A DNA stretch of 61,934 nucleotides from an uncultured Verrucomicrobiota bacterium (GTDB lineage: Bacteria > Verrucomicrobiota > Verrucomicrobiia > Limisphaerales > UBA9464), in the NCBI GenBank assembly GCA_903916195.1, contig CAIWVP010000057.1:1-61934 (forward strand), written 5' to 3'. Under the pieces are notes generated by a model that was not told the origin of the DNA, searched no databases, and saw only the letters and a list, made by a program, of their open reading frames with translations. The position numbers and the translations under genes were made by a program. Below are positions 1 to 61,934 of this stretch, in pieces (within the stretch, counting starts at the first letter, position 1; every line of letters starts with the position of its first letter).

Positions 1-375
1 GCTCCAGGCCGTGAAGATCTCGGTCGGCGTGAGCGCGCCGGGCATCACCGGCACACCGCGTTCGACGCAGGCCCGGATGACTTCCGGGACCACCGCCGGC
101 GTCACGATGAACGACGCGCCGGCCGCCAGCGCCCGGTCCAGTTGTGCGACGTCGAGCACGGTCCCGGCGCCGACGTTCCCCTGCCCGCCCACGAGGTCGC
201 ACGCGGACCGGATCAGGTCCTCCGCACCGGCGCTGTTCATGGTGACCTCCAGGTTCCGGATGCCCCCGGCGAGCACCGCCGGCACCAGATGCCGGACCTG
301 CGCGAGCGGGAAGAAACGGAGGATACCCACCACGGGCATCTCCCGGAAACGGTCGTCATCGAAACGTTGGATCAT
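1..375 (-). CDS. eda: KDPG/KHG aldolase, C-terminus cut by window edge
   Basis: This is the first 125 codons of a 2-dehydro-3-deoxyphosphogluconate / 4-hydroxy-2-oxoglutarate aldolase. The enzyme cleaves KDPG to pyruvate and glyceraldehyde-3-phosphate in the cytoplasm (Entner-Doudoroff pathway and sugar-acid catabolism). The ATG is at 373-375 and the frame is open to base 1. Visible family blocks are GILRF near residue 17, NLEVTMNS with the conserved Glu, GAGTVLDVAQL, and GASFIVTPAVVPEV, then GVPVMPGALTPTEI. The Schiff-base lysine lies beyond the window, so catalytic competence cannot be judged. Family members are about 200 residues, so roughly 40% is missing. A gluconate-type permease lies 7 kb away, which suits this pathway but is no proof of a link. 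Confidence 0.9.
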   Translation of the reverse strand, partial: MIQRFDDDRFREMPVVGILRFFPLAQVRHLVPAVLAGGIRNLEVTMNSAGAEDLIRSACDLVGGQGNVGAGTVLDVAQLDRALAAGASFIVTPAVVPEVIRACVERGVPVMPGALTPTEIFTAWS

Positions 376-505
376 CGGGGCCGAACTTCCCCGGATCGAT
401 GCCGTCCGTCGACCGGCAACCCTCGCGAGGGTTGCGATCGGGGTGGGCGGAGGGTCGCTGGGTGCCGTGGATCGGATCCGCGACCCGCGATCCGACGACG
501 CGTCC

Positions 506-1183
506 TCAGCAGGACACGTCGCGGGCCGACAGGGCCCATTCGGCCTCGGCATGGCCGTGCTTCGCCGGCGCGCTGGCGCGGCGCGCGAAGGCCGCCGCGG
601 TCTGGGGCTCGAGGGCGAAGACATCCACGCGGGCGGGAGGCAGGTTCAGCCAGACCACGGCGCGTCCGCACCAGTGGAGGCCCTTCGCCGAGGCCGTCCC
701 TCCGCCGATGGCGTAGGTGTACTGGATGAAGAGCCCTTCGGTGCCCAAGACCGACCGCACGCCGTCCATGATCTGGTCGACGTCCTGGGGAGGCAGTGAC
801 CGGAGCGGCAGGCTGGAGACGACGTGGGTGATGCCTTGGCGCGCCTTCCGGGGGAGCGAAGCGGTCACGTCGGGCAGAAACCGGGCGTCCCCATGGATGA
901 CGTTCAACTGGGGGAATCGCTTGCGCAGATGCTCGGTGAGCCGGGCAGATCGTTCGACCGGGAGCAGCCTTTCCGGTTCGACGCCCGCGCTCAACAACGC
1001 GTGGGTGATCGCCCCGGTGCCGGCACCCAGCTCGAGCACGTGGCCGCCGGGCTGCCGGGCCACCAACCGCGCGATGCGCCGGGCAAGCTGCGGGGAGCTG
1101 GGGCACGCGGCCCCCACTTCGCGGGGATTGTCCAGCAGCGCCTTGCCGAAGACCGCGAGCGATTGGATCAGACGGATGGGCAT
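506..1183 (-). CDS. Class I SAM-dependent methyltransferase, phospholipid N-methyltransferase-like
   Basis: This 225-residue protein has a Rossmann SAM-binding motif (VLELGAGTGAIT) about a third of the way in, then an acidic loop (LLPVERSARL) and a VIHGDARFLPD block. The order resembles PmtA-type phosphatidylethanolamine N-methyltransferases and rRNA adenine dimethylases. The THVVSSLPLRSL segment is typical of the PmtA-like group, which converts phosphatidylethanolamine to its methylated forms at the membrane. I chose the ATG at 1181-1183 because the 16 upstream in-frame residues are low-complexity and not part of the fold. It follows glmM in the same direction after about 100 bases and may be a distal operon member. 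Substrate assignment is inferred; the methyltransferase fold itself is clear. Confidence 0.72.
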   Translation of the reverse strand: MPIRLIQSLAVFGKALLDNPREVGAACPSSPQLARRIARLVARQPGGHVLELGAGTGAITHALLSAGVEPERLLPVERSARLTEHLRKRFPQLNVIHGDARFLPDVTASLPRKARQGITHVVSSLPLRSLPPQDVDQIMDGVRSVLGTEGLFIQYTYAIGGGTASAKGLHWCGRAVVWLNLPPARVDVFALEPQTAAAFARRASAPAKHGHAEAEWALSARDVSC

Positions 1184-1285
1184 GGCTCGAAGTGGCGGAA
1201 AATTGCCGGATCGTCGTCCCGGCGAAAGCACGAACCGCGGTTAATTTTTAGCGATGTCACAGGTCCGTGGAACGCGGCCCGAGGG

Positions 1286-2674
1286 TCAAGACACGTCGCC
1301 GGCCTGTCGGCGGATGGACTCGCAGATGATGGCCGACCATTTCTCCAGCACCGCTTGTTCCGGGCCTTCGAGGAGCAGGCGCGCCTTCGGTTCGGTCCCG
1401 GAGTAGCGCAGCAGCACGCGGCCGCCCAACGGGACGACCTCGGCCTCCGCCTGCTTCACGAGGTCCATGACCTGGTCGAGCTCCTCGAACGGCGTCTTGA
1501 CCCGCACCTTCACGTTGGCGACGAGCTGCGGATAACGGGTCCAGCAACGGGCCAGGCGGGAGAGAGGCTTCCCGCTGGTCTTCATCGCGCTGAGGATCTG
1601 CAGCGCGGCGACCAAGCCGTCGCCGGTCGTGCTGTGGTCCCGGAAGATCAGGTGGCCGCTCTGCTCGCCGCCGAGGTTGTAGCCCCCGCCGAGCATCATA
1701 TCGATCACGTGCTTGTCGCCGACCGGGGTGCGGAGGACCGTGCCGCCCGCCTTGGTGAAGGCGGAGTCGAGGCCGGCGTTGCTCATCACGGTCGCGACCA
1801 AGGTCTTCTTGTTGAGCGTGCCGTCGGCGAGCATCTGGAGGCCGGTGATGGCCATGATGTCGTCGCCGTCGATGATCTGGCCGTTCTCGTCGCAGAGCAG
1901 CACGCGGTCGGCGTCCCCGTCGTGGGCGATGCCGATGTCGGCGCGGTATTCGCGGACCTTCTGGCAGAGGTTCTGCGGGTGCATCGAACCGCACTCGTGG
2001 TTGATGTTCGTGCCGTTGGGCTGGGTGCCGAAGACGATGAGCTCGGCGCCGAGCTCCTGGAGCACCGCGGGGGTCGTCTTGTAAGATGCCCCATGGCCGC
2101 AATCGACGACGATCCGCATGCCTTCGAGCGTCATGCCGCGCGGGAAGCTGGCTTTGGCGTGCTCGACGTAGCGGCCGATGGCGTCCTCGATCCGGTACGC
2201 CTTGCCGATCTCTCCGGCGGTGGGACGGATGTTCTCGATCTCGCCGCTGAACACGAGGTCCTCGATCTGTTTCTCGATCTGGTCGTCGAGCTTGTAGCCG
2301 TCGGGACGGAAGAACTTGATCCCGTTGTCGTCGTAAGGGTTGTGCGAAGCGGTGATGACGATGCCGGCATCGGCGCGCAGCGAGCGGGTCACGTAGGCGA
2401 CGCCGGGCGTGGGCAACGGTCCTATGAACACGACATCGACGCCCATCGACAGGACGCCGGAGGACAGGGCGTTCTCCAGCATGTAGCCGGAAAGGCGGGT
2501 GTCCTTGCCGATGACGATGCGATAGCGGACGCGGTTCCGGGCCTGTCCGTGCAGGTTCTTGAAGACATGGGCGGCGGCGCGGCCGAGTTTGAGAGCCGTC
2601 TCGGCGGTCACCGGTTCGACGTTGGCGCGGCCGCGGACACCGTCGGTTCCGAAGATGCGTTTCGTGTGGGACAT
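1286..2674 (-). CDS. glmM: Phosphoglucosamine mutase
   Basis: GlmM interconverts glucosamine-6-phosphate and glucosamine-1-phosphate, the entry to UDP-GlcNAc and so to peptidoglycan and lipopolysaccharide. The 462-residue length is normal for the family. All four functional loops are visible: the phosphoserine loop TASHNPYDDNGIK with Ser110, the metal loop DGDADRV at 252-258, the sugar loop GGEQSGHL, and the phosphate loop RYSGTEPK near the C-terminus. The N-terminal FGTDGVRGRAN is canonical. It is the last gene of the folP-cdaA-cdaR-glmM run, 17 bases after the YbbR gene. In Firmicutes the cdaA-cdaR-glmM order couples c-di-AMP production to cell-wall precursor supply, and the same order here suggests a similar coupling. 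Confidence 0.97.
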   Translation of the reverse strand: MSHTKRIFGTDGVRGRANVEPVTAETALKLGRAAAHVFKNLHGQARNRVRYRIVIGKDTRLSGYMLENALSSGVLSMGVDVVFIGPLPTPGVAYVTRSLRADAGIVITASHNPYDDNGIKFFRPDGYKLDDQIEKQIEDLVFSGEIENIRPTAGEIGKAYRIEDAIGRYVEHAKASFPRGMTLEGMRIVVDCGHGASYKTTPAVLQELGAELIVFGTQPNGTNINHECGSMHPQNLCQKVREYRADIGIAHDGDADRVLLCDENGQIIDGDDIMAITGLQMLADGTLNKKTLVATVMSNAGLDSAFTKAGGTVLRTPVGDKHVIDMMLGGGYNLGGEQSGHLIFRDHSTTGDGLVAALQILSAMKTSGKPLSRLARCWTRYPQLVANVKVRVKTPFEELDQVMDLVKQAEAEVVPLGGRVLLRYSGTEPKARLLLEGPEQAVLEKWSAIICESIRRQAGDVS

Positions 2675-2691
2675 GGAGGATTCTCGGGGAG

Positions 2692-3114
2692 TCAGTTGGC
2701 CGGCGGCAGGAGCGCGTTCGTGAGGCGATGAATCTGCACTTCGACGGGGTTGATTGTCACGACTTCGGTTCCTGGCGGCGCGTGGAAGTGGATCGGTCGG
2801 GTCGACCGGCCGGGGCCGGGTTCCACGAGGTTCACATAGACCTCGATGTCGGTCGGAGCCAGATCCTTGAGCACCACCGGGTCGCCGCGGAGGACCAGGG
2901 TGGTCGTGGCGGGCACGACCTGGTAGCGCCCGAGATCGGAGGCCGTGGTGAGCACGGTGATCGGCAACCCCACGAAACGGCGGTCGTCGCGGTCGACGTC
3001 GTCGACGCGGAGGTTCAGCCCGATACCGGTCCGGACCGCGAACCAGATCAACGACGCCAGCAGCAGGGAGAAGATCTTCTGCCAGCGGTTGTAGGTGAAG
3101 AGCGCCTTCAGCAT
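2692..3114 (-). CDS. cdaR: YbbR/CdaR-like membrane-anchored protein
   Basis: This 140-residue protein has one N-terminal membrane anchor (roughly residues 11-28, around KIFSLLLASLIWFAV) and one YbbR-type beta domain. By family knowledge CdaR contacts the diadenylate cyclase CdaA in the membrane and modulates c-di-AMP synthesis. Firmicute CdaR usually carries several YbbR repeats; this one carries a single copy, as is common outside that phylum. The ATG at 3112-3114 gives a compact MLKALFTYN start, and 20 possible upstream residues were rejected because they lie inside cdaA. It begins 4 bases after the cdaA stop, so translation is probably coupled. The gene symbol is by position and domain only. 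Confidence 0.8.
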   Translation of the reverse strand: MLKALFTYNRWQKIFSLLLASLIWFAVRTGIGLNLRVDDVDRDDRRFVGLPITVLTTASDLGRYQVVPATTTLVLRGDPVVLKDLAPTDIEVYVNLVEPGPGRSTRPIHFHAPPGTEVVTINPVEVQIHRLTNALLPPAN

Positions 3115-3118
3115 GGCT

Positions 3119-3955
3119 TCAGATGTCGATGCGCGGACCGGCGGTCTGGATGCGCGTGAGGAAGATGCGGGCACGCTGCCACCAGTGGCGCGATTCAGCC
3201 TTCCGGACGATGACCGATGTCAGGTACGCTCTCAGGTCCTCGATGGTGACGCCTTTCACGAAGGCACCACGATGCGCGTAGGAGATGGCGCCGGACTCCT
3301 CGGAGACGACGACGCAGACGGCGTCGGTCTCCTCGCTGAGACCGATGGCCGCGCGATGCCGGGTGCCGACGGACTTGGGCAGGTCCTGCCTCTGGGTGAG
3401 CGGGAAGATGCACGCGGCCTTGAGGATCCGTCCGTCCCGGACGATCACCCCGCCGTCGTGGATGGCGTTGTTGGGGAAAAAGATGGTCTCCATCATGTCC
3501 GGCGTGAGCTCGCACTCCACGATGATGCCTCCTTCGACGGCTTCGGCCAGGTGCTGGTTCTGCTCGAGGGCGATCAGCGCCCCGATCTTGCTCGGCGCCA
3601 GTCGGTCGACCGTCTGGATGATCTCCTCGACGTACTCGCGCTGCTCGCGGGCGGTGTTGAAGAGCGGCAGGTTTCCCAGCTCCGCCAAGATACGGCGGAG
3701 CTCCGGCTGGAAGATCACGACCACCGCGATGGCCAGGACGCCGAAGAACTGGTTGAGCAGGACGTTCAGCACCTTCAGGTCGAGCACCCGCGTCACGATG
3801 GTGAGCGTGAGCAGGAGCGCCAGGAAGCCGGTGACGACCGGCGCGCCGCGGGTGCCGCGGACGAACAGGAACGCGGAGTAGATACCGACCGCGAGGATCA
3901 GGACCTCGACGGCGGGACGCCAACCGTGCTCGATCAATGGCCAGAACTGGTTCAA
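3119..3955 (-). CDS. cdaA: Diadenylate cyclase (c-di-AMP synthase)
   Basis: CdaA condenses two ATP into cyclic di-AMP at the inner membrane. The 278 residues contain about three N-terminal transmembrane helices (roughly 14-33, 39-55 and 70-84) followed by a DAC domain with FNTAREQREYVEEI, NNAIHDGGVIV, and GTRHRAAIGLSEETDAV at 197-213. The start is a TTG at 3953-3955 that overlaps the folP stop as TTGA. The frame is open further upstream but has no family similarity there, and the TTG gives the normal length. The usual DGA active-site motif reads DGG here (167-169). The RHR motif is intact. Downstream are cdaR and glmM. Function is secure at the family level; activity with the altered motif is untested. 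Confidence 0.93.
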   Translation of the reverse strand: MNQFWPLIEHGWRPAVEVLILAVGIYSAFLFVRGTRGAPVVTGFLALLLTLTIVTRVLDLKVLNVLLNQFFGVLAIAVVVIFQPELRRILAELGNLPLFNTAREQREYVEEIIQTVDRLAPSKIGALIALEQNQHLAEAVEGGIIVECELTPDMMETIFFPNNAIHDGGVIVRDGRILKAACIFPLTQRQDLPKSVGTRHRAAIGLSEETDAVCVVVSEESGAISYAHRGAFVKGVTIEDLRAYLTSVIVRKAESRHWWQRARIFLTRIQTAGPRIDI

Positions 3956-4875
3956 AAGGCAGGTGCGGCCGGGCCGCGGGAGTGGATCGCTTCCAGCATG
4001 CGCAGCGCTTGGACCGTGGCGGCGACGTCGTGGGTGCGGAAGATCTGCACCCCTTCGCGCGCGGCCCAGACGCTGCAGGCCAGGCTGGCTGGCAGACGCG
4101 CACGGGCCTCGGCCCCCAGCACTTTGCCGAGGAAAGATTTCCGGGAGACTCCTAGCAGAAGCGGCCGGCCAAGGCTCTTGAATTCCGTCAGGCGCGCGAT
4201 GAGAACGAGGTTGTCGCCGACGGTCTTGCCGAACCCGATCCCGGGATCGAGCACGACCTGCTCCGTGGCGACCCCCGCCGCTTTTGCCGCACCGAGACGG
4301 TCGGCGAAGAAAGCACGCACCTCCTCGACCACGTCGGTGTAGCTCGGAGCCTGCTGCATCGTCGCCGGCGTCCCCAGCATGTGCATGGCGACATAGCCCG
4401 CCCCGGCGGCCGCCACGGTCTCCCACATCTCCGGCGAGGTGCGGCTCGCCGCGACGTCGTTGACGATGGCCGCGCCCGCGGCCAAGACGGCCCGGGCGAC
4501 GGCCGGTTTCATGGTGTCGATGGAGATCGGCACCGCCGTTTTCGAGGCCAGACCGGCGATGACGGGCATGACCCGCCGGAGCTCTTCCGCCTCGTCCACG
4601 GGGTCCGCCCCGGGCCGGGTGGATTCGCCGCCGATGTCCAGGATCTCGGCCCCCTCGGCGACCAACTGCAACCCGTGATCGATCGCCGCGGCGGGGTCGA
4701 TGAACCGTCCCCCGTCCGAGAACGAGTCGGGCGTCACGTTGACGACGCCCATCACGATCGCCGGCCGAGGGAAACGGAACGCGAACCGCCGGCCGCGCCA
4801 TCCGAGCGAAGCCAGGACGCCGTCTCCCGCGCCCCGCGACTCCCCTGCGCCACCATCCTGTCCCATCATCTCCAT
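3952..4875 (-). CDS. folP: Dihydropteroate synthase
   Basis: FolP joins p-aminobenzoate to 6-hydroxymethyl-7,8-dihydropterin diphosphate in folate synthesis and is the sulfonamide target. The 307-residue protein shows the complete set of family blocks: MGVVNVTPDSFSDGGRF, ILDIGGESTRPGADPV, SIDTMKPAVARAVLAAGA, IVNDVAA, DPGIGFGKTVGDN, GVSRKSFLG and a C-terminal RTHDVAATVQAL. The N-terminus before the barrel is about 35 residues of Gly-rich sequence, so an internal start is possible, but the first ATG is accepted. It starts 23 bases after the VOC gene and its stop overlaps the cdaA TTG start. The folP-cdaA adjacency therefore looks like one transcript with translational coupling. Confidence 0.96.
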   Translation of the reverse strand: MEMMGQDGGAGESRGAGDGVLASLGWRGRRFAFRFPRPAIVMGVVNVTPDSFSDGGRFIDPAAAIDHGLQLVAEGAEILDIGGESTRPGADPVDEAEELRRVMPVIAGLASKTAVPISIDTMKPAVARAVLAAGAAIVNDVAASRTSPEMWETVAAAGAGYVAMHMLGTPATMQQAPSYTDVVEEVRAFFADRLGAAKAAGVATEQVVLDPGIGFGKTVGDNLVLIARLTEFKSLGRPLLLGVSRKSFLGKVLGAEARARLPASLACSVWAAREGVQIFRTHDVAATVQALRMLEAIHSRGPAAPAF

Positions 4876-4898
4876 GAGCGCACCAAGGCGGGTAGCGG

Positions 4899-5312
4899 TC
4901 AGTAGGTCGGGTCCGCGGTCGCGAGAGCGGCCCCTCGCTGGATCAGCTCGATCTCATACCCCTCCGGGGCGTCGACGAACGCGAACCCGCCGCTGCCGTC
5001 CGGCCGCATCGTCGGGCCATCGGAATATTTGAGCCCCAGCTTCGCCAAGTGGCTCCCGAACGCTTCCAGCGAATCGACCTGGAAGGCGAGATGGGTGAGG
5101 TCGGGCTGCACCTGGACCGGACCTGAGTCCGGAAAATGGCAGAGCTCGATGGTCTCCTCGCTCTCCGGCGCCTTGAGGAAGACGAGCTCGGAACCGCGCG
5201 GCGACTTGTGGCGACGGACCTCTTCGAGCCCGAGCACCTCTTTGTAGAACCGGACGGAGCGCTCGAGGTCGTCGAGCCGGTAACGGGTATGGAGCAGCCT
5301 GGAGACGCGCAT
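4899..5312 (-). CDS. VOC-family protein, lactoylglutathione lyase-like
   Basis: This 137-residue protein of the vicinal oxygen chelate fold has paired beta-alpha-beta-beta-beta units. It resembles glyoxalase I: LLHTRYRLDDLERSVRFYK at the start, LGLEEVRRHKSP, then ELCHFPD, THLAFQVDSLEAF, and a terminal FVDAPEGYEIELIQRG. Candidate metal ligands are His8 in LLHTRY, the Glu of ELCHF, the His of THLAF and the Glu of YEIELI, as in GloA. If it is a true GloA it would isomerise the methylglyoxal-thiol hemithioacetal; other VOC enzymes share this pattern, so no symbol is given. The ATG is at 5310-5312, divergent from rmuC with a 114-base gap that must carry both promoters. Confidence 0.85.
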   Translation of the reverse strand: MRVSRLLHTRYRLDDLERSVRFYKEVLGLEEVRRHKSPRGSELVFLKAPESEETIELCHFPDSGPVQVQPDLTHLAFQVDSLEAFGSHLAKLGLKYSDGPTMRPDGSGGFAFVDAPEGYEIELIQRGAALATADPTY

Positions 5313-5426
5313 GGCGGCGCGATGGTAACGGGTGATCTCTCCGGCGCAACGCGACAGGAGAAGTTCCGTCCGGTTCCATCGATCGGCGGACCGGCCGGTC
5401 CGTCGCCATACCACTTTCTCGTTGCG

Positions 5427-6977
5427 ATGGCGTCGCGCGGCCCGGTGACTAGCGGCGTGCCGCTTGTCGAACGCATCGTCTCCATCGTGACCGGGCTCCT
5501 GCTGGGCTTCGCTTTGGGCTGGTTGGTGCGGGCGGCCCGGCGGTCCGCGCCGGACACCCGCGTGGAAGGCGAGCTGCGGACGCAGTTGACCGCGCGCGAG
5601 GCCGAGCTGGGGGCCGTCCGCGCCGCCGCTGCTGACGCGGGCGCGGCGAAGGCGGCGGCCGAGGCGAGCCGGGCAGCGGCCGAGCAGTTGGCGTCCGCCC
5701 GGACGCAGGAAGCCGCCGCCGCGATGCGCGAGGCGTCGTCGACCCGCGAGCGCCTGGCCGGGGTCGAAGCGGAGTTCGCCGCTTCGCGGGCGGACGTGCA
5801 GAAGGGCGCCGAGCTGCTCGCGGCGCAGCAACGCTACCACGCGGACCACGAGCGCGAGCAGCGCGAGAAGCACGACGCCGCGTTGATCGAGCTGCGCTCG
5901 GCGAACGACAAGGCGTTGCTGGCCCTGCGCGACCAGTTCAAGGCCCTCGCTGCCGAGGCGCTCAGCGCGAACACGCCCGAGTTCCTCCGGCTCGCCAACG
6001 AGACCTTCGCCAAGTTCCAGGCCTCGGCGTCCGGTGACCTGGAGAAGCGCCAAGAAGGCGTCGCCGCGCTGGTGAAGCCGTTGGAGGAGCAGCTCCGGTC
6101 CTACCAGCAGCGGCTCCAGCAATCCGAGGCGCAGCAGGCGGACACCCTCGGCCAGGTGAAGCAGCAGCTCGACGCCTTGGCGTCGCAGAGCCAGACGCTG
6201 TCGAACGAGACGCAACGGCTGCGCGTCGTGCTTTCGAGCAACCAGGCGCGCGGACGTTGGGGCGAGGAGACCTTGCGCCGCGTGATCGAGGCGTCCGGAC
6301 TCAGCGCGCACTGCGATTTCACCGAGCAGGTGAAGGAGGGCGACAGCAAGCCCGACCTCGTCGTGCGGCTGCCGGGCGACCGCTTCATCATCGTTGACTC
6401 GAAGGTGCCGGACCTCGATTTCCTCAACGCGCTGGACGAGGCGGACGGCACCAAGCGCGCCGAGGCGCTGGGCGTCCACGCCCGCAAGCTGCGCGACACC
6501 ATCCGCGCGCTGGCCGACCGCGATTACCCCAAGGAGTTCCCCTTGGCGCTGGACCATGTGGTGCTCTTCCTGCCGGCGGAATCGCTCTTCAGCGCCGCGC
6601 TGGAGGGCGATCGGGAGCTGCTGATGTGGGCGGCGGAACGGCGCATCCTGTTGGCCACGCCGGCGTCGCTGATCGCGCTGTTGCGGAGCGTGGCGGTGAG
6701 CTGGCAACAGCACGAGCAATCGGCCAACGCGCGACAGATCGCCGAGGCCGCGCGCGAGCTCTACGAGCGGGTGGCGAAGTTCACCGAGCACTTCGGTCGC
6801 ATCCGCGACGGTCTGGAGAAGTCGACCAAGGCCTTCAACGACGCGGTGGGCAGCTACGAGACCCGCGTGAAGCCCGGCGGCGAACGCCTGCTCAAGCTCG
6901 GCGGCGGCACGGAATCGAGACCGCTCGCCGTCGCCGATCCGTTGGAGACCGCCCTGCGTTGGTCGCCCACGGAGTGA
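5427..6977 (+). CDS. rmuC: DNA recombination protein RmuC
   Basis: This 516-residue RmuC-family protein is thought to be a nuclease-related factor limiting recombination at inverted repeats. A membrane anchor lies at roughly residues 13-32 (IVSIVTGLLLGFALGW). An Ala/Glu/Arg-rich coiled coil follows to about residue 270. The conserved RmuC core includes QARGRWGEETLRRVIEASGL, FIIVDSKVPDLDFL, HVVLFLPAESLFSAAL, RILLATPASLIALLR and SVAVSWQQHEQSANAR. The ATG at 5427 was chosen because it directly precedes the anchor; longer in-frame extension would run through the antisense of the VOC gene. No Shine-Dalgarno sequence precedes it. The family assignment is firm; the biochemical role of RmuC is not well settled. 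Confidence 0.93.
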   Translation: MASRGPVTSGVPLVERIVSIVTGLLLGFALGWLVRAARRSAPDTRVEGELRTQLTAREAELGAVRAAAADAGAAKAAAEASRAAAEQLASARTQEAAAAMREASSTRERLAGVEAEFAASRADVQKGAELLAAQQRYHADHEREQREKHDAALIELRSANDKALLALRDQFKALAAEALSANTPEFLRLANETFAKFQASASGDLEKRQEGVAALVKPLEEQLRSYQQRLQQSEAQQADTLGQVKQQLDALASQSQTLSNETQRLRVVLSSNQARGRWGEETLRRVIEASGLSAHCDFTEQVKEGDSKPDLVVRLPGDRFIIVDSKVPDLDFLNALDEADGTKRAEALGVHARKLRDTIRALADRDYPKEFPLALDHVVLFLPAESLFSAALEGDRELLMWAAERRILLATPASLIALLRSVAVSWQQHEQSANARQIAEAARELYERVAKFTEHFGRIRDGLEKSTKAFNDAVGSYETRVKPGGERLLKLGGGTESRPLAVADPLETALRWSPTE

Positions 6978-7093
6978 ACCTCCAGGCCGACGGGCCGACG
7001 GGGCGGACCGGGGCGCATCGGTGAAATCGTCCGGCCTCCGTTCGCCAAGCTTCCTATCCCGGCCGGATCCGTGCCAGCGTCCTCGCGCCCTCC

Positions 7094-8491
7094 ATGAACG
7101 CCGCCGACTGGAAACTCATCGCCCTGGCCCTGGTCGCCATCGGCACGCTCGTGCTGTTGATCACGCGCTACAAGGTCAACGCGTTCATCGCGCTCCTCCT
7201 GGCCTCGCTGCTCGTCGGCGGTGGCGCGGTGGCGCTCGGCCGCGTCGCCAAGGATGCCGCCGGCAAGGACGTGCCGTACACCGTCCTGTCCATCGCCAGG
7301 TCCTTCTCCGACGGCCTTGGCGCCACGCTCGGCGGCATCGCGGCGGTGATCGCCTTCGGCACGATGCTCGGACGTCTGCTCGCGGAATCGGGCGGCGCGG
7401 AGGTGCTGGCCAAGCGCTTCGCCGCGTTCTTCGGCGCCGGACGGATCCAGTGGTGCATCATGGCGCTCGCGCTGGCCATCGGGCTGACCACCTGGTTCGC
7501 GGTCGGCTTGGTGCTGTTGTTGCCCATCCTGCTCACGCTCACGCACGAGACGAAGCAGCCCTTCCTCCGCCTCGCGCTGCCGTTGCTCGCCTGCCTCTCG
7601 GTGATGCACGGCGTGATGCCCCCGCATCCCGGCCCGGTCGTGGCGGTCGAGGCGCTCAAGGCGAACATGGGGCTCGTGCTGTTCTGGGGCTTCGTCATCG
7701 GCATCCCCACCGCCGCCGTGGCCGGACCGATCTATGCGAAGATCATCTCCGGCCGGGTCGTCGCCGATCCGCCGCCGATCCCGCCGAAGACGAAGTCGGC
7801 CGCCGCCGGGTTCCGGCCGCCCGGGTTCTGGCTCACGCTGTTCTCCATCATGCTCCCGGTGGCGCTGATGCTCGTCGCCACGGTGGCCGAGCTGACCTTG
7901 CCGAAGGGCATCCCGGCCCGCGAGGTCCTGACCTTCTTGGGCAACCCGACCATCGCCCTGCTGATCGCCGTGCTGTTCTGCGCCTGGTCGCTGGGGACGG
8001 GTTGCGGCTACACGCGGGCCGAGGTGTGGAAGTTCACCGAGCAGTGCATCGGCTCGGTGGGCATGACCATCCTGGTCGTCGGCGCCGGCGGCGGGTTCGC
8101 CCGCGTGCTGCGCGACAGCGGCGTCGCCGAATCCATCGGCCGCGCGGGACAACAGGCGGATCTCTCGCCGCTGCTCTACGGTTGGCTGGTGTCGGCCTTC
8201 ATCCGGGTGGCGACCGGCTCGGCCACGGTGGCGATCACCACCGCGTCGGGCCTGCTCGTGCCGGTCATCCTGCAGCATCCCGAGCTCTCGCAGCACCACA
8301 TCGCCCTCATCATCGTCGCGATCGGATGCGGCTCGCTCTTCCTGTCGCACCTGAACGACTCGGGGTTCTGGATCGTGAAGGATTGCCTCGGCCTGACCGT
8401 GGGCCAGACGCTGCGCACCTGGACGGTCTGCGAGACCATCGTCGGCGTCGCCGGCATGCTCTTCTCGCTGCTCGTGTACAAGCTGATCTGA
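7094..8491 (+). CDS. Gluconate:H+ symporter, GntP family
   Basis: This 465-residue polytopic inner-membrane transporter of the GntP/GntT family takes up gluconate or related sugar acids with protons. It has about 12-14 hydrophobic segments. Family blocks include VNAFIALLLASLLVG, FGTMLGRLLAESGGA, a loop HGVMPPHPGPVVAVEAL (highly conserved in this family), ATGSATVAITTASGLL and LNDSGFWIVKDCLGLT near the C-terminus. The length is typical. It stands alone, 116 bases after rmuC and 119 bases before the YdcH-like gene, and no kinase or dehydratase lies beside it. A KDPG aldolase at the left edge of the window would use the products of gluconate catabolism, but this is only circumstantial. Confidence 0.92.
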   Translation: MNAADWKLIALALVAIGTLVLLITRYKVNAFIALLLASLLVGGGAVALGRVAKDAAGKDVPYTVLSIARSFSDGLGATLGGIAAVIAFGTMLGRLLAESGGAEVLAKRFAAFFGAGRIQWCIMALALAIGLTTWFAVGLVLLLPILLTLTHETKQPFLRLALPLLACLSVMHGVMPPHPGPVVAVEALKANMGLVLFWGFVIGIPTAAVAGPIYAKIISGRVVADPPPIPPKTKSAAAGFRPPGFWLTLFSIMLPVALMLVATVAELTLPKGIPAREVLTFLGNPTIALLIAVLFCAWSLGTGCGYTRAEVWKFTEQCIGSVGMTILVVGAGGGFARVLRDSGVAESIGRAGQQADLSPLLYGWLVSAFIRVATGSATVAITTASGLLVPVILQHPELSQHHIALIIVAIGCGSLFLSHLNDSGFWIVKDCLGLTVGQTLRTWTVCETIVGVAGMLFSLLVYKLI

Positions 8492-8610
8492 GCAAGGGCA
8501 CCGGAACGCCGGCTGATCCGGGTGCGAATTTGGCAAACGCCGGTGAGCCATGGGCGGGCGACCCGGTAGCGTTGCCGCGTCACATCGAAGAAACCTCGCA
8601 CCCGCCACCT

Positions 8611-8868
8611 ATGTCACAAGCCCTCGACCTCCATCACCCGCTCGTCCTCGAATTCCCCGGACTCCGCGACGCCATCCACAAGCTGAAGATGGAAGACGCG
8701 CATTTCCGGAGGCTGTTCGACGAATACCACGAGGTCGACCGCGCGGTCGTCCGCATCGAGGAGGAGATCGATCCTGCCGGCGACGCCCGCATCGCCGAGG
8801 TGAAGCACCGCCGCGCCCACCTCAAGGACGAGCTGTACCGGCAGCTGGTCGCCGCCCGGGCCGCCTGA
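8611..8868 (+). CDS. YdcH-family (DUF465) small coiled-coil protein
   Basis: This 85-residue acidic/basic helical protein matches the YdcH/DUF465 pattern. It has an N-terminal segment HHPLVLEFPGLRDAIHKLK, a helix KMEDAHFRRLFDEYHEVDR, a turn at Asp-Pro-Ala-Gly, and a second helix ending HRRAHLKDELYRQL. Members are small soluble proteins of unknown molecular role, and none has a defined reaction. The ATG at 8611 gives a length at the upper end of the family. It sits alone between the GntP gene and the aquaporin gene, with about 130 bases on each side, and has no recognisable Shine-Dalgarno sequence. Recognition rests on the LKDELYRQL ending and the helix pattern. Confidence 0.85.
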   Translation: MSQALDLHHPLVLEFPGLRDAIHKLKMEDAHFRRLFDEYHEVDRAVVRIEEEIDPAGDARIAEVKHRRAHLKDELYRQLVAARAA

Positions 8869-8996
8869 TCCACGACGCCCGCGGAGTGGTCCGCCGTCGC
8901 GGGCGCGTCACCGGTTCCCGCTTGACCGACCGGTCGCGGACCTGACGCCATGTGGCCGTTCCAGCCGCCATTGCCGCCGGAACGCCCGCCCGCCCG

Positions 8997-9695
8997 ATGA
9001 ACCGCCTGCTCGCAGAGACCCTCGGCACCTACGGACTCGTGTTCGCGGGTTGCGGTGCCATCGTCATCGACCACGCCACGGCGGGCTCGGTGACGCACGT
9101 GGGCGTGGCGATCACGTTCGGCCTCGTCGTCCTCGCGATGATCCACACGTTCGGCGACGTCAGCGGCGCGCACCTGAACCCGGCGGTGACGACCGCGTTC
9201 GCCGCGGCAGGGCGTTTCCCTTGGCGTGATGTCCCCGGCTATGTCGGGGCCCAATCGACGGGAGCGTTCCTCGCGTGCGTGACGTTGCGGGTCCTCTTTC
9301 CGGCGGAACGCGGTCTCGGTGCCACCGTGCCGACCGGGCCGGACCTGCAGAGCGTCGTGCTCGAGGTGGTGCTGACGTTCTTCCTGATGATGACGGTCCT
9401 CAGCGTCTCCACCGGTGCCAAGGAGAAGGGCATCACCGCCGGGATCGCCATCGCCTCGGTGATCACGCTGGAAGCGATGTTCGCCGGACCGGTCAGCGGC
9501 GCTTCGATGAACCCCGCGCGTTCTTTGGCGCCGGCCATCGTGGGTGGGGACCCCGCGGCGCTCCGGTCGGTCTGGATCTATCTGGTGGCGCCGCTGCTCG
9601 GCGCCTTGCTCGCGGTCCCGGCTTGCCGCGGCGTCCGTGGTCCCGGTTGCTGTGACGGACGCTGCGGGCCCGCTCCCTCTCCGACGACGACATGA
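8997..9695 (+). CDS. MIP-family aquaporin/aquaglyceroporin with Cys-rich tail
   Basis: This is a 232-residue channel protein with six hydrophobic helices and both hallmark loops: GAHLNPAVT with NPA at 61-63 and GASMNPARS with NPA at 172-174. It lets water or small neutral solutes cross the inner membrane. The ATG at 8997 starts [10 protein letters not shown], matching family N-termini; an upstream in-frame GTG adds only low-complexity residues. After the sixth helix the protein ends in a short tail with cysteines at 210, 218, 219 and 223 ([15 protein letters not shown]). Its stop codon overlaps the arsC start as ATGA. The partnership with an arsenate reductase points to arsenite efflux down its gradient, as in the aqpS-arsC operons of rhizobia; that role is inferred. 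Confidence 0.92.
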
Positions 9696-10150
9696 ACGCC
9701 TCCCCCAAACCGACCCTCCTGATCCTCTGCACCGGCAACTCGTGCCGTTCCCATCTGGCCGAAGGCCTCTTGCGCGCGGCTGCGGGCGACCTCTTCGACG
9801 TCCAGAGCGCCGGATCCAAGCCGGCCGGCTACGTCCATCCGCTCGCGATCTCCGTCATGGCGGAGATCGGCATCGACATCTCGGGGCACACCTCGAAGCC
9901 GATGACGCAGTTCCTTGGACAGCCGGTCGAGTCCGTCATCACGGTCTGCGGGAACGCCGACCAGGTCTGCCCGGTCTACCCGGGCCAGATGAACCGCCAT
10001 CACTGGCCGTTCGATGATCCAGCGCACGCGACCGGCACCGAGACCGAGAAGCTCGCCGTCTTCCGCCGGGTCCGCGACGAGATCCGGGCCGTGTTCGGCG
10101 CCTACGCCGCCGGACGGCGTGACGAGGCGAAGCGGATCACCGCGCGCTGA
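9692..10150 (+). CDS. arsC: Arsenate reductase, low-molecular-weight phosphatase type
   Basis: This 152-residue arsenate reductase belongs to the thioredoxin-coupled, LMW-protein-tyrosine-phosphatase fold. It reduces arsenate to arsenite in the cytoplasm using a cascade of three cysteines. The P-loop CTGNSCRS gives Cys13 in a C-X5-R motif. The resolving pair is Cys86 and Cys93 in [10 protein letters not shown], with the same 7-residue spacing as Cys82/Cys89 of the Staphylococcus enzyme. The family blocks [15 protein letters not shown] and [13 protein letters not shown] are present. The start ATG is inside the last codons of the aquaporin gene (ATGA overlap), so the two are translated together. 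No arsR-like regulator lies next to it, so its control is unknown. Confidence 0.93.
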
Positions 10151-10328
10151 TCTCGCCGACTGGATCCGGCTGGAGGGTCGGGCGCGGGCATCGTCGCCGC
10201 ACCTCGGGCAGGCTCTTGGCCGGGGGGGCGCCGAACGGAATTTTCGCGAGGACGGGATTGCCTGCCGCTTGATTCGTGTTCTTCTCTTCGGTCACCGGTT
10301 GAACCCAACCGCACTCCGTCGTCCTGCC

Positions 10329-13300
10329 ATGTCCACCGATTTGTCACCCAGCAAGAAGCGCAAACTGCCGCTGATCCTCGGCGGTGCCGTGGCCGCCCTC
10401 TTGGTCCTCTATCTCGTCCTCACGAGCAGCCTGTTCATCAAAGGGGTCATCCTGCCCCAGGTCGGCAGCAACCTGGGCTGCGAGCTGACGGTCGAGGAGG
10501 TCTCGTTGAGCCCTTTCTCCTCGCTCACGTTGCGTGGTTTGAAACTGACACCTCGCGGGGCGGAGACGCTCGCCACGGTCGTCGAGGCGCGCGTCCGGTA
10601 CGGTCTCCTCGCGATCCTCGGAGGCAACATCAAGGTGGATGAGCTGACGCTGGATTCTCCGGTGGTCACGATCGTCGAGCAGCCCGACGGCACCAGCAAC
10701 CTCTCCAAGTTGCTCGACGGCATGCCCAAGCCCGAAAAGAGCGCGGCCAAGACGGCGGCCTCGGGACCTCTGAAGCTCGAGGTGCGGAACGTCTCGTTGA
10801 AGAACGGCTCGTTCCAGCTGACGCGGAAGCTCGGTGCCGCGGCGCAACTCACGGTCGCCGATGTCACCGGCCTCGATGTGACCCTCGACCGGCTCGCCAA
10901 CGGCGCCACCAGCAAGCTCTCCATCGCCGGCGGCGGCGGGTTCGCCAAGACGATCGCGGACCAGCTCCACGGCAAGGCGAGCGGTTCCTTCGACCTCGCG
11001 CTCGACGACAAACTTCTTCCCAAGTCGGTCAAAGGCAGCCTCGCCGCCGACCTCGCCTCCGCGACCGGTGCGTTCAAGGATTCCGCCGGCCTCGGCGCCA
11101 CGCTCATGGCGGACGCGACGGCCGCCGAGATCACCCAGATCCGGCTCGCGTTCCGCCAGCGCGCCGACGAGCTCGGTCGCGTGACCTTGAGCGGTCCTTA
11201 CGACCTCACCAAGAAGGAGGCCCGCATCGCCTACGAGATCACCGGCCTCGACCGCCGGGTGCTCGCCGTCGCCGGAGCGGCCACGGGGATCGATTTCGCG
11301 CAGACCGCCGTGAGCGCGTCGGGCCGGGTCGATCTGGCGCAGCTCGGCAGCTTGGTCGCGTCGAGCGGCCGCATCGCCATGGCCCGGATGAGCCTGGTCA
11401 CCACGAACGGCGCGACGCCGGTCGTCGACGTCGACTTGGCGTACAAGATCGGGGTCAACCTGGGCGACAAGACCGCGCTGATCGAGAAGGTGGACCTCTC
11501 CGTGAAACAGGCCGGGCGCCCGCTCGTCACCGGAAGCTTGGACCGCCCCATGAACATCTCCTGGAACAAGGCGACCCCGGGTTTCCGCGAAGCGACCTAC
11601 GCGCTGGGCATCACCGGGCTCGAACTCGCCCCGTGGCGGGCCGTGGCCGGGCCTTCCCTGCCCTCCGGCAACGTCGACATGACCTTGAAGATCACCGCCG
11701 AGAACGACGGCCGCTTGTTGAAGTACACTTTGGCCTCGGACCTGCGGGATGTCGCGGCGAAGGCGGGCGGAGTGGATGTCAGCGGCATCTCGGCCAGTCT
11801 CGGGGCGGCTGGATCGATCGAGGATTTCGCGGTGTTCGGCATGGAGAAATTTGACCTCGCCGTCACCCACCGCGGGTCCCGGCTCGCGGCCCTCACCGGC
11901 CTGGCCAGTGTCAACTCGAAGAACCAGACGATGAACTTGCAGACCTCCGGTGAGGTCTCGGTGCCGGTCGCCTTGGCGGTCTATCCCGTCGCAGGTGTGA
12001 GCGCCACCGCCGGGAACCTGAAGCTCTCCGCCCAGTACGGCAGCAAGGCGGGCAGCACCAATGGTTCGGTGGATGTCGCTCTGATGGGTTTCGTCGGCCG
12101 GTCGGGCGCCATGGAGTTCAAAGACTACCAGGCCCGCGTGAACGCGGTCGGGGGCATCGCGGGGGATGTCTTCACGCTCACCCGGGCCAGCGTCGCCCTA
12201 CAGGACGGCTTCGAACCCGGTGGGACCTTCGACGCCAGCGGCAGATATGACCTGGGGCGCAAGAGCGGGCGGCTCGAGTTCCGTTCGGTGGACCTCAACC
12301 AGCACGGGCTCGCCCCATTCATCGCCAACGCCATCGCCCCGCGCCGGCTCGTGTCGGTCGCGCTCGACCTCAACGGCTCGGCGACGCTCGACGCCGGCGG
12401 TGACTCCGCGGTCAAAGGCGACCTCCGCATCTCCAAGTTCATCGCAGCCGAACCTGGCCGCGACCTGCCCACGACGCCGCTGTCGCTGGGGCTCGGCTTC
12501 GATGCGGGACAGCGCGGCACGGTGACCGATCTCCGCAAGCTGCTCCTCTCTTTCGGGACGACACCGATCGCCGGCAACGAGCTGCTCGTCGCCGGCAAGA
12601 TCGACATGGCGATCCACGACGCCGTGCCCACGGCGCTCACGATGAAGAGCGATGGGCTCGATTTCACGGCGCTCTACGACCTCTTCGCCGGCGACGGAAC
12701 CGCGAAGAAGCCGGCTGCCGCGACGTTGGCGAAACCGGCCCCGGCCACCGGAGCCGCACCGGATGCCGAGCCGGCGGTGGTGAAGCTCCCGTTCCAGCAG
12801 TTCGCCCTCGACATCGACATCAAGCGCGTCCAGCTCCGCCAGGTCGCCATCTCCAACTGGGTCGCCAAGGTGAAGATCGACAAGAGCGCGGTCTCGCTCG
12901 ACCCGTTCAGCCTCACCCTCAATGGCGCGCCGGTGACCGCCAACGTCCGCGCCGACCTCGGCGTCCCGGGCTTCACCTACGACGTCGCCTTCAGCGGCGA
13001 CAAGATCCCGTTGCCTCCCTTCGTCGCGTCGTTCCAGCCGGACCGCATCGGCCAGATCGGCGGCACCGTCGGCGCGAAGGTCGCGATCAAGGGTTCCGGC
13101 GTCACCGGGGCCAACCTCCAGAAACACCTCGCCGGTCAGCTGGAGTTCGGGGCGACCCACCTCGACCTGAAGCTGAGCGACGTGAAGTCGCCGCTGCTGC
13201 GCACGATCGTCAACGTGGTCGTCGGCCTCCCCGATCTGATCCGCAGCCCGAGCCTCGGCACCTTGGCGAGTTTGGCCGGCCTGGGCGGCGCCCAGAAGGC

Positions 13301-13889
13301 GGACGGTTGGATGGACGAGCTGAGCCAGGCCCCGATCGGATCGATCACCGCCAAGGCCGTCGTCGGAGGCGGCAAGGTCGACATCCAGAAGGCCCTCGTG
13401 CAGAGCCCGGCCTTCTTCGCGGATGCCAAAGGCTCGATCACGCTCGCCCCGGTCCTCACCAACTCGGTGCTCGATATCCCGGTCGGCATCGCCCTCAAGG
13501 AGTCGCTGGGCAAGAAGGTCGGCCTCGCCGCGGCGTCGGAAGGCTATTCGCGGATGCCGGAATTCCTGACGGTGAAGGGCACTTTGGGCGGCCCGAAACC
13601 GGACATCGCGTACGCCAAGCTCGTGCTGCTGGCCGGCAAGGCCGGATTGGGCATCGCTGGCGGCTCCGCCGGAGCGCTCGGCCAGAAGGCATCCGGCTTG
13701 ATCGACGCGATCACCGGCGGCGGTTCACCGGCCAGCGCCACCAACAGCGCGGCCAAGCCCGCCAACGCGCTGGGCAACGCCCTCGGCAACCTCCTCGGAG
13801 GGGGCGCACCACGGACCAACACGACGGCGAAGACCAACGCCGCGCCCGCCATCGACCTGCTCGACCTGTTCAAGAAGCCGAAGAAGTAG
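10329..13889 (+). CDS. Large AsmA-like envelope protein
   Basis: This is an 1186-residue envelope protein. After a short Lys/Arg-rich stretch (PSKKRKLP) comes one transmembrane helix at roughly residues 14-34, then a long beta-rich periplasmic region. The block NLGCELTVEEVSLSPFSSL followed by LTLRGLKLTP is typical of the AsmA/YhdP/TamB superfamily, whose members form long lipid-conducting grooves between membranes. The C-terminal third has LAGQLEFGATHLDLKLSDVK and IGSITAKAVVGGGKVDIQKALVQSP, matching AsmA-like C-terminal regions, then an Ala/Asn-rich tail. The first ATG giving a signal anchor was chosen; upstream in-frame codons antisense the leader. It stands alone. The lipid-transport role is inferred from the superfamily. 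Confidence 0.8.
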   Translation: MSTDLSPSKKRKLPLILGGAVAALLVLYLVLTSSLFIKGVILPQVGSNLGCELTVEEVSLSPFSSLTLRGLKLTPRGAETLATVVEARVRYGLLAILGGNIKVDELTLDSPVVTIVEQPDGTSNLSKLLDGMPKPEKSAAKTAASGPLKLEVRNVSLKNGSFQLTRKLGAAAQLTVADVTGLDVTLDRLANGATSKLSIAGGGGFAKTIADQLHGKASGSFDLALDDKLLPKSVKGSLAADLASATGAFKDSAGLGATLMADATAAEITQIRLAFRQRADELGRVTLSGPYDLTKKEARIAYEITGLDRRVLAVAGAATGIDFAQTAVSASGRVDLAQLGSLVASSGRIAMARMSLVTTNGATPVVDVDLAYKIGVNLGDKTALIEKVDLSVKQAGRPLVTGSLDRPMNISWNKATPGFREATYALGITGLELAPWRAVAGPSLPSGNVDMTLKITAENDGRLLKYTLASDLRDVAAKAGGVDVSGISASLGAAGSIEDFAVFGMEKFDLAVTHRGSRLAALTGLASVNSKNQTMNLQTSGEVSVPVALAVYPVAGVSATAGNLKLSAQYGSKAGSTNGSVDVALMGFVGRSGAMEFKDYQARVNAVGGIAGDVFTLTRASVALQDGFEPGGTFDASGRYDLGRKSGRLEFRSVDLNQHGLAPFIANAIAPRRLVSVALDLNGSATLDAGGDSAVKGDLRISKFIAAEPGRDLPTTPLSLGLGFDAGQRGTVTDLRKLLLSFGTTPIAGNELLVAGKIDMAIHDAVPTALTMKSDGLDFTALYDLFAGDGTAKKPAAATLAKPAPATGAAPDAEPAVVKLPFQQFALDIDIKRVQLRQVAISNWVAKVKIDKSAVSLDPFSLTLNGAPVTANVRADLGVPGFTYDVAFSGDKIPLPPFVASFQPDRIGQIGGTVGAKVAIKGSGVTGANLQKHLAGQLEFGATHLDLKLSDVKSPLLRTIVNVVVGLPDLIRSPSLGTLASLAGLGGAQKADGWMDELSQAPIGSITAKAVVGGGKVDIQKALVQSPAFFADAKGSITLAPVLTNSVLDIPVGIALKESLGKKVGLAAASEGYSRMPEFLTVKGTLGGPKPDIAYAKLVLLAGKAGLGIAGGSAGALGQKASGLIDAITGGGSPASATNSAAKPANALGNALGNLLGGGAPRTNTTAKTNAAPAIDLLDLFKKPKK

Positions 13890-13940
13890 CCTGCGTCCGC
13901 ACCTCCCAGCACCCCGCTTCACGTTCCCTGCGCCGTCGCC

Positions 13941-15317
13941 ATGGACCTCATCGACTCCTACCTCACCGCGAACGGACCGCGCTTCGTCTCCGACCTCATC
14001 GCCTACGCCCGGTTCCCGAGCGTGAGCGCACAGCCCCAGCACGCCGGCGACCTCGTGGCCTGCGCAGGCTGGCTCGCGGACCGCTGTCGCGCGATCGGCC
14101 TCACGACGGTCGTCCACCCGACCTCGGGCAACCCGATCATCGTGGCGAAGACCCCGGGCCACGATCCGAAGAAACCGACCTTCGTCGTGTACGGCCACTA
14201 TGATGTGCAGCCGCCCGAGCCGTTCGAACTGTGGGATTCCCCCCCGTTCGAGCCGGTGGTGAAAGGTCGCGACGTCTTCGGCCGCGGCATCAGCGACAAC
14301 AAGGGCCAGCACCTTGCCCACCTCAACGCCGCCGAGGCCTGGCTCCGGTCCGGGCGCGAGCTGCCGTGCAACCTGACCTTCCTCATCGAGGGCGAGGAGG
14401 AGGTCGGCTCGACCGCTCTCTACGGGTTCTTGCCCGCGCACAAGGCCGGGCTCGCATGCGACGCCGTGGTGATCTCCGACAACGGGATCCCGACGCTCAA
14501 GCATCCGGCGCTCACGTACGCGCTCCGCGGCATCGCGGCGATGGAGGTGCGGTTGGACGGCCCGGCCCGCGACCTGCATTCCGGGATCTTCGGCGGGTCG
14601 GTCGAGAACCCGGCGATGGCGCTCTGCCAACTGCTCGGCAAGATGCGCGACGCCAAAGGCCGCATCACGGTGCCGGGCTACTACGACGACGTGGTGAAGC
14701 TCTCCGCCTACGAGCGCCGCCAGCTCGCGAAGCTGCCTTCCGATCCGGAACGTTACCGCAGGTTCCTCGGCGTGCCGCAGCTCTTCGGAGAGGCCGGTTT
14801 CACGCACGAGGAACAGCGTTCCGCGCGCCCCACCTTCGAGATCAACGGCCTCACCAGCGGCTATCAGGGCGACGGCAGCAAGACCATCATCCCGTCGTGG
14901 GCCAGCGCCAAGCTCACGCTCCGGCTCGTGCCCGACCAGAAGCCGGCGAAGGTCATCAAGGCCGTGACCGCACATCTCAAGAAGCTCTGTCCACCGAGCG
15001 TGAAGCTCACGGTCACGCCCGGCCATGGCGGCGCACCCTATCTCGTCTCGCCCAAGAGCCCGTTCGCGCAAGCCGCGCTGCGGGCGCTCCGGTCAGGCTT
15101 CGGCCACGAGGCGATCCTGACACGCGAAGGCGGCAGCATCCCGATCGTCTCGGCCTTCAAGCAGCATCTCAAGGCCGACACCTTGCTGCTCGGCATGGCG
15201 CTGCCCGACGACAACCCGCATTCGCCGAACGAGAAGTTCTCGCTCGACGCCTATGCCTCCGGCATGCGCATGAGCGCGCATCTCTGGCCGGAACTCGCCG
15301 CCGCCGCGGGGAAGTGA
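13941..15317 (+). CDS. M20-family metallopeptidase/dipeptidase
   Basis: This is a 458-residue member of the M20/ArgE/DapE/CPG2 group, probably a dinuclear-zinc dipeptidase. Expected ligands are visible: His in YGHYDVQPPEP, bridging Asp in RGISDNKGQHLAHL, catalytic Glu pair in IEGEEEVGS, Asp in VVISDNGIP, and a C-terminal His in DDNPHSPNEKFSLD. A dimerisation (lid) domain sits between roughly residues 205 and 375. No signal peptide is seen, so it should be cytoplasmic. It follows the AsmA-like gene after 51 bases and converges on aspS. Substrate cannot be read from sequence; carnosinase-like or broad dipeptidase activity is the usual annotation for this subfamily. Confidence 0.9.
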   Translation: MDLIDSYLTANGPRFVSDLIAYARFPSVSAQPQHAGDLVACAGWLADRCRAIGLTTVVHPTSGNPIIVAKTPGHDPKKPTFVVYGHYDVQPPEPFELWDSPPFEPVVKGRDVFGRGISDNKGQHLAHLNAAEAWLRSGRELPCNLTFLIEGEEEVGSTALYGFLPAHKAGLACDAVVISDNGIPTLKHPALTYALRGIAAMEVRLDGPARDLHSGIFGGSVENPAMALCQLLGKMRDAKGRITVPGYYDDVVKLSAYERRQLAKLPSDPERYRRFLGVPQLFGEAGFTHEEQRSARPTFEINGLTSGYQGDGSKTIIPSWASAKLTLRLVPDQKPAKVIKAVTAHLKKLCPPSVKLTVTPGHGGAPYLVSPKSPFAQAALRALRSGFGHEAILTREGGSIPIVSAFKQHLKADTLLLGMALPDDNPHSPNEKFSLDAYASGMRMSAHLWPELAAAAGK

Positions 15318-15403
15318 AGCCCGGACGGCCCCCGCCTGGAGGGGTTGGAAGAAGAAGGCGGTCCCGTCGGGCCCTACGGCGCGCCGCCGGGGACCGCCGC
15401 CGG

Positions 15404-17206
15404 TCACTCTTTCTTCGGAGCCGCCTTCACCTCGATGTGCAGGTCGCGGAGCTGCCGGCCCGTCACATGGCTCGGGCTGTCGGTCATCAGGCAGACGCCC
15501 TTCGCCGTCTTGGGGAAGGCGATGACGTCGCGGATGCTCGGCGTGCCGCAGAGGATGGCGATGAGCCGGTCGAAGCCCAGGGCGATCCCTCCGTGGGGAG
15601 GCGCGCCGTACTTGAACGCCTCGAGCATGTAGCCGAAGCGCAGCTGCGTCTCGTCGGGCGGGATCTGGAGGATCTCCTCGAAGATCGTCCTCTGCACGTC
15701 GGGCTGGTGGATGCGGATGCTGCCGCCGCCCAGCTCGACGCCGTTGACGACGATGTCGTAGTGCTGGCCGCGGACCTTCTTCGGGTCGGTCTTGAGCAGC
15801 GGGATGTCCTCCTCCACCGGCGCGGTGAACGGATGGTGGCTGGAATACCAGCGGTTCATCTCGCGGTCGAAACCCAGCAGCGGGAACTCGATGACCCAGA
15901 GGAAATCGAACCGGTCGGCCGGGATGACGAGCTTCCCCTGCCCTTTCAGCACGTCGGCGCAGTAGAGCCGGATCTTGCCGAGGATCTCGCAGGCGTTGAG
16001 CCACTGGTCGGCGGCGAACAGGATGAGGTCGCCTTCCTGGATGCCCAGCTTGGCGACCAGCGCGGATTTCTCGGCCTCGGTGAAGAACTTCACGATGGGG
16101 GATTTCCATTCGCCGTTCTCGACCTTGATGTAGGCGAGCCCCTTCGCGCCGAAACCCTTCGCGGTCTCGGTCATCGTCTCCAACTGGCCCTGCGTCGCGC
16201 CGGCGAGGCCGCGGGCGTTGATGGCCTTGACCACGCCGCCGGCTGCGACCGCGCCGCTGAACACCTTGAACGTGCTCGCGCGGAACTCCTCCGTGAAATC
16301 CACGAGTTCCATGCCGAAACGCGTGTCCGGCTTGTCGATGCCCCAGCGGTTGAGCGCCTCATCGAACGAGATGCGCTTGAAAGGCGTGGGGATGTCGATG
16401 TCGAGGGCGATCTTCCACACCCGCTTCAGCAGGCCTTCGATCAGCGCGTAGATGTCCTCCCGGTCGATGAAGGACATCTCGATGTCCACCTGGGTGAACT
16501 CGGGCTGGCGGTCGGCGCGGAGGTCCTCGTCGCGGTAGCAGCGGGCCAGCTGGAAATAGCGCTCGATGCCGCCGACCATGAGGATCTGTTTGAACTGCTG
16601 CGGCGATTGCGGGAGCGCGTAGAAGGTCCCCGGATCGCGGCGGTTCGGCACCAGGAACTCCCGCGCGCCTTCCGGCGTGGACTTGAAGAGCGTCGGCGTC
16701 TCCACCTCCAGGAAGCCCTGTTCGTCCATGTGGCTGCGCGTGGCGATGGCCACCTTGGAGCGGACGCGCAGGTTGCGCATCATCTCCGGCCGCCGCAGGT
16801 CGAGGTAGCGGTACTGGAGACGCAGCTCCTCGTTGACCTTGTTGGCCACCTCGGGGTCGTCCACCGGGAACGGCAGGACCGCGGCGTGGTTGAGCACCAC
16901 CATCTCTTTGACCAGCACTTCCACCTGGCCGGTCGGGATCTTCGCGTTGTCGGTGCCGGTCGGGCGGACCCGCACGGATCCGGTGAGCTGGATGACCGAT
17001 TCGCTATGCAGCTTGGTGGCGGTCGCGAAGACCTCGGCGGGGAGGTCGACCGGATCGAACACGGTCTGCGTCCGGCCTTCGCGATCGCGGAGGTCGATGA
17101 AGAGGACGCCGCCGAGGTCGCGGCGGGAGTGGACCCACCCCGCGAGGGTGACGGTCTGTCCGGCGTGCGCGGGCCGGAGTTCGTTGCAATGCTGCGTGCG
17201 TTTCAT
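15404..17206 (-). CDS. aspS: Aspartyl-tRNA synthetase, bacterial type
   Basis: AspRS charges tRNA-Asp with aspartate. The 600-residue protein has the bacterial layout: N-terminal OB fold (TLAGWVHSRRDLGGVLFIDL), class II motif 2 around RCYRDEDLRADRQPEFTQV, a GAD-type insertion in the middle, and motif 3 GIALGFDRLIAILCGTPSI followed by RDVIAFPKT. The Leu in RRDLGG is the residue seen in discriminating enzymes, whereas non-discriminating ones often carry His there; this hints that the organism has a separate AsnRS. The ATG at 17204-17206 gives MKRTQHCNELR, the normal start; 35 upstream in-frame residues are not part of the family. It is divergent from the epimerase gene, with a 250-base gap and no visible Shine-Dalgarno sequence. 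Confidence 0.96.
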   Translation of the reverse strand: MKRTQHCNELRPAHAGQTVTLAGWVHSRRDLGGVLFIDLRDREGRTQTVFDPVDLPAEVFATATKLHSESVIQLTGSVRVRPTGTDNAKIPTGQVEVLVKEMVVLNHAAVLPFPVDDPEVANKVNEELRLQYRYLDLRRPEMMRNLRVRSKVAIATRSHMDEQGFLEVETPTLFKSTPEGAREFLVPNRRDPGTFYALPQSPQQFKQILMVGGIERYFQLARCYRDEDLRADRQPEFTQVDIEMSFIDREDIYALIEGLLKRVWKIALDIDIPTPFKRISFDEALNRWGIDKPDTRFGMELVDFTEEFRASTFKVFSGAVAAGGVVKAINARGLAGATQGQLETMTETAKGFGAKGLAYIKVENGEWKSPIVKFFTEAEKSALVAKLGIQEGDLILFAADQWLNACEILGKIRLYCADVLKGQGKLVIPADRFDFLWVIEFPLLGFDREMNRWYSSHHPFTAPVEEDIPLLKTDPKKVRGQHYDIVVNGVELGGGSIRIHQPDVQRTIFEEILQIPPDETQLRFGYMLEAFKYGAPPHGGIALGFDRLIAILCGTPSIRDVIAFPKTAKGVCLMTDSPSHVTGRQLRDLHIEVKAAPKKE

Positions 17207-17457
17207 GTCGAAAAGAGAGCGGATGATGCGTATGCAGCCGGGGATGGCCAAGCGAAGTTTGCGGCGGCCGCCGAGACCTGTCCCTCCCGGGCCCCCTCGC
17301 CTGCGAGACATCGCCGGACCAGGAAGGAGCCGTTCGAGGCCGTGCCTCCCGCCCCGACGCCGGCGCCAACATTCGCGCTGGCGGTCGGCGCCGCGGCTGG
17401 TCTTCCATCCTTCTGCCCCGGTGTACCGCGTGGGCGAACGAATCTTTTCCCTTCTGC

Positions 17458-18528
17458 TTGAGAATCATCCTGACCGGCGCCTGCGGTTTCGTGGGCAGCA
17501 CGATCGTCCGACAGCTCCTCGCGGAGTGGCCCGGGATCGAGATCGTGGGCTTCGACCATCTGGGCCGCGAAGGAGCGGAGCTGAACCGCGACCGGCTCCG
17601 CCGGCTCGGCGTGGAGATCGTCCACGGCGACCTGCGCTGCGCGTCCGATCTCGCCGATTGGCCGAAGGCCGACTGGGTCATCGACGCCGCCGCGAACCCC
17701 AGCGTGCTCGCCGGGCTCACCGGCGAAGGAGGCAGCCGCCGACTGGTCGAGCACAACCTGCTCGGCACGGTCAACGTGCTCGAATATTGCCGCCGCCATG
17801 GCGCAGGCTTGGTGCTCTTGAGCACCAGCCGCGTCTATTCGCTGCCGCCCTTGGCCGGCCTCCCGCTCAAGAAGACCGGGCTCGCCTACGGGCTCGACAC
17901 CTCGAAGGAGCTTCCTCCGGGCGTCTCCGCCGAAGGCGTCGCCGAAGGATTCTCCACCGCGCCGCCGGTCTCGCTCTACGGCGTGACCAAGCTCGCCTCG
18001 GAGCAGCTCGCGCTCGAATACGGCGCGACGTTCGGCTTCCCGGTGTGGATCGATCGCTGCGGCGTGCTGGCGGGCGAGGGCCAGTTCGGCCGCGCCGACC
18101 AAGGCATCTTCGCCTACTGGATCAACGCGTGGCTCCGCGGCCGTCCGCTGAAGTACATCGGCTTCGACGGTACGGGCGCCCAATCGCGCGATTGCCTCCA
18201 CCCCGCCGACCTGGTGCCCCTGCTCCGGCGGCAACTGACGGAACCTTCCCGGCCGGTCGCACGCATCCAGAACGTCGCCGGCGGACGGACCCAGACGATG
18301 TCGCTGGCGGAGTTGAGCGCCTGGTGCGCCGCCCGGTTCGGGCCCCGGGAGGTCGCGAGCGATCCGGTGCCGCGACCGTTCGACGTGGCCTGGTTGACGC
18401 TCGATGCCGGCCTTGCCGGACGGCAATGGGGCTGGCGCCCGGTGACGCCGTTGGAGACGGTCCTCGCACGGATCGCCGATCATGCGGAGAAGAACCCCCG
18501 GTGGCTCGAGCTCTCCGGAACACGATGA
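17458..18528 (+). CDS. NAD-dependent sugar-nucleotide epimerase/dehydratase
   Basis: This is a 356-residue extended short-chain dehydrogenase. The N-terminal dinucleotide motif is TGACGFVG. The catalytic triad is visible as STSRVY (Ser/Thr 122-124) and YGVTK with Tyr174 and Lys178. The overall shape and the STSRVYS block recall CDP-paratose 2-epimerases and other nucleotide-sugar epimerases. The start is a TTG at 17458-17460; no ATG or GTG is available upstream without leaving the fold. No Shine-Dalgarno sequence is visible. Its stop overlaps the following glycosyltransferase start as ATGA, making it the first gene of a three-gene cell-surface glycan operon. The exact sugar nucleotide is not known. 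Confidence 0.85.
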   Translation: MRIILTGACGFVGSTIVRQLLAEWPGIEIVGFDHLGREGAELNRDRLRRLGVEIVHGDLRCASDLADWPKADWVIDAAANPSVLAGLTGEGGSRRLVEHNLLGTVNVLEYCRRHGAGLVLLSTSRVYSLPPLAGLPLKKTGLAYGLDTSKELPPGVSAEGVAEGFSTAPPVSLYGVTKLASEQLALEYGATFGFPVWIDRCGVLAGEGQFGRADQGIFAYWINAWLRGRPLKYIGFDGTGAQSRDCLHPADLVPLLRRQLTEPSRPVARIQNVAGGRTQTMSLAELSAWCAARFGPREVASDPVPRPFDVAWLTLDAGLAGRQWGWRPVTPLETVLARIADHAEKNPRWLELSGTR

Positions 18529-19298
18529 ACGCAGGCGTCCTCCCGAACCCCGCCGCCAAGCCGCTCACCCGGTTCAGCATCGTCATCCCTGCGCGGGACG
18601 AGGAGGGCTGCATCGAAGCGATGGTGGAGAAGCTCCACGTCGAGCTGCGGCTCCAAGGCATCCCTCACGAGATCATCGTCGTCGACGACGGGAGCACGGA
18701 TTCCACCTGGAAGAAACTGACCGCCCTCCAGGCCCGCATCCCCGAGCTGCGGCCGGTGCAGAACACCGGTGCCCACGGCTTCGGCCGCACCATCATCTTC
18801 GGCCTGGACCAGGTCCGGGGTGACGCCGTCACCATCATGATGGCCGATGAATCGGACGACACCCGCGACGCCGTCCGCTATTGGCACGAGCTCGGCAAAG
18901 GCTACGACTGCGTGTTCGGCAGCCGTTTCATCAAGGGCGGGGGCGTCATCGATTACCCGACGGTGAAGCTGATGGTGAACCGCATGGCGAACTTCTTCAT
19001 CAAGACGCTCTTCAACCACGGCCTGAACGACACGACCAACGCGTTCAAGGCCTATCGCGCCGATGTGATCGCCGGGTGCCGGCCGCTGATCGCGCCGCAC
19101 TTCAACCTCACGGTCGAGCTCCCGTTGAAGGCCATCGTGCGCGGCTTCAGCTACACGATCATCCCGATCACGTGGCGGAACCGCCGCACCGGCGTGGCCA
19201 AGCTGAAGATCCGCGAGATGGGCAGCCGCTACCTGTTCATCTGCCTCTACGTCTGGCTGGAGAAGTATTTCAGCCGGGGCGACTACCGGAAGCGATGA
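18525..19298 (+). CDS. Family 2 glycosyltransferase, dolichol-phosphate-mannose-synthase-like
   Basis: This 257-residue GT-A fold enzyme probably transfers a sugar from a nucleotide donor to a polyprenyl phosphate or glycan acceptor at the inner membrane face. Family blocks are FSIVIPARDEEGCIEAMVEK, EIIVVDDGSTDST, and a MADESDDTRDAV segment in the place of the DxD-type metal site. A later DTTNAFKAYR and IIPITWRNRRTG are typical of the DPM1/GtrB type. There is no C-terminal pair of membrane helices, so it should be peripheral. Both ends are translationally coupled: ATGA overlap with the epimerase stop and ATGA overlap with the next membrane protein. Donor and acceptor are not identifiable from sequence. 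Confidence 0.9.
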   Translation: MNAGVLPNPAAKPLTRFSIVIPARDEEGCIEAMVEKLHVELRLQGIPHEIIVVDDGSTDSTWKKLTALQARIPELRPVQNTGAHGFGRTIIFGLDQVRGDAVTIMMADESDDTRDAVRYWHELGKGYDCVFGSRFIKGGGVIDYPTVKLMVNRMANFFIKTLFNHGLNDTTNAFKAYRADVIAGCRPLIAPHFNLTVELPLKAIVRGFSYTIIPITWRNRRTGVAKLKIREMGSRYLFICLYVWLEKYFSRGDYRKR

Positions 19299-20968
19299 GC
19301 AGCCAGGACATCCCCTCGACCGGTCCGTCCGACGGGGCACGGTTCTCCCGACGGTTCCTCGACCTGACCACGCTCGCGTTGGTGGTCGCGCTGGGCCTGC
19401 TCGGTGGGTTCCTCATGTACCGGTACCCGGCCCGCTTCTTCGGTGCGGATTGGCTCACCAATGAACACGGCAACCAGCTCTACCGGGCCCAGGTGATCGG
19501 TGCCGGAGGGCATCTCTACCGCGACGTGGAATGCCAGTACGGACCGCTACCGGTCTACGCCTTCGCCGCGTTCGCCAAGTGGGCCGGGGACACGGTCCAG
19601 GCCGGATGCGCTTTCCACCTGCTGGTCAGTTTGGTGGCCGTGGCCGCGATGTTCCGCTGGCTGGCCCGCGCCGCGCTCTCGGGCCGCGAGTTGATCCTGC
19701 TCGCCGGCCTTCTCGGCGTCGCGTCGCTATGCCTGACGGTCTTCTTCCGCAGCCCGTTGCTCCTCTCTCTAGGGGCGAACTTCGAGTACCTGAGCTTCGA
19801 GCGTCTGTGGTTGATCGGCTTGGCGGCGGGCTGGAGGCCGCCAAGGGAAAGGGGCATGCGGGACGCGCTCCGGTTGGGCCTGTTCTTCCTGCTCTGGCAG
19901 CTCACGAAGTTCGGCGGCGGCGCGTTCGGCGTGGCGGCGTTCTTTGCGGTGGACATCGCCTACCTGCTCACCGTCGGCGACGGCGCGGACCGCCGCGCGG
20001 TCATCCGCTTCTGGGTGCTCGGCCCGGCCGCCTGCGTCGGCGCGGAGGCGCTGCGGGCGGCGATGTTCTACGCCGTGCTCGACCCCGATATCGCGACCCG
20101 GTCGCTCTGGCCGCTCTGGCTCATCGGCTTCTATCCCTATGACCGCCTCCACATCTGGATCGATGGGCGCCACTTCCTCACCTATATCGCACCCATCGCC
20201 ATCCCGGCCCTCGCCGGCTTCGCGATCTCGGCCGCTTGGCTTTCGGCGAAGGCCCGGACGGCGATGTCATCGCGGTTGCCCGTGGCGCTGTGGTTCCCGG
20301 TGATGGTCCCGTTGGCGTTCTACCTGGGCGGATCCATCGACAAGGTCGGCTATTTCGGCCGCGAATGGCTGTTCTTCCAGTATGCGTTCGCCCTGATGCC
20401 GGCGATGTTGCTGTTGGCGATCCGCACCCCGCGGATCCTGGGGCCCGGCCTCGCTTTCTGCGCCTATGGGACGAGCGCCCTCATGTTCCTCCGCTCCGCT
20501 GGATGGAAACCTTCGCCGGATCCGGTCCGGTTCGAGACGCCCGTCGGGCCGGTCTGGGAATCCGCCACGAACGCCGATATGCGGATCTGGCAAGCCGCGC
20601 AGGCGTGGACCGATGCCCGCCCAGGATCGCGTCTGGTGGTCTTCAGTCGTTGGTCGGGCGGAGGATGGTATGCCGCCCGGAAGACGCACGCCCAACTGCG
20701 GAACACGCTCTTCGTCCATGGTGCACGCACCGGGCCGGATGACACGCAACTCGACGCGGTGCTGCCGCAGGTCGACCTCATCGTCTGCCAAGTGGAGGAC
20801 CTCCAGGGCGATCTTCCGTCATCCGTCCGGTCCGAACGGGCCGGGAAGGAGATCGCGGGTTTCCTCCCTCCGGCCCTCGCGCGGCGGGTGATGGATGGAT
20901 ACGTCCTCGCGGAGACCGACCCTCGCGCCAACGGATGGTTGATGCTCCGTCGCCGCGCGATGAAGTGA
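19295..20968 (+). CDS. Polytopic membrane protein, probable GT-C-type glycosyltransferase
   Basis: This is a 557-residue integral membrane protein with about ten hydrophobic segments and a soluble C-terminal part of about 150 residues. The first extracytoplasmic loop contains NEHGNQLYRAQVIGAGG followed by HLYRDVECQYGPLPVYAF. The acidic residue plus LYRD and YGPL signature is common in GT39/ArnT-like GT-C enzymes, which use polyprenyl-phosphate sugars made by GT2 enzymes such as its neighbour. The start overlaps the GT2 stop as ATGA. I infer that the GT2 makes a lipid-linked sugar and this protein moves it to an extracytoplasmic acceptor. The identity is tentative because GT-C proteins diverge strongly. 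Confidence 0.6.
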   Translation: MSSQDIPSTGPSDGARFSRRFLDLTTLALVVALGLLGGFLMYRYPARFFGADWLTNEHGNQLYRAQVIGAGGHLYRDVECQYGPLPVYAFAAFAKWAGDTVQAGCAFHLLVSLVAVAAMFRWLARAALSGRELILLAGLLGVASLCLTVFFRSPLLLSLGANFEYLSFERLWLIGLAAGWRPPRERGMRDALRLGLFFLLWQLTKFGGGAFGVAAFFAVDIAYLLTVGDGADRRAVIRFWVLGPAACVGAEALRAAMFYAVLDPDIATRSLWPLWLIGFYPYDRLHIWIDGRHFLTYIAPIAIPALAGFAISAAWLSAKARTAMSSRLPVALWFPVMVPLAFYLGGSIDKVGYFGREWLFFQYAFALMPAMLLLAIRTPRILGPGLAFCAYGTSALMFLRSAGWKPSPDPVRFETPVGPVWESATNADMRIWQAAQAWTDARPGSRLVVFSRWSGGGWYAARKTHAQLRNTLFVHGARTGPDDTQLDAVLPQVDLIVCQVEDLQGDLPSSVRSERAGKEIAGFLPPALARRVMDGYVLAETDPRANGWLMLRRRAMK

Positions 20969-21209
20969 CCCGGTCGCGGACATGCGCCCGCTCCGTCCAA
21001 GGCCGGACGACCGCTCAGGTGATCATCATCCATCGGAGGCTTCTTTTCGCAGGCGACGACCGGGAGAGATCCACAGCTTTTCCGGGCCAGGGCACGGAGC
21101 CACATCGCTTCCGGCGCTTGTGACGGCTTCCGGAGGACCGCGGCCGGATCGGATGAGACCCTGGCGAATCCGGTTTCGACTTCCGCGCCCCGGCTTTTAC
21201 AGTCCGGCC

Positions 21210-22211
21210 ATGTTCAACGCAGCTGACGTCCAGTCCGTCGGTGTCGACCGCTTCCCGCTCCGCGCCGTCACGCCTCCGGCGCAGATCGATGCCCTGGCCC
21301 GCGACATCCTCGCGCTCAAGAAGAAGCTCAACGCCGTCATCCTCGCGCACAACTACCAGGTGCCCGAGATCCAGGATGTCGCGGATGTGGTCGGCGATTC
21401 CCTCGGTCTTGCCCAGCATGCCGCCAAGACGGATGCCGATGTCATCGTCTTCTGCGGCGTCCACTTCATGGCCGAGACGGCCAAGATCCTGAACCCGGGC
21501 AAGATCGTCATCCTGCCCGACGCCGACGCCGGCTGCTCCCTGGAATCCAGCTGTCCGGGGCCGAAGCTGAAGGCCTTCCAGGCGACGAACCCCAACTTCT
21601 GGACCATCGCCTACATCAACTGCTCCGCCGAGGTGAAGGCGCTCAGCGACTGCATCTGCACCAGCGGCAACGCGGTCAAGGTCGTCGAGGCGGCACCCAA
21701 GGACCGCGACATCCTCTTCGTCCCGGACGAGAACCTCGGCGGCTGGGTGATGGAGCAGACCGGCCGGCCGATGACCCTCTGGAAGGGGGATTGCTACGTC
21801 CACGTCGAATGGACGCACGCCGCGATCACGCGGATCCGGCAGAAACATCCGGGCGCCCCGGTGGTCGCGCATCCCGAGTGCCCCAAGGCGGTCCGCATGC
21901 TCGCCGACGAGGTCTGCTCGACCGAGAAGATGGTCACCTGGTGCCAGCGGTCCACCGCGAAGGACATCATCATCGCCACCGAGGCCGGGATGCTCCACCG
22001 GTTGAAGAAGGAATGCCCGGACAAGAACTTCATCCCCGCACCGACCGACCGATGCGCATGCAACGAGTGCCGCTTCATGAAGATGAACACGCTCGAGAAG
22101 CTCCACGATTGCATGGTCGCCCTCGCGCCCCGCATCGAGCTGCCGCCCGAGCTGGGCGCGCGCGGCCGCATCGCCATCGAGCGCATGCTCGAGATCTCGG
22201 CGCGCCCCTGA
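21210..22211 (+). CDS. nadA: Quinolinate synthase A
   Basis: NadA condenses iminoaspartate with dihydroxyacetone phosphate to quinolinate, the precursor of NAD. The 333-residue protein has AVILAHNYQVPEIQDVADVV, GDSLGLAQHAAKTDADVIVF, and the three [4Fe-4S] cysteine regions: YINCSAEVKALSDCICTS, AHPECPKAVRMLADEVCST, and DRCACNECRFMKMNT. The ATG at 21210 gives a normal N-terminus; about 75 upstream in-frame residues are unrelated and run antisense to nothing. It is monocistronic here, without nadB or nadC beside it, and its end is only 5 bases from the LacI-family gene that converges on it. A nadK gene lies 1 kb further on, on the other strand. Confidence 0.96.
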   Translation: MFNAADVQSVGVDRFPLRAVTPPAQIDALARDILALKKKLNAVILAHNYQVPEIQDVADVVGDSLGLAQHAAKTDADVIVFCGVHFMAETAKILNPGKIVILPDADAGCSLESSCPGPKLKAFQATNPNFWTIAYINCSAEVKALSDCICTSGNAVKVVEAAPKDRDILFVPDENLGGWVMEQTGRPMTLWKGDCYVHVEWTHAAITRIRQKHPGAPVVAHPECPKAVRMLADEVCSTEKMVTWCQRSTAKDIIIATEAGMLHRLKKECPDKNFIPAPTDRCACNECRFMKMNTLEKLHDCMVALAPRIELPPELGARGRIAIERMLEISARP

Positions 22212-22216
22212 AGCGG

Positions 22217-23230
22217 TCAACGTGACGGCGGCGGCCCGCTGCTGGCGCGGATGACGAGCTCCGCGGGCAACCGGTGCGAACGCGTCGGCTCGCCCTTGAG
22301 CAGCTTGAGCATCGTCTCCATGGCCATCGCACCGAGGCGCAGCTTGGGCTGACGGACCGTGGTGAGCGGCACCCGGAAGTATTCGCTCACGAGGATGTTC
22401 CCGAACCCGACCACGCTGATGTCCCCGGGGATGCGGACCCCTTGGTTCAACAGCGCGTCGGCCGCGCCGATCGCGACCAGGTCGTGCGCGCACTGGAGCG
22501 CCGTGGCATCCGGCCGTTCCTGCATGAACTGGAGCGCCGCCGCGGCACCTTCCTCGATGGTCGTGCCCGCGTTGAAGATGAGCTGGTCCGTGACCGGGAC
22601 GTCGGCATCCCGGTGGGCGCGGCGGTAGCCTTCGAGCCGTTCGCGGGCCCAGGGCGCGACCATCGGTCCGGCGAAGAAGGCGATCCGCCGGTGCCCGAGG
22701 TCGAGCAGATGGCGCGTCGCCGCGGCGCTGGCCGCGAGGTCGTCGGTCTCGATCGCCGGGAACTGCCGGCAGAACGGCGCGCTGTGGCCGAGCACGACGG
22801 TCGGGATCCCTCGCTTGCCCAGTTCTTCGTAGATCCCGGCCGTCTCCCCGAGCCGGTAGACCGGCGAGATGAACAGGCCGTCCACCCGTCGCGCGATCAA
22901 CCGGCGCAGCGCCGCCTCCTCGCGCTCGGGACGGTTGAGCGAATGGGCGATCACCAGGTCGTAGCCGAGCTCGTGGGCCCGCTCCTCGATGGCCATCACG
23001 ATGCGCGCGTTGATCGGGTTGGTGCTGGCGGAGATCACCAGCCCGAGCAGACGGGACGTGCGGCTGCGCAGGCCTTGGGCGCTGACATCGGGCAGATACC
23101 CCATCTCGGCGGCCAGCTTGCGGATCCGTTCCTTGGTCGCGGCGGAGAGGTCGGGTTTGTCTCGGAGCGCCTTGCTGACGGTCATCACGGAGACCCCGGC
23201 GGTGGCGGCGATTTCTTTTAGTCGGACCAT
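22217..23230 (-). CDS. LacI-family transcriptional regulator
   Basis: This 337-residue regulator has an N-terminal helix-turn-helix, VRLKEIAATAGVSVMTVSKA, a hinge helix region around VSAQGLRSRTSRLLGLV, and a periplasmic-binding-protein-like effector domain (LVISASTNPINARIVMAI to the C-terminus). Family members bind palindromic operators and respond to sugars or sugar derivatives. The effector and target operons cannot be told from this window. It is followed by no catabolic operon. It lies 9 bases after nadK on the same strand and may be its last operon member. Known sugar-related candidates nearby are the SIS-domain gene upstream and the gluconate-type permease far to the left. Confidence 0.92.
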   Translation of the reverse strand: MVRLKEIAATAGVSVMTVSKALRDKPDLSAATKERIRKLAAEMGYLPDVSAQGLRSRTSRLLGLVISASTNPINARIVMAIEERAHELGYDLVIAHSLNRPEREEAALRRLIARRVDGLFISPVYRLGETAGIYEELGKRGIPTVVLGHSAPFCRQFPAIETDDLAASAAATRHLLDLGHRRIAFFAGPMVAPWARERLEGYRRAHRDADVPVTDQLIFNAGTTIEEGAAAALQFMQERPDATALQCAHDLVAIGAADALLNQGVRIPGDISVVGFGNILVSEYFRVPLTTVRQPKLRLGAMAMETMLKLLKGEPTRSHRLPAELVIRASSGPPPSR

Positions 23231-23239
23231 GGCTGAGGA

Positions 23240-24139
23240 TCAGAGGTTGCCGCCGGACCAACCGAATTTTTGGCGGAGCGTGCTGAAGAAGCTGGTGCCG
23301 TCCAAGCGAAGCAGCCGGATGGTCCGCGCGCTGCGGCGGATGGTGACCGTGTCGCCGGTGCCGATGTCGGTCTGCTGCTGGCCGTCCGCCGCGACCGAGG
23401 CGACGAACCGGCTGCTGAGCAGCTTCACCTGCACGGTGGAATCCAGCCCCACGACCAGCGGACGGATGCTGAGCGTGTGCGGACAGATCGGGGTGAGCGT
23501 GAGCACATCGGCGTCGGGGCTGACGATCGCTCCTCCGGCCGCGAGAGAATAGGCCGTCGAACCGGTGGGCGAGCTGGCGATGAAGCCGTCGCACCGGTAG
23601 CTCGTGAGCAGCTCGCCGTCCACCCGGACCTCGATCTCGATCAGCCGCGACGTGAGGCCGCGTCCGATCACGAGGTCGTTCAGGGCGATCCGCGTGGTGC
23701 GCTCGTCGCCGCGCTGGATGACGGCTTCGAGCAGCGACCGCTCCTCGATGACGAACTTCCCTTCGGGGATCTTCTTGAGCGATTCCGCGAGCCGGTGCGA
23801 AGGCACGGCGGTGAGGAAACCGAGATGGCCGGCGTTGATGCCCAGCAGCGGCACCGGCAATCCCGCCACCTCGCGGGCGATGCGCAACATCGTGCCGTCG
23901 CCGCCGAAGACCAGCAGCAGGTCCGAGGCCCGCGCGAGCTGTTCCAGCGAGGCCGCGGCCGGCAGCTCGCCGCCGATCAGATCCGCGGTGGAGGGCTCGC
24001 ACGTGACGATCCTTCCGAGGCCGAGCAACACCTTCGCGGCACGACGGACCAACCGGGCGGCGTCCGGCTTCTCCGGGTTGGCGATGAGCCCGATCCGGCG
24101 GATGGTCTCGGCGATCTTTTTCACGGCGGGGTCATACAC
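23240..24139 (-). CDS. nadK: NAD kinase
   Basis: NadK phosphorylates NAD to NADP in the cytoplasm. The 299-residue protein has FGGDGTMLRIAREV (GGDGT motif), LGINAGHLGFLTAV, NDLVIGRG, TGSTAYSLAAGGAIVSPD and TLTPICPHTLSIRPLV, all canonical. The start shown is a GTG at 24137-24139 overlapping the tlyA end by 8 bases; a second GTG at 24122-24124 would give MKKIAETIRRIGLIANPEK and is equally plausible. Neither has a clear Shine-Dalgarno sequence. The order tlyA-nadK is a recurring bacterial pair. The LacI-family gene follows after 9 bases. Confidence 0.95.
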   Translation of the reverse strand: MYDPAVKKIAETIRRIGLIANPEKPDAARLVRRAAKVLLGLGRIVTCEPSTADLIGGELPAAASLEQLARASDLLLVFGGDGTMLRIAREVAGLPVPLLGINAGHLGFLTAVPSHRLAESLKKIPEGKFVIEERSLLEAVIQRGDERTTRIALNDLVIGRGLTSRLIEIEVRVDGELLTSYRCDGFIASSPTGSTAYSLAAGGAIVSPDADVLTLTPICPHTLSIRPLVVGLDSTVQVKLLSSRFVASVAADGQQQTDIGTGDTVTIRRSARTIRLLRLDGTSFFSTLRQKFGWSGGNL

Positions 24140-24917
24140 GGTCCATGAGCGCCAAGAATTCCTTGTTGCCGGCCGGGCCGATCAACGGGGATTCGGTGGT
24201 TCCCCTCCAAAGTAGCCCGAGATCGCCGCCGCGGACAAACTCTTCCAGCTCGGCGAGCACGCGGGCGTGGACGGCCGGGTCGGTGATGACGCCCTCGCCT
24301 TTGTCCGCCTCCTCTTTCCCGGCCTCGAACTGCGGCTTCACCAGCACGACCATCCGCCCGCCGGCACGCAGCAGCGGCGCGGCCGCCGGCAGGATCTTTC
24401 GGAGCGAGATGAACGAGCAATCCGCGACCACCAGGTCGAACGGGCGCGCCTCCGGCCCGAACGATGCCATCGAGAGCGACCGGGCATTGGTCTTCTCCAT
24501 CACCACGACCCGAGCATCCTGGCGCAGCTTCCACGCGAGCTGCCCATGTCCCACGTCGACCGAGAAGACGCGCGCCGCGCCGTGCTGGAGCAGGCAATCG
24601 GTGAATCCCCCGGTGCTCGCGCCGAGGTCGAGCGCCACGGTGCCCGCGACCTCCACCGCGAAACGGACCAGCGCGTGCTCCAGCTTGTGGCCGCCGCGGC
24701 TGACGAACTTGTCGCCGGCCATGAGCTCCACGCCGTCGCCGTCGCGCACGGGGTCGCTCGCCTTCGCGGCCGGATGGCCGTTGACGCGGACCTGTCCCGC
24801 CATCACGGCGCGCTGGGCCTGGGTCCGGGTGGCGCACAATCCGCGGGCGACGAGGGCTTGGTCGAGGCGTTGCTTCAAGGAAGGTCCACGCTGCGGCAGG
24901 AAGGCGCCGCTTGCCAA
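24132..24917 (-). CDS. tlyA: TlyA-family 2'-O-ribose rRNA methyltransferase
   Basis: This 261-residue protein has an N-terminal S4 RNA-binding domain (RLDQALVARGLCATRTQAQR with AVMAGQVRVNG) and a C-terminal FtsJ-type methyltransferase domain with SAM motif VALDLGASTGGFTDCLL and VDVGHGQLAWKL. TlyA proteins methylate 2'-hydroxyls of cytidines in 16S and 23S rRNA; older names include hemolysin A. The catalytic K-D-K-E type tetrad appears consistent with SRGGHKLEHAL, the Asp of LVVADCSFISL, and VLVKPQFEAGKEE. The first ATG lies 12 residues before an alternative TTG that would begin right at the S4 domain. It overlaps nadK at its end and has the SIS-domain gene just upstream on the same strand. 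Confidence 0.92.
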   Translation of the reverse strand: MASGAFLPQRGPSLKQRLDQALVARGLCATRTQAQRAVMAGQVRVNGHPAAKASDPVRDGDGVELMAGDKFVSRGGHKLEHALVRFAVEVAGTVALDLGASTGGFTDCLLQHGAARVFSVDVGHGQLAWKLRQDARVVVMEKTNARSLSMASFGPEARPFDLVVADCSFISLRKILPAAAPLLRAGGRMVVLVKPQFEAGKEEADKGEGVITDPAVHARVLAELEEFVRGGDLGLLWRGTTESPLIGPAGNKEFLALMDRV

Positions 24918-24946
24918 GCACCGCGGACGGCGCGCGCCCGATCGCG

Positions 24947-24988
24947 GTCCAGAGATGCCGGTCCAGAGATACCGGTTCAGAGATGCCG
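24947..24988. repeat. Three tandem copies of a 14-base unit
   Basis: Units are GTCCAGAGATGCCG (24947-24960), GTCCAGAGATACCG (24961-24974, one change) and GTTCAGAGATGCCG (24975-24988, one change). The third copy contains the stop codon of the SIS-domain gene on the minus strand. It lies in the 59-base gap before tlyA. The pattern suggests replication slippage; a regulatory role is not shown. Confidence 0.9.
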
Positions 24989-25711
24989 GATATGCGAGCG
25001 GTACTTCTGGAGCAGCAGGTCGTTGTGGTCGTCACCACGGGTGTTGCTGCTGATGAAGACCTCGGGCAGGCAGCCCCGCTCCACCGCCAGCTCGATGGCG
25101 TGGACGATCACCAGGTTGATGATGAGCATCCCGGTGATGCTCGACGGCGGTCCGATCCGGTGCGGGAAGCCGGGCAGTTCCACCGCCGCGTCGCCATCGA
25201 CGCCGCAGTTGTCGATCACCACGTCCGCGACTTCCGCGAGGCGCTTGCCCGAGGGGTGACGCGCGGGCCAGGCGAAGCTCTGCGCGCGGTTGGTGATCGC
25301 TACCGTCTTCACACCGCGCGCCCGGGCACCGAGCGCCAACTCGATCGGGACGGCGTTGCGGCCGCTGTTCGACACGATCACCAGCACGTCGCCCGCGGTG
25401 ATGGGATAGGAGCCGAGGATCCGCTCCGCGTATCCCGGCTCGCGCTCCTTGTAGGTCGCCTCGATGGCGTTCTCATGGAGCATCAACGGCTCCTCGAGCA
25501 TCGGCACCGCACGGGCGAGACCGCCGGCCCGATAGAAGATCTCCTCCGCGACCATGTGCGAGTGGCCCGTGCCGAACGCGAAGAGGAACCGGCCGCCGGC
25601 CAAGGCGTCCGCGAGCCAGGCCCCCGCCTGCTCGATGGCGGGACGCTGCGAGACCGCCACCCGGTCGAACTGGGCCCGGGAGACGGCGACGAAGGAATCG
25701 TAGGCGGACAT
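24977..25711 (-). CDS. SIS-domain protein, UPF0309-like
   Basis: This 244-residue protein has a sugar isomerase (SIS) fold. FLFAFGTGHSHMVAEEIFYR and LVIVSNSGRNAVPIELALG are the two phosphosugar-binding loops, and a VFISSNTRGDDHNDLLLQKY end is shared with UPF0309-type proteins. These are often found beside N-acetylglucosamine or phosphosugar genes, and some act as phosphosugar isomerases or sensors; the substrate here is unknown. The ATG is at 25709-25711, directly after a strong hairpin and with no Shine-Dalgarno sequence. Upstream in-frame sequence is Arg-rich and not family-like. Downstream is tlyA after 59 bases, and the stop is inside a tandem repeat. Confidence 0.85.
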   Translation of the reverse strand: MSAYDSFVAVSRAQFDRVAVSQRPAIEQAGAWLADALAGGRFLFAFGTGHSHMVAEEIFYRAGGLARAVPMLEEPLMLHENAIEATYKEREPGYAERILGSYPITAGDVLVIVSNSGRNAVPIELALGARARGVKTVAITNRAQSFAWPARHPSGKRLAEVADVVIDNCGVDGDAAVELPGFPHRIGPPSSITGMLIINLVIVHAIELAVERGCLPEVFISSNTRGDDHNDLLLQKYRSHIRHL

Positions 25712-25749
25712 GAAGAGGAAAAGCCGGCGGCGGGGAACCCGCGGCCGGC
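25712..25749 (-). terminator. Hairpin with short U-tract between FKBP and SIS genes
   Basis: On the minus strand GCCGGC-C-GCGGG, a TTC loop and CCCGC-C-GCCGGC form a stem of 11 pairs with one C-C mismatch, followed by TTTTCCTCTTC. It lies 32 bases after the FKBP stop and ends right before the SIS-domain ATG. It fits a rho-independent terminator with a weak U-tract; it could also mask the start of the next gene. The short loop and short T run lower confidence. Confidence 0.55.
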
Positions 25750-25781
25750 CGGGAAGATCCGGTGTGGAGATGCGCGGGAGG

Positions 25782-26741
25782 CTACTTCTTCGGCGCGGGC
25801 GGCACAGGCGGCGATGTCTTCTTGGCGGCCTCCTCCTTCTGCAGCCGCTCGAGGTCGGCGGGTTTGATGACCTCGATCTTGGCGCCCTTCTTGAGTTCAT
25901 CGGCGCTCGGCACCTTGATGATGTCGCTGGTGACGACCGGCTGGGTCGAGCCACCGACCGTCACGGACTTGGCCGCGGGCTCGGACGATTTGATGCTGAG
26001 CAGCTCGATGTCGAAGATCAGGGCCGCGTTCGGACCGATCTTCGCGCCGGAACCGCGCTCCATGTAGGCCAGATCGGACGGGATGTAGAGCTGCCACTTG
26101 GAGCCGACGGGCATGAGCTGGAGCGCTTCGGTCCAGCCCTTGATCACGCCTTTGACGCCGAACGTCGCCGGCTCGCCGCGCGAATACGAGCTATCGAACT
26201 CGGTGCCGTCGATCAGCGTGCCCTTGTAGTGGGTCGTGACGGAATCGGACGCGGCAGGCTTGGGGCCTTCGCCCTGCTTGACGACCTTGTACTGGAGACC
26301 GCTCGGCAAGGTGACGACGCCTTCCTTGGATTTGTTGGCCGCGAGGAACGCCTCGCCGGCCTTCTTGTTGACCTCGGCATCGGCCTTGCGCTTGTCCTCG
26401 GCTTTCTGCCGGAGCTCGGTGGTGTAGCTGCGGACGATGACCTGGGCCTCCGCCTCGGTGAGCGTCGTGGGCCGGCCGTTCAAGGCGTCGGAGAACGACT
26501 TCGCCGCGGTCTCGGTGTCGACCTCGTAACCGCCGCGCTGGAAGTTCTTCTTCATGTCCGAGGCGATCATCACGCCGATGGCGTGGGAGCGCTTCTGCTT
26601 CTCGTCGGAGAAGCGGGTGTCCGGTGCGGCGGCCACAGCGGTGGCCGGAGCCGTGGTGGTCAAGGCGGGTTTGGCGTCGGCGGCGCTGGCCGCGAAAGAG
26701 AGCAGGCCGGTCAAGGCGAGCAAGGAGGAACGATTTTTCAT
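25782..26741 (-). CDS. Exported FKBP-type peptidyl-prolyl isomerase, Mip/FklB-like
   Basis: This 319-residue protein has an N-terminal signal peptide (residues 1 to about 23, MKNRSSLLALTGLLSFAASA), an FKBP N-terminal helical dimerisation domain (about 45-150, starting with IGVMIASDMKKNFQRGGYEV), and an FKBP catalytic domain (about 155-250: VTTHYKGTLIDGTEFDSSYS, then VIKGWTEALQLMPVGSKWQL). It would accelerate proline isomerisation in folding envelope proteins. After the FKBP domain comes an extra ~70-residue tail rich in Lys, Ala and Pro (VPPAPKK end), uncommon in classical Mip. The ATG at 26739-26741 fits the signal peptide. A hairpin follows the stop; the upstream SH3 gene is 196 bases away. 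Confidence 0.92.
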   Translation of the reverse strand: MKNRSSLLALTGLLSFAASAADAKPALTTTAPATAVAAAPDTRFSDEKQKRSHAIGVMIASDMKKNFQRGGYEVDTETAAKSFSDALNGRPTTLTEAEAQVIVRSYTTELRQKAEDKRKADAEVNKKAGEAFLAANKSKEGVVTLPSGLQYKVVKQGEGPKPAASDSVTTHYKGTLIDGTEFDSSYSRGEPATFGVKGVIKGWTEALQLMPVGSKWQLYIPSDLAYMERGSGAKIGPNAALIFDIELLSIKSSEPAAKSVTVGGSTQPVVTSDIIKVPSADELKKGAKIEVIKPADLERLQKEEAAKKTSPPVPPAPKK

Positions 26742-26937
26742 GTTGAGAACGGATGCTCCGCCGGACCCGGAATACCCGGGCAAGCAACGGAAACGCCGGG
26801 TAGCTAACAGCGGCGGCGGCGAATGTCCAGAGGGCCGTGGCACGGGGGCGTCGGGAGTGCCGTGCCGGCAGGTCCGCCGAGCCCGTTCCAACGCCGAGCG
26901 TGGGCCCACGGACGTACGCGGTGGCGGATGCCGTCGG

Positions 26938-27912
26938 TCAATCCGCGCTCTCGACGGACTTCACCTTGAGCACGGGCAGCTTCCAACGGGCGTCGCGCCA
27001 CTCCTCGCCGGTGACGAAGACGTGTTTGCCTTTGAACTTGGCGAGGTCGATGGAGGGATCTTCGTTCACCAAGAAATCGAGCGTGCCTTCACCGCGGGTG
27101 CTGCGGAGCTCGAAGTTGCCCGGAGAATTGGCGTTCCAACTCCGGCGCAGGATGCCTTCACGGAGCACCTGGCGAGGAGCGGAATCCGCCAAGACCGGCA
27201 CGGCAGGCAGCGGCACCGCCGGAGCGGTGGCGGCTGCGGCGGTCTCCACCACGGCTGCGGCAGCGGGCGCGACGGTGTCCGCCGGCACGGAAGGCCTTAC
27301 CGGCGGCGGGATCGGGGCGGTCTTAACCTCGGGAACCTCGGCAGGCACCACCAGCGTGGACTCTGCGATGGCAGGGCGTGCCGCCGGTGGCTTCTCGGTC
27401 GTGGTGGCGACGGCCGGGGCCTCGGCCGGGGCATCGACTTCCTTGCGCTCGATGAGGTTGCTGGCGACGAAGGCGTAGGTGCCGGCTGGCGGCTCGATCT
27501 GAAGCCAGCCGTCCGATTCGCGGACCACGACCACGGTCGCGCCGCGCGGGAGCAGACCGATCTCGCTGTAGTTTCTGCCGGGACCGGCCCGGAGGTTGAG
27601 CGACTTGCCCTTCACCGTCTTGGTCGCACCATCCACAAGCGGCCCGTAGACCCAGACGGCGACCTGTGGAGGCAGGGCGACCTTGGTCCAATCTTTCGGC
27701 GAACTGCCGTCCACGCCGGTGCCGGCTTCCGCGCCGACCACCTCGACCGTGTCGCCTTTCTTGAGCGTTGCCAGCACCTCGCCGTCGAACGCCGGCTTGG
27801 CGCGGACGTTGGTGCGGTCGGCCTTGACGATGGCGGTCGGTCCCGCGGCCATGGCGATGACGGCGGAAAGCGCGGCCCAAGCAGCGAAGCAACGGCGGAC
27901 GGTCGGTCTCAT
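26938..27912 (-). CDS. Exported SH3-domain protein
   Basis: This 324-residue protein has a signal peptide (MRPTVRRCFAAWAALSAVIA), then two bacterial SH3-type domains (about 25-90 with TNVRAKPAFDGEVLATLKKG, and about 105-155 with SLNLRAGPGRNYSEIGLLPRG). An Ala/Pro/Val-rich linker (about 160-245) and a C-terminal small domain follow. Such SH3b domains usually bind peptidoglycan or surface glycans, so a wall-associated role is likely. It is neither a known amidase nor an endopeptidase. The start is the ATG at 27910-27912; six upstream in-frame residues (MPADFS) were rejected as less signal-like. The pseudouridine synthase gene lies upstream on the same strand. Confidence 0.7.
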   Translation of the reverse strand: MRPTVRRCFAAWAALSAVIAMAAGPTAIVKADRTNVRAKPAFDGEVLATLKKGDTVEVVGAEAGTGVDGSSPKDWTKVALPPQVAVWVYGPLVDGATKTVKGKSLNLRAGPGRNYSEIGLLPRGATVVVVRESDGWLQIEPPAGTYAFVASNLIERKEVDAPAEAPAVATTTEKPPAARPAIAESTLVVPAEVPEVKTAPIPPPVRPSVPADTVAPAAAAVVETAAAATAPAVPLPAVPVLADSAPRQVLREGILRRSWNANSPGNFELRSTRGEGTLDFLVNEDPSIDLAKFKGKHVFVTGEEWRDARWKLPVLKVKSVESAD

Positions 27913-27961
27913 AGAAAAATCTGCCGGCACCCGGGGCGCGCGGCCGGGCGAGCCTCAGCAC

Positions 27962-28681
27962 TCACTTGGCACCGCGCAAGAGCGATCTGATCTCGGGATC
28001 GGTGAGCGTGCGCCATTTGCCGACCGGCAGCTCCCCGAGCTTGATCGGGCCGATCTGCACGCGCTTCAGCTGCTCGACCTCGTGCCCGAGCACCTCGAAC
28101 ATGCGGCGCACCTCGCGGTTCTTGCCCTGGGCCAGCTCCAACTCCACGACGCTGTGGGAGTTGTTGCACGAGACCACGCGGGCCGCCTCGGCCTTCAGCG
28201 TCTCGGCGCCGTCCGAGATGCCCTTCGTGAGGCGGTCGGCATCCGATTGCTCCACGCGGCCGACCACGAATGCCCAGTACGTCTTGGTCATCCCGTACCG
28301 CGGATGGGTGAGCTTCAGGCTGAAGTCGCCGTCGTTCGTGAGGAAGATCAGCCCTTCGCTGTCGCGGTCGAGGCGGCCGACGGGGAAGAGATTGATCCAA
28401 TCCAGCGGCAACAGGTCGAACACCGTGCGGCGTCCGAGATCATCGTTCCGCGTGGTGAGGAAATCGCGGGGCTTGTTGAGCGCGATGTAGAGCTTGCGCT
28501 TGGGTCGGACGGGCCGGCCGTCGACCGTGACCTGCGTCGCGGCCGGATCGACCTTGGTGCCGGGCTCGGTGACGACCTTGCCCTCGACGGCGACGCGCCC
28601 CTCGCTAATGAACTGCTCGGCCGCGCGACGCGAGGCCACGCCGGCATCGGCGAGGAATTTCTGGAGACGGACCATGGACAT
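27962..28681 (-). CDS. 23S/16S rRNA pseudouridine synthase, RsuA/RluB family
   Basis: This 239-residue RsuA-family enzyme makes pseudouridine in ribosomal RNA. Visible parts are an S4 domain at the start (RLQKFLADAGVASRRAAEQF, ISEGRVAVEG), the catalytic loop FPVGRLDRDSEGLIFLTNDG with the nucleophilic Asp, and the C-terminal GKNREVRRMFEVLGHEVEQL typical of RluB/RsuA. The choice among RluB, RluE, RluF and RsuA needs comparison with characterised members. Two start codons lie six bases apart (28679-28681 and 28673-28675). It is the first gene of a possible rluB-SH3 pair separated by 49 bases; a terminator from the small basic protein gene lies just upstream. Confidence 0.93.
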   Translation of the reverse strand: MSMVRLQKFLADAGVASRRAAEQFISEGRVAVEGKVVTEPGTKVDPAATQVTVDGRPVRPKRKLYIALNKPRDFLTTRNDDLGRRTVFDLLPLDWINLFPVGRLDRDSEGLIFLTNDGDFSLKLTHPRYGMTKTYWAFVVGRVEQSDADRLTKGISDGAETLKAEAARVVSCNNSHSVVELELAQGKNREVRRMFEVLGHEVEQLKRVQIGPIKLGELPVGKWRTLTDPEIRSLLRGAK

Positions 28682-28719
28682 ACGGGACGGACTGGCGTGG
28701 GAGGCGGGCGGGGGGTGTT

Positions 28720-28763
28720 AAAAAACGAAGCGCGGTGACGCAGGATCCCCCGCGCACCGCGCT
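28720..28763 (-). terminator. Rho-independent terminator of the small basic protein gene
   Basis: On the minus strand AGCGCGGTG pairs perfectly with CACCGCGCT (28755-28763 with 28729-28737), with a GC-rich 17-base loop, followed after three bases by six Ts (28720-28725). It lies 31 bases after the stop of the small basic protein gene and before the pseudouridine synthase start, so it should isolate the two. Confidence 0.85.
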
Positions 28764-28794
28764 CGTGTTGGTGCCGCGCCACCGCGGGCGGGGA

Positions 28795-28950
28795 TCACTC
28801 CGGGGGCTTGGTCTTGCGCAGACCGGTGATGCGGTCGCCTTCTTTCCACTGGTTCCGGGTCTTGAGCACGGCGACGCGCTCGAAGCGTTTCAGGACATTG
28901 CGCTTACCGCCGGTGGCGGCAGCGGCGCGTAGGCTGCTGTGCTGGGACAT
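28795..28950 (-). CDS. Small basic protein, TIGR04137-type
   Basis: This 51-residue lysine/arginine-rich protein starts MSQHSSLRAAAATGGKRNVL and ends GDRITGLRKTKPPE, with a core KRFERVAVLKTRNQWKEGDR. The pattern matches the TIGR04137 small basic proteins described in Verrucomicrobia and Chlamydiae, which are proposed to associate with ribosomes; the role is not settled. I chose the ATG at 28948-28950 because MSQH is the conserved start; a 62-residue in-frame extension upstream is not conserved. No Shine-Dalgarno sequence precedes it. A strong terminator follows its stop. This gene is the best lineage marker in the window. Confidence 0.88.
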   Translation of the reverse strand: MSQHSSLRAAAATGGKRNVLKRFERVAVLKTRNQWKEGDRITGLRKTKPPE

Positions 28951-29660
28951 AAAATTGTGCTCGGACGCTGCGTTTTCCCGTCGGCCGTGCCGAACGGAGC
29001 GCGGTGTGTAACAGACCCCATCGCCGATGCAAATGGGTTTTTCAGGCTTTCTCTGGATTTCTTGGGAAGACCCACCCCTGGACGGCGCCCGGACCCGGAC
29101 GCATCCGGCGACATCGGCGGCCCGCCGCTCCCCCATGGCGGTCGCCTCCGCGCCCCGGACAAAGGCGCTTTCGCGCCCTCCCCAGTGGGACCGGACGCCT
29201 TGATCTTCTGAATCTGGCTGTCCGCCCCGTTCTTGGCCCGCCCGGCCAACTTCGCCGCGCCCGCGGCTGGATCCCCGTCCCCTTCCGCTTGGACCGACTA
29301 CCTGCGCGCCGTGGCGCGGCGGGCAGCGTTCAGCGCAGGTCGGTCTCGTAGGCCGGACTCATATCGACCGCCGCCAACGTGATCGCCTTGGGAGGTCCAG
29401 GTGCCGCCCGCAGCGGGTGTCCGCCGGGTCGTGGTCGGTGACGGTGCGCTGGCGGCGCTCGGGTTGGGGGGCTAGACCTACGCTGGCCGGAACTTCTCGG
29501 GGTTCGCAGATGATGCTCACGAAGCCGTCGGCTTCGGACGGGTGATCCATGCCCCGAACCTCCCGGCACTGCCCAAGGTCCGACCGTCGGTGGAAGTCTC
29601 GCCCGGCGAACCTCCCCCCGACTCCCCGGCGCCTCCCCGCCATTCCATAAAAAACGAGAT
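28951..29660. other. Non-coding or decayed interval
   Basis: Over 700 bases between the small basic protein gene and the hsdR relic hold no recognisable protein. The short open frames on both strands are Pro/Arg-rich with no family resemblance. The first ~80 bases, upstream of the small basic protein, should carry its promoter, but I see no clear -35/-10 pair. The remainder, next to a decayed restriction gene, may be debris of a lost accessory locus. Confidence 0.55.
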
Positions 29661-30401
29661 GGAACCCGTGAACTCACCGGCACACCCATCGAGAAGACGG
29701 ACGCGAACACGCGGGCGGTCTTCGGTGACTACATCTCCATCTACGACATCCAGCGCGCCGTCGCCGACAAGGCCACGGTGCCGATCTATTACGAGAGCCG
29801 CATCTCCAAGCTGAGCCTGAACGCCGCCGAGCTGCCGAAGCTGGACGCGGAGTTCGAGGAGATCACCGAAGGCGAGGAGCTGACGAAGAAGGAAAAGCAC
29901 AAGAACGTCGCCGCCGAGCTGCTGGAGAAGCTGCTCAAGGACGAACTCAAAGTGCGCTCCAAGCGCAACCTCGTGCAGGCGCAGGTCTTCAGCGATAAGC
30001 TCAAGAAGACCCTCAACGCTTACCACAACCGCGCCATCTCGACGATGCAGGTCATCGAAGAGCTGATCAAACTCGCCAAGGACCTCGACGCCGCCACCAA
30101 GCGCGGTGAAAACCTCGGCCTGACCGAGGACGAAGTCGCCTTCTACGACGCCCTTGCCGCGAACGATTCCGCCGTGATCGCGATGGGCGACGCCAAGCTC
30201 AAGGTCATCGCAGCCGAGTTGATCACGCAGGTGAAGAAGAGCGGGACCATCGACTGGACCCTGCGCGAAAGCGCCCGCGCCAAGATCAAGGTCATGGTGA
30301 AGCGCATCCTGAACAAACACGGCTACCCGCCGGATCTGCAGGAAGAAGCCGTGAAGACCGTGCTCGCGCAGGCGGAGCTGCTCTGCGCGGCGTGGGTGTG
30401 A
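29661..30401 (+). pseudogene. hsdR: Type I restriction enzyme R subunit (HsdR) relic, 5'-truncated with internal deletion
   Basis: The recognisable frame starts near 29670 with [15 protein letters not shown], continues [20 protein letters not shown] and [11 protein letters not shown], then jumps to [40 protein letters not shown], and ends [12 protein letters not shown]-like text ([10 protein letters not shown]). HsdR motors are about 1000 residues; here the N-terminal nuclease and first helicase motifs are missing, and roughly 300 residues between the TEGEEL block and the HxNxAxELLEKLL block are gone in frame. So the helicase cannot work. The C-terminal part that contacts HsdM/HsdS is preserved and ends properly with TGA. 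No hsdM or hsdS is nearby. Homology is from memory of the family; the exact junctions are approximate. Confidence 0.8.
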
Positions 30402-30501
30402 GGCGAAGGCAACGCGGATCCAGGCGCCCTTCCCTCCTGCCCTACGGCCCGCCATGACGGTTGCCTTGGCGGTCCGGGCGGAGGCATCTTCGCTGCCTCC
30501 C

Positions 30502-33500
30502 ATGGTGAGACCTATCCTGTCAACCCGCTGGATCTGGCTGCTCGCGCTGTTGCTGGCCCGCCAGGCCTTCTCCGCCGCAGCCGCACCCACGGCCGATTTC
30601 CGCGCCCGCGAGGCGCTGGCGGTGCTCAAGGCGGAATGCTTCACCTGCCACGGCGAGGAGAAGAAGAAAGGCGGCCTCGTGCTCACCTCCCGGGAGTCGC
30701 TGCTCAAAGGCGGCGAAGAAGGACCGGTGGTCCGGCCGGGACGACCCGATGCCAGCAAGCTGGTCACCTCGTTGGCGGCCGGCGTCGAGACGCACATGCC
30801 GCCGAAGAAGCAGCTCGCGCCGGCGCAGGTCCGCGCCATCCGCGATTGGGTGAAGCGCGGTCTCGCTTGGGACGCCGCGGCGCTCGATGACGATCCGTCG
30901 AGACTCGCGCCGGTCGCGCTCGCGCCGTTGCCGGATTCGTACCGGCCGGTGATGGCGCTGGCGCTTTCCCCGGACGGCAAGCGGCTCGCGGTCGGACGCG
31001 CCGGATCGCTCCTGGTGCACGACCTCTCGCGGACGAACTTCCCCGCCATCGCCCGGATCGAGGCGCATATCGACGCCGTGCAATCGCTCGCCTGGAGCGC
31101 CGACGGGGCCCGGGTGGCGTCGGGTGGATTCCGCCGGATCGTGCTCTGGGACGGCGTGGCCGCGACGCCGGAGCGCGTGGTCACCCACGGGCTGTCCGGC
31201 CGTGTCGCCGCCATCGCCTTCGCGCCGGACGGACAGACGCTCGCCATCGCGGACGGCGAGAGCGGTCGGACCGGGATGGTGCGGTTCGTCGACGTCGCGA
31301 CCGGCAAGGTCACCGTGTCGTGGCCGGCGCATTCCGACGACCTGCTCGGCATCGAGTTCAGCCGCGACGGCAAGCGGTTGCTGACCGCGGGCGGCGACCG
31401 CTTGGTGAAGGTCTGGGACGTCGCGACGCGGCAACCGGTCGCGGTGCTGGAAGGCCACACGGCGCAGGTGATGTCCGCCGCGTTCAACCCGGATGCGACG
31501 CGCGTGGTCAGCGGCGGCGCGGACAAGCAGCTCAAGGTCTGGGACATCGCGACCAAGGAGAAGATCATCGCGCTCGGAAGCCCGGTGGCATCCATCACCG
31601 CGGTGGCGTGGCCGGGTGACGGCGCGTCGATCTTCGCGGTGACGGATGCCGGCGGAGTCTTCCGCTACACGAACCTGAAGACCCACACCGGCGAACAGAG
31701 CTCCGCTTCCGGCGACGAACGCCGATTGGGCGACCTGGCCGACGCCGCGATGTGCGTGGCGGTGTCGGCCGACGCCAAACGGATCTGTGCCGGCGGCCAC
31801 GACGGCTCGGTGCAGATCTGGGACGACGATGGAAAGCTCTTGGGCACGCTGTCCCCGGCGATGGCGATCGCTTCCGACGGGACGGCGGCCCAACGCCCGG
31901 AAGCGTCGAAGGCGCCGGGGCCTGCCGTCGCTCCGGGATCGGTCCGACTCGGCGCCGGCAGGAAGCCCGCCGAGTCGGGCAGGCTGGAAGCCCCTCCTTC
32001 CCGGCCGGTCGCCGCAAGACGTCCGGCTCGTGCCGCGCTCCGACCGTCCGACGCGGTCTCGATCGCCGTGGAACCGTCCGGGCTCCACCTTTCCGCCGAT
32101 TCGCCGCGCCACGGGATCCTCGTCACCGCCCGGACGGCCGACGGCTTCGAGGTGGACGTGACGGATGCCGTCCGCTTCAGCGCCGGACGCAAGGCGCCCT
32201 TCCGGCTCGGCGACGCGGGCGAAATGTTCGCGACGCATCCCGGCGCCGGCACGTTGTCCGTCCGGTTCGGCCGGCACGAAGCGGTGGTGCCGGTGACCGT
32301 CGACGGCGATCCGGACGCGCCCGGGGCGATGTCGGCGGCGGCGGCGCGTCCGCCGAGTTTCCTCCGCGACGTGTTGCCGGCGCTGAACCAGGCCGGTTGT
32401 TCCGCGGGATCCTGCCATGCGAAGCCGGACGGTCAGAACGGGTTCAAGCTCTCGGTCTTCTCCTACGACCCGAAGGCCGACCTCGCCGAGATCGTGAAGG
32501 ACGTCCGCGGTCGCCGGGTCTTCCCGGCCGCGCCGGACGAGAGCCTGCTGCTGCTCAAGCCGCTCGGCGTCGTGCCGCACGAGGGCGGACAACGCTTCGC
32601 GCGCGGATCGGAGACGCACCGGCTGATCGCCCGCTGGATCCGCGAGGGCATGATCTACGCGGCGACCCACGAGCCGGTGCTCCGCAGCGTGACCGCCTTC
32701 CCCAAGGAACGCCGCTACCGCAAGGGGGCGACGCAGCGGCTGCTGGTGACGGCGCACTATTCGGACGGCTCGGAGCGCGACGTGACCCGGCTGGCGTCGT
32801 TCGATTCGAACGACAAGGAGATCGCCAAGGTCGACGAGCACGGGCGCATCGCCATCGGCACGCTCACCGGCCAGGGCGTGGTGGTCGCGCGGTACATGGG
32901 TTTCGTCGGTGATTCGCAGGTCCTCGTGCCGGCGGAGCATCTGTTGCCGGCCGAGAGGTACGCCGGATCGCCGCGGGAGAACTTCATCGACGAGCTCGCC
33001 TACGCCCGGTTCCAGCGGCTCGGGTTGTTCCCGTCCGATCTCTGCACGGACGCGGAGTTCCTGCGCCGCGCGAAGCTCGACGCGATCGGGCTCCTGCCGA
33101 CGCCGGCGGAGGTCCGCGCCTTCCTGGCGGATCCGTCGCCGGACAAGCGGAAGAAGTTCATCGCGCAGGTGCTCGACGACCCGGCCTACGCGGATTTCTG
33201 GGCCAACAAATGGGCGGACCTGCTGCGGCCGAACCCCGACCGCGTGGGCGTGAAGAGCGTGTTCACCCTCGACCGGTGGCTGCGCGTCCGCTTCCAGGAG
33301 AACCAGCCGTACGACCAGTTCGTGCGCGAGATCCTCCTGGCCGAGGGCTCGAACCATCGCGACGGCCCGGCGGTGATCTACCGCGACCGCCGCGAGCCGC
33401 CGGAGCTGACCACCATGTTCAGCCAGCTCTTCCTCGGCACGCGGCTCGAGTGCGCCAAGTGCCACCATCATCCGAACGAGAAATGGAGCCAGGACGACTT

Positions 33501-34458
33501 CTACCAGCTCGCCGCCTACTTCGGTCCGCTGAAGCAGAAGGGCGCCGGTCTCTCGCCGCCCATCTCCGCCGGCACCGAGACGTTCTTCTTCGCCCCCGGC
33601 GGCAGCGTGAAGCATCCCGTCACCGGCGAGGTGATGTCGCCGCGTCCGCCGGATGGACCGGCCACCGCGGCCGGCACCGGCGATCCGCGCCGCGCACTCG
33701 CGGATTGGCTGACCGCTCCGGGCAACCCGTTCTTCGCGCGGGCCGCGGTCAACCGCGTCTGGGCGAACTTCTTCGGCCGCGGCTTGGTGCATCCGGTCGA
33801 CGACTTCCGCGTGTCCAACCCGTGCGTGGATCCGGCGCTGCTCGACGCGTTGGCCGCTGATTTCGTCGCGCACGGGCACGACCTCAAGCACCTCATCCGG
33901 ACCATCCTCGCGTCGCACCTGTACCAGCTCAGCTCCACGCCCAACGAGACGAACCTGGCCGACACGCGCAACTTCTCCCGCGCCTATCGCCGCCGCCTGC
34001 CGGCCGAGGTGCTGCACGACGCCGTGGACGACGCGACCGGGGTGCCCGACACCTTCGCCGCGTTGCCGGCCGGCGGACGCGCCACGCAGGTCTGGAGCTA
34101 CAAGATCGAATCGCGGTTCATGGACGCCTTCGGCCGCCCGAACTCGAGCAGTGATTGTCCCTGCGAGCGCGACATGCAGTTGAGCGTAGTCCAGTCGCTG
34201 CACCTCATGAACTCGAAGAACCTCCAGTCGAAGCTGTCCGATCCGGCCGGCCGGATCCACCGGCTCGCCGCGGGCGACCGTCCGCCGGCCGGCGTCGCCG
34301 AGGAGCTCTACCTGCTGACGTTGGGGCGCCCGCCCACCGCGCCCGAGCTGGAACGGAGCACCGCGGCCTTCTCGGCCGAAGGCGCGACGCGGACGACCGC
34401 GACCGAAGATATCTTCTGGGCGCTGGTGAACTCGCCAGAGTTCATCCTCAACCATTGA
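30502..34458 (+). CDS. Exported cytochrome c/WD40/DUF1549/DUF1553 protein
   Basis: This is an 1318-residue exported protein. A signal peptide (about 1-29) precedes a planctomycete-type cytochrome c domain with CFTCH at 46-50, then WD40 repeats from about residue 130 to 440 (repeated [27 protein letters not shown]). An Ig-like domain follows, then a C-X4-CH site (CSAGSCH near 632), a second Big_2-like domain ([15 protein letters not shown]), DUF1549 from about 826, a third haem site [12 protein letters not shown] near 983, and DUF1553 from about 1060. These PVC-type genes are usually paired with DUF1501, as here. They are thought to act in extracellular or periplasmic breakdown of complex polymers, but no reaction is proven. 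The ATG at 30502 fits the signal peptide. Confidence 0.88.
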
Positions 34459-34522
34459 ATCGGAAGCGCCCGTGACGACGTCAGCTTCCTCAACGATGGC
34501 TTCACAAGACGACCGCGACCGA
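34392..34522. repeat. Direct repeat pair, 15 bases each
   Basis: GACGACCGCGACCGA occurs at 34392-34406 inside the end of the cytochrome/DUF1553 gene and again at 34508-34522 in the gap before the DUF1501 gene. Both copies continue with nearly the same bases (AGATATC and GATATCG). It looks like a small duplication; no function is evident. Confidence 0.8.
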
Positions 34523-34542
34523 GATATCGTCACGCCAGCACC

Positions 34543-35898
34543 ATGACCGGACTCACCCACGACTGCGGCGGCATGCCGCGCCGGGATTTCCTCCAGCTCG
34601 GCCTCGGCGGACTGCTCGGTCTCGGCTTCACCGACGTGCTGCGGATGCGCGCGGAGGCCGCCACCGCTGCCGGCGCGGCTCCGCTGGCGGCCAAGGCCGG
34701 CGCGAAGCCGGCCAACTGCATCCTCATCTGGCTCGACGGCGGACCGTCGCACTACGAGACCTTCGACCCGAAGCCCGACGCGCCGTCGGAGATCCGCGGC
34801 GACTTCAAGACGATCGGCACGTCGGTGCCGGGCATCCGCTTCAGCGAGGCGGTGCCCGAGCTGGCCAAAGCGGCCGACAAGTTCACGGTCATCCGCTCGA
34901 TCTGCCACAAGGATCCGAACCACGGCGGCGGCAACCACTACATGATGACCGGCGCGCCCACGCCGGTGCCGGTGGCCTGCGGCGCGTTCGTCACCTTCCA
35001 TCCGTCGTTCGGGTCGGTCGTGTCGTGGCAACGGGGCCAGCACGAGGGCCTGCCGCCCTACGTCTCGATGCCGTCGGTGACGCGCAGCGGCGGACCGAAC
35101 TTCCTCGGCGGCAAACACGCGCCGTTCGTGATCGACGGCGGGCCGAACTCGGCGGGCTTCAAGGTGCGCGATGTCGTGCTGCCCGGCGAGATCAGCGAAG
35201 GCCGCGCCGCCACGCGACGAGGACTGCGGACCGCGCTCGACGGCATGCGCCGCTATGCCGACAAGCTGGCCGACGATCCGGCGGTGACCTTCGACGAGTA
35301 TCTCCAGCAGGGCGTCCAACTGGTGATGTCGCCCAAGGCCCAGGCCGCCTTCGACCTGGCGCGCGAGGACGAGAAGGTCCGCGATTCCTATGGCCGCAAC
35401 GATTTCGGGCAACGGCTCCTGATGGCGCGCCGGTTGGTCGAGGTCGGCGTGTCGTGGGTGACGGTCAACCACGGCGGCTGGGACCACCACACCAAGCTGT
35501 TCGAGGCCTACAAGGGCGACCACGTGAAGAACATGGACCGTGGCGTCGCAGCGCTGATCCAGGATCTCGACCAGCGCGGCCTGCTCGATTCCACGCTGGT
35601 GGTGCTGCTCGGCGAGTTCGGCCGCACGCCCAAGGTCAACAAGGACGCTGGCCGCGACCATTGGCCGCACGCCATGTCGGTGCTCATGGCCGGAGCCGGC
35701 TGTCCGCGCGGCGCGGTCGTCGGCGCGACCGATGCCAAAGGCTACGCCGCGGCGGAGAACGTCTACCGGCCGGAGGATTTCGCCGCGTCGCTCTACACCA
35801 AGATGGGCATCGATCCGGCGCAGACGCTGCACACGAACACCGGCCGTCCGGTCCAGCTCGTGAACAACGGCCGGAGGATCAAGGAGCTGTTCACCTAG
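34543..35898 (+). CDS. DUF1501 protein, Tat-exported
   Basis: This 451-residue DUF1501 protein is related to alkaline phosphatase/sulfatase-fold proteins. A twin-arginine signal (MPRRDFLQLGLGGLLGLGF, residues 11-29) suggests export in folded form. The core begins NCILIWLDGGPSHYETFDPK and includes FTVIRSICHKDPNHGGGNHY, VTVNHGGWDHH and VVLLGEFGRTPKVNKDAGRD followed by HWPHAMSVLMAGAG. The conserved Asp/His set could bind metal as in the phosphatase superfamily. It follows the cytochrome/DUF1549 gene after 84 bases, and this pairing recurs through Planctomycetes and Verrucomicrobia. Its substrate is unknown. Confidence 0.9.
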   Translation: MTGLTHDCGGMPRRDFLQLGLGGLLGLGFTDVLRMRAEAATAAGAAPLAAKAGAKPANCILIWLDGGPSHYETFDPKPDAPSEIRGDFKTIGTSVPGIRFSEAVPELAKAADKFTVIRSICHKDPNHGGGNHYMMTGAPTPVPVACGAFVTFHPSFGSVVSWQRGQHEGLPPYVSMPSVTRSGGPNFLGGKHAPFVIDGGPNSAGFKVRDVVLPGEISEGRAATRRGLRTALDGMRRYADKLADDPAVTFDEYLQQGVQLVMSPKAQAAFDLAREDEKVRDSYGRNDFGQRLLMARRLVEVGVSWVTVNHGGWDHHTKLFEAYKGDHVKNMDRGVAALIQDLDQRGLLDSTLVVLLGEFGRTPKVNKDAGRDHWPHAMSVLMAGAGCPRGAVVGATDAKGYAAAENVYRPEDFAASLYTKMGIDPAQTLHTNTGRPVQLVNNGRRIKELFT

Positions 35899-35911
35899 CG
35901 CCGGGGGCCCT

Positions 35912-37672
35912 TTGCGACCTGTGCGCCCCCATGGATCCCAGAGCGAGGACCGCAACGCCGTCCCCGCCGTCCCCGCTGTCAGGATCGCCTGCCGGCTCGC
36001 CGGCCTGCTGCTCACCTTTGCCGCGCACGCCGCCGCGCCGGTGCTGGACACGCTGTTCCCGGCCGCCGTGCAGCTCGGCACCACCCACGCGGTCGTCGCC
36101 GTCGGCAAGGCCGAACCTTGGCCTCCGAAGGTCTGGGTCGATGCTCCCGGCATCCGCTTCGAGCCGACGACCAACAGCGGCACGTTCTCGGTCGTCATCG
36201 CTCCGGACGCCCCGGTTGGTCCGCACCTGGTGCGCGTCTTCAACGACGACGGCGCGAGCGCCCCGCGTTTTCTGGTGGTGACGCGCGAGCCGCAGACCGC
36301 CGAGGTCGAGCCGGACGACGATTTCACCAAGCCGCAGCCGATCGCGGCGCTCCCCTCCTCCGTCAACGGCCGGTTGGAGAAGAGCGGCGACGTCGATTCG
36401 TTCGCCGTGGAGCTCGCGGCCGGACAGACCTTGGTCGCCTCGGTCGAGGCCTACACCTTGATGTCGCCGCTCGACGCCGTGCTGAGGCTGGTCGATGCGC
36501 GCGGTGTCGTGCTGGCGATGGAGCACGACGACGGGCGCACCTTCGATCCGCTGCTCACTTGGACGGCCCGGTCCGCCGGCCGCCACATCGTGCAGGTCTT
36601 CGGCTTCGCCTATCCCGCGGAATCCGAGGTGCGCTTCACCGGCAACGCCAAGTGCGTCTACCGGCTGCATCTCTCGGGCGGACCGGTCGTGAGCCACACC
36701 GTCCCGCTCGGTGTCCGGCGCGGGGTGCGCACGCCGCTCCGGGCCTTCGGCTGGAACCTCGGCAAGGACGCGGACCGCGAGGTCGTGTCCGAAGCGGTCC
36801 CGGCCGCGTCCGACGCGACCCGGACGGAATTCCTCTTTCCCGGTGCCGACCGGGCGATCGTCCTACCGGTCGGCGACGGACCGGAATCGGTCGAGTCCGA
36901 GCCGAACGGCACGCCGGCCCAAGCGAACCGGATCGAGATCCCGGGCGCGGTCACCGGCCGGATCGCGGACGCGGGCGACGAGGACCGCTTTGTCTTCAAG
37001 GCGAAAAAGGACGAGAAGCTGTCGGTCGAGGTGCGCTCCGCGGCGTTCGGATTCCCGCTCGACGCCTGGCTGAAGGTGGAGGACATGGCGGGCAAGGAAC
37101 TCGCCAAGAGCGACGACAGCACCGGGGCCGATCCGGGCCTCGTCTGGTCCGCGTCGGCGGACGGCGAGTTCGTCCTCGCGGTCGGCAACCTCGTCCACCG
37201 CGGCGGACCGGACCACCTCTACCGCCTGGCCATCGCGCGTCCGGTCGCGTCGATGAAGGCCACCGTCGCGGCGGACGGGTTCGTCGTGGAACCCGGCAAG
37301 ACCAACGAGGTCAAGGTCTCCATCGCGCGCCAGCACGGGTTCGCGGCGAAGCTGGTCGTGTCGGTGAAAGGCCTGCCGGCCAGCGTGAAGAGCGCGCCGG
37401 TCGAAGTCGCCGAAGCCGGCGCCGAAGCGGTGTTGAAATGGATCGCGGACGTCGATGCGAAGCCGTCCGCCGGACCGGTGGAGATCGTGCTCGCCGAGAC
37501 CGGGTCGGGCCGCGAGCACCGCGCCGTATACGAGCTCGCCACGACCGGCGAGAACAACGGCGTGCCCCAAGGGTTCAAGCAGCTCGTCATCGGCTCGACC
37601 GAGAAACTCTGGCTGACCGTGCCGCCGCCTCCGGCCCCGAAGGCCGACGCGAAAGCAGAGGTGAAGAAATGA
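35912..37672 (+). CDS. Exported pre-peptidase (PPC)-domain protein
   Basis: This 586-residue protein has a signal segment (about 26-42, CRLAGLLLTFAAHAAAP) and beta-rich domains. Two pre-peptidase C-terminal-like modules stand out: EVEPDDDFTKPQPIAALPSS followed by GRLEKSGDVDSFAVELAAGQ, and ESEPNGTPAQANRIEIPGAV followed by GRIADAGDEDRFVFKAKKDE. PPC domains accompany extracellular enzymes and help substrate binding or localisation. No catalytic domain is seen. It lies between the two cytochrome/DUF1501 pairs in the same direction, 13 bases after a DUF1501 stop, and belongs to that cluster. The start is a TTG at 35912 or a GTG nine bases later; neither has a ribosome-binding site. Confidence 0.75.
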   Translation: MRPVRPHGSQSEDRNAVPAVPAVRIACRLAGLLLTFAAHAAAPVLDTLFPAAVQLGTTHAVVAVGKAEPWPPKVWVDAPGIRFEPTTNSGTFSVVIAPDAPVGPHLVRVFNDDGASAPRFLVVTREPQTAEVEPDDDFTKPQPIAALPSSVNGRLEKSGDVDSFAVELAAGQTLVASVEAYTLMSPLDAVLRLVDARGVVLAMEHDDGRTFDPLLTWTARSAGRHIVQVFGFAYPAESEVRFTGNAKCVYRLHLSGGPVVSHTVPLGVRRGVRTPLRAFGWNLGKDADREVVSEAVPAASDATRTEFLFPGADRAIVLPVGDGPESVESEPNGTPAQANRIEIPGAVTGRIADAGDEDRFVFKAKKDEKLSVEVRSAAFGFPLDAWLKVEDMAGKELAKSDDSTGADPGLVWSASADGEFVLAVGNLVHRGGPDHLYRLAIARPVASMKATVAADGFVVEPGKTNEVKVSIARQHGFAAKLVVSVKGLPASVKSAPVEVAEAGAEAVLKWIADVDAKPSAGPVEIVLAETGSGREHRAVYELATTGENNGVPQGFKQLVIGSTEKLWLTVPPPPAPKADAKAEVKK

Positions 37673-37776
37673 GCCCGCACCCCAGGATCGCGGATGGCCC
37701 GCCGGCCCGAAACCAGACCACGCTCGCCTGCGATCCAGCCGCAAGGGCCGGACGTCCGCCGAGACATCGGCTCCCC

Positions 37777-40734
37777 ATGATCCACCAATTGATCCGATCC
37801 GTTTCTCAAGACATCCGCCGTGCGATGACGTGCGCGTGGATGTCGAGCGCGTGGATGTCGTCGTTCGCCGCGGCGACGCTGGCGATCGGCGCGGATGTCG
37901 CGCCGCTTCCTCCCGCCGCGGGCCGGACCGTCGATTTCACCCGGGATATCCAGCCGATCCTGGCCGGATCCTGCATCTCCTGCCACGGCCCGGAGAAGCA
38001 GAAGGGCAGCTACCGCCTCGATTCCCGGGCCGCGGCGCTCAAGGGCGGCGAGACCTACGATCCGGCCATCAAGCCGGGTGACAGCGCGGGCAGCCCGTTG
38101 ATCCGGTTGGTCGCTGGTCTCGTGCCGGACGAGAAGATGCCGGCAAAAGGCGACGCCTTGACCGCCGACCAGATCGCACTCCTGCGGGCGTGGATCGACC
38201 AAGGTGCCCGGTGGGCCGACGACGCCGGGGCCGATGCGGACCCGATCCGGTCGCACTGGTCGTATCGACCGGTCGTGCGGCCGCCGGTGCCGGGGGCCGG
38301 TGCGACCGATGTCAGCGGGGCGGTGGTCGGTGGAGGCCGCAAGCCCGTCGAGGGCTCGGTGAAAGCGGTGTCCTCGAACCCCATCGATTCCTTCATCGCG
38401 GCGAAGCTCGCGGAGAACGGGCTCACGTTGTCGCCCGAGGCCGACCGCGTGACGCTCATCCGGCGCTTGTTCCTCGTGATGCTCGGCATGCCGCCGGCGC
38501 CGGACGATGTCGCCGCCTTCGTCGGCGACCGGGAACCGCTGGCCTTCGAGCGGCTGGTCGACAAGGTGCTGGCCGATGCGCGCTACGGCGAACGCTGGGG
38601 CCGGCACTGGCTCGATGTCGTCCGCTTCGCCGAATCCAACGGCTTCGAGACCAACCGCGAACGCCCGAACGGTTGGCGTTTCCGCGATTACGTCATCGCG
38701 GCGTTCAACTCCGACAAGCCGTACGACCAGTTCATCCGCGAGCAGATCGCCGGCGACGCGCTGGGCACCGATGTGGCGACGGGTTTCCTCGTGGGCGGTC
38801 CGGTCGATATCGTGGGCAGCCCGGACATCGTCCTGACGTCGCAGCAGCGCGCCGACGAGCTGGACGACATGGTCGGCACCACCGGCACGGCGTTCCTCGG
38901 TCTCACGCTCGGATGCGCCCGGTGCCATTCGCACAAGTTCGATCCCATCTCGCACCGCGAATACCATGCGATGACGGCGGTGTTCGCCGGCGTGAAGCAC
39001 GGCGAGCGCGCCCTGCCCCTCCCGGCCGACCGGCAGGCGGCCGTCGCCGAGGCCGACGCGCGCATCGCCGAGCTGGAACGGCGGCTGGCCCCGTTCATCG
39101 CGCGACCCGCTGCCGCCGGGGCCGGCGGCAAGCTGCGTCCCGCGGTCGATCCGGTGAGGAACGAGGACCGCTTCGCTCCGGTCGGGACGCGTGCGCTGCG
39201 CTTCACCATCCTCGCGACCTCGGGCGGCGAGCCCTGCATCGACGAGCTCGAGGTCTGGTCCGGCGACCGCAACGTCGCCCTCGCCTCCGCCGGGACCAAG
39301 GCCAGCGCTTCCGGGACGTTGCCCGGATTGGAGATCCACAAGCTCGAGCACATCAACGACGGTCGCGTGGGCAACAACCGCTCCTGGATCTCCAGCGAGG
39401 CCGGACGCGGCTGGATCCGGCTCGATTTCGCGAAGCCCGAGCGCATCGACCGCGTGGTCTGGGGCCGCGACCGCGAGGGCGGTTTCAAGGACCGTCTCGC
39501 CACCGGCTACCGCATCGAGGTGCTCACCGCGGCGGACACCTGGGATCCGGTCGCCAGCTCCGACGACCGCGCCAAGGCGAAGGAGACGCCGTCCAAGCCC
39601 GCTCCGCCCGTCTATGTCTTCGACGGCCTGCCGGCGGCCGAGGCCGCCCAAGCGAGGCAGTGGTCGGCCGGATTGGACTCCGCGCGGAAGGAACGGGCCG
39701 GAGCCGCCAAGGCGGCGATGGTCTATTCCGGCAACTTCACGCAGCCCGGACCGACCTTCCGTCTCCATCGCGGCGATCCGATGCAAAAGCGCGAGCCGGT
39801 GCCGCCCGGGACGCTGGCGATCTTCCGTCCGCTCACTTTGGCGACCAACGCGCCGGAACAGGAGCGTCGCGTGCGGCTCGCCGACTGGATCGCCAGCCCC
39901 GACAACCCGCTCACCGCCCGCGTGATGGTGAACCGCGTCTGGCAGCATCAGTTCGGCGCCGGCCTCGTGACCACGCCGAACGATTTCGGCAAGAACGGCG
40001 CCCGCCCGAGCCATCCGGAGCTGCTCGATTGGCTCGCCAGCGAATGGGTCGCCCCGTCCAGCGCCTCAGGCTCCACGACCGCCGCCCGGCATCCTTGGAG
40101 CATCAAGCATCTCCAGCGCCTCATCCTCACCTCCGCGACTTGGCGCCAATCCAGCGGCCCGCTGGCATCGGCCCGGAAGATCGACGCGACCAGCCGGTTG
40201 CTCTGGCGCTTCCCGCCGCGGCGGATGGAGGCGGAAGGCATCCGCGACAGCATCCTCGCCGTCAGCGGCAACCTCGACCGCACCGCCGGTGGACCGAGCT
40301 TCTTCCTGCACGATGTCGATCGCGAGAACGTCTACCACTACCACCCGAAGGAGAAGTTCACCCCGGCGGAGACCCGCCGGATGGTCTACGCCTTCAAGGT
40401 GCGGATGGAGCAGGACGGCATCTTCGGCGCGTTCGATTGTCCCGACGGCAGCCTGGTGGCGCCCAAGCGCAGCATGTCCACCACGCCGTTGCAGGCGCTG
40501 AACCTCTTCAACAGCGACTTCATCCTCCAGCAAGCGGAGATCTTCGCCGCGCGCCTGCAGAACGAAGCCGGCGACGATGCGCGGGCACAGGTCCGGACCG
40601 CGTGGCAGCTCGCCTTCAACCGCGCGCCGGCCCCGGGTGAACTGGAGGCGGCGACCGGATTCGCCCGAGCCGAGGGCTTGCCGGCCTTGTGCCGCGCCGT
40701 GCTCAACGCCAACGAATTCCTCTTCATCCCATGA
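37777..40734 (+). CDS. Exported cytochrome c/DUF1549/discoidin-like/DUF1553 protein
   Basis: This 985-residue PSD1-type protein begins with an N-terminal signal region (about 1-40), then a planctomycete cytochrome c domain with CISCHG near 66. A DUF1549 domain starts near 201 ([15 protein letters not shown]), a second haem motif [12 protein letters not shown] lies near 380, and a coiled segment follows. An F5/8-type (discoidin-like) insertion spans about 475-595 ([37 protein letters not shown]). The DUF1553 domain starts about 698 ([20 protein letters not shown]). The inserted domain may bind glycans. The stop overlaps the next DUF1501 gene as ATGA. The ATG at 37777 fits export. Enzymatic function is unproven for the family. 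Confidence 0.88.
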
Positions 40735-42233
40735 GCGAGCCCACCGATCTCCGCCGCAGCCCGTTGCTCGACCGCCGCCGCTTCTTCGCCGACACCGGCA
40801 TCGGCCTCGGTGCCATCGCGCTCACCCATCTGCTCGGCCGCCAAGGACTGCTGGCCGCCAACGTCTCGGGCAAGGAGACCATCCGCCCGGTCATCCCGCC
40901 CGGCCAGCCTTACGCGCCGCGCAAACCGCATTTCACCGGCCGCGCCAAGAACGTCCTCGTCATCTTCTGCAGCGGCGCCTGCAGCCAGCTCGACACCTTC
41001 GACCACAAGCCCGAGCTCATCCGTCGCCACGGCCAGCCGATGCCGGGCAGCGACAAGCTCATCACCTTCCAGGGCGAGCAAGGCGCCCTCGCCAAGAGCC
41101 CTTGGGAGTTCAAGCCGCGCGGCAAGAGCGGCAAGATGATCTCCGACCTCGTGCCCCACATCGGTGCGCTGGCGGACGACCTGTGCTTCATCCACTCGAT
41201 GCAGGGGAAGACCAACACGCACGGCCCCGGCGAGAACTTCATGTCCACCTGCAACGCGCTGGACGGCTTCCCCAGCCTCGGTGCCTGGGTGACCTACGCC
41301 CTCGGCAGCGAGGACCAGAGCTTGCCGGCCTACGTCGCCATCCCCGACCCGCGCGGCAAACCGCAGAACAGCGTGAACAACTGGGCGCCCGGCTTCCTGC
41401 CGGCGGCGTTCCAAGGCACCGAGTTCAACGCCACCCATCCCATCCGCAACCTCGCCCGGCCCGGCTCGGTCCCGGCCGGATCCGACGCCGCGACCCGCCG
41501 CTTCCTCCGCGAGCTGAACGAGCGCCACGCCGAGCGTTTCCCGGGCGACACCGAGCTCGCGGCCCGCATCGCCAGCTACGAACTGGCCGCGCGCATGCAG
41601 CTCACCATCCCCGAGGTCGCCGATCTTTCCAGCGAACCCGCCCACATCCTCAAGCTCTACGGCGCCGATGAAGGCGGCTCGAAGATCCTGGAGACCCGCG
41701 CCGCCTTCGCCCGCAACTGCATCCTCGCCCGCCGCCTCGTCGAGAAGGGCGTCCGCTTCGTGCAGGTCTTCAACGGCGCCTACCAGACCGGCGGCGAAGG
41801 CGTGAGCAACTGGGACGGCCACAAGGACCTGCTCAACCAGTACAGCCAGCACGGCCCCGTGCTCGACAAACCGACCGCCGGCCTGCTCATCGACCTCAAG
41901 CAACGCGGCTTGCTCGACGACACGCTGGTCGTGTGGTGCACCGAGTTCGGCCGCATGCCCACGTTCCAGAAGGGCTCCCAAGGCCGCGACCACAACCCCT
42001 CGGGCTTCACCTGCTGGATGGCCGGCGCCGGCGTGAAGAAGGGTTTCAGCCACGGCGCGACCGACGAGTTCGGCTACAAGGCGGTCGAGGACGTCACCAC
42101 TGTCTACGACCTGCACGCCACCATCCTGCACCTGCTCGGCCTCGACCACGAGCGCCTCACCTATTACCACAACGGCCTCGAACGCCGCCTCACCGACGTC
42201 CACGGGCAGGTGGTCAAAGCGGTCCTGAGCTGA
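40731..42233 (+). CDS. DUF1501 protein, Tat-exported (second copy)
   Basis: This 500-residue DUF1501 protein is translationally coupled to the preceding PSD1-type gene (ATGA overlap). A Tat signal [20 protein letters not shown] lies at about residues 11-30. The core carries [59 protein letters not shown] and [20 protein letters not shown]. It is longer than the first copy and belongs to a different subfamily: the first pairs with a WD40-type partner, this one with a discoidin-type partner. Its metal-binding residues look intact. The C-terminus is the usual family end ([20 protein letters not shown]). Confidence 0.92.
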
Positions 42234-42658
42234 AAGGCGGGAACACAGGCACAAGGCGAAATCCGCCCACTGCCATCGCCGGACGGGATCCAGGCCAGGA
42301 GAGCCGGTAACTCCAGGAACTGGGACAGGCACCGACCGGGACTTCGCTCCATTGGGGCTCATCCGGGCTGTGGTGACGGTCTCTATCCGCTTGGAAGCGG
42401 CCCCCCGGACGATGCCCGGCGTGGGATCCGCTCCGATCACCTTCAACCGACTCGCGCTCTTGGCTTTGCTCGCCCGATTCCTTTTATGGATCGACGAGGT
42501 TGTGTCCGGTGTCCGACCTGACGACTGCACCGGCGGCAAGGGTTTTCCATATTTGGATTTATAAGAAATATCCCGGTTGACTTTAAGATCCATGATCGCC
42601 ATGAAGGTAAACTACTATGTGGCCGTGGAATTGACCTTCATCACCGACCCACATCCAG
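42234..42658. other. Intergenic region, no gene seen
   Basis: This gap of 425 bases follows the second DUF1501 gene. No open frame here looks like a protein. The part from about 42545 to 42615 is AT-rich (ATTTGGATTTATAAGAAATA) against a GC-rich background and probably holds the promoter of the orphan gene at 42659, but I cannot place a -35/-10 pair with confidence. Confidence 0.5.
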
Positions 42659-43282
42659 ATGACCTCGCGACTCGTGCCATTGGTGATCATCGCCGCTATC
42701 ATATTGTCCATCGTCCTGGTGTTCAAGCGGACCCCGCGCCCCGTGTCCGGCGATGTTGATGTCGTGTCAGCGGAGCCTTCGCCGACCGGGCACACCGCAT
42801 CCAGGCTGCCGCCTTTGAGGCCTGCTGGGAAGCCGTCGACCGAGGGCGCCCTGAGCTCACCCCATGTCACCCTGTCATTCGCGCCCGGGACGATCGGGGA
42901 TACGAGCAACAGCGTGGTCTTGCTCCTGGCGCAGTATTCCTTGCCGACAACCCCAGAGATGGTCGAAGTGTCGATCAACGCGTTGCGGGACGCGGTGCTT
43001 CCCGGCAAGACGCGGGACGACCTCCTCAGAGAACTCGACGAACGTGTTGTCGAGATCCAACATGACACCACGCTGTCCGAAGAAGATCGCCAACGTACGT
43101 TGCGGTATGTCGGCTTCGACAGGATCGCATGCAACACCCTGTTCACCGATGTCCTTTCCCAGACACGAAAGCTGAGCACGGAGGCGGTCACGGCTCAGTT
43201 GGGATACCCGGCTCCCGGCTACATCAACGACCTGTACACGAAAGTTCCGTTGCCGTCGCACACCGAGTTCGGCGTGAGGTGA
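42659..43282 (+). CDS. Unknown membrane-anchored protein
   Basis: I do not recognise this 207-residue protein. It has one N-terminal transmembrane helix (about residues 5-22, LVPLVIIAAIILSIVLVF), a flexible Pro/Ser-rich stretch to about 65, then a mostly helical soluble part (about 80-165) rich in Asp, Glu and Arg, including REDDRQ-like charged helices and DRIACNTLFTDVLSQTRKLS. The C-terminal YPAPGYINDLYTKVPLP is uncharged. Codon use is like that of neighbours, so it is likely real. It lies convergent to the ankyrin lipoprotein gene, 91 bases apart, and has no partner on the same strand. No function is proposed. Confidence 0.6.
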   Translation: MTSRLVPLVIIAAIILSIVLVFKRTPRPVSGDVDVVSAEPSPTGHTASRLPPLRPAGKPSTEGALSSPHVTLSFAPGTIGDTSNSVVLLLAQYSLPTTPEMVEVSINALRDAVLPGKTRDDLLRELDERVVEIQHDTTLSEEDRQRTLRYVGFDRIACNTLFTDVLSQTRKLSTEAVTAQLGYPAPGYINDLYTKVPLPSHTEFGVR

Positions 43283-43373
43283 ACCGTCCGGGGTCCTCCG
43301 CTGCTTCCGCCGCAACCGAGGGAGGCAGGTCATGCCGACGTTCGTTCGGCACCGGGGAGACCTTCTCTTCAAG

Positions 43374-43898
43374 CTAACGCAGCAGGTCGGCGATCTGAGG
43401 GCGGGTTGCCTTGATCACATCGTGATCTAGTTTCAAGCCCACTGGACCGAGTGCGGACTGCAAGAAGTCGTAGATGCCTTTGACCTGATCGAAGGGGCCC
43501 GAGACGGAATCCAGAGCCGTGTGTCCCGCCTTGTCCTTGGCGTTCTTGTCCGCACCGTGAGCCAACAGGTATCGGACGATCTCGGTGCGGCAAAGGAAGG
43601 CGGCGGAGATGAGGGGCGTGGCTCCATCGTTGTTCCGGGCGTTCACATCCGCCCCCGCCTGGATCAATGCCCGCAGCGCTCCCAACTGGCCGAACGCCGC
43701 CGCCGTGTGCAGCGGGCCGCCCCCGCTGGCGGGCTCCTTTTCGTTCAGATCCGAGGCGACCTTGATGTGCTGTTGGATCGCCTCGATATTTCCCGTCCGG
43801 GCAGCGTCGTGGAGGCCGGCACCGGGTGGCGTGGGTTTGCCGCACCCGGCCAGCAAAGGGAGCAACAACAAGTGCGCGGCGATCGTCTTGATTTTCAT
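43374..43898 (-). CDS. Ankyrin-repeat lipoprotein
   Basis: This 174-residue protein has a lipoprotein signal (MKIKTIAAHLLLLPLLAGC, lipobox LLAGC), then about three to four ankyrin repeats: GLHDAARTGNIEAIQQHI, GPLHTAAAFGQLGALRALIQ, GADVNARNNDGATPLISAAF, GADKNAKDKAGHTALDSVSG. It should be anchored to a membrane facing the periplasm and act in protein contacts. The C-terminal end LKLDHDVIKATRPQIADLLR is colinear with the ankyrin part of the large fusion protein at 45882-49223 (LDLGFIREERPRLAKRLVER). It lies 110 bases after the FecR-like gene on the same strand and is probably part of the same functional set. Confidence 0.9.
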   Translation of the reverse strand: MKIKTIAAHLLLLPLLAGCGKPTPPGAGLHDAARTGNIEAIQQHIKVASDLNEKEPASGGGPLHTAAAFGQLGALRALIQAGADVNARNNDGATPLISAAFLCRTEIVRYLLAHGADKNAKDKAGHTALDSVSGPFDQVKGIYDFLQSALGPVGLKLDHDVIKATRPQIADLLR

Positions 43899-44008
43899 CA
43901 GAGCAAGTTAAACGGACGAGAACCGAGGATCCTGACCCCTTTTTTAGAGGGAGAGGGCAGACGGTTGGATCCACGACCGGTGCCCTCCGATCGCGCGGTG
44001 GGATCGGA

Positions 44009-45346
44009 TCAGGGAACGGCGGGAGGGATCACTTGGGCTTGGAAGAGTTCAAGTCCAGCGGGACGGTGGAGCGTGTGGCACCAAACCGATTCGACGGTGA
44101 GTTCGAAGGGGCGGGCCGGAAGCTTCTTCGCCATGGGCTTCAGGACGGGGTCCAAAACGAGGTCGCGAAGGGGGAGGGTCACATCGAAGTTCTCTCCCGC
44201 GACAAACTCGCCTTCACCGCGGACCGTCTGGAACCGTCCGGCGAATGCGCCGTTGGCATCCCGCACAGTCACGCCGAAATAGACCGGGCTCGACATCGCC
44301 ACCCGCCCGCGAAGGCGCAGACGGCTGCCCGCATGGAGCACCACGGGCGGGGCGTCCCACGCAGAGACCCCCGTGGCGGCGGCGAAGATCGTCCACCCCG
44401 GCCGGGTGGTGAAGGGGACGGCCAACAACCCGGCGTCGCGGTCTGCGTCGGGTGGCATCCATCTGCCGAGCGTGCGTTCGGGTCCGAGCGGCAGGCGGCT
44501 GGTCCAGGTGTCGACCGGCGCCAGATCGGGGAGGACCGAAAAATCGTGGTCTGCCGCAGCGAGGACGCGGTGCCCGGCGGGGACTTCGAGGTCGGCACCG
44601 TCGCTGAGGCGTTTGACGCGGACTTTTCCTTGGCTGACATCGAGACGGGTCGCGCTGGTATCGGTCTCGATCGCGAACTGGGTCCCGAGCACCTCCAGCG
44701 CGGCGGAGGTCGTCTGCAGGACCATGGGCCGGCCGGCGGGTTGGGGCCGCACATTGGCGGAGGCGGTCCCGGATTTGAGTCGCAGCCGTTTCTGGCCGAG
44801 GTCGGAAAAAGTAAGCGTCGAATTGCCGGTGATCGCGACCGTGGTGCCGTCGGCGAACTGCAGTTCGAACCATGAGAGCGGCTCGATGCCCTCGATGATA
44901 CCGCCCTGCAGTTTCGTCCCGACGGTGAGATCTCGCACCACCCGGCCGCCATCGCCGGTCCATTGGATGGCACCGTCCAGTGCCGTGATGGTCGCGATCT
45001 CGCCACGGTGCCGGGATCCACGAAAGAGCAGGCCCGCGCTGAGGAGGACCGCGATCGAAGCCGCCATGGCCAGGACGACTGTGAACGGTCGCGACGGTAT
45101 CGGAAACCGGGCGAGACGCCCCTTGGCTGGCGCTGTCGGGGCTTGCTCCCGTATCCAAGCGCGCCGTCCCCGGGTCTCACGTTCGAGGTCCGCGATCATC
45201 ACCGCCTGTTCGGCCATTTCGCGCAGGAAACGCCGGGCGGCGGCATCGTCGCGCAGGGAGGCCGCAACCTGACCAGCTTCGGCCTCGGACAGTCGACCGT
45301 CCACATAACGCACCAATCGTTCCTGTTTTGGATCGGGCGGATTCAT
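44009..45346 (-). CDS. FecR-type transmembrane regulator (putative anti-sigma factor)
   Basis: This 445-residue protein has a cytoplasmic N-terminal region (about 1-85) with LVRYVDGRLSEAEAGQVAAS and a helical segment like PVC anti-sigma domains, but without a ZAS zinc motif. One transmembrane helix lies at about 88-108 (FTVVLAMAASIAVLLSAGLL). A FecR domain follows at about 115-275 (EIATITALDGAIQWTGDGGR, FELQFADGTTVAITGNSTLT, VLGTQFAIETDTSATRLDVS, QGKVRVKRLSDGADLEVPAG). The last ~160 residues are a beta-rich domain of unknown family. Its ATG overlaps the sigma factor stop as ATGA, strong evidence for stoichiometric production with the sigma factor. I infer anti-sigma or signal-transducer function. 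Confidence 0.88.
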   Translation of the reverse strand: MNPPDPKQERLVRYVDGRLSEAEAGQVAASLRDDAAARRFLREMAEQAVMIADLERETRGRRAWIREQAPTAPAKGRLARFPIPSRPFTVVLAMAASIAVLLSAGLLFRGSRHRGEIATITALDGAIQWTGDGGRVVRDLTVGTKLQGGIIEGIEPLSWFELQFADGTTVAITGNSTLTFSDLGQKRLRLKSGTASANVRPQPAGRPMVLQTTSAALEVLGTQFAIETDTSATRLDVSQGKVRVKRLSDGADLEVPAGHRVLAAADHDFSVLPDLAPVDTWTSRLPLGPERTLGRWMPPDADRDAGLLAVPFTTRPGWTIFAAATGVSAWDAPPVVLHAGSRLRLRGRVAMSSPVYFGVTVRDANGAFAGRFQTVRGEGEFVAGENFDVTLPLRDLVLDPVLKPMAKKLPARPFELTVESVWCHTLHRPAGLELFQAQVIPPAVP

Positions 45347-45885
45347 GGTGCTCCGGTCTCCAGATCGGGGCCGGCATCGCCCAATTTTCCCTCGATGCAG
45401 AGCCGGAGACTTTCGTGCAGCCGGGAGACCCGCTTGTAGATCGCGTTGAGGCCGATGCCCATGCTCCGTGCGACTTCCTCGCAATTGTGCCCTTCGAAAT
45501 AGCGCAGCCTCAGAAGGCGGCGGGATTCTTCGGGAACCGAATCCAGGCATTCGCGCAAGGCGTCCACCCTCAAGCCTTCGGGCCGGACCGCCTCGGATTG
45601 CCACTCGTGTTCCAGCAACTCCAGGATCTCTGTGTCGAGGCAGGTGATCTCGCGCCGGTGACGGCGGATCCAGTCGATGCCCTCGCGTCGGGCGGTGATG
45701 AACGCCCATGACAGGAGGGCGCTTTCGTTTTCGAAAGACAGGTCACGGGTCAGGGCCTTGAGCGCGACATTCTGAAAGATGTCCTCGGCCGCGTGGGTAT
45801 CACGGACGATGAGCCAGGCTGCACCGGAAACGCGCACACGCGCCTGCATGAGCGCTTGGAGAACTGCTTGCTCGGAAAGGCTCAT
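45343..45885 (-). CDS. ECF-type RNA polymerase sigma factor, PVC-type
   Basis: This is a 180-residue sigma-70 family member with only regions 2 and 4. Region 2 is at about 8-78 (HAAEDIFQNVALKALTRD, LLSWAFITARREGIDWIRRH) and region 4 at about 110-165 (DSVPEESRRLLRLRYFEGH, CEEVARSMGIGLNAIYKRVS). It resembles the sigma factors expanded in Rhodopirellula and Verrucomicrobium. Such factors direct polymerase to a small regulon, usually including their own operon. Both junctions are ATGA overlaps: with the fusion protein upstream and with the FecR-like gene downstream. Target promoters cannot be read here. Confidence 0.92.
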   Translation of the reverse strand: MSLSEQAVLQALMQARVRVSGAAWLIVRDTHAAEDIFQNVALKALTRDLSFENESALLSWAFITARREGIDWIRRHRREITCLDTEILELLEHEWQSEAVRPEGLRVDALRECLDSVPEESRRLLRLRYFEGHNCEEVARSMGIGLNAIYKRVSRLHESLRLCIEGKLGDAGPDLETGAP

Positions 45886-48800
45886 GGGCGGGGAGGTGCG
45901 TCGACCCGGCTTCGGTTGGCGTCGTCGGCCTGTTTCGTTGCCCGTTCCACGAGACGCTTGGCCAACCGGGGTCTTTCCTCACGGATGAAGCCGAGATCGA
46001 GGCCGACATCTGCGGACGCTTCGATAAAGCCGTAGAACTTTTCGAGCCCTTCGTTCCAGGATCCAGAAACCACGTCGGCGGGCGATTCCTTGCGATGGTT
46101 GCGCCGGGTGACAGACGCGCCCTTGTCGATCAGGAGCTTTACCATCTCGGTGCGCCCGAGGAAGGCGGCCGTATGGAGCGGCGTGTTGCCGTCGCGATTG
46201 GTGGCCGAAACGTCGGCACCGTGCTCGATGAGATAGCGGGCGATGTCCAAGCGGCCATGCAACGCCGCGACGCTGAGTGGCACCGACCCGCTTTTCGGGT
46301 CCTGTCCATTGATGCCTGCGCCGTGGGCGATGTGGCGCTGGGCAGCTTCGAGGTCCCCACGGGCGATGGCGGACGGCAGGAGTTCCGCCGGGCTGCCTCG
46401 GGCATCATCGAGTTGCCGGGCCAATTTGTCCGCGGAGGCGCTGTCGTCGGTGACCTGAAAAATGAAGTCGTTGCTGAAGAGGCCGTCCGGATCTTGGACC
46501 TGGAGCAGGTGGAGTCCCGCAGGGGGCACGGTTGCCAACTCGATGACGACCGCTTCCCCTGGCTCCAAGCTCACCGTGCCGGCCGTGCGTCGGCCGTCGA
46601 CGACCAAGCGGGCATCCTCGCGGAAGTGGCGGCCCCTGAGCTTCATCCTTGGGTTGCCGGGGTGCAGGATGGGGAACTCTTGGCGGCCACTCTGTTTTTG
46701 GAGGGGGCCAACCGTCCAGAGGGCGGGTTGCAGGTGGTCCACGTCCACCCGGGCGCCGAGTCGGGCAGTGAAGGTCCCGACGAAGCGACCGGCTGTGGCC
46801 ATCGCTATCAGATGGGATCGGGCGAAGGTTTTCCCGGCAGCATCCCGTTCGAGATAGCGTCCGGTCTTCGCGTCGCCCTGGAATTCAAATCCGACCGGCG
46901 TCGCCTTCCCTGCGTTGATCCAGACCCCTTCGCCCTGAAGAACAATGGCTCCCTCGGCGGCGGCCTCTTCCAAGGCGTCCAAGAGACCCGCCGTGGATGC
47001 CGCGGATGCTGTGCTCGGATCCAGCGTCACCTGCCGGGCAAAGGCGCCGGAGAACCCGGTGCTGCCCTCGAGGACCATGTTCCATACCGGGTCGAAGCGT
47101 TTACGGCCGCCCCAGGTGAATTGCCAGACGTTGCGTTCGGGCGCGCCTCGTTCTGCCACACTGCGGTAGAAGTCGAAGTCGATGATGTTCAGCCGCCCTT
47201 GCGGAAGGATCATCCAACGATCGTAGGCGCCACGCCACGTCGGTGCGTCCATGCCGGTGCCGGGAGTTTTGGTGCTGGTCCAAAACGGCATGCGATGGCA
47301 GTCGCCACAGACGTTGGGCCTGGGCTTGGCGGGATCGTTGTCGCCGTCGATATGGAACAACTGGAACCCCTTCCTGGCCTCGGCGGACAGTACGTTGTCG
47401 AACGCACGCCGTTGGGCCGGGGGATAAGGGACGGCCAAAAGGAATCTGGCCATGGCGTCGCGGTCGGTTGCCGACAGACGGCCAGTCTTCCTTTCATCAT
47501 TGAGTGTCGAGTCCCCTTCTTTGCTCATCGTCGAGGCGAGGCCGGCGTCGATGAGGTGGCGGGCACTGGTTTCCTGCGGATCAACCCGGCTGTTGGGTGG
47601 GACAAACGTGGAGAGGTGCGCGGAGTTGATCCCTCCGTAGGGGTCGCCGAGGGTGCCGTCCCAATGATACGGCTCCGTGTCGCGCAGCCCGCGGATCGGC
47701 ATGGTCAACCGGGGCATGATCTGGTCTCCACCGGTGACGACCGGTGTCTTGAGGACCCAGAGCAGTTGGTCGGTATGCCCGTTGGGATGGCAGCTGGCAC
47801 AAGAGAACGTGCCGGTGCTGGAGGAAGCCGCCGTCTCAAAAGCGATGCGCCCCCGCTTCACCAGCGGATGGGTGGGATCGGCGAGCAGGATGGTATCAAC
47901 CACGCCCAGCTTCGAAGGATGCGAGACGTCCACCAGGGAGACCGTGTCGGCGGCGGCATCCAACACCCACGCTCTCGACGGTTTGCCATCGGCACCGCAT
48001 TCGAGAGCGATGCCCTGTGGAACGGCCCCGACGGAGACGCGGCCGAGGACCTTCCCTGTCGCGACGTCCACGGTGAAGAGTTTGTCCGAGCCGGCAGCCG
48101 ACACCACCAGCGTCGAGTCGTCGTCGCTGATCTGGATGGCATAAGGTGTCGCCAAGGCCATGCCTTCCCCGGGGCGCTGCGGCGGCAACGGTTCGAGATC
48201 GATGAACGTCGCCGGGTTGGCGCGCTCCCCTCCGAAGGTGACGCAGGTGATACGGTTGAGGAACGCCCGGTTCTCCAACTCCGCCAGGCCATGCTTGCGC
48301 GTCCCGGCGCGGCCATTGACGTCATTCCGAGCATCCGTCTGCGCAATGTAAACGCCCCCGTCCGAGTCCACCGCGAGTCCGTAGAGCAATGTGCCCAGCG
48401 TGTCGACGGTCGCGATGAGTTTGTCCGTGGCGGTATCGAACACGAACAGGTCGCGATCCGGCACCTTGGGATTCTTGACGATGTCCACGACGTGGCCCAA
48501 GGAGAGCACGTTGTTGGTGGCAATCGAGTGGTTCCAGGCGTTGAACGTCACGAGCTTGCCGTCCGGCTTGCCCGTGCCACCGGAGAGCTGTGTCTGGTTG
48601 CCGGACTCGAACGGGAGCACATAAAGCCGTCCGGCGCGCACGACGATGGCCCGCGGGTCTTGCGCCGGGATGTCCAATCGCTTGACCACCGTGCGTCGGA
48701 CCACGTCGATCACCGCGATCTGGTTCTCCGAGGAAAGAGCGACGTAAGCCTTGCCGTTGTCGGCAAAGGCGATGCCGACCGGCTCGTCAAAGCGCGTCGC

Positions 48801-49223
48801 CTTCGTCGCGGGATCGAGATCCTGCACCGTGGCGATGACCTGGAGATGCGTGGGGCTCCCTGGGTCGGTATCGATCACGCTCACCGAATCGGAGACGTGG
48901 TTCGCCACCCACACTTCCTTGCCATCGGGTCGGACCGCGACGGAGACGGGTCCGATGCCGACGTGGATGCGGGCGACAACGGCGCGGGTGCCGGCCTTGA
49001 TGACGTCGACCGTGTCAGCAGGGGTATTGGCAACGAAGACCCTGCCTCCCGCGACGGCGATGGGCGACGCCTGCGGACTCATGAACGCGGGATGCCCCAC
49101 GCCGGCAGTCGCACCGAGGGCGCCCCAACCGACGGACACAGCGGCGCACAACGCGCGCAAGATCCGTTTGATCGTCACAAAATCCAAGGAACGCGGTCGG
49201 CCGGTCGGTAAAGAGGCTGTCAT
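45882..49223 (-). CDS. Exported YncE-like beta-propeller/di-haem cytochrome c/IPT-TIG-like/ankyrin fusion
   Basis: This is a 1113-residue exported protein. Signal region is about 18-42. A YVTN-type beta-propeller spans about 45-450 ([57 protein letters not shown]). Two haem motifs, CASCH at 475-479 and CGDCH at 639-643, define a di-haem cytochrome c part of the kind found in cytochrome-c-peroxidase-like proteins. An IPT/TIG-like region lies about 850-925 (HPGNPRMKLRGRHFREDARL). Ankyrin repeats fill about 946-1045 (GDLEAAQRHIAHGAGINGQD, NTPLHTAAFLGRTEMVKLLI). It starts 3 bases after the pseudopilin stop and its end overlaps the sigma gene. Periplasmic redox sensing is possible but unproven. 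Confidence 0.88.
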   Translation of the reverse strand: MTASLPTGRPRSLDFVTIKRILRALCAAVSVGWGALGATAGVGHPAFMSPQASPIAVAGGRVFVANTPADTVDVIKAGTRAVVARIHVGIGPVSVAVRPDGKEVWVANHVSDSVSVIDTDPGSPTHLQVIATVQDLDPATKATRFDEPVGIAFADNGKAYVALSSENQIAVIDVVRRTVVKRLDIPAQDPRAIVVRAGRLYVLPFESGNQTQLSGGTGKPDGKLVTFNAWNHSIATNNVLSLGHVVDIVKNPKVPDRDLFVFDTATDKLIATVDTLGTLLYGLAVDSDGGVYIAQTDARNDVNGRAGTRKHGLAELENRAFLNRITCVTFGGERANPATFIDLEPLPPQRPGEGMALATPYAIQISDDDSTLVVSAAGSDKLFTVDVATGKVLGRVSVGAVPQGIALECGADGKPSRAWVLDAAADTVSLVDVSHPSKLGVVDTILLADPTHPLVKRGRIAFETAASSSTGTFSCASCHPNGHTDQLLWVLKTPVVTGGDQIMPRLTMPIRGLRDTEPYHWDGTLGDPYGGINSAHLSTFVPPNSRVDPQETSARHLIDAGLASTMSKEGDSTLNDERKTGRLSATDRDAMARFLLAVPYPPAQRRAFDNVLSAEARKGFQLFHIDGDNDPAKPRPNVCGDCHRMPFWTSTKTPGTGMDAPTWRGAYDRWMILPQGRLNIIDFDFYRSVAERGAPERNVWQFTWGGRKRFDPVWNMVLEGSTGFSGAFARQVTLDPSTASAASTAGLLDALEEAAAEGAIVLQGEGVWINAGKATPVGFEFQGDAKTGRYLERDAAGKTFARSHLIAMATAGRFVGTFTARLGARVDVDHLQPALWTVGPLQKQSGRQEFPILHPGNPRMKLRGRHFREDARLVVDGRRTAGTVSLEPGEAVVIELATVPPAGLHLLQVQDPDGLFSNDFIFQVTDDSASADKLARQLDDARGSPAELLPSAIARGDLEAAQRHIAHGAGINGQDPKSGSVPLSVAALHGRLDIARYLIEHGADVSATNRDGNTPLHTAAFLGRTEMVKLLIDKGASVTRRNHRKESPADVVSGSWNEGLEKFYGFIEASADVGLDLGFIREERPRLAKRLVERATKQADDANRSRVDAPPRP

Positions 49224-49226
49224 CGG

Positions 49227-50033
49227 CTACTTGATCCGTCCGGAAGGTACCGAAGGCATGTTCCGGAACGAGGCTGTGGTGGACCAAAGGTTGATCGGCG
49301 TGATGGACTGACCATACGGCAAAGAGCGGACGCTGCCGTCGACAAAGCCGAAGTTGGACCGTCCCGATCGGGGGCCACCGCGGCTGTGACGGCCGTGTTC
49401 GACCTCGTTGATGTCGTCACCGCCGGCCGGACCCTGCAGGAAGTCCATGTAGGCTTGAGGAGAAGCGGACTTCTTTTCGCCAAACGTGATGGTTTCGGAC
49501 GGACTCGAAATCGCACCGAGGCGTACGGAGTATTCCCAGGTGAACCGGGGCGGGGTGGTGTCCAGGATGACTTGGAAGCGGGCCAAAGCCTCCGGCGGGA
49601 GCGTCTCCTTGAAATAGTCGTTCCACCCGTTGGCCAAGTAGCTCCGGTGAGAACCGTCCGCGTCGTAGGGGATCTGGCCCGAAAGGGGCTTCGGCACGTT
49701 CGGCGGCCAAGCGATCTGGGTAGGACCACGGGTATCGGCAGGGCACTTAAGGACGCTCTCGGTGCCGCCGTAGAAAGGAGACAGGGGCTGGATCCAGTAT
49801 GGGATTCCCTGCCGCGGAGGATCGTTGTCCCCGGAATCGTGGGCGTAACCGAGAAGGGCGAGGTCCAGTTGGCGGAGATTGGACTGGCAGCGGGCGCTTT
49901 GGGCCTGAGATCTCGCCTTGGAAAGACCCGGCAGCAGCAATGCCGCCAGGATGGCGATGATCGCGATGACCACCAACAATTCCACCAGAGTGAAGGCAGG
50001 ACGAGTGCGGGCTTGGAGAACGACGTGATCCAT
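49227..50033 (-). CDS. Type II secretion-like pseudopilin of the H-X9-DG family
   Basis: This 268-residue protein begins [20 protein letters not shown], a prepilin signal with processing expected before Phe14. The residue before the cut is Ala rather than the usual Gly. The hydrophobic helix [17 protein letters not shown] follows. The PVC-specific second block, [19 protein letters not shown], and the C-terminal [13 protein letters not shown] (H-X9-DG type) are clear. Such proteins are numerous in Planctomycetes and Verrucomicrobia and probably assemble into secretion pseudopili or surface structures; function is not known. It is the first gene of the ECF/FecR operon, 3 bases before the fusion gene. 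Its 5' flank (50034-50282) should hold the operon promoter. Confidence 0.92.
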
Positions 50034-50282
50034 GGACCGTAGCTAGAACGAGCAACGCAGGCGCCTCGGATATCCTGACACACGAATGATTTTCCTGCGG
50101 GTTTGAGGCGGATCAATGGGTGCCGGGCGGCCAGAGGTTGCTGCGGATGGCGTGCGACAGATTCTTTCGGGACCAGACCCAGACAAAATGATGCAGTCGA
50201 AGCGGGGTGTCCTTTCCCAGACACAAAAGATCGGCGCGGAGGCCCATTGCTGGCGTGGTCCGGGTTGTCGCACTGTCCACCC

Positions 50283-51215
50283 ATGCAGAAACGTCCGCTC
50301 GGCAAGACCGGGCTCCAGCTCCCGGTCCTCGGCTTCGGTGCGAGCTCGCTTGGCCAAGAATTCCGCAGCGTCACGCTGGATGAGGCCGTCCGCAGCGTCC
50401 ACGTCGCGCTCGATTGCGGCCTGAACTTTATCGACACCTCGCCGTTCTACGGCCGCGGGATGAGCGAGGTGCTGCTGGGCGTCGCGCTCAAAGGCGTGCC
50501 GCGCGACAGCTACACGCTCTGCACCAAGCTCGGCCGCTACGACCTGCCGCACTTCGATTTCTCCGCCAAGCGCGTCGCCGAATCGGTGGACGTCTCGCTC
50601 CACCGGATGGGCACGGACCATGTGGACCTGATGCTCTGCCACGACATCGAGTTCGTGGAGATGCAGCAGATCGTCGACGAGACCATCCCGGCGCTGCGCA
50701 AGGCCCAGCAGGCGGGCAAGGTCCGCTTCATCGGCTTCAGCGGTTATCCGCAGAAGATCTTCCGCTTCATCTGCGACCAGGTCGGCGTGGATTGCGTCCT
50801 GAGCTACAACCAGAACACGCTCCAGAACACCCGGTTCGCCGACCAGACCGTGCCCTACCTCAAGGCGAAGGGCGTCGGGGCGTTGAACGCGGGGCCTTTC
50901 AGCGCGCGGTTGCTGACCAACGCGCCGTTGCCCGCCTGGCTCAAGGAGCCAGAGGAGGTGAAGGCCGCCGCCCGCGCCGCCGCGGCGCTGTGCGCGAGCC
51001 GGGGCTCCGACATCGCGAAGCTGGCGCTCCAGTTCAGCATCGAGGACACCGACATCACCTCGACCATCGCCGGCAGCGCGAACCCGGACAACATCCGCCG
51101 CTGGGCACAGTGGGCCGCGGAACCGGTCGACCGGGAACTCCTCGCGGAGGTCCTGGCGATCTTCGCGCCGGTGAAAGACATCGGCCACACCGAGGGGCTG
51201 GCGAAGAACAACTAG
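50283..51215 (+). CDS. Aldo/keto reductase, L-galactose-dehydrogenase-like
   Basis: This is a 310-residue TIM-barrel NAD(P)-dependent oxidoreductase. The start MQKRPLGKTGLQLPVLGFGA, NFIDTSPFYGRGMSEVLLG (catalytic Asp/Tyr), KLGRYDLPHFDFSAKRV (catalytic Lys), HVDLMLCHDIEFVEMQQIVD (catalytic His) and GKVRFIGFSGYP are all canonical. The order and wording, especially LCHDIEF and ETIPALRKAQQAGKVRFIG, are close to plant L-galactose dehydrogenase and bacterial L-fucose dehydrogenase-type proteins. It would oxidise a 6-deoxy or galactose-type sugar at C1. The ATG at 50283 was chosen because it gives the family start. It is divergent from the pseudopilin operon and convergent with msrB. Confidence 0.9.
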   Translation: MQKRPLGKTGLQLPVLGFGASSLGQEFRSVTLDEAVRSVHVALDCGLNFIDTSPFYGRGMSEVLLGVALKGVPRDSYTLCTKLGRYDLPHFDFSAKRVAESVDVSLHRMGTDHVDLMLCHDIEFVEMQQIVDETIPALRKAQQAGKVRFIGFSGYPQKIFRFICDQVGVDCVLSYNQNTLQNTRFADQTVPYLKAKGVGALNAGPFSARLLTNAPLPAWLKEPEEVKAAARAAAALCASRGSDIAKLALQFSIEDTDITSTIAGSANPDNIRRWAQWAAEPVDRELLAEVLAIFAPVKDIGHTEGLAKNN

Positions 51216-51220
51216 GCCTC

Positions 51221-51241
51221 GGGGATCGGGGATCGGGGATC
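51221..51241. repeat. Three perfect tandem copies of GGGGATC
   Basis: The 7-base unit occurs at 51221-51227, 51228-51234 and 51235-51241, in the gap between the aldo/keto reductase stop and the msrB stop. The two genes converge here. It is probably a slippage product; no T-tract makes it a terminator. Confidence 0.9.
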
Positions 51242-51272
51242 GGCGGCAGTGGAGCGCGGAACCGGGACCGGG

Positions 51273-51671
51273 TCAGCGCGGCTTCTCGAAGGCCAACGAC
51301 GCGGAGTTGATGCAGAAACGCTTCCCCGTCGGTGCCGGGCCGTCGTCGAACACGTGGCCGAGATGGCCGTCGCAGCGCGCGCAGTGGACCTCCGTGCGCG
51401 TCATGAAGAACCCTCGGTCCTCGGTCGAACCGACATGCCCGTCTGCGATGGGCTTCCAGAAGCTGGGCCATCCGGTGCCGGACTCGAATTTGGCGTCCGC
51501 GCCGAAAAGATCCAGGCCGCACCCCGCGCAATGATAGGTCCCCGGATCATGGCTGCGCGCGAACGCACCGCTGAAGGCCCGTTCCGTGCCATGCTCGCGC
51601 AGGACCCGGAATTGCTCGGCCGTGAGTTGCTGACGCCACTGGGCATCGGTCTTGGTGATCTTGTCCGTCAT
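51273..51671 (-). CDS. msrB: Peptide-methionine (R)-S-oxide reductase
   Basis: MsrB reduces the R epimer of methionine sulfoxide in proteins. The 132-residue protein carries the zinc-binding pairs CAGC (48-51) and CARC (97-100) and the catalytic Cys120 in RFCINSASL. Other blocks, TEKAFSG-like HGTERAFSGAF, FESGTGWPSFW and GHLGHVFDDGP, are standard. The ATG at 51669-51671 gives MTDKITKTDAQWRQQLT, a normal N-terminus without signal peptide, so the protein should be cytoplasmic. No msrA lies beside it. It is the last gene before the convergent aldo/keto reductase; the upstream gene on this strand is the zinc-ribbon protein, 196 bases away. Confidence 0.96.
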   Translation of the reverse strand: MTDKITKTDAQWRQQLTAEQFRVLREHGTERAFSGAFARSHDPGTYHCAGCGLDLFGADAKFESGTGWPSFWKPIADGHVGSTEDRGFFMTRTEVHCARCDGHLGHVFDDGPAPTGKRFCINSASLAFEKPR

Positions 51672-51867
51672 GTTCCAGGAAGCGGTTGAGGTCCGTTCTC
51701 GACCTGCATGCACCGCACCGACGCCGCCACTGTCAGCTACACCGAGATCGACGTCGACGACGGTTCGGTGCGCATGGACCACAGCACCGAGGCCCTGTGT
51801 CGCGGCGCGGTCGTGTCCACCGGGACGCTGCGCCGGATCCGATGAGCAACGCCCTCGCGGCCGGATC

Positions 51868-53001
51868 TCAGCGCCGGTGGCCGAAGAAGATGACCAACGC
51901 CACGAAGGCAAGGATACCGAGCACGGTGAAAAGGATCTTCACCCAGCTCTTCGGATAACGGCCCGCGATGGCACCGGTGTAGCCGTTGACGACGACCTGG
52001 TAGCTCTTGCCGTGGTAGTCGTAGGTCAGCAGCCAGACCGGCGCGAGGATGTGCTTGAAGGTCTGGCCGGACCATTGGGCGCTCACCTGCAGGTTGCGGT
52101 GCGTGTCGCCCGGCACCTGGCGACCACACAGGTCGTGCAGCTTCTGCATCATCCCTTCGCGGCTGCTCTGGGCCGCCGCGACGAGGTCGATCTGGTAGCG
52201 TTCCACGACCCAGCCCGCGAGGAAGCCGGCCTGGTACGGGACAAGTTCCTTCGTCGGATAGCCCTGCACCTCATCGAGGAGCCCGCGATCGACGCCTTTG
52301 GAGGCGCACACCAGCTCATCGTCGAAGAAATGGTCGAGGCTGCCCCAGCTCGGCTCCCAGCGGGTGTGTTGGACCTGCCGCGTCTGGGTGTTGCCGTTCC
52401 CGTCGCGATAGGTCTCGGTGACGTAATAGTGGTAGCCGCTCTCGGCCGTCCAATCGGCGCGTGCCTGCGCGTCGAAGGTCCAGTACGGGATGTAGATCCC
52501 GTGGAGCCGGTCGGTCATGGCCCGGGTCCCGAGCGCGTTGGGGGCCCACCAGCGCCGGCCGTACCATTCGCGGACGGCGTCGCGCACCGCCGAGTCCGCC
52601 AGCTTGAACGGCAGCAGGCTCTCCGGACGGAACGCCTCCTTCACCTCCTCGTAGGCCACCAGCGCGGACGAACCGCAGAAATCGCAGCGCTGGCCGACCC
52701 GAGCCGGATCGAAGACCGAGATGGCCTGGCAGCTCTGGCAGCGCACCTGCACGCGCTCGGCCTCCCAGCCGCGCTGGCCGTCCATCCCGCGCAACGCGGC
52801 GACCAGGTCATGTTCCTGGATGCCGCCTTCGCCGCCCGGTGTCGGGTCGACGGTCGCCGGCGAGGCGGTGCCGCAGAAGCCGCAGACCAACGCTTGTTTC
52901 GCCGGGTTCCACGTCGCCTCGGCGCCGCAGGCCGGGCAGTGGAACTTGTTCTGCGCCGTGGCGGACACCGACGGGATCTGCGGAGGGACGTCGTCGCTCA
53001 T
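51868..53001 (-). CDS. Double zinc-ribbon protein with C-terminal membrane anchor, YdjJ-like
   Basis: This 377-residue protein has two zinc-ribbon motifs: C22/C25 with C40/C43 (CPACG, CGFCG) and C88/C91 with C106/C109 (CQSC, CDFCG). A central domain includes LPFKLADSAVRDAVREWYGR, YIPYWTFDAQARADWTAESG and ILAPVWLLTYDYHGKSYQVV. One C-terminal transmembrane helix (about 350-372) and a short cytoplasmic end FFGHRR follow. The pattern fits TFIIB-zinc-ribbon proteins, such as YdjJ of Bacillus, that accompany SPFH proteins of the YdjI/virion-core type. A homologous SPFH gene lies two genes upstream. It starts 3 bases after the GST-fold gene stop. The molecular role is unknown; a membrane-associated assembly role is suggested by context. 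Confidence 0.8.
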   Translation of the reverse strand: MSDDVPPQIPSVSATAQNKFHCPACGAEATWNPAKQALVCGFCGTASPATVDPTPGGEGGIQEHDLVAALRGMDGQRGWEAERVQVRCQSCQAISVFDPARVGQRCDFCGSSALVAYEEVKEAFRPESLLPFKLADSAVRDAVREWYGRRWWAPNALGTRAMTDRLHGIYIPYWTFDAQARADWTAESGYHYYVTETYRDGNGNTQTRQVQHTRWEPSWGSLDHFFDDELVCASKGVDRGLLDEVQGYPTKELVPYQAGFLAGWVVERYQIDLVAAAQSSREGMMQKLHDLCGRQVPGDTHRNLQVSAQWSGQTFKHILAPVWLLTYDYHGKSYQVVVNGYTGAIAGRYPKSWVKILFTVLGILAFVALVIFFGHRR

Positions 53002-53004
53002 GGC

Positions 53005-53742
53005 TCAGGCGAACCGGAAGGTCTTCATCCGCGCGAACCAATCGGCAAGGCGAGGCAGGCCGGGCGGGAACGGGTTCCAATCGTTGTAGGTCAGATTCGC
53101 CAGCACGCCGTAGAGCGCGAAGTCGGCATAGACCGGCTGTTCCCCGAGCAGGAACGGCTGGCCGATGAGCATGGCGTCGAACGGGACCAACAACGTCGCG
53201 GCCCGCGCGGACATCGCGACGTGGTCCGTGCGCCATTGGTCGACACAGCCGCGGCCGAAGCGACGCTCCTTGTGCCGGAGGGTCATCACCCGCTCGACCA
53301 GGTCGGCGATGGCCGGAACATAGTGGACGTCGGTCAGCTTGAAGGTCGCGCCTTCGATCTCACCCTCGATGTGCGGCACGAGGATTGCCTGAACGCCTTC
53401 GTGTTCGAGAGGGAAGAGGCGGCCCCGGCCCCAGACTCGGTCGATGTAGCGCGGTACGTCGAGGCCGTCAGAGGCGCCGACGTGAGGAGGCGGAGCGGCG
53501 GAATCCGCCGGGACCGTCCGCCTCGTCACCTCGGCGGCCACATCGGAGCCGTCGTAGACCAGCGTCCCGTCGTGCGCCAGCACCGGCACCTGATAGTAGG
53601 CGCCGTGGGTGAGGCGGATGATGACGCTGCGGTCGGCGTTCGAGATGTCCACCCCCTCGAACGCGACGCCGAGCGCCCCCAGCGCCCGCGTGATGGGCAG
53701 GCAGTAGGGGCTGTGGGGAAGCTGGTAGAGGAGGACGGCCAC
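53005..53742 (-). CDS. Glutathione S-transferase-fold protein
   Basis: This 245-residue protein has a thioredoxin-like N-terminal domain (VLLYQLPHSPYCLPITRALG, then AYYQVPVLAHDGTLVYDGSD with the cis-Pro VPVL) and an all-helical C-terminal domain (about 100-240). The SPYC site recalls the GST_N_3 subgroup, whose catalytic thiol can be a Cys or Ser. It could bind glutathione or act as a redox partner; no substrate is evident. It lies between an SPFH-HTH gene (61 bases upstream) and a zinc-ribbon gene (3 bases downstream), so it appears to be built into that module. This insertion is not part of the Bacillus YdjI-YdjJ arrangement that I know. Confidence 0.8.
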   Translation of the reverse strand: MAVLLYQLPHSPYCLPITRALGALGVAFEGVDISNADRSVIIRLTHGAYYQVPVLAHDGTLVYDGSDVAAEVTRRTVPADSAAPPPHVGASDGLDVPRYIDRVWGRGRLFPLEHEGVQAILVPHIEGEIEGATFKLTDVHYVPAIADLVERVMTLRHKERRFGRGCVDQWRTDHVAMSARAATLLVPFDAMLIGQPFLLGEQPVYADFALYGVLANLTYNDWNPFPPGLPRLADWFARMKTFRFA

Positions 53743-53803
53743 AGCGTTCCAGATCGTCAGTCGATAGCTCTGCCTGCGCCAAAATGCTCCATGGCGCGAC
53801 CGG

Positions 53804-54889
53804 CTAGCTCTTCAAGAAATCCTCCAGCGCCGTGCGGGTGATGCGCCACGCGGAGCCGATCTTCTTGCCCTTGAGCGAACCTTCGGCGAGCGACGCGAGC
53901 ACATCGGCCTCGGTCACGCCGAGCTTCTGCGCGACCTCGGCCGGCGAGAGCAGCTCTGGCAACGCGCCCGCGCCGCCACCGACAGGACCGGCCGCCGGGG
54001 CCGCCGCCTGCGTGCCCTGCGGCGCGCCGAGGATGCCACCGGGCTGGTTCATGAGCTGGCCGGCGAGGCCGAAGCCCATGGCGAGCTCGGCGGCGCTGCC
54101 GGCGGCGCCCGATCCGCCGCGGTCCTTGCCGAGGCTCTCGGCGAACTGGAGCTTCACGTAGTCGTTCAGGTTGCCGATCGCGGCCATGCTCGAACGCTTG
54201 TCGATGGCCTGCTCGACCTCGGGCGGAACGCTCACGTTCTCGACGATGAAGCTGCCGAGCTCGAGGCCGTACTTCGCCGCGAGGATCGGGTTCAGCACCG
54301 GCAACAGCGCATCGCCGAGCTCGGTGTAGCGCGTGGCGATGTCCAGGACCGGCACCTTGCTGGAAGCGAGCGCATCGGTGAACGCGCTGACCAACCGCGA
54401 CCGCATCGTGTCCTGGAACTCCTCCAACCGGAAATGCGCGTCGGTGCCGGCGACCTCCTTCAGGAAGGTCTTCACATCCACGACCTTGAAGTCGTACGTG
54501 CCGAAGGCCCGGGCGCGGACGATGCCGAAATCGGCATCGCGCAGCATGATCGGGTTGCTCGTGCCCCATTTGTTGCCGGTGAAGAGCCGGGTGTTGACGT
54601 AGTAGACGTCGGCCTTGAAAGGCGATTCGAAGCCGTATTTCCAGCCTTTGAGCGTGGACAGGACCGGGATGTTCTCGGTCACCAGGGTGTGCTTGCCCGG
54701 TCCGAAGGTGTCGCCGAACTGGCCGACGTACACGAACTGCGCCGCCTGGGACTCGCGGACGATGAGCTGCGCGCCGCGCTTGATCTCCTTGTCCAGGTCG
54801 GGGAACCGCCACGAGATCGTGTCGCGGGAATCGTCCTCCCACTGGATGATGTCCAGGAGTTGCGTCTTGAGGTAATCCATCAGGCCCAT
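53804..54889 (-). CDS. SPFH/YdjI-like protein with C-terminal helix-turn-helix
   Basis: This 361-residue protein starts MGLMDYLKTQLLDIIQWEDD, then SPFH core blocks (ISWRFPDLDKEIKRGAQLIV, RESQAAQFVYVGQFGDTFGP, GKHTLVTENIPVLSTLKGWK, FGIVRARAFGTYDFKVVDVK) close to Bacillus YdjI, the 'virion core' group. A Gly/Ala/Pro-rich linker spans about 270-315. The last ~50 residues, LLSPAEVAQKLGVTEADVLA through GSAWRITRTALEDFLKS, form an excisionase/MerR-type helix-turn-helix. SPFH proteins organise membrane microdomains; the DNA-binding-like tail is unusual. The start is supported by a clear Shine-Dalgarno sequence, rare in this window. It leads the SPFH-GST-zinc-ribbon module. Confidence 0.9.
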   Translation of the reverse strand: MGLMDYLKTQLLDIIQWEDDSRDTISWRFPDLDKEIKRGAQLIVRESQAAQFVYVGQFGDTFGPGKHTLVTENIPVLSTLKGWKYGFESPFKADVYYVNTRLFTGNKWGTSNPIMLRDADFGIVRARAFGTYDFKVVDVKTFLKEVAGTDAHFRLEEFQDTMRSRLVSAFTDALASSKVPVLDIATRYTELGDALLPVLNPILAAKYGLELGSFIVENVSVPPEVEQAIDKRSSMAAIGNLNDYVKLQFAESLGKDRGGSGAAGSAAELAMGFGLAGQLMNQPGGILGAPQGTQAAAPAAGPVGGGAGALPELLSPAEVAQKLGVTEADVLASLAEGSLKGKKIGSAWRITRTALEDFLKS

Positions 54890-54897
54890 AGGTCGTG

Positions 54898-54904
54898 TCC
54901 TTTC
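54898..54904 (-). promoter_or_regulatory. Shine-Dalgarno sequence of the SPFH gene
   Basis: On the minus strand GAAAGGA sits 8 bases before the ATG at 54889. This fixes the start against a second in-frame ATG nine bases later. It is the only clear ribosome-binding site I found at the starts inspected, so this mRNA may be translated strongly. Confidence 0.75.
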
Positions 54905-54972
54905 AGAGTGGTTGATCCGATTGCGGCGCGAGTTGTCGTCGTTGGCCGGCGGGAGCGATAGCGGAATGTCGG

Positions 54973-54993
54973 GCCGCCGATCCCATCGGCGGC
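54973..54993. repeat. Perfect inverted repeat, 9-base arms
   Basis: GCCGCCGAT (54973-54981), loop CCC, ATCGGCGGC (54985-54993). It lies in the leader of the SPFH gene, about 85 bases before its ATG and just after the terminator of the gene to its right. No T-tract follows on either strand, so it is not an intrinsic terminator. It could be an operator or an mRNA hairpin. Confidence 0.7.
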
Positions 54994-55011
54994 AAGCCAA
55001 AAACGACGGAC

Positions 55012-55040
55012 AAAAAAAGGCAGGCCCCGCAGGACCTGCC
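55012..55040 (-). terminator. Rho-independent terminator
   Basis: On the minus strand GGCAGG pairs with CCTGCC (55035-55040 with 55019-55024) around a GC-rich loop and is followed directly by seven Ts (55012-55018). It sits 26 bases after the stop of the secreted protein gene at 55067-55663 and separates it from the SPFH operon downstream. Confidence 0.8.
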
Positions 55041-55066
55041 GTTCGGAAGGAATCTTTGCGTCCGCA

Positions 55067-55663
55067 TCACTTCGCCGGAGCGGGAGCGGCGGCCGCGGCA
55101 GGCGCAGGCGCGGGTGCCGTCGGAGGCGCCACATCCACAGCGGGGGCCGGAGCCGGGGCCGGGGTGGTCTCCGGCGCCGCATGGGCTTTCTTCGCCTTCT
55201 TGGCCTTCTTCTTGGGCTTCGGTTCGTCGCTGCCGGCCTTGGTCGCGGCTTTGACGCCGAAGGAAGCCTTCACCACCACCTCGTCCTCGCTGGACTTCTC
55301 GACGCGTCCTTGGACGTGGTCGCCAGCCGCGATCAAGCTCAACGTCGCCGGTTTGCCGTCCTTCTCTAGGAGGCTGCGCGATCCCAACCCGATCACCCGA
55401 GGCTTGTCCTTGCCTTCGACGGTGAAGGTCATCGCGTTCTTGTCGACCGAGAGGACGGTGCCATGGAACGGGTACGGCTTGCCGGCCTTTTTGACCCCGT
55501 CGTCGTCGGGCTTGGCCTTCTCCGCTTTCGCGGCCTTATGGACTTTCGCCGCCTTGGGCGCAGGCGCGGCGCCGGCAGGTTTGGCGGCATCCTGTGCGAA
55601 TGCGCCCGGGAGGAGGGACAGGGCCGCCACGAGCGCGGCGAAGCGGGAGGACAAAGTTTTCAT
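55067..55663 (-). CDS. Exported Ala/Pro/Lys-rich protein with small beta domain
   Basis: This 198-residue protein has a signal peptide (MKTLSSRFAALVAALSLLPG AFA-type), then a Lys/Ala stretch, a compact region of about 75 residues (about 63-138) including FHGTVLSVDKNAMTFTVEGK and SRSLLEKDGKPATLSLIAAG that looks like an OB-type or beta-barrel domain, and a Lys-rich then Pro/Ala-rich tail. It recalls small secreted DUF5666-like domains, but I am not certain. It is followed by a strong terminator, so it is transcribed alone. No partner is obvious. Low-complexity tails suggest wall or surface association. Confidence 0.7.
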   Translation of the reverse strand: MKTLSSRFAALVAALSLLPGAFAQDAAKPAGAAPAPKAAKVHKAAKAEKAKPDDDGVKKAGKPYPFHGTVLSVDKNAMTFTVEGKDKPRVIGLGSRSLLEKDGKPATLSLIAAGDHVQGRVEKSSEDEVVVKASFGVKAATKAGSDEPKPKKKAKKAKKAHAAPETTPAPAPAPAVDVAPPTAPAPAPAAAAAPAPAK

Positions 55664-55800
55664 GGGAGGCGGTCAACGGACACCCAGCCGTCACGGAGAA
55701 CGCGGCCGATCGAACCTGGATCCCGATCTACTTTCGCCCGGTCTTGGTCCGCCCCCGAAACCGCGCCAAACGATACGGATGCGCTCAACGCCGATCCGAT

Positions 55801-55828
55801 GCTGAAAATGCACTGCTGAAAATGCACT
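55801..55828. repeat. Perfect tandem duplication of a 14-base unit at a start codon
   Basis: GCTGAAAATGCACT occurs at 55801-55814 and 55815-55828. Each copy contains an ATG; only the second (55822) is in frame with the downstream gene. The duplication changes spacing between any upstream signal and the used start. Confidence 0.9.
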
Positions 55829-56574
55829 TGCGCCTTAATTTTAGAATTCGTCAATGTAACTGCTTGAAAATACCACTTCGATTCTTTTGGGCGACCCTCC
55901 TGGTCGCTATGACCACGTCATTGAACCTGCTGGCACAGACCCGACCGACGGATACTCCCAGCGGTGATGGCGGACGCAAAGAATTGAAGGAAGCCGCTGC
56001 CACCCAGGAAGTGCAGCAGGAACTCGAATCGCCGGACGGCGTGGCCTTGCAGTTGTTGCCGGACGGTGGTTTCCGCCTCTACGGACGCGGCAGCGGCACC
56101 TACGATTTCAACGAGGCCGACGAGATCCGAGGAGCGAATCAAGACGCGACCCTCCGCGCCAAAGCCGCGATCGCCAAATTTCTCAAGGAGCGGATCCAGA
56201 GCGCGGATTCGATGAAAAACACCTCCGTGAAGATGAAGAAGCTCACCGCATCGAGTGGCGAAGCCCCCAAGGCTGAGATCACCAAGAACGACGTCCAGAC
56301 AAGGGTGGAACAAATCTCCTCGCGTGCCGACGAGGTGATGGCCGGACTCGTAATTATTTCCAGCACCAAGAAACCCATCGGGAATGGCGGCGAGATTCAA
56401 GTGACCATCGGATGGAGTTCCAAGACCCGAGGAACCGCCGAGGCCATCCGCGCCGGCAAACCGGTTCCCGGCGCCGGCAGTTCCGCCGGACAGGGGAAAG
56501 GCGGCACGAATGCCGTCGGAACTCTGACGGAAGAAAATCTTCCTCAAACAAAGCAGAACAAAACAGATTTTTAA
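55822..56574 (+). CDS. Exported protein, first member of a LPP20/FlgT-N-like trio
   Basis: This 250-residue protein has a signal region (about 15-38, LKIPLRFFWATLLVAMTTSL, then NLLAQ). The mature part holds SPDGVALQLLPDGGFRLYGR, TLRAKAAIAKFLKERIQSAD and GGEIQVTIGWSSKTRG. The AKAAIAKFLKE helix followed by polar strands resembles the core of the next two genes and the LPP20/FlgT-N pattern, in which Ala-rich helices lie beside a beta sheet. I know no function for it. The ATG at 55822 lies in the second copy of a 14-base duplication. The next gene starts 21 bases after its stop, and all three belong to one operon. Confidence 0.75.
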   Translation: MHLRLNFRIRQCNCLKIPLRFFWATLLVAMTTSLNLLAQTRPTDTPSGDGGRKELKEAAATQEVQQELESPDGVALQLLPDGGFRLYGRGSGTYDFNEADEIRGANQDATLRAKAAIAKFLKERIQSADSMKNTSVKMKKLTASSGEAPKAEITKNDVQTRVEQISSRADEVMAGLVIISSTKKPIGNGGEIQVTIGWSSKTRGTAEAIRAGKPVPGAGSSAGQGKGGTNAVGTLTEENLPQTKQNKTDF

Positions 56575-56595
56575 CCTTCTCGCCTGCACGAAGAC

Positions 56596-57144
56596 GTGAA
56601 CTCCAAGTTGAAGCTATTGGCCTTGGGTTTGGCTTGGCTAGGGTTCGCCGCGAGCGGATCCGCTCTCCGAGCTGCGGACAAGATCGATTTTCAGGGGCTC
56701 GCGGAATTCAGGACGCTGATCCTGACCAACGAAGCCCTCGCCCTTTCAGGCGTCGATGTCGTGACGCTGACCAACGGCAAGGCCTATCTGGTGTCCCTCG
56801 GCACGACGGCGAACCCTGCCAGGCAGGATCCGGGGGTGCAGGCAAAGCTGGATACCCGCAAAGTGGCCGAGGCCAAGGCCAGGAAAGCCGCGGCTGAATT
56901 TCTCGACGTGGAGGTCTCCACCGAAGAAAAGCTCACAGCGATGAGAAAAACAGAAACAGTCTCCACCCATGGAGCCTTGAAGAGCCAGACCACCAAACTG
57001 ATCAAGGTACGGGAGGAGATCATCACCCAAAAATCCCGGGTGGTTTTTTCCGGATCGAGAACGGTGGCCACTTGGTCGGGTGATGGAGGTGAAAGTTTTG
57101 TCGCCGTGGTCGCGTTTGAGCTGTCCGATAACAAATCGAAATGA
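56596..57144 (+). CDS. Exported protein, second member of the trio
   Basis: This 182-residue protein starts with a GTG codon, with signal peptide MNSKLKLLALGLAWLGFAAS. The mature part includes KVAEAKARKAAAEFLDVEVS, EEKLTAMRKTETVSTHGALK, KLIKVREEIITQKSRVVFSG and GGESFVAVVAFELSDN. The second half is colinear with the first trio member (AKAAIAKFLKE, VRxEI-type strand, VxIxW/VAFxLS end), so they are paralogues. The family is unknown to me beyond the LPP20/FlgT-N resemblance. Its stop overlaps the start of the third gene as ATGA, indicating translational coupling. Export to periplasm or surface is likely. Confidence 0.78.
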   Translation: MNSKLKLLALGLAWLGFAASGSALRAADKIDFQGLAEFRTLILTNEALALSGVDVVTLTNGKAYLVSLGTTANPARQDPGVQAKLDTRKVAEAKARKAAAEFLDVEVSTEEKLTAMRKTETVSTHGALKSQTTKLIKVREEIITQKSRVVFSGSRTVATWSGDGGESFVAVVAFELSDNKSK

Positions 57145-58412
57145 AACCGATCTTGGCACGCTTGATCTGCACCCTGTTGGTGATCAGTCTCTCCGAGGCA
57201 CAAGGCCAAGAACTCGTGGCGACGACCGCGCAGAAAGCGCCAAAGGGAGTGCCTGCCTTGCAGGAGGTGGAAGCCACCGGCACGGGAGCGACCGAGAACG
57301 AGGCTTTCAAGCAAGCGGTCGTGGACGCGGTCCGCCAAGTGGTGGGGACGTTGGTTTCCGCGGAGAACGTGGTCAAGAATGACCGCGTCATCAAAGATGA
57401 GGTCCTGACCTTGAGCAACGGATTCGTGGAAAATGTCCTGAACCAGGACAAATCCAGGATGGCCGACGGCACTTGGCAGGTGAAACTCAAGTGCACCGTC
57501 AGAAAGGGGCAGTTGTATGGCAAACTGCGCGGTGCGAACATCCGGACGATCAATTTCGAAGGGGACTCGATATTCGCGGACGTCGTCTCCCAGATCTCAT
57601 TGGAGAAGGAGGCGGCGGCCCTCTTGACCCGTGCGATGCTAGAATGGAACGGTAATCTATACGAGGCGGTCTCCATTTCTAGCAAACCCGAGATAGTCTC
57701 GAAGAGTGACGAGAGCGTCAAGATCCGGATGGCCTGCCGCGTCACATTGCGACGCACCGTTTATGAAAGCCAGTTTGTTCCAAGGCTCAAGAAGCTGTTC
57801 GATTCGCTCGCCATCGATAAATTCGCGGGAGTTCTGAATCGTGACCAAGAAAGAAATCTGCTCAGTGCAGAGAAGATGCCAATCCATATCAATGGTGCCG
57901 AGGAGGGCTATGTCTTTCCAAGCAAAACTATCGAATCTCTGAGGGATAGAACGAGAACAGAATGGCTCGGAGCTAATGGCGGGGTGTCCCTTGTTGTGTT
58001 CGCGGTTTTCCGGGAGTCCTCAGGGGCGTGTGTGCTCATCCGAAAATACAAGAACTGGCTACAGACCGGCACGAGGAAACTCGGATCGTTCTACATCACG
58101 CCCAGGTTTTCTTCAGGCAGTGCCAGCGAACCGGATTCAGACAGCCAATTTATAAATTTCGACGTGGAAATCCCGATCGAATCTCTCGCGAAGATAACCA
58201 AGATCGAGCTCCATGTGCATACGACACTCGATCGTCGATTGACATACAACAACCTTCCAACCGACGCGCCTGTTTTATTTGATGCCTCCAATGGTGGAGT
58301 CAAATTTATCCGCTTCAAACCAGGTGGTAAAGTCAAAGACGTGGGTGAGAAAAATTTCTATTATGTTCCCACGCTCCTGATGACCGATGATCAATTCCAA
58401 GGGGGCGAGTAA
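57141..58412 (+). CDS. Exported protein, third member of the trio, with FlgT-N-like domain
   Basis: This 423-residue protein has a signal peptide (about 1-23). Residues about 40-110 match the LPP20/FlgT N-terminal pattern: VEATGTGATENEAFKQAVVD, AVRQVVGTLVSAENVVKNDR, LTLSNGFVENVLN. A second domain (about 130-240) has FADVVSQISLEKEAAALLTR and VSKSDESVKIRMACRVTLRR. A third, C-terminal beta-rich part ends with FIRFKPGGKVKDVGEKNFYY. FlgT-like proteins help assemble the flagellar outer ring in Vibrio, and LPP20 is an outer-membrane lipoprotein; this protein need not do either. From about 57650 base composition falls well below the neighbours, so this end may have a different origin. Confidence 0.78.
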   Translation: MKPILARLICTLLVISLSEAQGQELVATTAQKAPKGVPALQEVEATGTGATENEAFKQAVVDAVRQVVGTLVSAENVVKNDRVIKDEVLTLSNGFVENVLNQDKSRMADGTWQVKLKCTVRKGQLYGKLRGANIRTINFEGDSIFADVVSQISLEKEAAALLTRAMLEWNGNLYEAVSISSKPEIVSKSDESVKIRMACRVTLRRTVYESQFVPRLKKLFDSLAIDKFAGVLNRDQERNLLSAEKMPIHINGAEEGYVFPSKTIESLRDRTRTEWLGANGGVSLVVFAVFRESSGACVLIRKYKNWLQTGTRKLGSFYITPRFSSGSASEPDSDSQFINFDVEIPIESLAKITKIELHVHTTLDRRLTYNNLPTDAPVLFDASNGGVKFIRFKPGGKVKDVGEKNFYYVPTLLMTDDQFQGGE

Positions 58413-58949
58413 AAGCGCAGATGAGACCGGCGACCCGAGCGCAGCACTCGCTTTGACCATGATTTGGGTTCGCCGACGTGCGAACGAAGACGCTGGACCG
58501 AGAGGGTCTGTTTGACCGCCGAAAGGGCTTTCACGAACTATCGGATCTTGGAAGAGCTGGGCGGAGATCACTGGCAGGCCGCCCCCCACCCTGTTTTCAT
58601 GGGCGTCCCTTTTCGTTCTGTGATCCTGGCCGTCGGGTGTTGCCAGTGAGACCCGAAGCCAGCCCTTTGCCAGGAAGACCGCCGATCTGCGCATCGAGTT
58701 CAGCAGCCCGGCCTTCATCGGCACACCCACGGTCCAAAGCCATGTGCTGGATGGCCTGCAGTTCGGCGCGTTGCCCCCCAACCCCGTAGCCGCCGAGGTG
58801 ACGAGGCGGAAGGCGGCATTCGCTTGGGACCGGCCCGTGCCGGAGCAACCCTCCGTCTCGTGATTCTCGGCGGGTACGTTTTGGATGTCCGATACTTTAT
58901 CGTTGGTCGTCGGGAAGCGGCGAGGCCACCTTGGGTCCGTCACATCGCT
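58413..58949. other. Decayed interval between the trio and the CobW-like gene
   Basis: No intact gene is seen in this 537-base stretch. Two stretches in different frames look protein-like but lack starts and are broken by stops: one near 58500-58650 (LTAERAFTNYRILEELGGDH) and one near 58624-58863. They may come from one frame-shifted ancestral gene. The last ~60 bases should carry the promoter of the GTPase gene. Confidence 0.5.
58624..58863 (+). pseudogene. Relic protein fragment, RAMP-like wording
   Basis: An open frame without a start codon runs from a stop at 58621-58623 to the TGA at 58861-58863. Its core, [20 protein letters not shown] followed by [11 protein letters not shown], resembles the N-terminal strand and loop of RAMP-fold proteins, for example Csf3-like or other CRISPR-associated subunits (LRIxFxxPxxxxxPxxLDxLL). 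No array, no other cas gene and no start are present. I rate it a fragment of uncertain identity. Confidence 0.3.
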
Positions 58950-59936
58950 ATGTCCCATCCGCCTGAACGTCTCCCTGTCATCCTGCTCACCGGGTTTCTC
59001 GGTGCCGGCAAGACGACGCTGCTGCTCCGCTGGCTCGCGGAATCGCCCGCCACCGGCAAGCGCCTCGGCGTCGTGATGAACGAGTTCGGCGCGGAGAGCG
59101 TGGACAGCCAACTCATCGGTCGGCCCGGCCTTCCCCTCTCGCAGGTCAGCGGCGGATGCGTCTGCTGCGCGTCGGACAACGAGCTGGGCAACGCCGTGAC
59201 CCGGCTCGTGAAGGACGGCGCGTGCGACTATCTCGTGGTGGAGACGAGCGGGCTGGCCGATCCGGACAACGTCATCGACGTGCTCACCGACCACGATCTG
59301 CTGCCCCAGGTGCGCTTGCAGGCCGTCGTCACCGTGGTGGATGCTCCTTGGTACGCGAAGCCGGGCAGTGGCGAAGGCGAACGCGTGCTGGCCCGGAAGC
59401 AGATCCAGTTCGCCCACGTGCTGTGCCTCTCCAAGTGCGACCGGCTCGGCGCGGACGACATCGCCCAAGTCGAGGCCGAGATGCACCGGCTGAACCCGCG
59501 TGCCCGGATCGTGAAACTGCCGTTCGGCCTGCCGGAACTCGGCGAGATCCTTGCCGGGCCCACCGCCGAAGCAGAACTTCGGGTCACGGCGGAGACGGAA
59601 GCGGAACAGGAACCGCACCTGCACCATTCCTATCAGAGCGTGACCTGGAGGTTCCCGGTGCCGGTCGAACGCTCGAAATTCGAGGCGTTCCTCAGCGGGT
59701 TGGACCCGCGACAGGTGGTCCGCGCCAAGGGCTTCGTCCGGTTCGTCCGCCAACCGGAGAAGCTCTTCATCTTCCAGTCGGTCTTCGGTCACCACTTCAT
59801 CGAGGAGTTCCCGGCGCGGCCCCATCCCGAGGCCGTCGCCGTGCTCATCGGGCCGCATCTCGACGCGGCGAAGGTCCATTCGCAGTTGCGTGCGCTGGTG
59901 TTCGCGGCGCAGCCGGCCGGGTTGAAGCTGGGTTGA
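58950..59936 (+). CDS. COG0523/CobW-family metal-chaperone GTPase
   Basis: This 328-residue G3E GTPase has the P-loop [18 protein letters not shown] at about 15-32, the metal-binding [14 protein letters not shown] with CVCC at 70-73, the Walker B/switch TSGLADPDN and a guanine-specificity [11 protein letters not shown]. The C-terminal CobW domain starts near 225 ([20 protein letters not shown]). Family members deliver zinc, cobalt or nickel to target enzymes or cofactors. No zur box, metal enzyme or cobalamin gene is near, so the metal is not known. The ATG at 58950 gives [20 protein letters not shown], matching family N-termini. The stop lies in a tandem duplication that repeats the last codons. 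Confidence 0.9.
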
Positions 59937-59942
59937 AGCTGG
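59921..59942. repeat. Tandem duplication of an 11-base unit at the CobW gene end
   Basis: GTTGAAGCTGG occurs at 59921-59931 and 59932-59942. The stop codon (59934-59936) is in the second copy. Slippage here alters the C-terminal residues (GLKLG) only. Confidence 0.9.
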
Positions 59943-59993
59943 GTTGACGCCCGGGCCGCGCGGGATGGGGCGCGCGGCGAAGCGGTCTTCCGC

Positions 59994-61601
59994 TCAATGC
60001 GCGAGTCCGCGGTCGGATTCGGGCAGCGGCTGTCCCTTGGTCTCCGGCGCGAACGGCAGCGCGATCAGGCCGATGAAGAACACCGCGCACATGGTGATGC
60101 CGGCATAGCGGAGCGGCTCCGCGTGGTCCTTGTACACCACGCCGGTGAGCAGCCCGAGCGTCGCCGGACCGGACGCGGCGACGAAACGGCCGACGTTGTA
60201 GCAGAAGCTCGTGCCGGTGCTGCGCAGGCGCGTCGGGAAGAGCTCCGGGAAGTAGATCGCGTAGCCACCGAAGAGCGCCAACTGGAAGAAGCCCATCACC
60301 GGGATCAGCCAGAACTGGCTGAAGTCGCGTAGGAACCAGAACACCGACGCGGTCGAGACCATCGCCGCGACCAGTGCGACGGCGAAGGCCGGCTTGCGGC
60401 CGAAGCGCTGCGCCACCAGGCCGAACGAGTAGATGCCGCAGAACGCTCCGATGTTCTGGATCATGGACGTGATGCCCGCCCAGAAAGTCAGCTTGCCCGG
60501 GATGAGGTGCTTGGCGACGCCCTCGGCGATGAATTTCTTCTCCAGCACCGAGCGCACGAGGTCGAAGCTGAAGAATCCGATTCCCCAGACGCCGATCACG
60601 CCCGACAACGCGAGCAGCAATCCGACCACGGCGCGCCGACGGTAGGTGGTGTCGCCACCACCGCCGAACACCGTCCAGATGCCCGCGCCGAGCGCGAGCA
60701 GCGCGAAGCCGCCGACCACGCCATGCTTCACGTACTTCCCTCCTTCGCCCGCGCCGGAGACGCCGAGGACCTGCTGCATCCACTCGATCGGGACGAGGAA
60801 CGCCACCAGGATCCCGACGACGAGGAGCAGGCCGGCGACGGTGGCCGGGACGCGCCAGTTCGGATTTCCGAAGAGCTCGCCGTAGTCGCCGAGCTTCTTG
60901 CGGTCCTTCGCCTCGCGGACGGTCTTCTGCCACGCCTCGGGCTCTTTGAGGTTGCGCCGGACGAAGACCACGAGGATCGCTGGGACCGCGCCGACCACGA
61001 ACATCCAACGCCACGCGGCCCAGCCTCCGAGCTTGCCCAGCACCCCGGTCTCCTCCATCTGGCCCAGCGCCATGCTGATGAGCGCGGCGGCGATGTTGCC
61101 GACCGTCGACAACGCCTGGAGGAGGCTCAGGGCGTAAGGACGCGCACGCTCCGGCATCACCTCCGCGACGAGCGCCACGCCCACCGCGAACTCGCCTCCG
61201 ACGCCGAGGCCGGTGAGGAAACGGAACAGCGCGAAATCCCAGAACTGGTGCGCGAACGCGCTGAGCCCGGTGCAGCCGGAGTAGAGCAGGATGGTGACGA
61301 GCATCGTCTTCGCCCGGCCCCAGCGGTCGCCGAGCACGCCGAACACCAATCCGCCGGAGGCCCAACCGAGCAGGAAGATCGCGGTGGCGTAGGCTCCCGC
61401 TGCCTGGAACTCCGCCGGCGTCGCAGGACGTCCGTACGCGTGGGAGAGCAGCTCCTTCATCGCCGGCACGCGGGCGAGGTTGAAGAGCTGTTGGTCCATG
61501 CAGTCGAGCAACCAACCGAGGGAAGCGACGACCAGCACGAACCATTGGTAACGGTTGAGCAGGCGCCACCAAGCGTGACCGGGATCGTTCGTGGAACTCA
61601 T
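59994..61601 (-). CDS. Major facilitator superfamily transporter, sugar/organic acid type
   Basis: This is a 535-residue transporter with 12 or more transmembrane helices. Family signatures include the loop between helices 2 and 3, GVLGDRWGRAKTMLVTILLY (G-x-L-x-D-R-x-GRR type), and ALFRFLTGLGVGGEFAVGVA. A second copy of the loop, GLVAQRFGRKPAFAVALVAA, starts the C-terminal half. The order resembles sialate, aromatic-acid or metabolite:H+ symporters. An inserted segment between the halves (about 240-345) holds two extra hydrophobic stretches. The ATG at 61599-61601 gives the expected cytoplasmic N-terminus; a longer frame upstream goes into AT-rich sequence. The substrate is not known; no catabolic genes are adjacent. 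Confidence 0.88.
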   Translation of the reverse strand: MSSTNDPGHAWWRLLNRYQWFVLVVASLGWLLDCMDQQLFNLARVPAMKELLSHAYGRPATPAEFQAAGAYATAIFLLGWASGGLVFGVLGDRWGRAKTMLVTILLYSGCTGLSAFAHQFWDFALFRFLTGLGVGGEFAVGVALVAEVMPERARPYALSLLQALSTVGNIAAALISMALGQMEETGVLGKLGGWAAWRWMFVVGAVPAILVVFVRRNLKEPEAWQKTVREAKDRKKLGDYGELFGNPNWRVPATVAGLLLVVGILVAFLVPIEWMQQVLGVSGAGEGGKYVKHGVVGGFALLALGAGIWTVFGGGGDTTYRRRAVVGLLLALSGVIGVWGIGFFSFDLVRSVLEKKFIAEGVAKHLIPGKLTFWAGITSMIQNIGAFCGIYSFGLVAQRFGRKPAFAVALVAAMVSTASVFWFLRDFSQFWLIPVMGFFQLALFGGYAIYFPELFPTRLRSTGTSFCYNVGRFVAASGPATLGLLTGVVYKDHAEPLRYAGITMCAVFFIGLIALPFAPETKGQPLPESDRGLAH

Positions 61602-61934
61602 GGGATGGTAAGTGTCAGGAGTTTGGGCGCGCGGCCCCTGCGGGTGGAAGCTCCGATTTCCCGGGTCGCGGTTTTGTTGCGGTGTGGGCTTTGGGCCGGT
61701 CGCAGCCAGGGTGTCGACAATTCCTGAGCCCAAAGAAGATAAGTATCTCTGCTGAATTGAAATCAATGCAAAACAATCGAGGCGATGATATAGAAAAATT
61801 GTTACCAACAATTTTGAATCAAACCTGCGATGAAGTTAAAGCGAGTGCTAGATTCAGTTTTGTTTAAATCTGTAACAAAATTTAATTACTGCACCATTCA
61901 ATAATTAATACATACGGCAACTGTTTATGCTGGA
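61602..61934. other. Window end, abrupt shift to AT-rich DNA
   Basis: From about 61735 the sequence becomes strongly AT-rich (AGATAAGTATCTCTGCTG, TTAATTACTGCACC, ATAATTAATACATA) while all before it is GC-rich. A short plus-strand frame reads ELKSMQNNRGDDIEKLLPT and stops at 61867; I do not recognise it. The minus-strand frame runs off the window. This part may be the edge of a foreign island or a spacer rich in promoters. Confidence 0.6.

Follow-up and report, generated by a model that had tools for sequence, protein, structure and literature searches.

What do three adjacent genes for putative exported proteins, in a 61,934-nucleotide stretch of an uncultured Verrucomicrobiota bacterium (the window, meaning the whole stretch analysed), build in the cell, and does it belong to a flagellum? 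A first-pass annotation had described them as one operon of three paralogues with signal peptides and Lpp20/FlgT-N-like cores, and had suggested a hetero-oligomeric envelope or secretion structure not described before. The open reading frames and their exact coordinates bear out a single same-strand operon. Genes 1 and 2 are 21 bases apart, and an ATGA, as annotated, combines the stop codon of gene 2 with the start codon of gene 3, which may couple the translation of the two. All three N-termini, judged by eye, resemble signal peptides, so that the products are apparently exported; by the same inspection no window protein has an obvious lipobox cysteine at the end of its signal sequence. The features are as follows.

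55822-56574, forward strand: gene 1, open reading frame for a putative exported Lpp20-like protein of 250 aa.
56038-56418, forward strand: Lpp20-like core of gene 1, residues 73-199, from the AlphaFold model.
56455-56571, forward strand: C-terminal linker of gene 1, predicted to be disordered and ending in an acidic-aromatic tail (here TDF), from pLDDT and tail counts.
56596-57144, forward strand: gene 2, open reading frame with a GTG start for a putative exported Lpp20/FlgP-like protein of 182 aa.
56851-57111, forward strand: Lpp20-like core of gene 2, residues 86-172, from a sub-cut-off match to Pfam LPP20 and the FlgP alignment.
57141-57144, forward strand: ATGA in which the gene 2 stop codon and the gene 3 start codon overlap, read from the sequence.
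57141-58412, forward strand: gene 3, open reading frame of 423 aa for a putative exported protein that starts with a FlgT-N-like domain and continues into additional C-terminal parts, also modelled with AlphaFold.
57258-57533, forward strand: FlgT-N-like (SHS2-fold) domain of gene 3, residues 40-131, from VIA and the family alignment.
57570-57833, forward strand: second alpha/beta domain of gene 3, residues ~144-231, from AlphaFold secondary structure and the alignment.
55822-58412, forward strand: low-GC stretch coinciding with the operon, GC 0.551, GC3 0.66-0.69.

Profile searches of all three window proteins against Pfam, NCBIfam and PHROGs, and a PDB sequence search with the gene 3 protein, gave nothing above cut-off. 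The proteins are thus uncatalogued relatives of Pfam families, not members of them, and their assignment is based on relatives, profiles and models. A promoter scan found none (0.9 expected in shuffled sequence).

Overall confidence in the AlphaFold models of genes 1 and 3 is low; the two mean pLDDT values, in no stated order, are 52.9 and 56.9. In the core of gene 1 a long insertion separates the main helix from the last two strands; block means are 72-83 at residues 71-120 and 171-200, and 45-64 across the insertion between them. The top VIA match of this model was Helicobacter pylori Lpp20 (5ok8), with an rmsd of 3.7 over 101 residues and a Z of 7.4 (next rows 5.7), below the value of 8 under which the tool warns that matches can reflect common arrangements. 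Foldseek also found Lpp20 (E 1.3e-3, probability 1.00), and its top match was FTT_1539c of Francisella (4qvr, E 3.4e-4). The gene 1 protein itself had no match to Pfam LPP20 (PF02169). Beyond the core, residues 212-250 have pLDDT < 50. With seed-only profiles, the acidic-aromatic tail is found on 17 of the 20 gene-1-type open reading frames versus 43 of 730 background frames, by a pattern that was set post hoc after the sequences had been inspected and later widened (background from 35/776 to 43/730); three of the 17 tails (L043-L045) are identical and from a single genus. The tail occurs on 1/15 gene-2-type and 2/52 gene-3-type frames, and several gene-1-like frames in the wider, iterated set are without it (e.g. 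L036, L096 and L099).

Gene 2 reached Pfam LPP20 only below the cut-off (E 0.1; 13.5 bits versus 25.9), whereas in its family alignment five of seven members match LPP20 at E <= 1, the best at 1.1e-5. The top PDB sequence match of the family profile was Vibrio FlgP (8z5n, E 0.023), aligned in two collinear pieces of which the second is very weak; from that weak piece, the insert in the gene 2 profile appears ~ 16 positions longer than that of FlgP. Profile-profile comparison joins the gene 1 and gene 2 families over 116 columns (93.6% probability, E 2.1e-7), and nine open reading frames are matched by both seed-only profiles. BLASTP of one window protein against the other gave no match. The layout common to genes 1 and 2 that had been noticed earlier is therefore beyond chance and reflects homology, through which the Lpp20-like fold of gene 1 extends to gene 2. 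The combined profile of the two families had one clearly significant sequence match in the PDB, FTT_1539c (E 4.5e-7). Since the iterated local profiles of genes 1 and 2 merged into each other, seed-only results were used wherever the two had to be told apart.

Gene 3 stands further away. Its profile showed no significant relation to those of genes 1 and 2 (0.6% and 0.5% probability), and a single open reading frame (L102) was matched by the gene 2 and gene 3 seed profiles alike. Of the annotated three paralogues, genes 1 and 2 are homologues, whereas gene 3 is akin to them at the level of the fold only. VIA superposed residues 1-91 of FlgT (3w1e) on residues 41-128 of the gene 3 model, with an rmsd of 1.7 over 66 residues and a Z of 6.5, again under 8; further VIA matches in this same range were Tip-alpha (Z 6.7), HP1454 (5.8), dodecins (up to 5.8), Lpp20 (5.5) and the LPHT ring (5.3). 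Foldseek alone gave no match to the gene 3 model at E <= 0.001; those to FlgT, Lpp20 and Tip-alpha come from VIA. Gene 3 itself was not matched by Pfam FlgT_N (PF16548). At 27.4 bits, a distant relative in L074 fell short of the cut-off of 28.8, and 5 of 18 members of the domain alignment matched FlgT_N at E <= 1 (best 0.0054). The top PDB sequence match of the gene 3 family was a putative lipoprotein, 9hmf_C (E 0.0014), which we take to be Campylobacter FlgP. The FlgT-N pattern proposed for gene 3 is thus backed by structure and by relatives, and the Lpp20/FlgT-N fold family proposed for the operon is supported. Of the two outcomes that the annotation had named as refuting, unrelated folds for the three proteins and absence of the operon from every relative, both were checked and neither was seen. 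The second domain is conserved together with the first among relatives. Neither FlgT_M nor FlgT_C was matched in gene 3 (Pfam), and AlphaFold left the C-terminal half essentially unmodelled.

The gene set is conserved beyond its own genome. All three parts are present in eight further loci, which include a MAG of the same order, a Kiritimatiellae MAG and a Gemmataceae MAG, and nine of 43 loci, the window counted, carry separate gene-1, gene-2 and gene-3 frames on one strand. A gene-3 domain lies within 2.7 kb of the gene-1 match on the same contig in 10 of the 13 genomes with such a match (own included). Close to the window the set is rare: just one other genome of 145 scanned has a gene 3 match. 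According to the iterated profiles, six loci (L068, L069, L070, L072, L073 and L079) encode a single protein that joins a gene-1/2-type to a gene-3-type domain, and some relatives have two gene-1-type domains per protein. In G137 the counterpart of gene 2 is no separate small protein but forms the C-terminal portion of a larger one of 423 aa.

The operon is the GC minimum of the window (0.551 versus >= 0.628 in equal-length segments, taken in 50-base steps and not overlapping the operon), and the GC3 of its genes is low beside the 0.82-0.90 of four flanking genes. Genes 1, 2 and 3 had no match in seven genomes of the same genus (one 54% complete); in G003, the 2.9 kb downstream of the operon align at 92.9% identity and synteny breaks just upstream of cobW. 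These observations favour a recent horizontal gain. That case is weakened because the operon is also below its surroundings in GC in six of the seven relatives' loci examined, such that low GC may be a trait of the family. A phage or plasmid origin was considered and rejected: searches of 72,556 plasmid records and 50,697 phage records with gene 3, and of the plasmid records with gene 1, gave no match, and none of 54 pattern matches in a viral-contig scan with A4 was confirmed.

Proteins of this kind are known elsewhere. In H. pylori the multidomain secreted protein HP1454, whose first domain is Lpp20-like, shares an operon with the single-domain Lpp20 protein HP1456 (PMC11756786, in excerpt), and the window likewise encodes multidomain and single-domain proteins of Lpp20/FlgT-N-like fold in one operon; the gene 3 model has HP1454, and the gene 1 model Lpp20, among its best structural matches. 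Lpp20 is a lipoprotein, whereas the window proteins have no lipobox, and HP1457 has been called an LpoB homologue (PMC11394524, in excerpt), whereas the window operon has no LpoB or CsgG match in Pfam. No orthology to Lpp20 or HP1454 was found at the sequence level: no Pfam cut-off was reached and the PDB sequence searches list neither protein. FlgP-like and FlgT-N-like folds, here those of the gene 2 family and of gene 3, also occur together in the Vibrio H-ring (PMC6375700, in excerpt), of which FlgO had no match here. Ring formers with a related, SHS2-type fold include FlgP of the basal disk and FlgT; ring formation accompanies a beta-hairpin insert, and FlgQ resembles two FlgP repeats (PMC12222027, in excerpt), comparable to the relatives with two gene-1-type domains. 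Genes 1 and 2 both have an insert. Campylobacter jejuni FlgP is flagellar and its insert is a hairpin, whereas the gene 1 model shows helices there, with low confidence. FTT_1539c is larger, a hypothetical protein with a 500 aa chain. The suggestion of an undescribed structure thus fails for the kind, which hp1454/hp1456 and FlgO/P/T represent, whereas it may hold for this particular set, for which searches of Pfam and NCBIfam gave nothing above cut-off.

Lpp20, HP1454 and Tip-alpha are often treated as independent secreted or vesicle-borne proteins. The three window genes could instead encode independent envelope proteins of this type, kept adjacent by duplication and co-regulation without a joint complex, and their top structural neighbours include these proteins and FTT_1539c. 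Lpp20 has been described as leaving the cell in vesicles, together with HP1454 and HP1457 (PMC7999756, in excerpt), and FTT_1539c is listed among the proteins to which sera responded after mice had been vaccinated with outer membrane vesicles (PMC10963506, in excerpt). In a two-hybrid assay HP1454 and HP1456 did not interact (PMC11756786, in excerpt); a common operon is therefore no guarantee of direct contact, and this pair also counts against a joint scaffold in the window. However, the clustering of three kinds of gene is kept in divergent genomes and their domains are fused in some, which favours a joint function, and we consider full independence rather unlikely.

A role as a flagellar motor accessory, of the H-ring or basal-disk type, comes into question because the genome of the window appears flagellated: a clear FlhA gene is present on one of its other contigs. 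FlhA is matched in 10 of 21 carriers of the set, among them G137 and G311 with all three parts, and two of the neighbours in fold, FlgT and FlgP, belong to flagella. The other 11 carriers have no FlhA match, and four of these (G309, G349, G431 and G468, 91-96% completeness) have all three parts; since the carrier genomes are mostly incomplete, some missing FlhA may reflect assembly gaps. None of the nine flanking proteins scanned (49230-61811) belongs to a flagellar family, two of the nine being without an informative family, and so far the annotated absence of a flagellar gene nearby holds. Gene 3 is also unmatched in the same-genus genomes noted above. Because FlhA is missing in 11/21 carriers, the gene set is not tied to flagella. 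A flagellar role in the window's own organism is conceivable, and we judge it improbable.

Least probable of all is a stripped-down curli (CsgG)-type device for fibres or protein secretion, for although CsgG is matched above the Pfam cut-off at the related-gene locus L073 (43.9 bits) and at 111.2 bits in L102 (there with FlgT_M and FlgT_C below their cut-offs), Pfam finds none in the operon, the best match in its own genome (19.2 bits) is below the cut-off of 20.8, and the scanned flanking proteins include no fibre-subunit family except for a prepilin-type motif. That motif is N-terminal and lies at 49227-50033, on the strand opposite to the operon. A CsgG-like nature, suspected for the three lipoprotein-like neighbours in L068 and L069, found no support in Pfam.

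Related sets are found in bacteria seemingly without flagella, and the three genes therefore probably build a different part of the cell envelope, not a flagellar ring. The reading that we tentatively prefer, while giving it somewhat less than an even chance, is a flagellum-independent envelope scaffold of three exported, apparently non-lipidated subunits, comparable to the Vibrio H-ring or the Campylobacter basal disk. The products would cross via Sec into the periplasm, where their SHS2-type domains would join along their edges to form a ring or disc under the outer membrane. Genes 1 and 2 would supply two non-equivalent Lpp20/FlgP-like ring subunits. FlgT is required for the Vibrio rings, and gene 3, multidomain with an N-terminal FlgT-N-like domain, could by analogy serve as base or organiser. 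The disordered linker of gene 1 and its acidic-aromatic C-terminus might dock the assembly onto an envelope partner. Apart from the two-hybrid result, points that count against such a scaffold are the low confidence of both models, the VIA Z values under 8, the helices drawn for the gene 1 insert in place of a beta-hairpin, the rarity of the set close to the window, the embedding of the gene 2 counterpart in a larger protein in G137, and an operon with neither a lipoprotein anchor nor a CsgG partner. More specifically, and with correspondingly greater doubt, we speculate that the three subunits form an outer-membrane-associated ring, independent of flagella and patchily distributed in Verrucomicrobiota and at least one Gemmataceae MAG, whose client is recruited by the gene 1 tail. 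The tail offers a specific, testable handle for finding that partner.

In the papers cited here, proteins of the Lpp20, FlgP and FlgT types figure as flagellar motor parts or H. pylori surface proteins. The recurrent set in genomes without an FlhA match is a natural system for studying the role of the fold outside flagella, and whether an older envelope structure was the source from which flagella recruited their rings. If the proposed ring system exists, flagella would, with their H-ring and basal disk, make just one specialised use of a broader envelope-ring toolkit.

The operon consists of three consecutive ORFs on one strand, where the first-pass annotation had placed them, and the ATGA overlap that it had reported between genes 2 and 3 is present. 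The operon and its neighbours are:

55067-55663, complement strand: divergent ORF upstream of the operon, no informative Pfam match
55822-56574, forward strand: gene 1, ORF of 250 aa
56596-57144, forward strand: gene 2, ORF of 182 aa with a GTG start
57141-58412, forward strand: gene 3, ORF of 423 aa, overlapping gene 2
58824-59936: cobW, downstream of the operon

Genes 1-3 encode Sec-signal-peptide-like N-termini without a lipobox, as judged by eye. Gene 3 matches only itself in the window's genome. The complement strand at 53804-55000 encodes an SPFH/Band_7 protein with a helix-turn-helix domain at its C-terminal end.

None of the three proteins reaches a Pfam or NCBIfam cut-off, and LPP20 is weakly seen in gene 2 alone (Pfam, 13.5 bits versus a cut-off of 25.9). 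When matches with E up to 1 are admitted, LPP20 is the commonest Pfam family in the gene-2 alignment (5/7 members, best E 1.1e-5) and occurs in 1/6 members for gene 1 (E 0.16); FlgT_N (5/18) and LPP20 (4/18) lead for the gene-3 domain, with a best E of only ∼ 0.005. A more distant relative matches FlgT_N at E 5.1e-6, which is below the cut-off (27.4 bits versus 28.8). Profile-profile comparison relates gene 1 to gene 2 (93.6%, E 2.1e-7) and does not join gene 3 to them. In PDB sequence searches the gene-2 profile ranked LPHT-ring FlgP first (E 0.023, followed by two more chains named lipoprotein), the gene-3 domain profile putative lipoprotein 9hmf_C (E 0.0014) and the joint gene-1/gene-2 profile FTT_1539c (E 4.5e-7); save for FTT_1539c these E-values are singly modest, and jointly they point one way. 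MITSUBA-1, the sole PDB match of the gene-1 profile alone (E 0.0032, 29 positions), was taken as chance.

Among the 50 Foldseek matches listed for the gene-1 model (mean pLDDT 56.9), only FTT_1539c (E 3.4e-4) and Lpp20 (E 1.3e-3) have a probability of 1.00. In the structure comparison run after Foldseek (VIA), where Z < 8 may reflect a common arrangement, Lpp20 ranks first (Z 7.4) and Tip-alpha second (5.7). As a whole, the model of gene 3 is poor (mean pLDDT 52.9), with block means of 63-88 in its first domain (residues 41-130), and Foldseek gave no match at E <= 0.001. Its leading VIA rows are Tip-alpha (Z 6.7) and FlgT 3w1e (Z 6.5; rmsd 1.7 over 66 residues, within FlgT residues 1-91), with HP1454 (5.8), dodecins (up to 5.8), Lpp20 (5.5) and an LPHT-ring chain (5.3) further down. 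The SHS2-type fold of FlgP is described as common to dodecin, Lpp20 and FlgT in the available text of PMC12222027.

Gene 3 was matched in 2 of 145 genomes, the window's own and G137, a 'Verrucomicrobia bacterium' MAG (contig VHDE01000184.1) of the same order and another family. In 140 genomes, gene 1 was matched in its own genome only and gene 2 also in G137 (E 1.1e-4), where gene 3 is matched directly downstream; this gene-2 counterpart makes up the C-terminal portion of a 423-aa protein, which follows a 255-aa gene-1-type ORF. Across 387 genomes of the phylum, own included, the profile of the gene-3 protein pair has matches in 39, that of gene 1 in 13 and that of gene 2 in eight. Of the 13 genomes in which gene 1 was matched, 10 have a gene-3 match on the same contig <= 2.7 kb away; five of these 10, the window among them, had already been in the gene-1 seed alignment. 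Seed-only profiles place gene-1 and gene-3 matches together in 17 of 43 non-duplicate loci, on one strand every time, and nine of the 43 have separate ORFs for genes 1, 2 and 3. The loci were mostly retrieved as carriers of gene 3 or gene 1, and one genome contributes two of them, so these proportions do not give frequencies across genomes in general. The nine are the window, L040, L043-L045 (one genus), L071 and three in MAGs: L049 (the window's order), L092 (Gemmataceae; order gene 3, gene 1, gene 2) and L095 (Kiritimatiellae). Misbinning of MAG contigs is possible.

At the C-terminus of gene-1-type proteins, a low-complexity linker is followed by an acidic-aromatic tip, such as TDF, DFL, DFLK, EFL, DAF or TLF. 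The tail is present in 17/20 seed-level gene-1-type ORFs versus 43/730 unrelated ORFs > 150 aa, 1/15 gene-2-type and 2/52 gene-3-type ORFs; the pattern was picked, then widened once, after the sequences had been inspected, and some of these are near-identical. Two of the three exceptions are fusions ending in another domain, and several gene-1-like ORFs of the wider iterated set have no such tail. We read the tail as a putative docking peptide.

The fold of the products and the clustering of their genes are established. By analogy with the FlgP/FlgT rings, as described in the available text of PMC12222027 and PMC6375700, the products probably work as a scaffold: they would be exported to the periplasm, where SHS2-type subunits would assemble below the outer membrane, with genes 1 and 2 supplying the body, gene 3 organizing it and the gene-1 tail binding a partner. 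A main rival is that the operon is a flagellar accessory in the window organism, whose genome has the flagellar marker FlhA (contig C66, E 4.7e-261) and which is therefore probably flagellated. However, 11 of the 21 genomes carrying at least one of the three families (own included) have no FlhA match, four of them with all three parts (G309, G349, G431 and G468; completeness 91-96%), and thus the gene set is not a flagellar part in general, though it may be one in the window organism. Reduced CsgG-type secretion is also a main rival; CsgG above cut-off adjoins related genes in two relatives' loci, L073 and L102, but was not found beside the operon genes in the window. The remaining main rival takes the products as independent secreted or vesicle proteins.

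Related genes also occur in other settings. The closest gene-1 relative found (locus L068, 45% identity over 159 residues) is part of a larger cluster whose genes lie on one strand and encode exported-looking proteins, among them a gene-1-type/gene-3-type fusion and lipoprotein-like neighbours without informative Pfam matches. Around the closest relatives (L068:6473-15455, L069:6460-15096) there are about seven such genes, three of them lipoprotein-like and of unclear family. At L102:2699-5767, a gene for an Lpp20/FlgT-N-type protein adjoins genes for another FlgT-N-type protein and for a CsgG protein with additional matches to FlgT_M and FlgT_C, both below cut-off; separate genes there carry FlgT-like parts. 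In L037:5159-9339, genes for an ion-channel protein, a TPR protein and an M48 peptidase lie between gene-3-type copies. A second cluster recurs within the phylum (L074, L076, L077, L080, L081, L087) and looks like a separate envelope system: a 269-279 aa protein and a FlgT_N-like protein of ∼ 400 aa, followed downstream in most loci by two small lipoprotein-like genes and accompanied in some by an Asn/Ser/Thr-rich exported protein.

The operon has the lowest GC of the window at that length (0.551; sampled segments of equal length that do not overlap it, at least 0.628), and its GC3 is below that of four flanking genes. No operon gene was matched in seven same-genus genomes, one of them 54% complete. 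The closest of these seven by its cobW protein (G003, 94% identity) is 92.9% identical to the window downstream of the operon, and the upstream genes differ. Positions 58413-58785, which separate the operon from the conserved cobW segment, do not align to G003, where other genes precede cobW. Because GC is also below that of the surroundings in 6/7 relatives' operons examined, gain by transfer is suggested only as a possibility.

In the available text of PMC11756786, H. pylori HP1454 has three domains, the first resembling HP1456, and shares one operon with HP1456/Lpp20; by co-immunoprecipitation or in two-hybrid assays, both HP1454 and HP1456 interacted with FlgP and FapH. FlgO, FlgP and FlgT form the Vibrio H-ring, according to the available text of PMC6375700. 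Unlike these systems, the window set has no lipobox visible by eye, no FlgO/CsgG and no flagellar neighbour among the nine flanking proteins scanned, and the gene-1 tail sets it further apart. Since the kind is known from H. pylori and Vibrio, and no description of this gene set was recognized among the open-access literature matches listed, we regard the operon as a variant of an existing kind.
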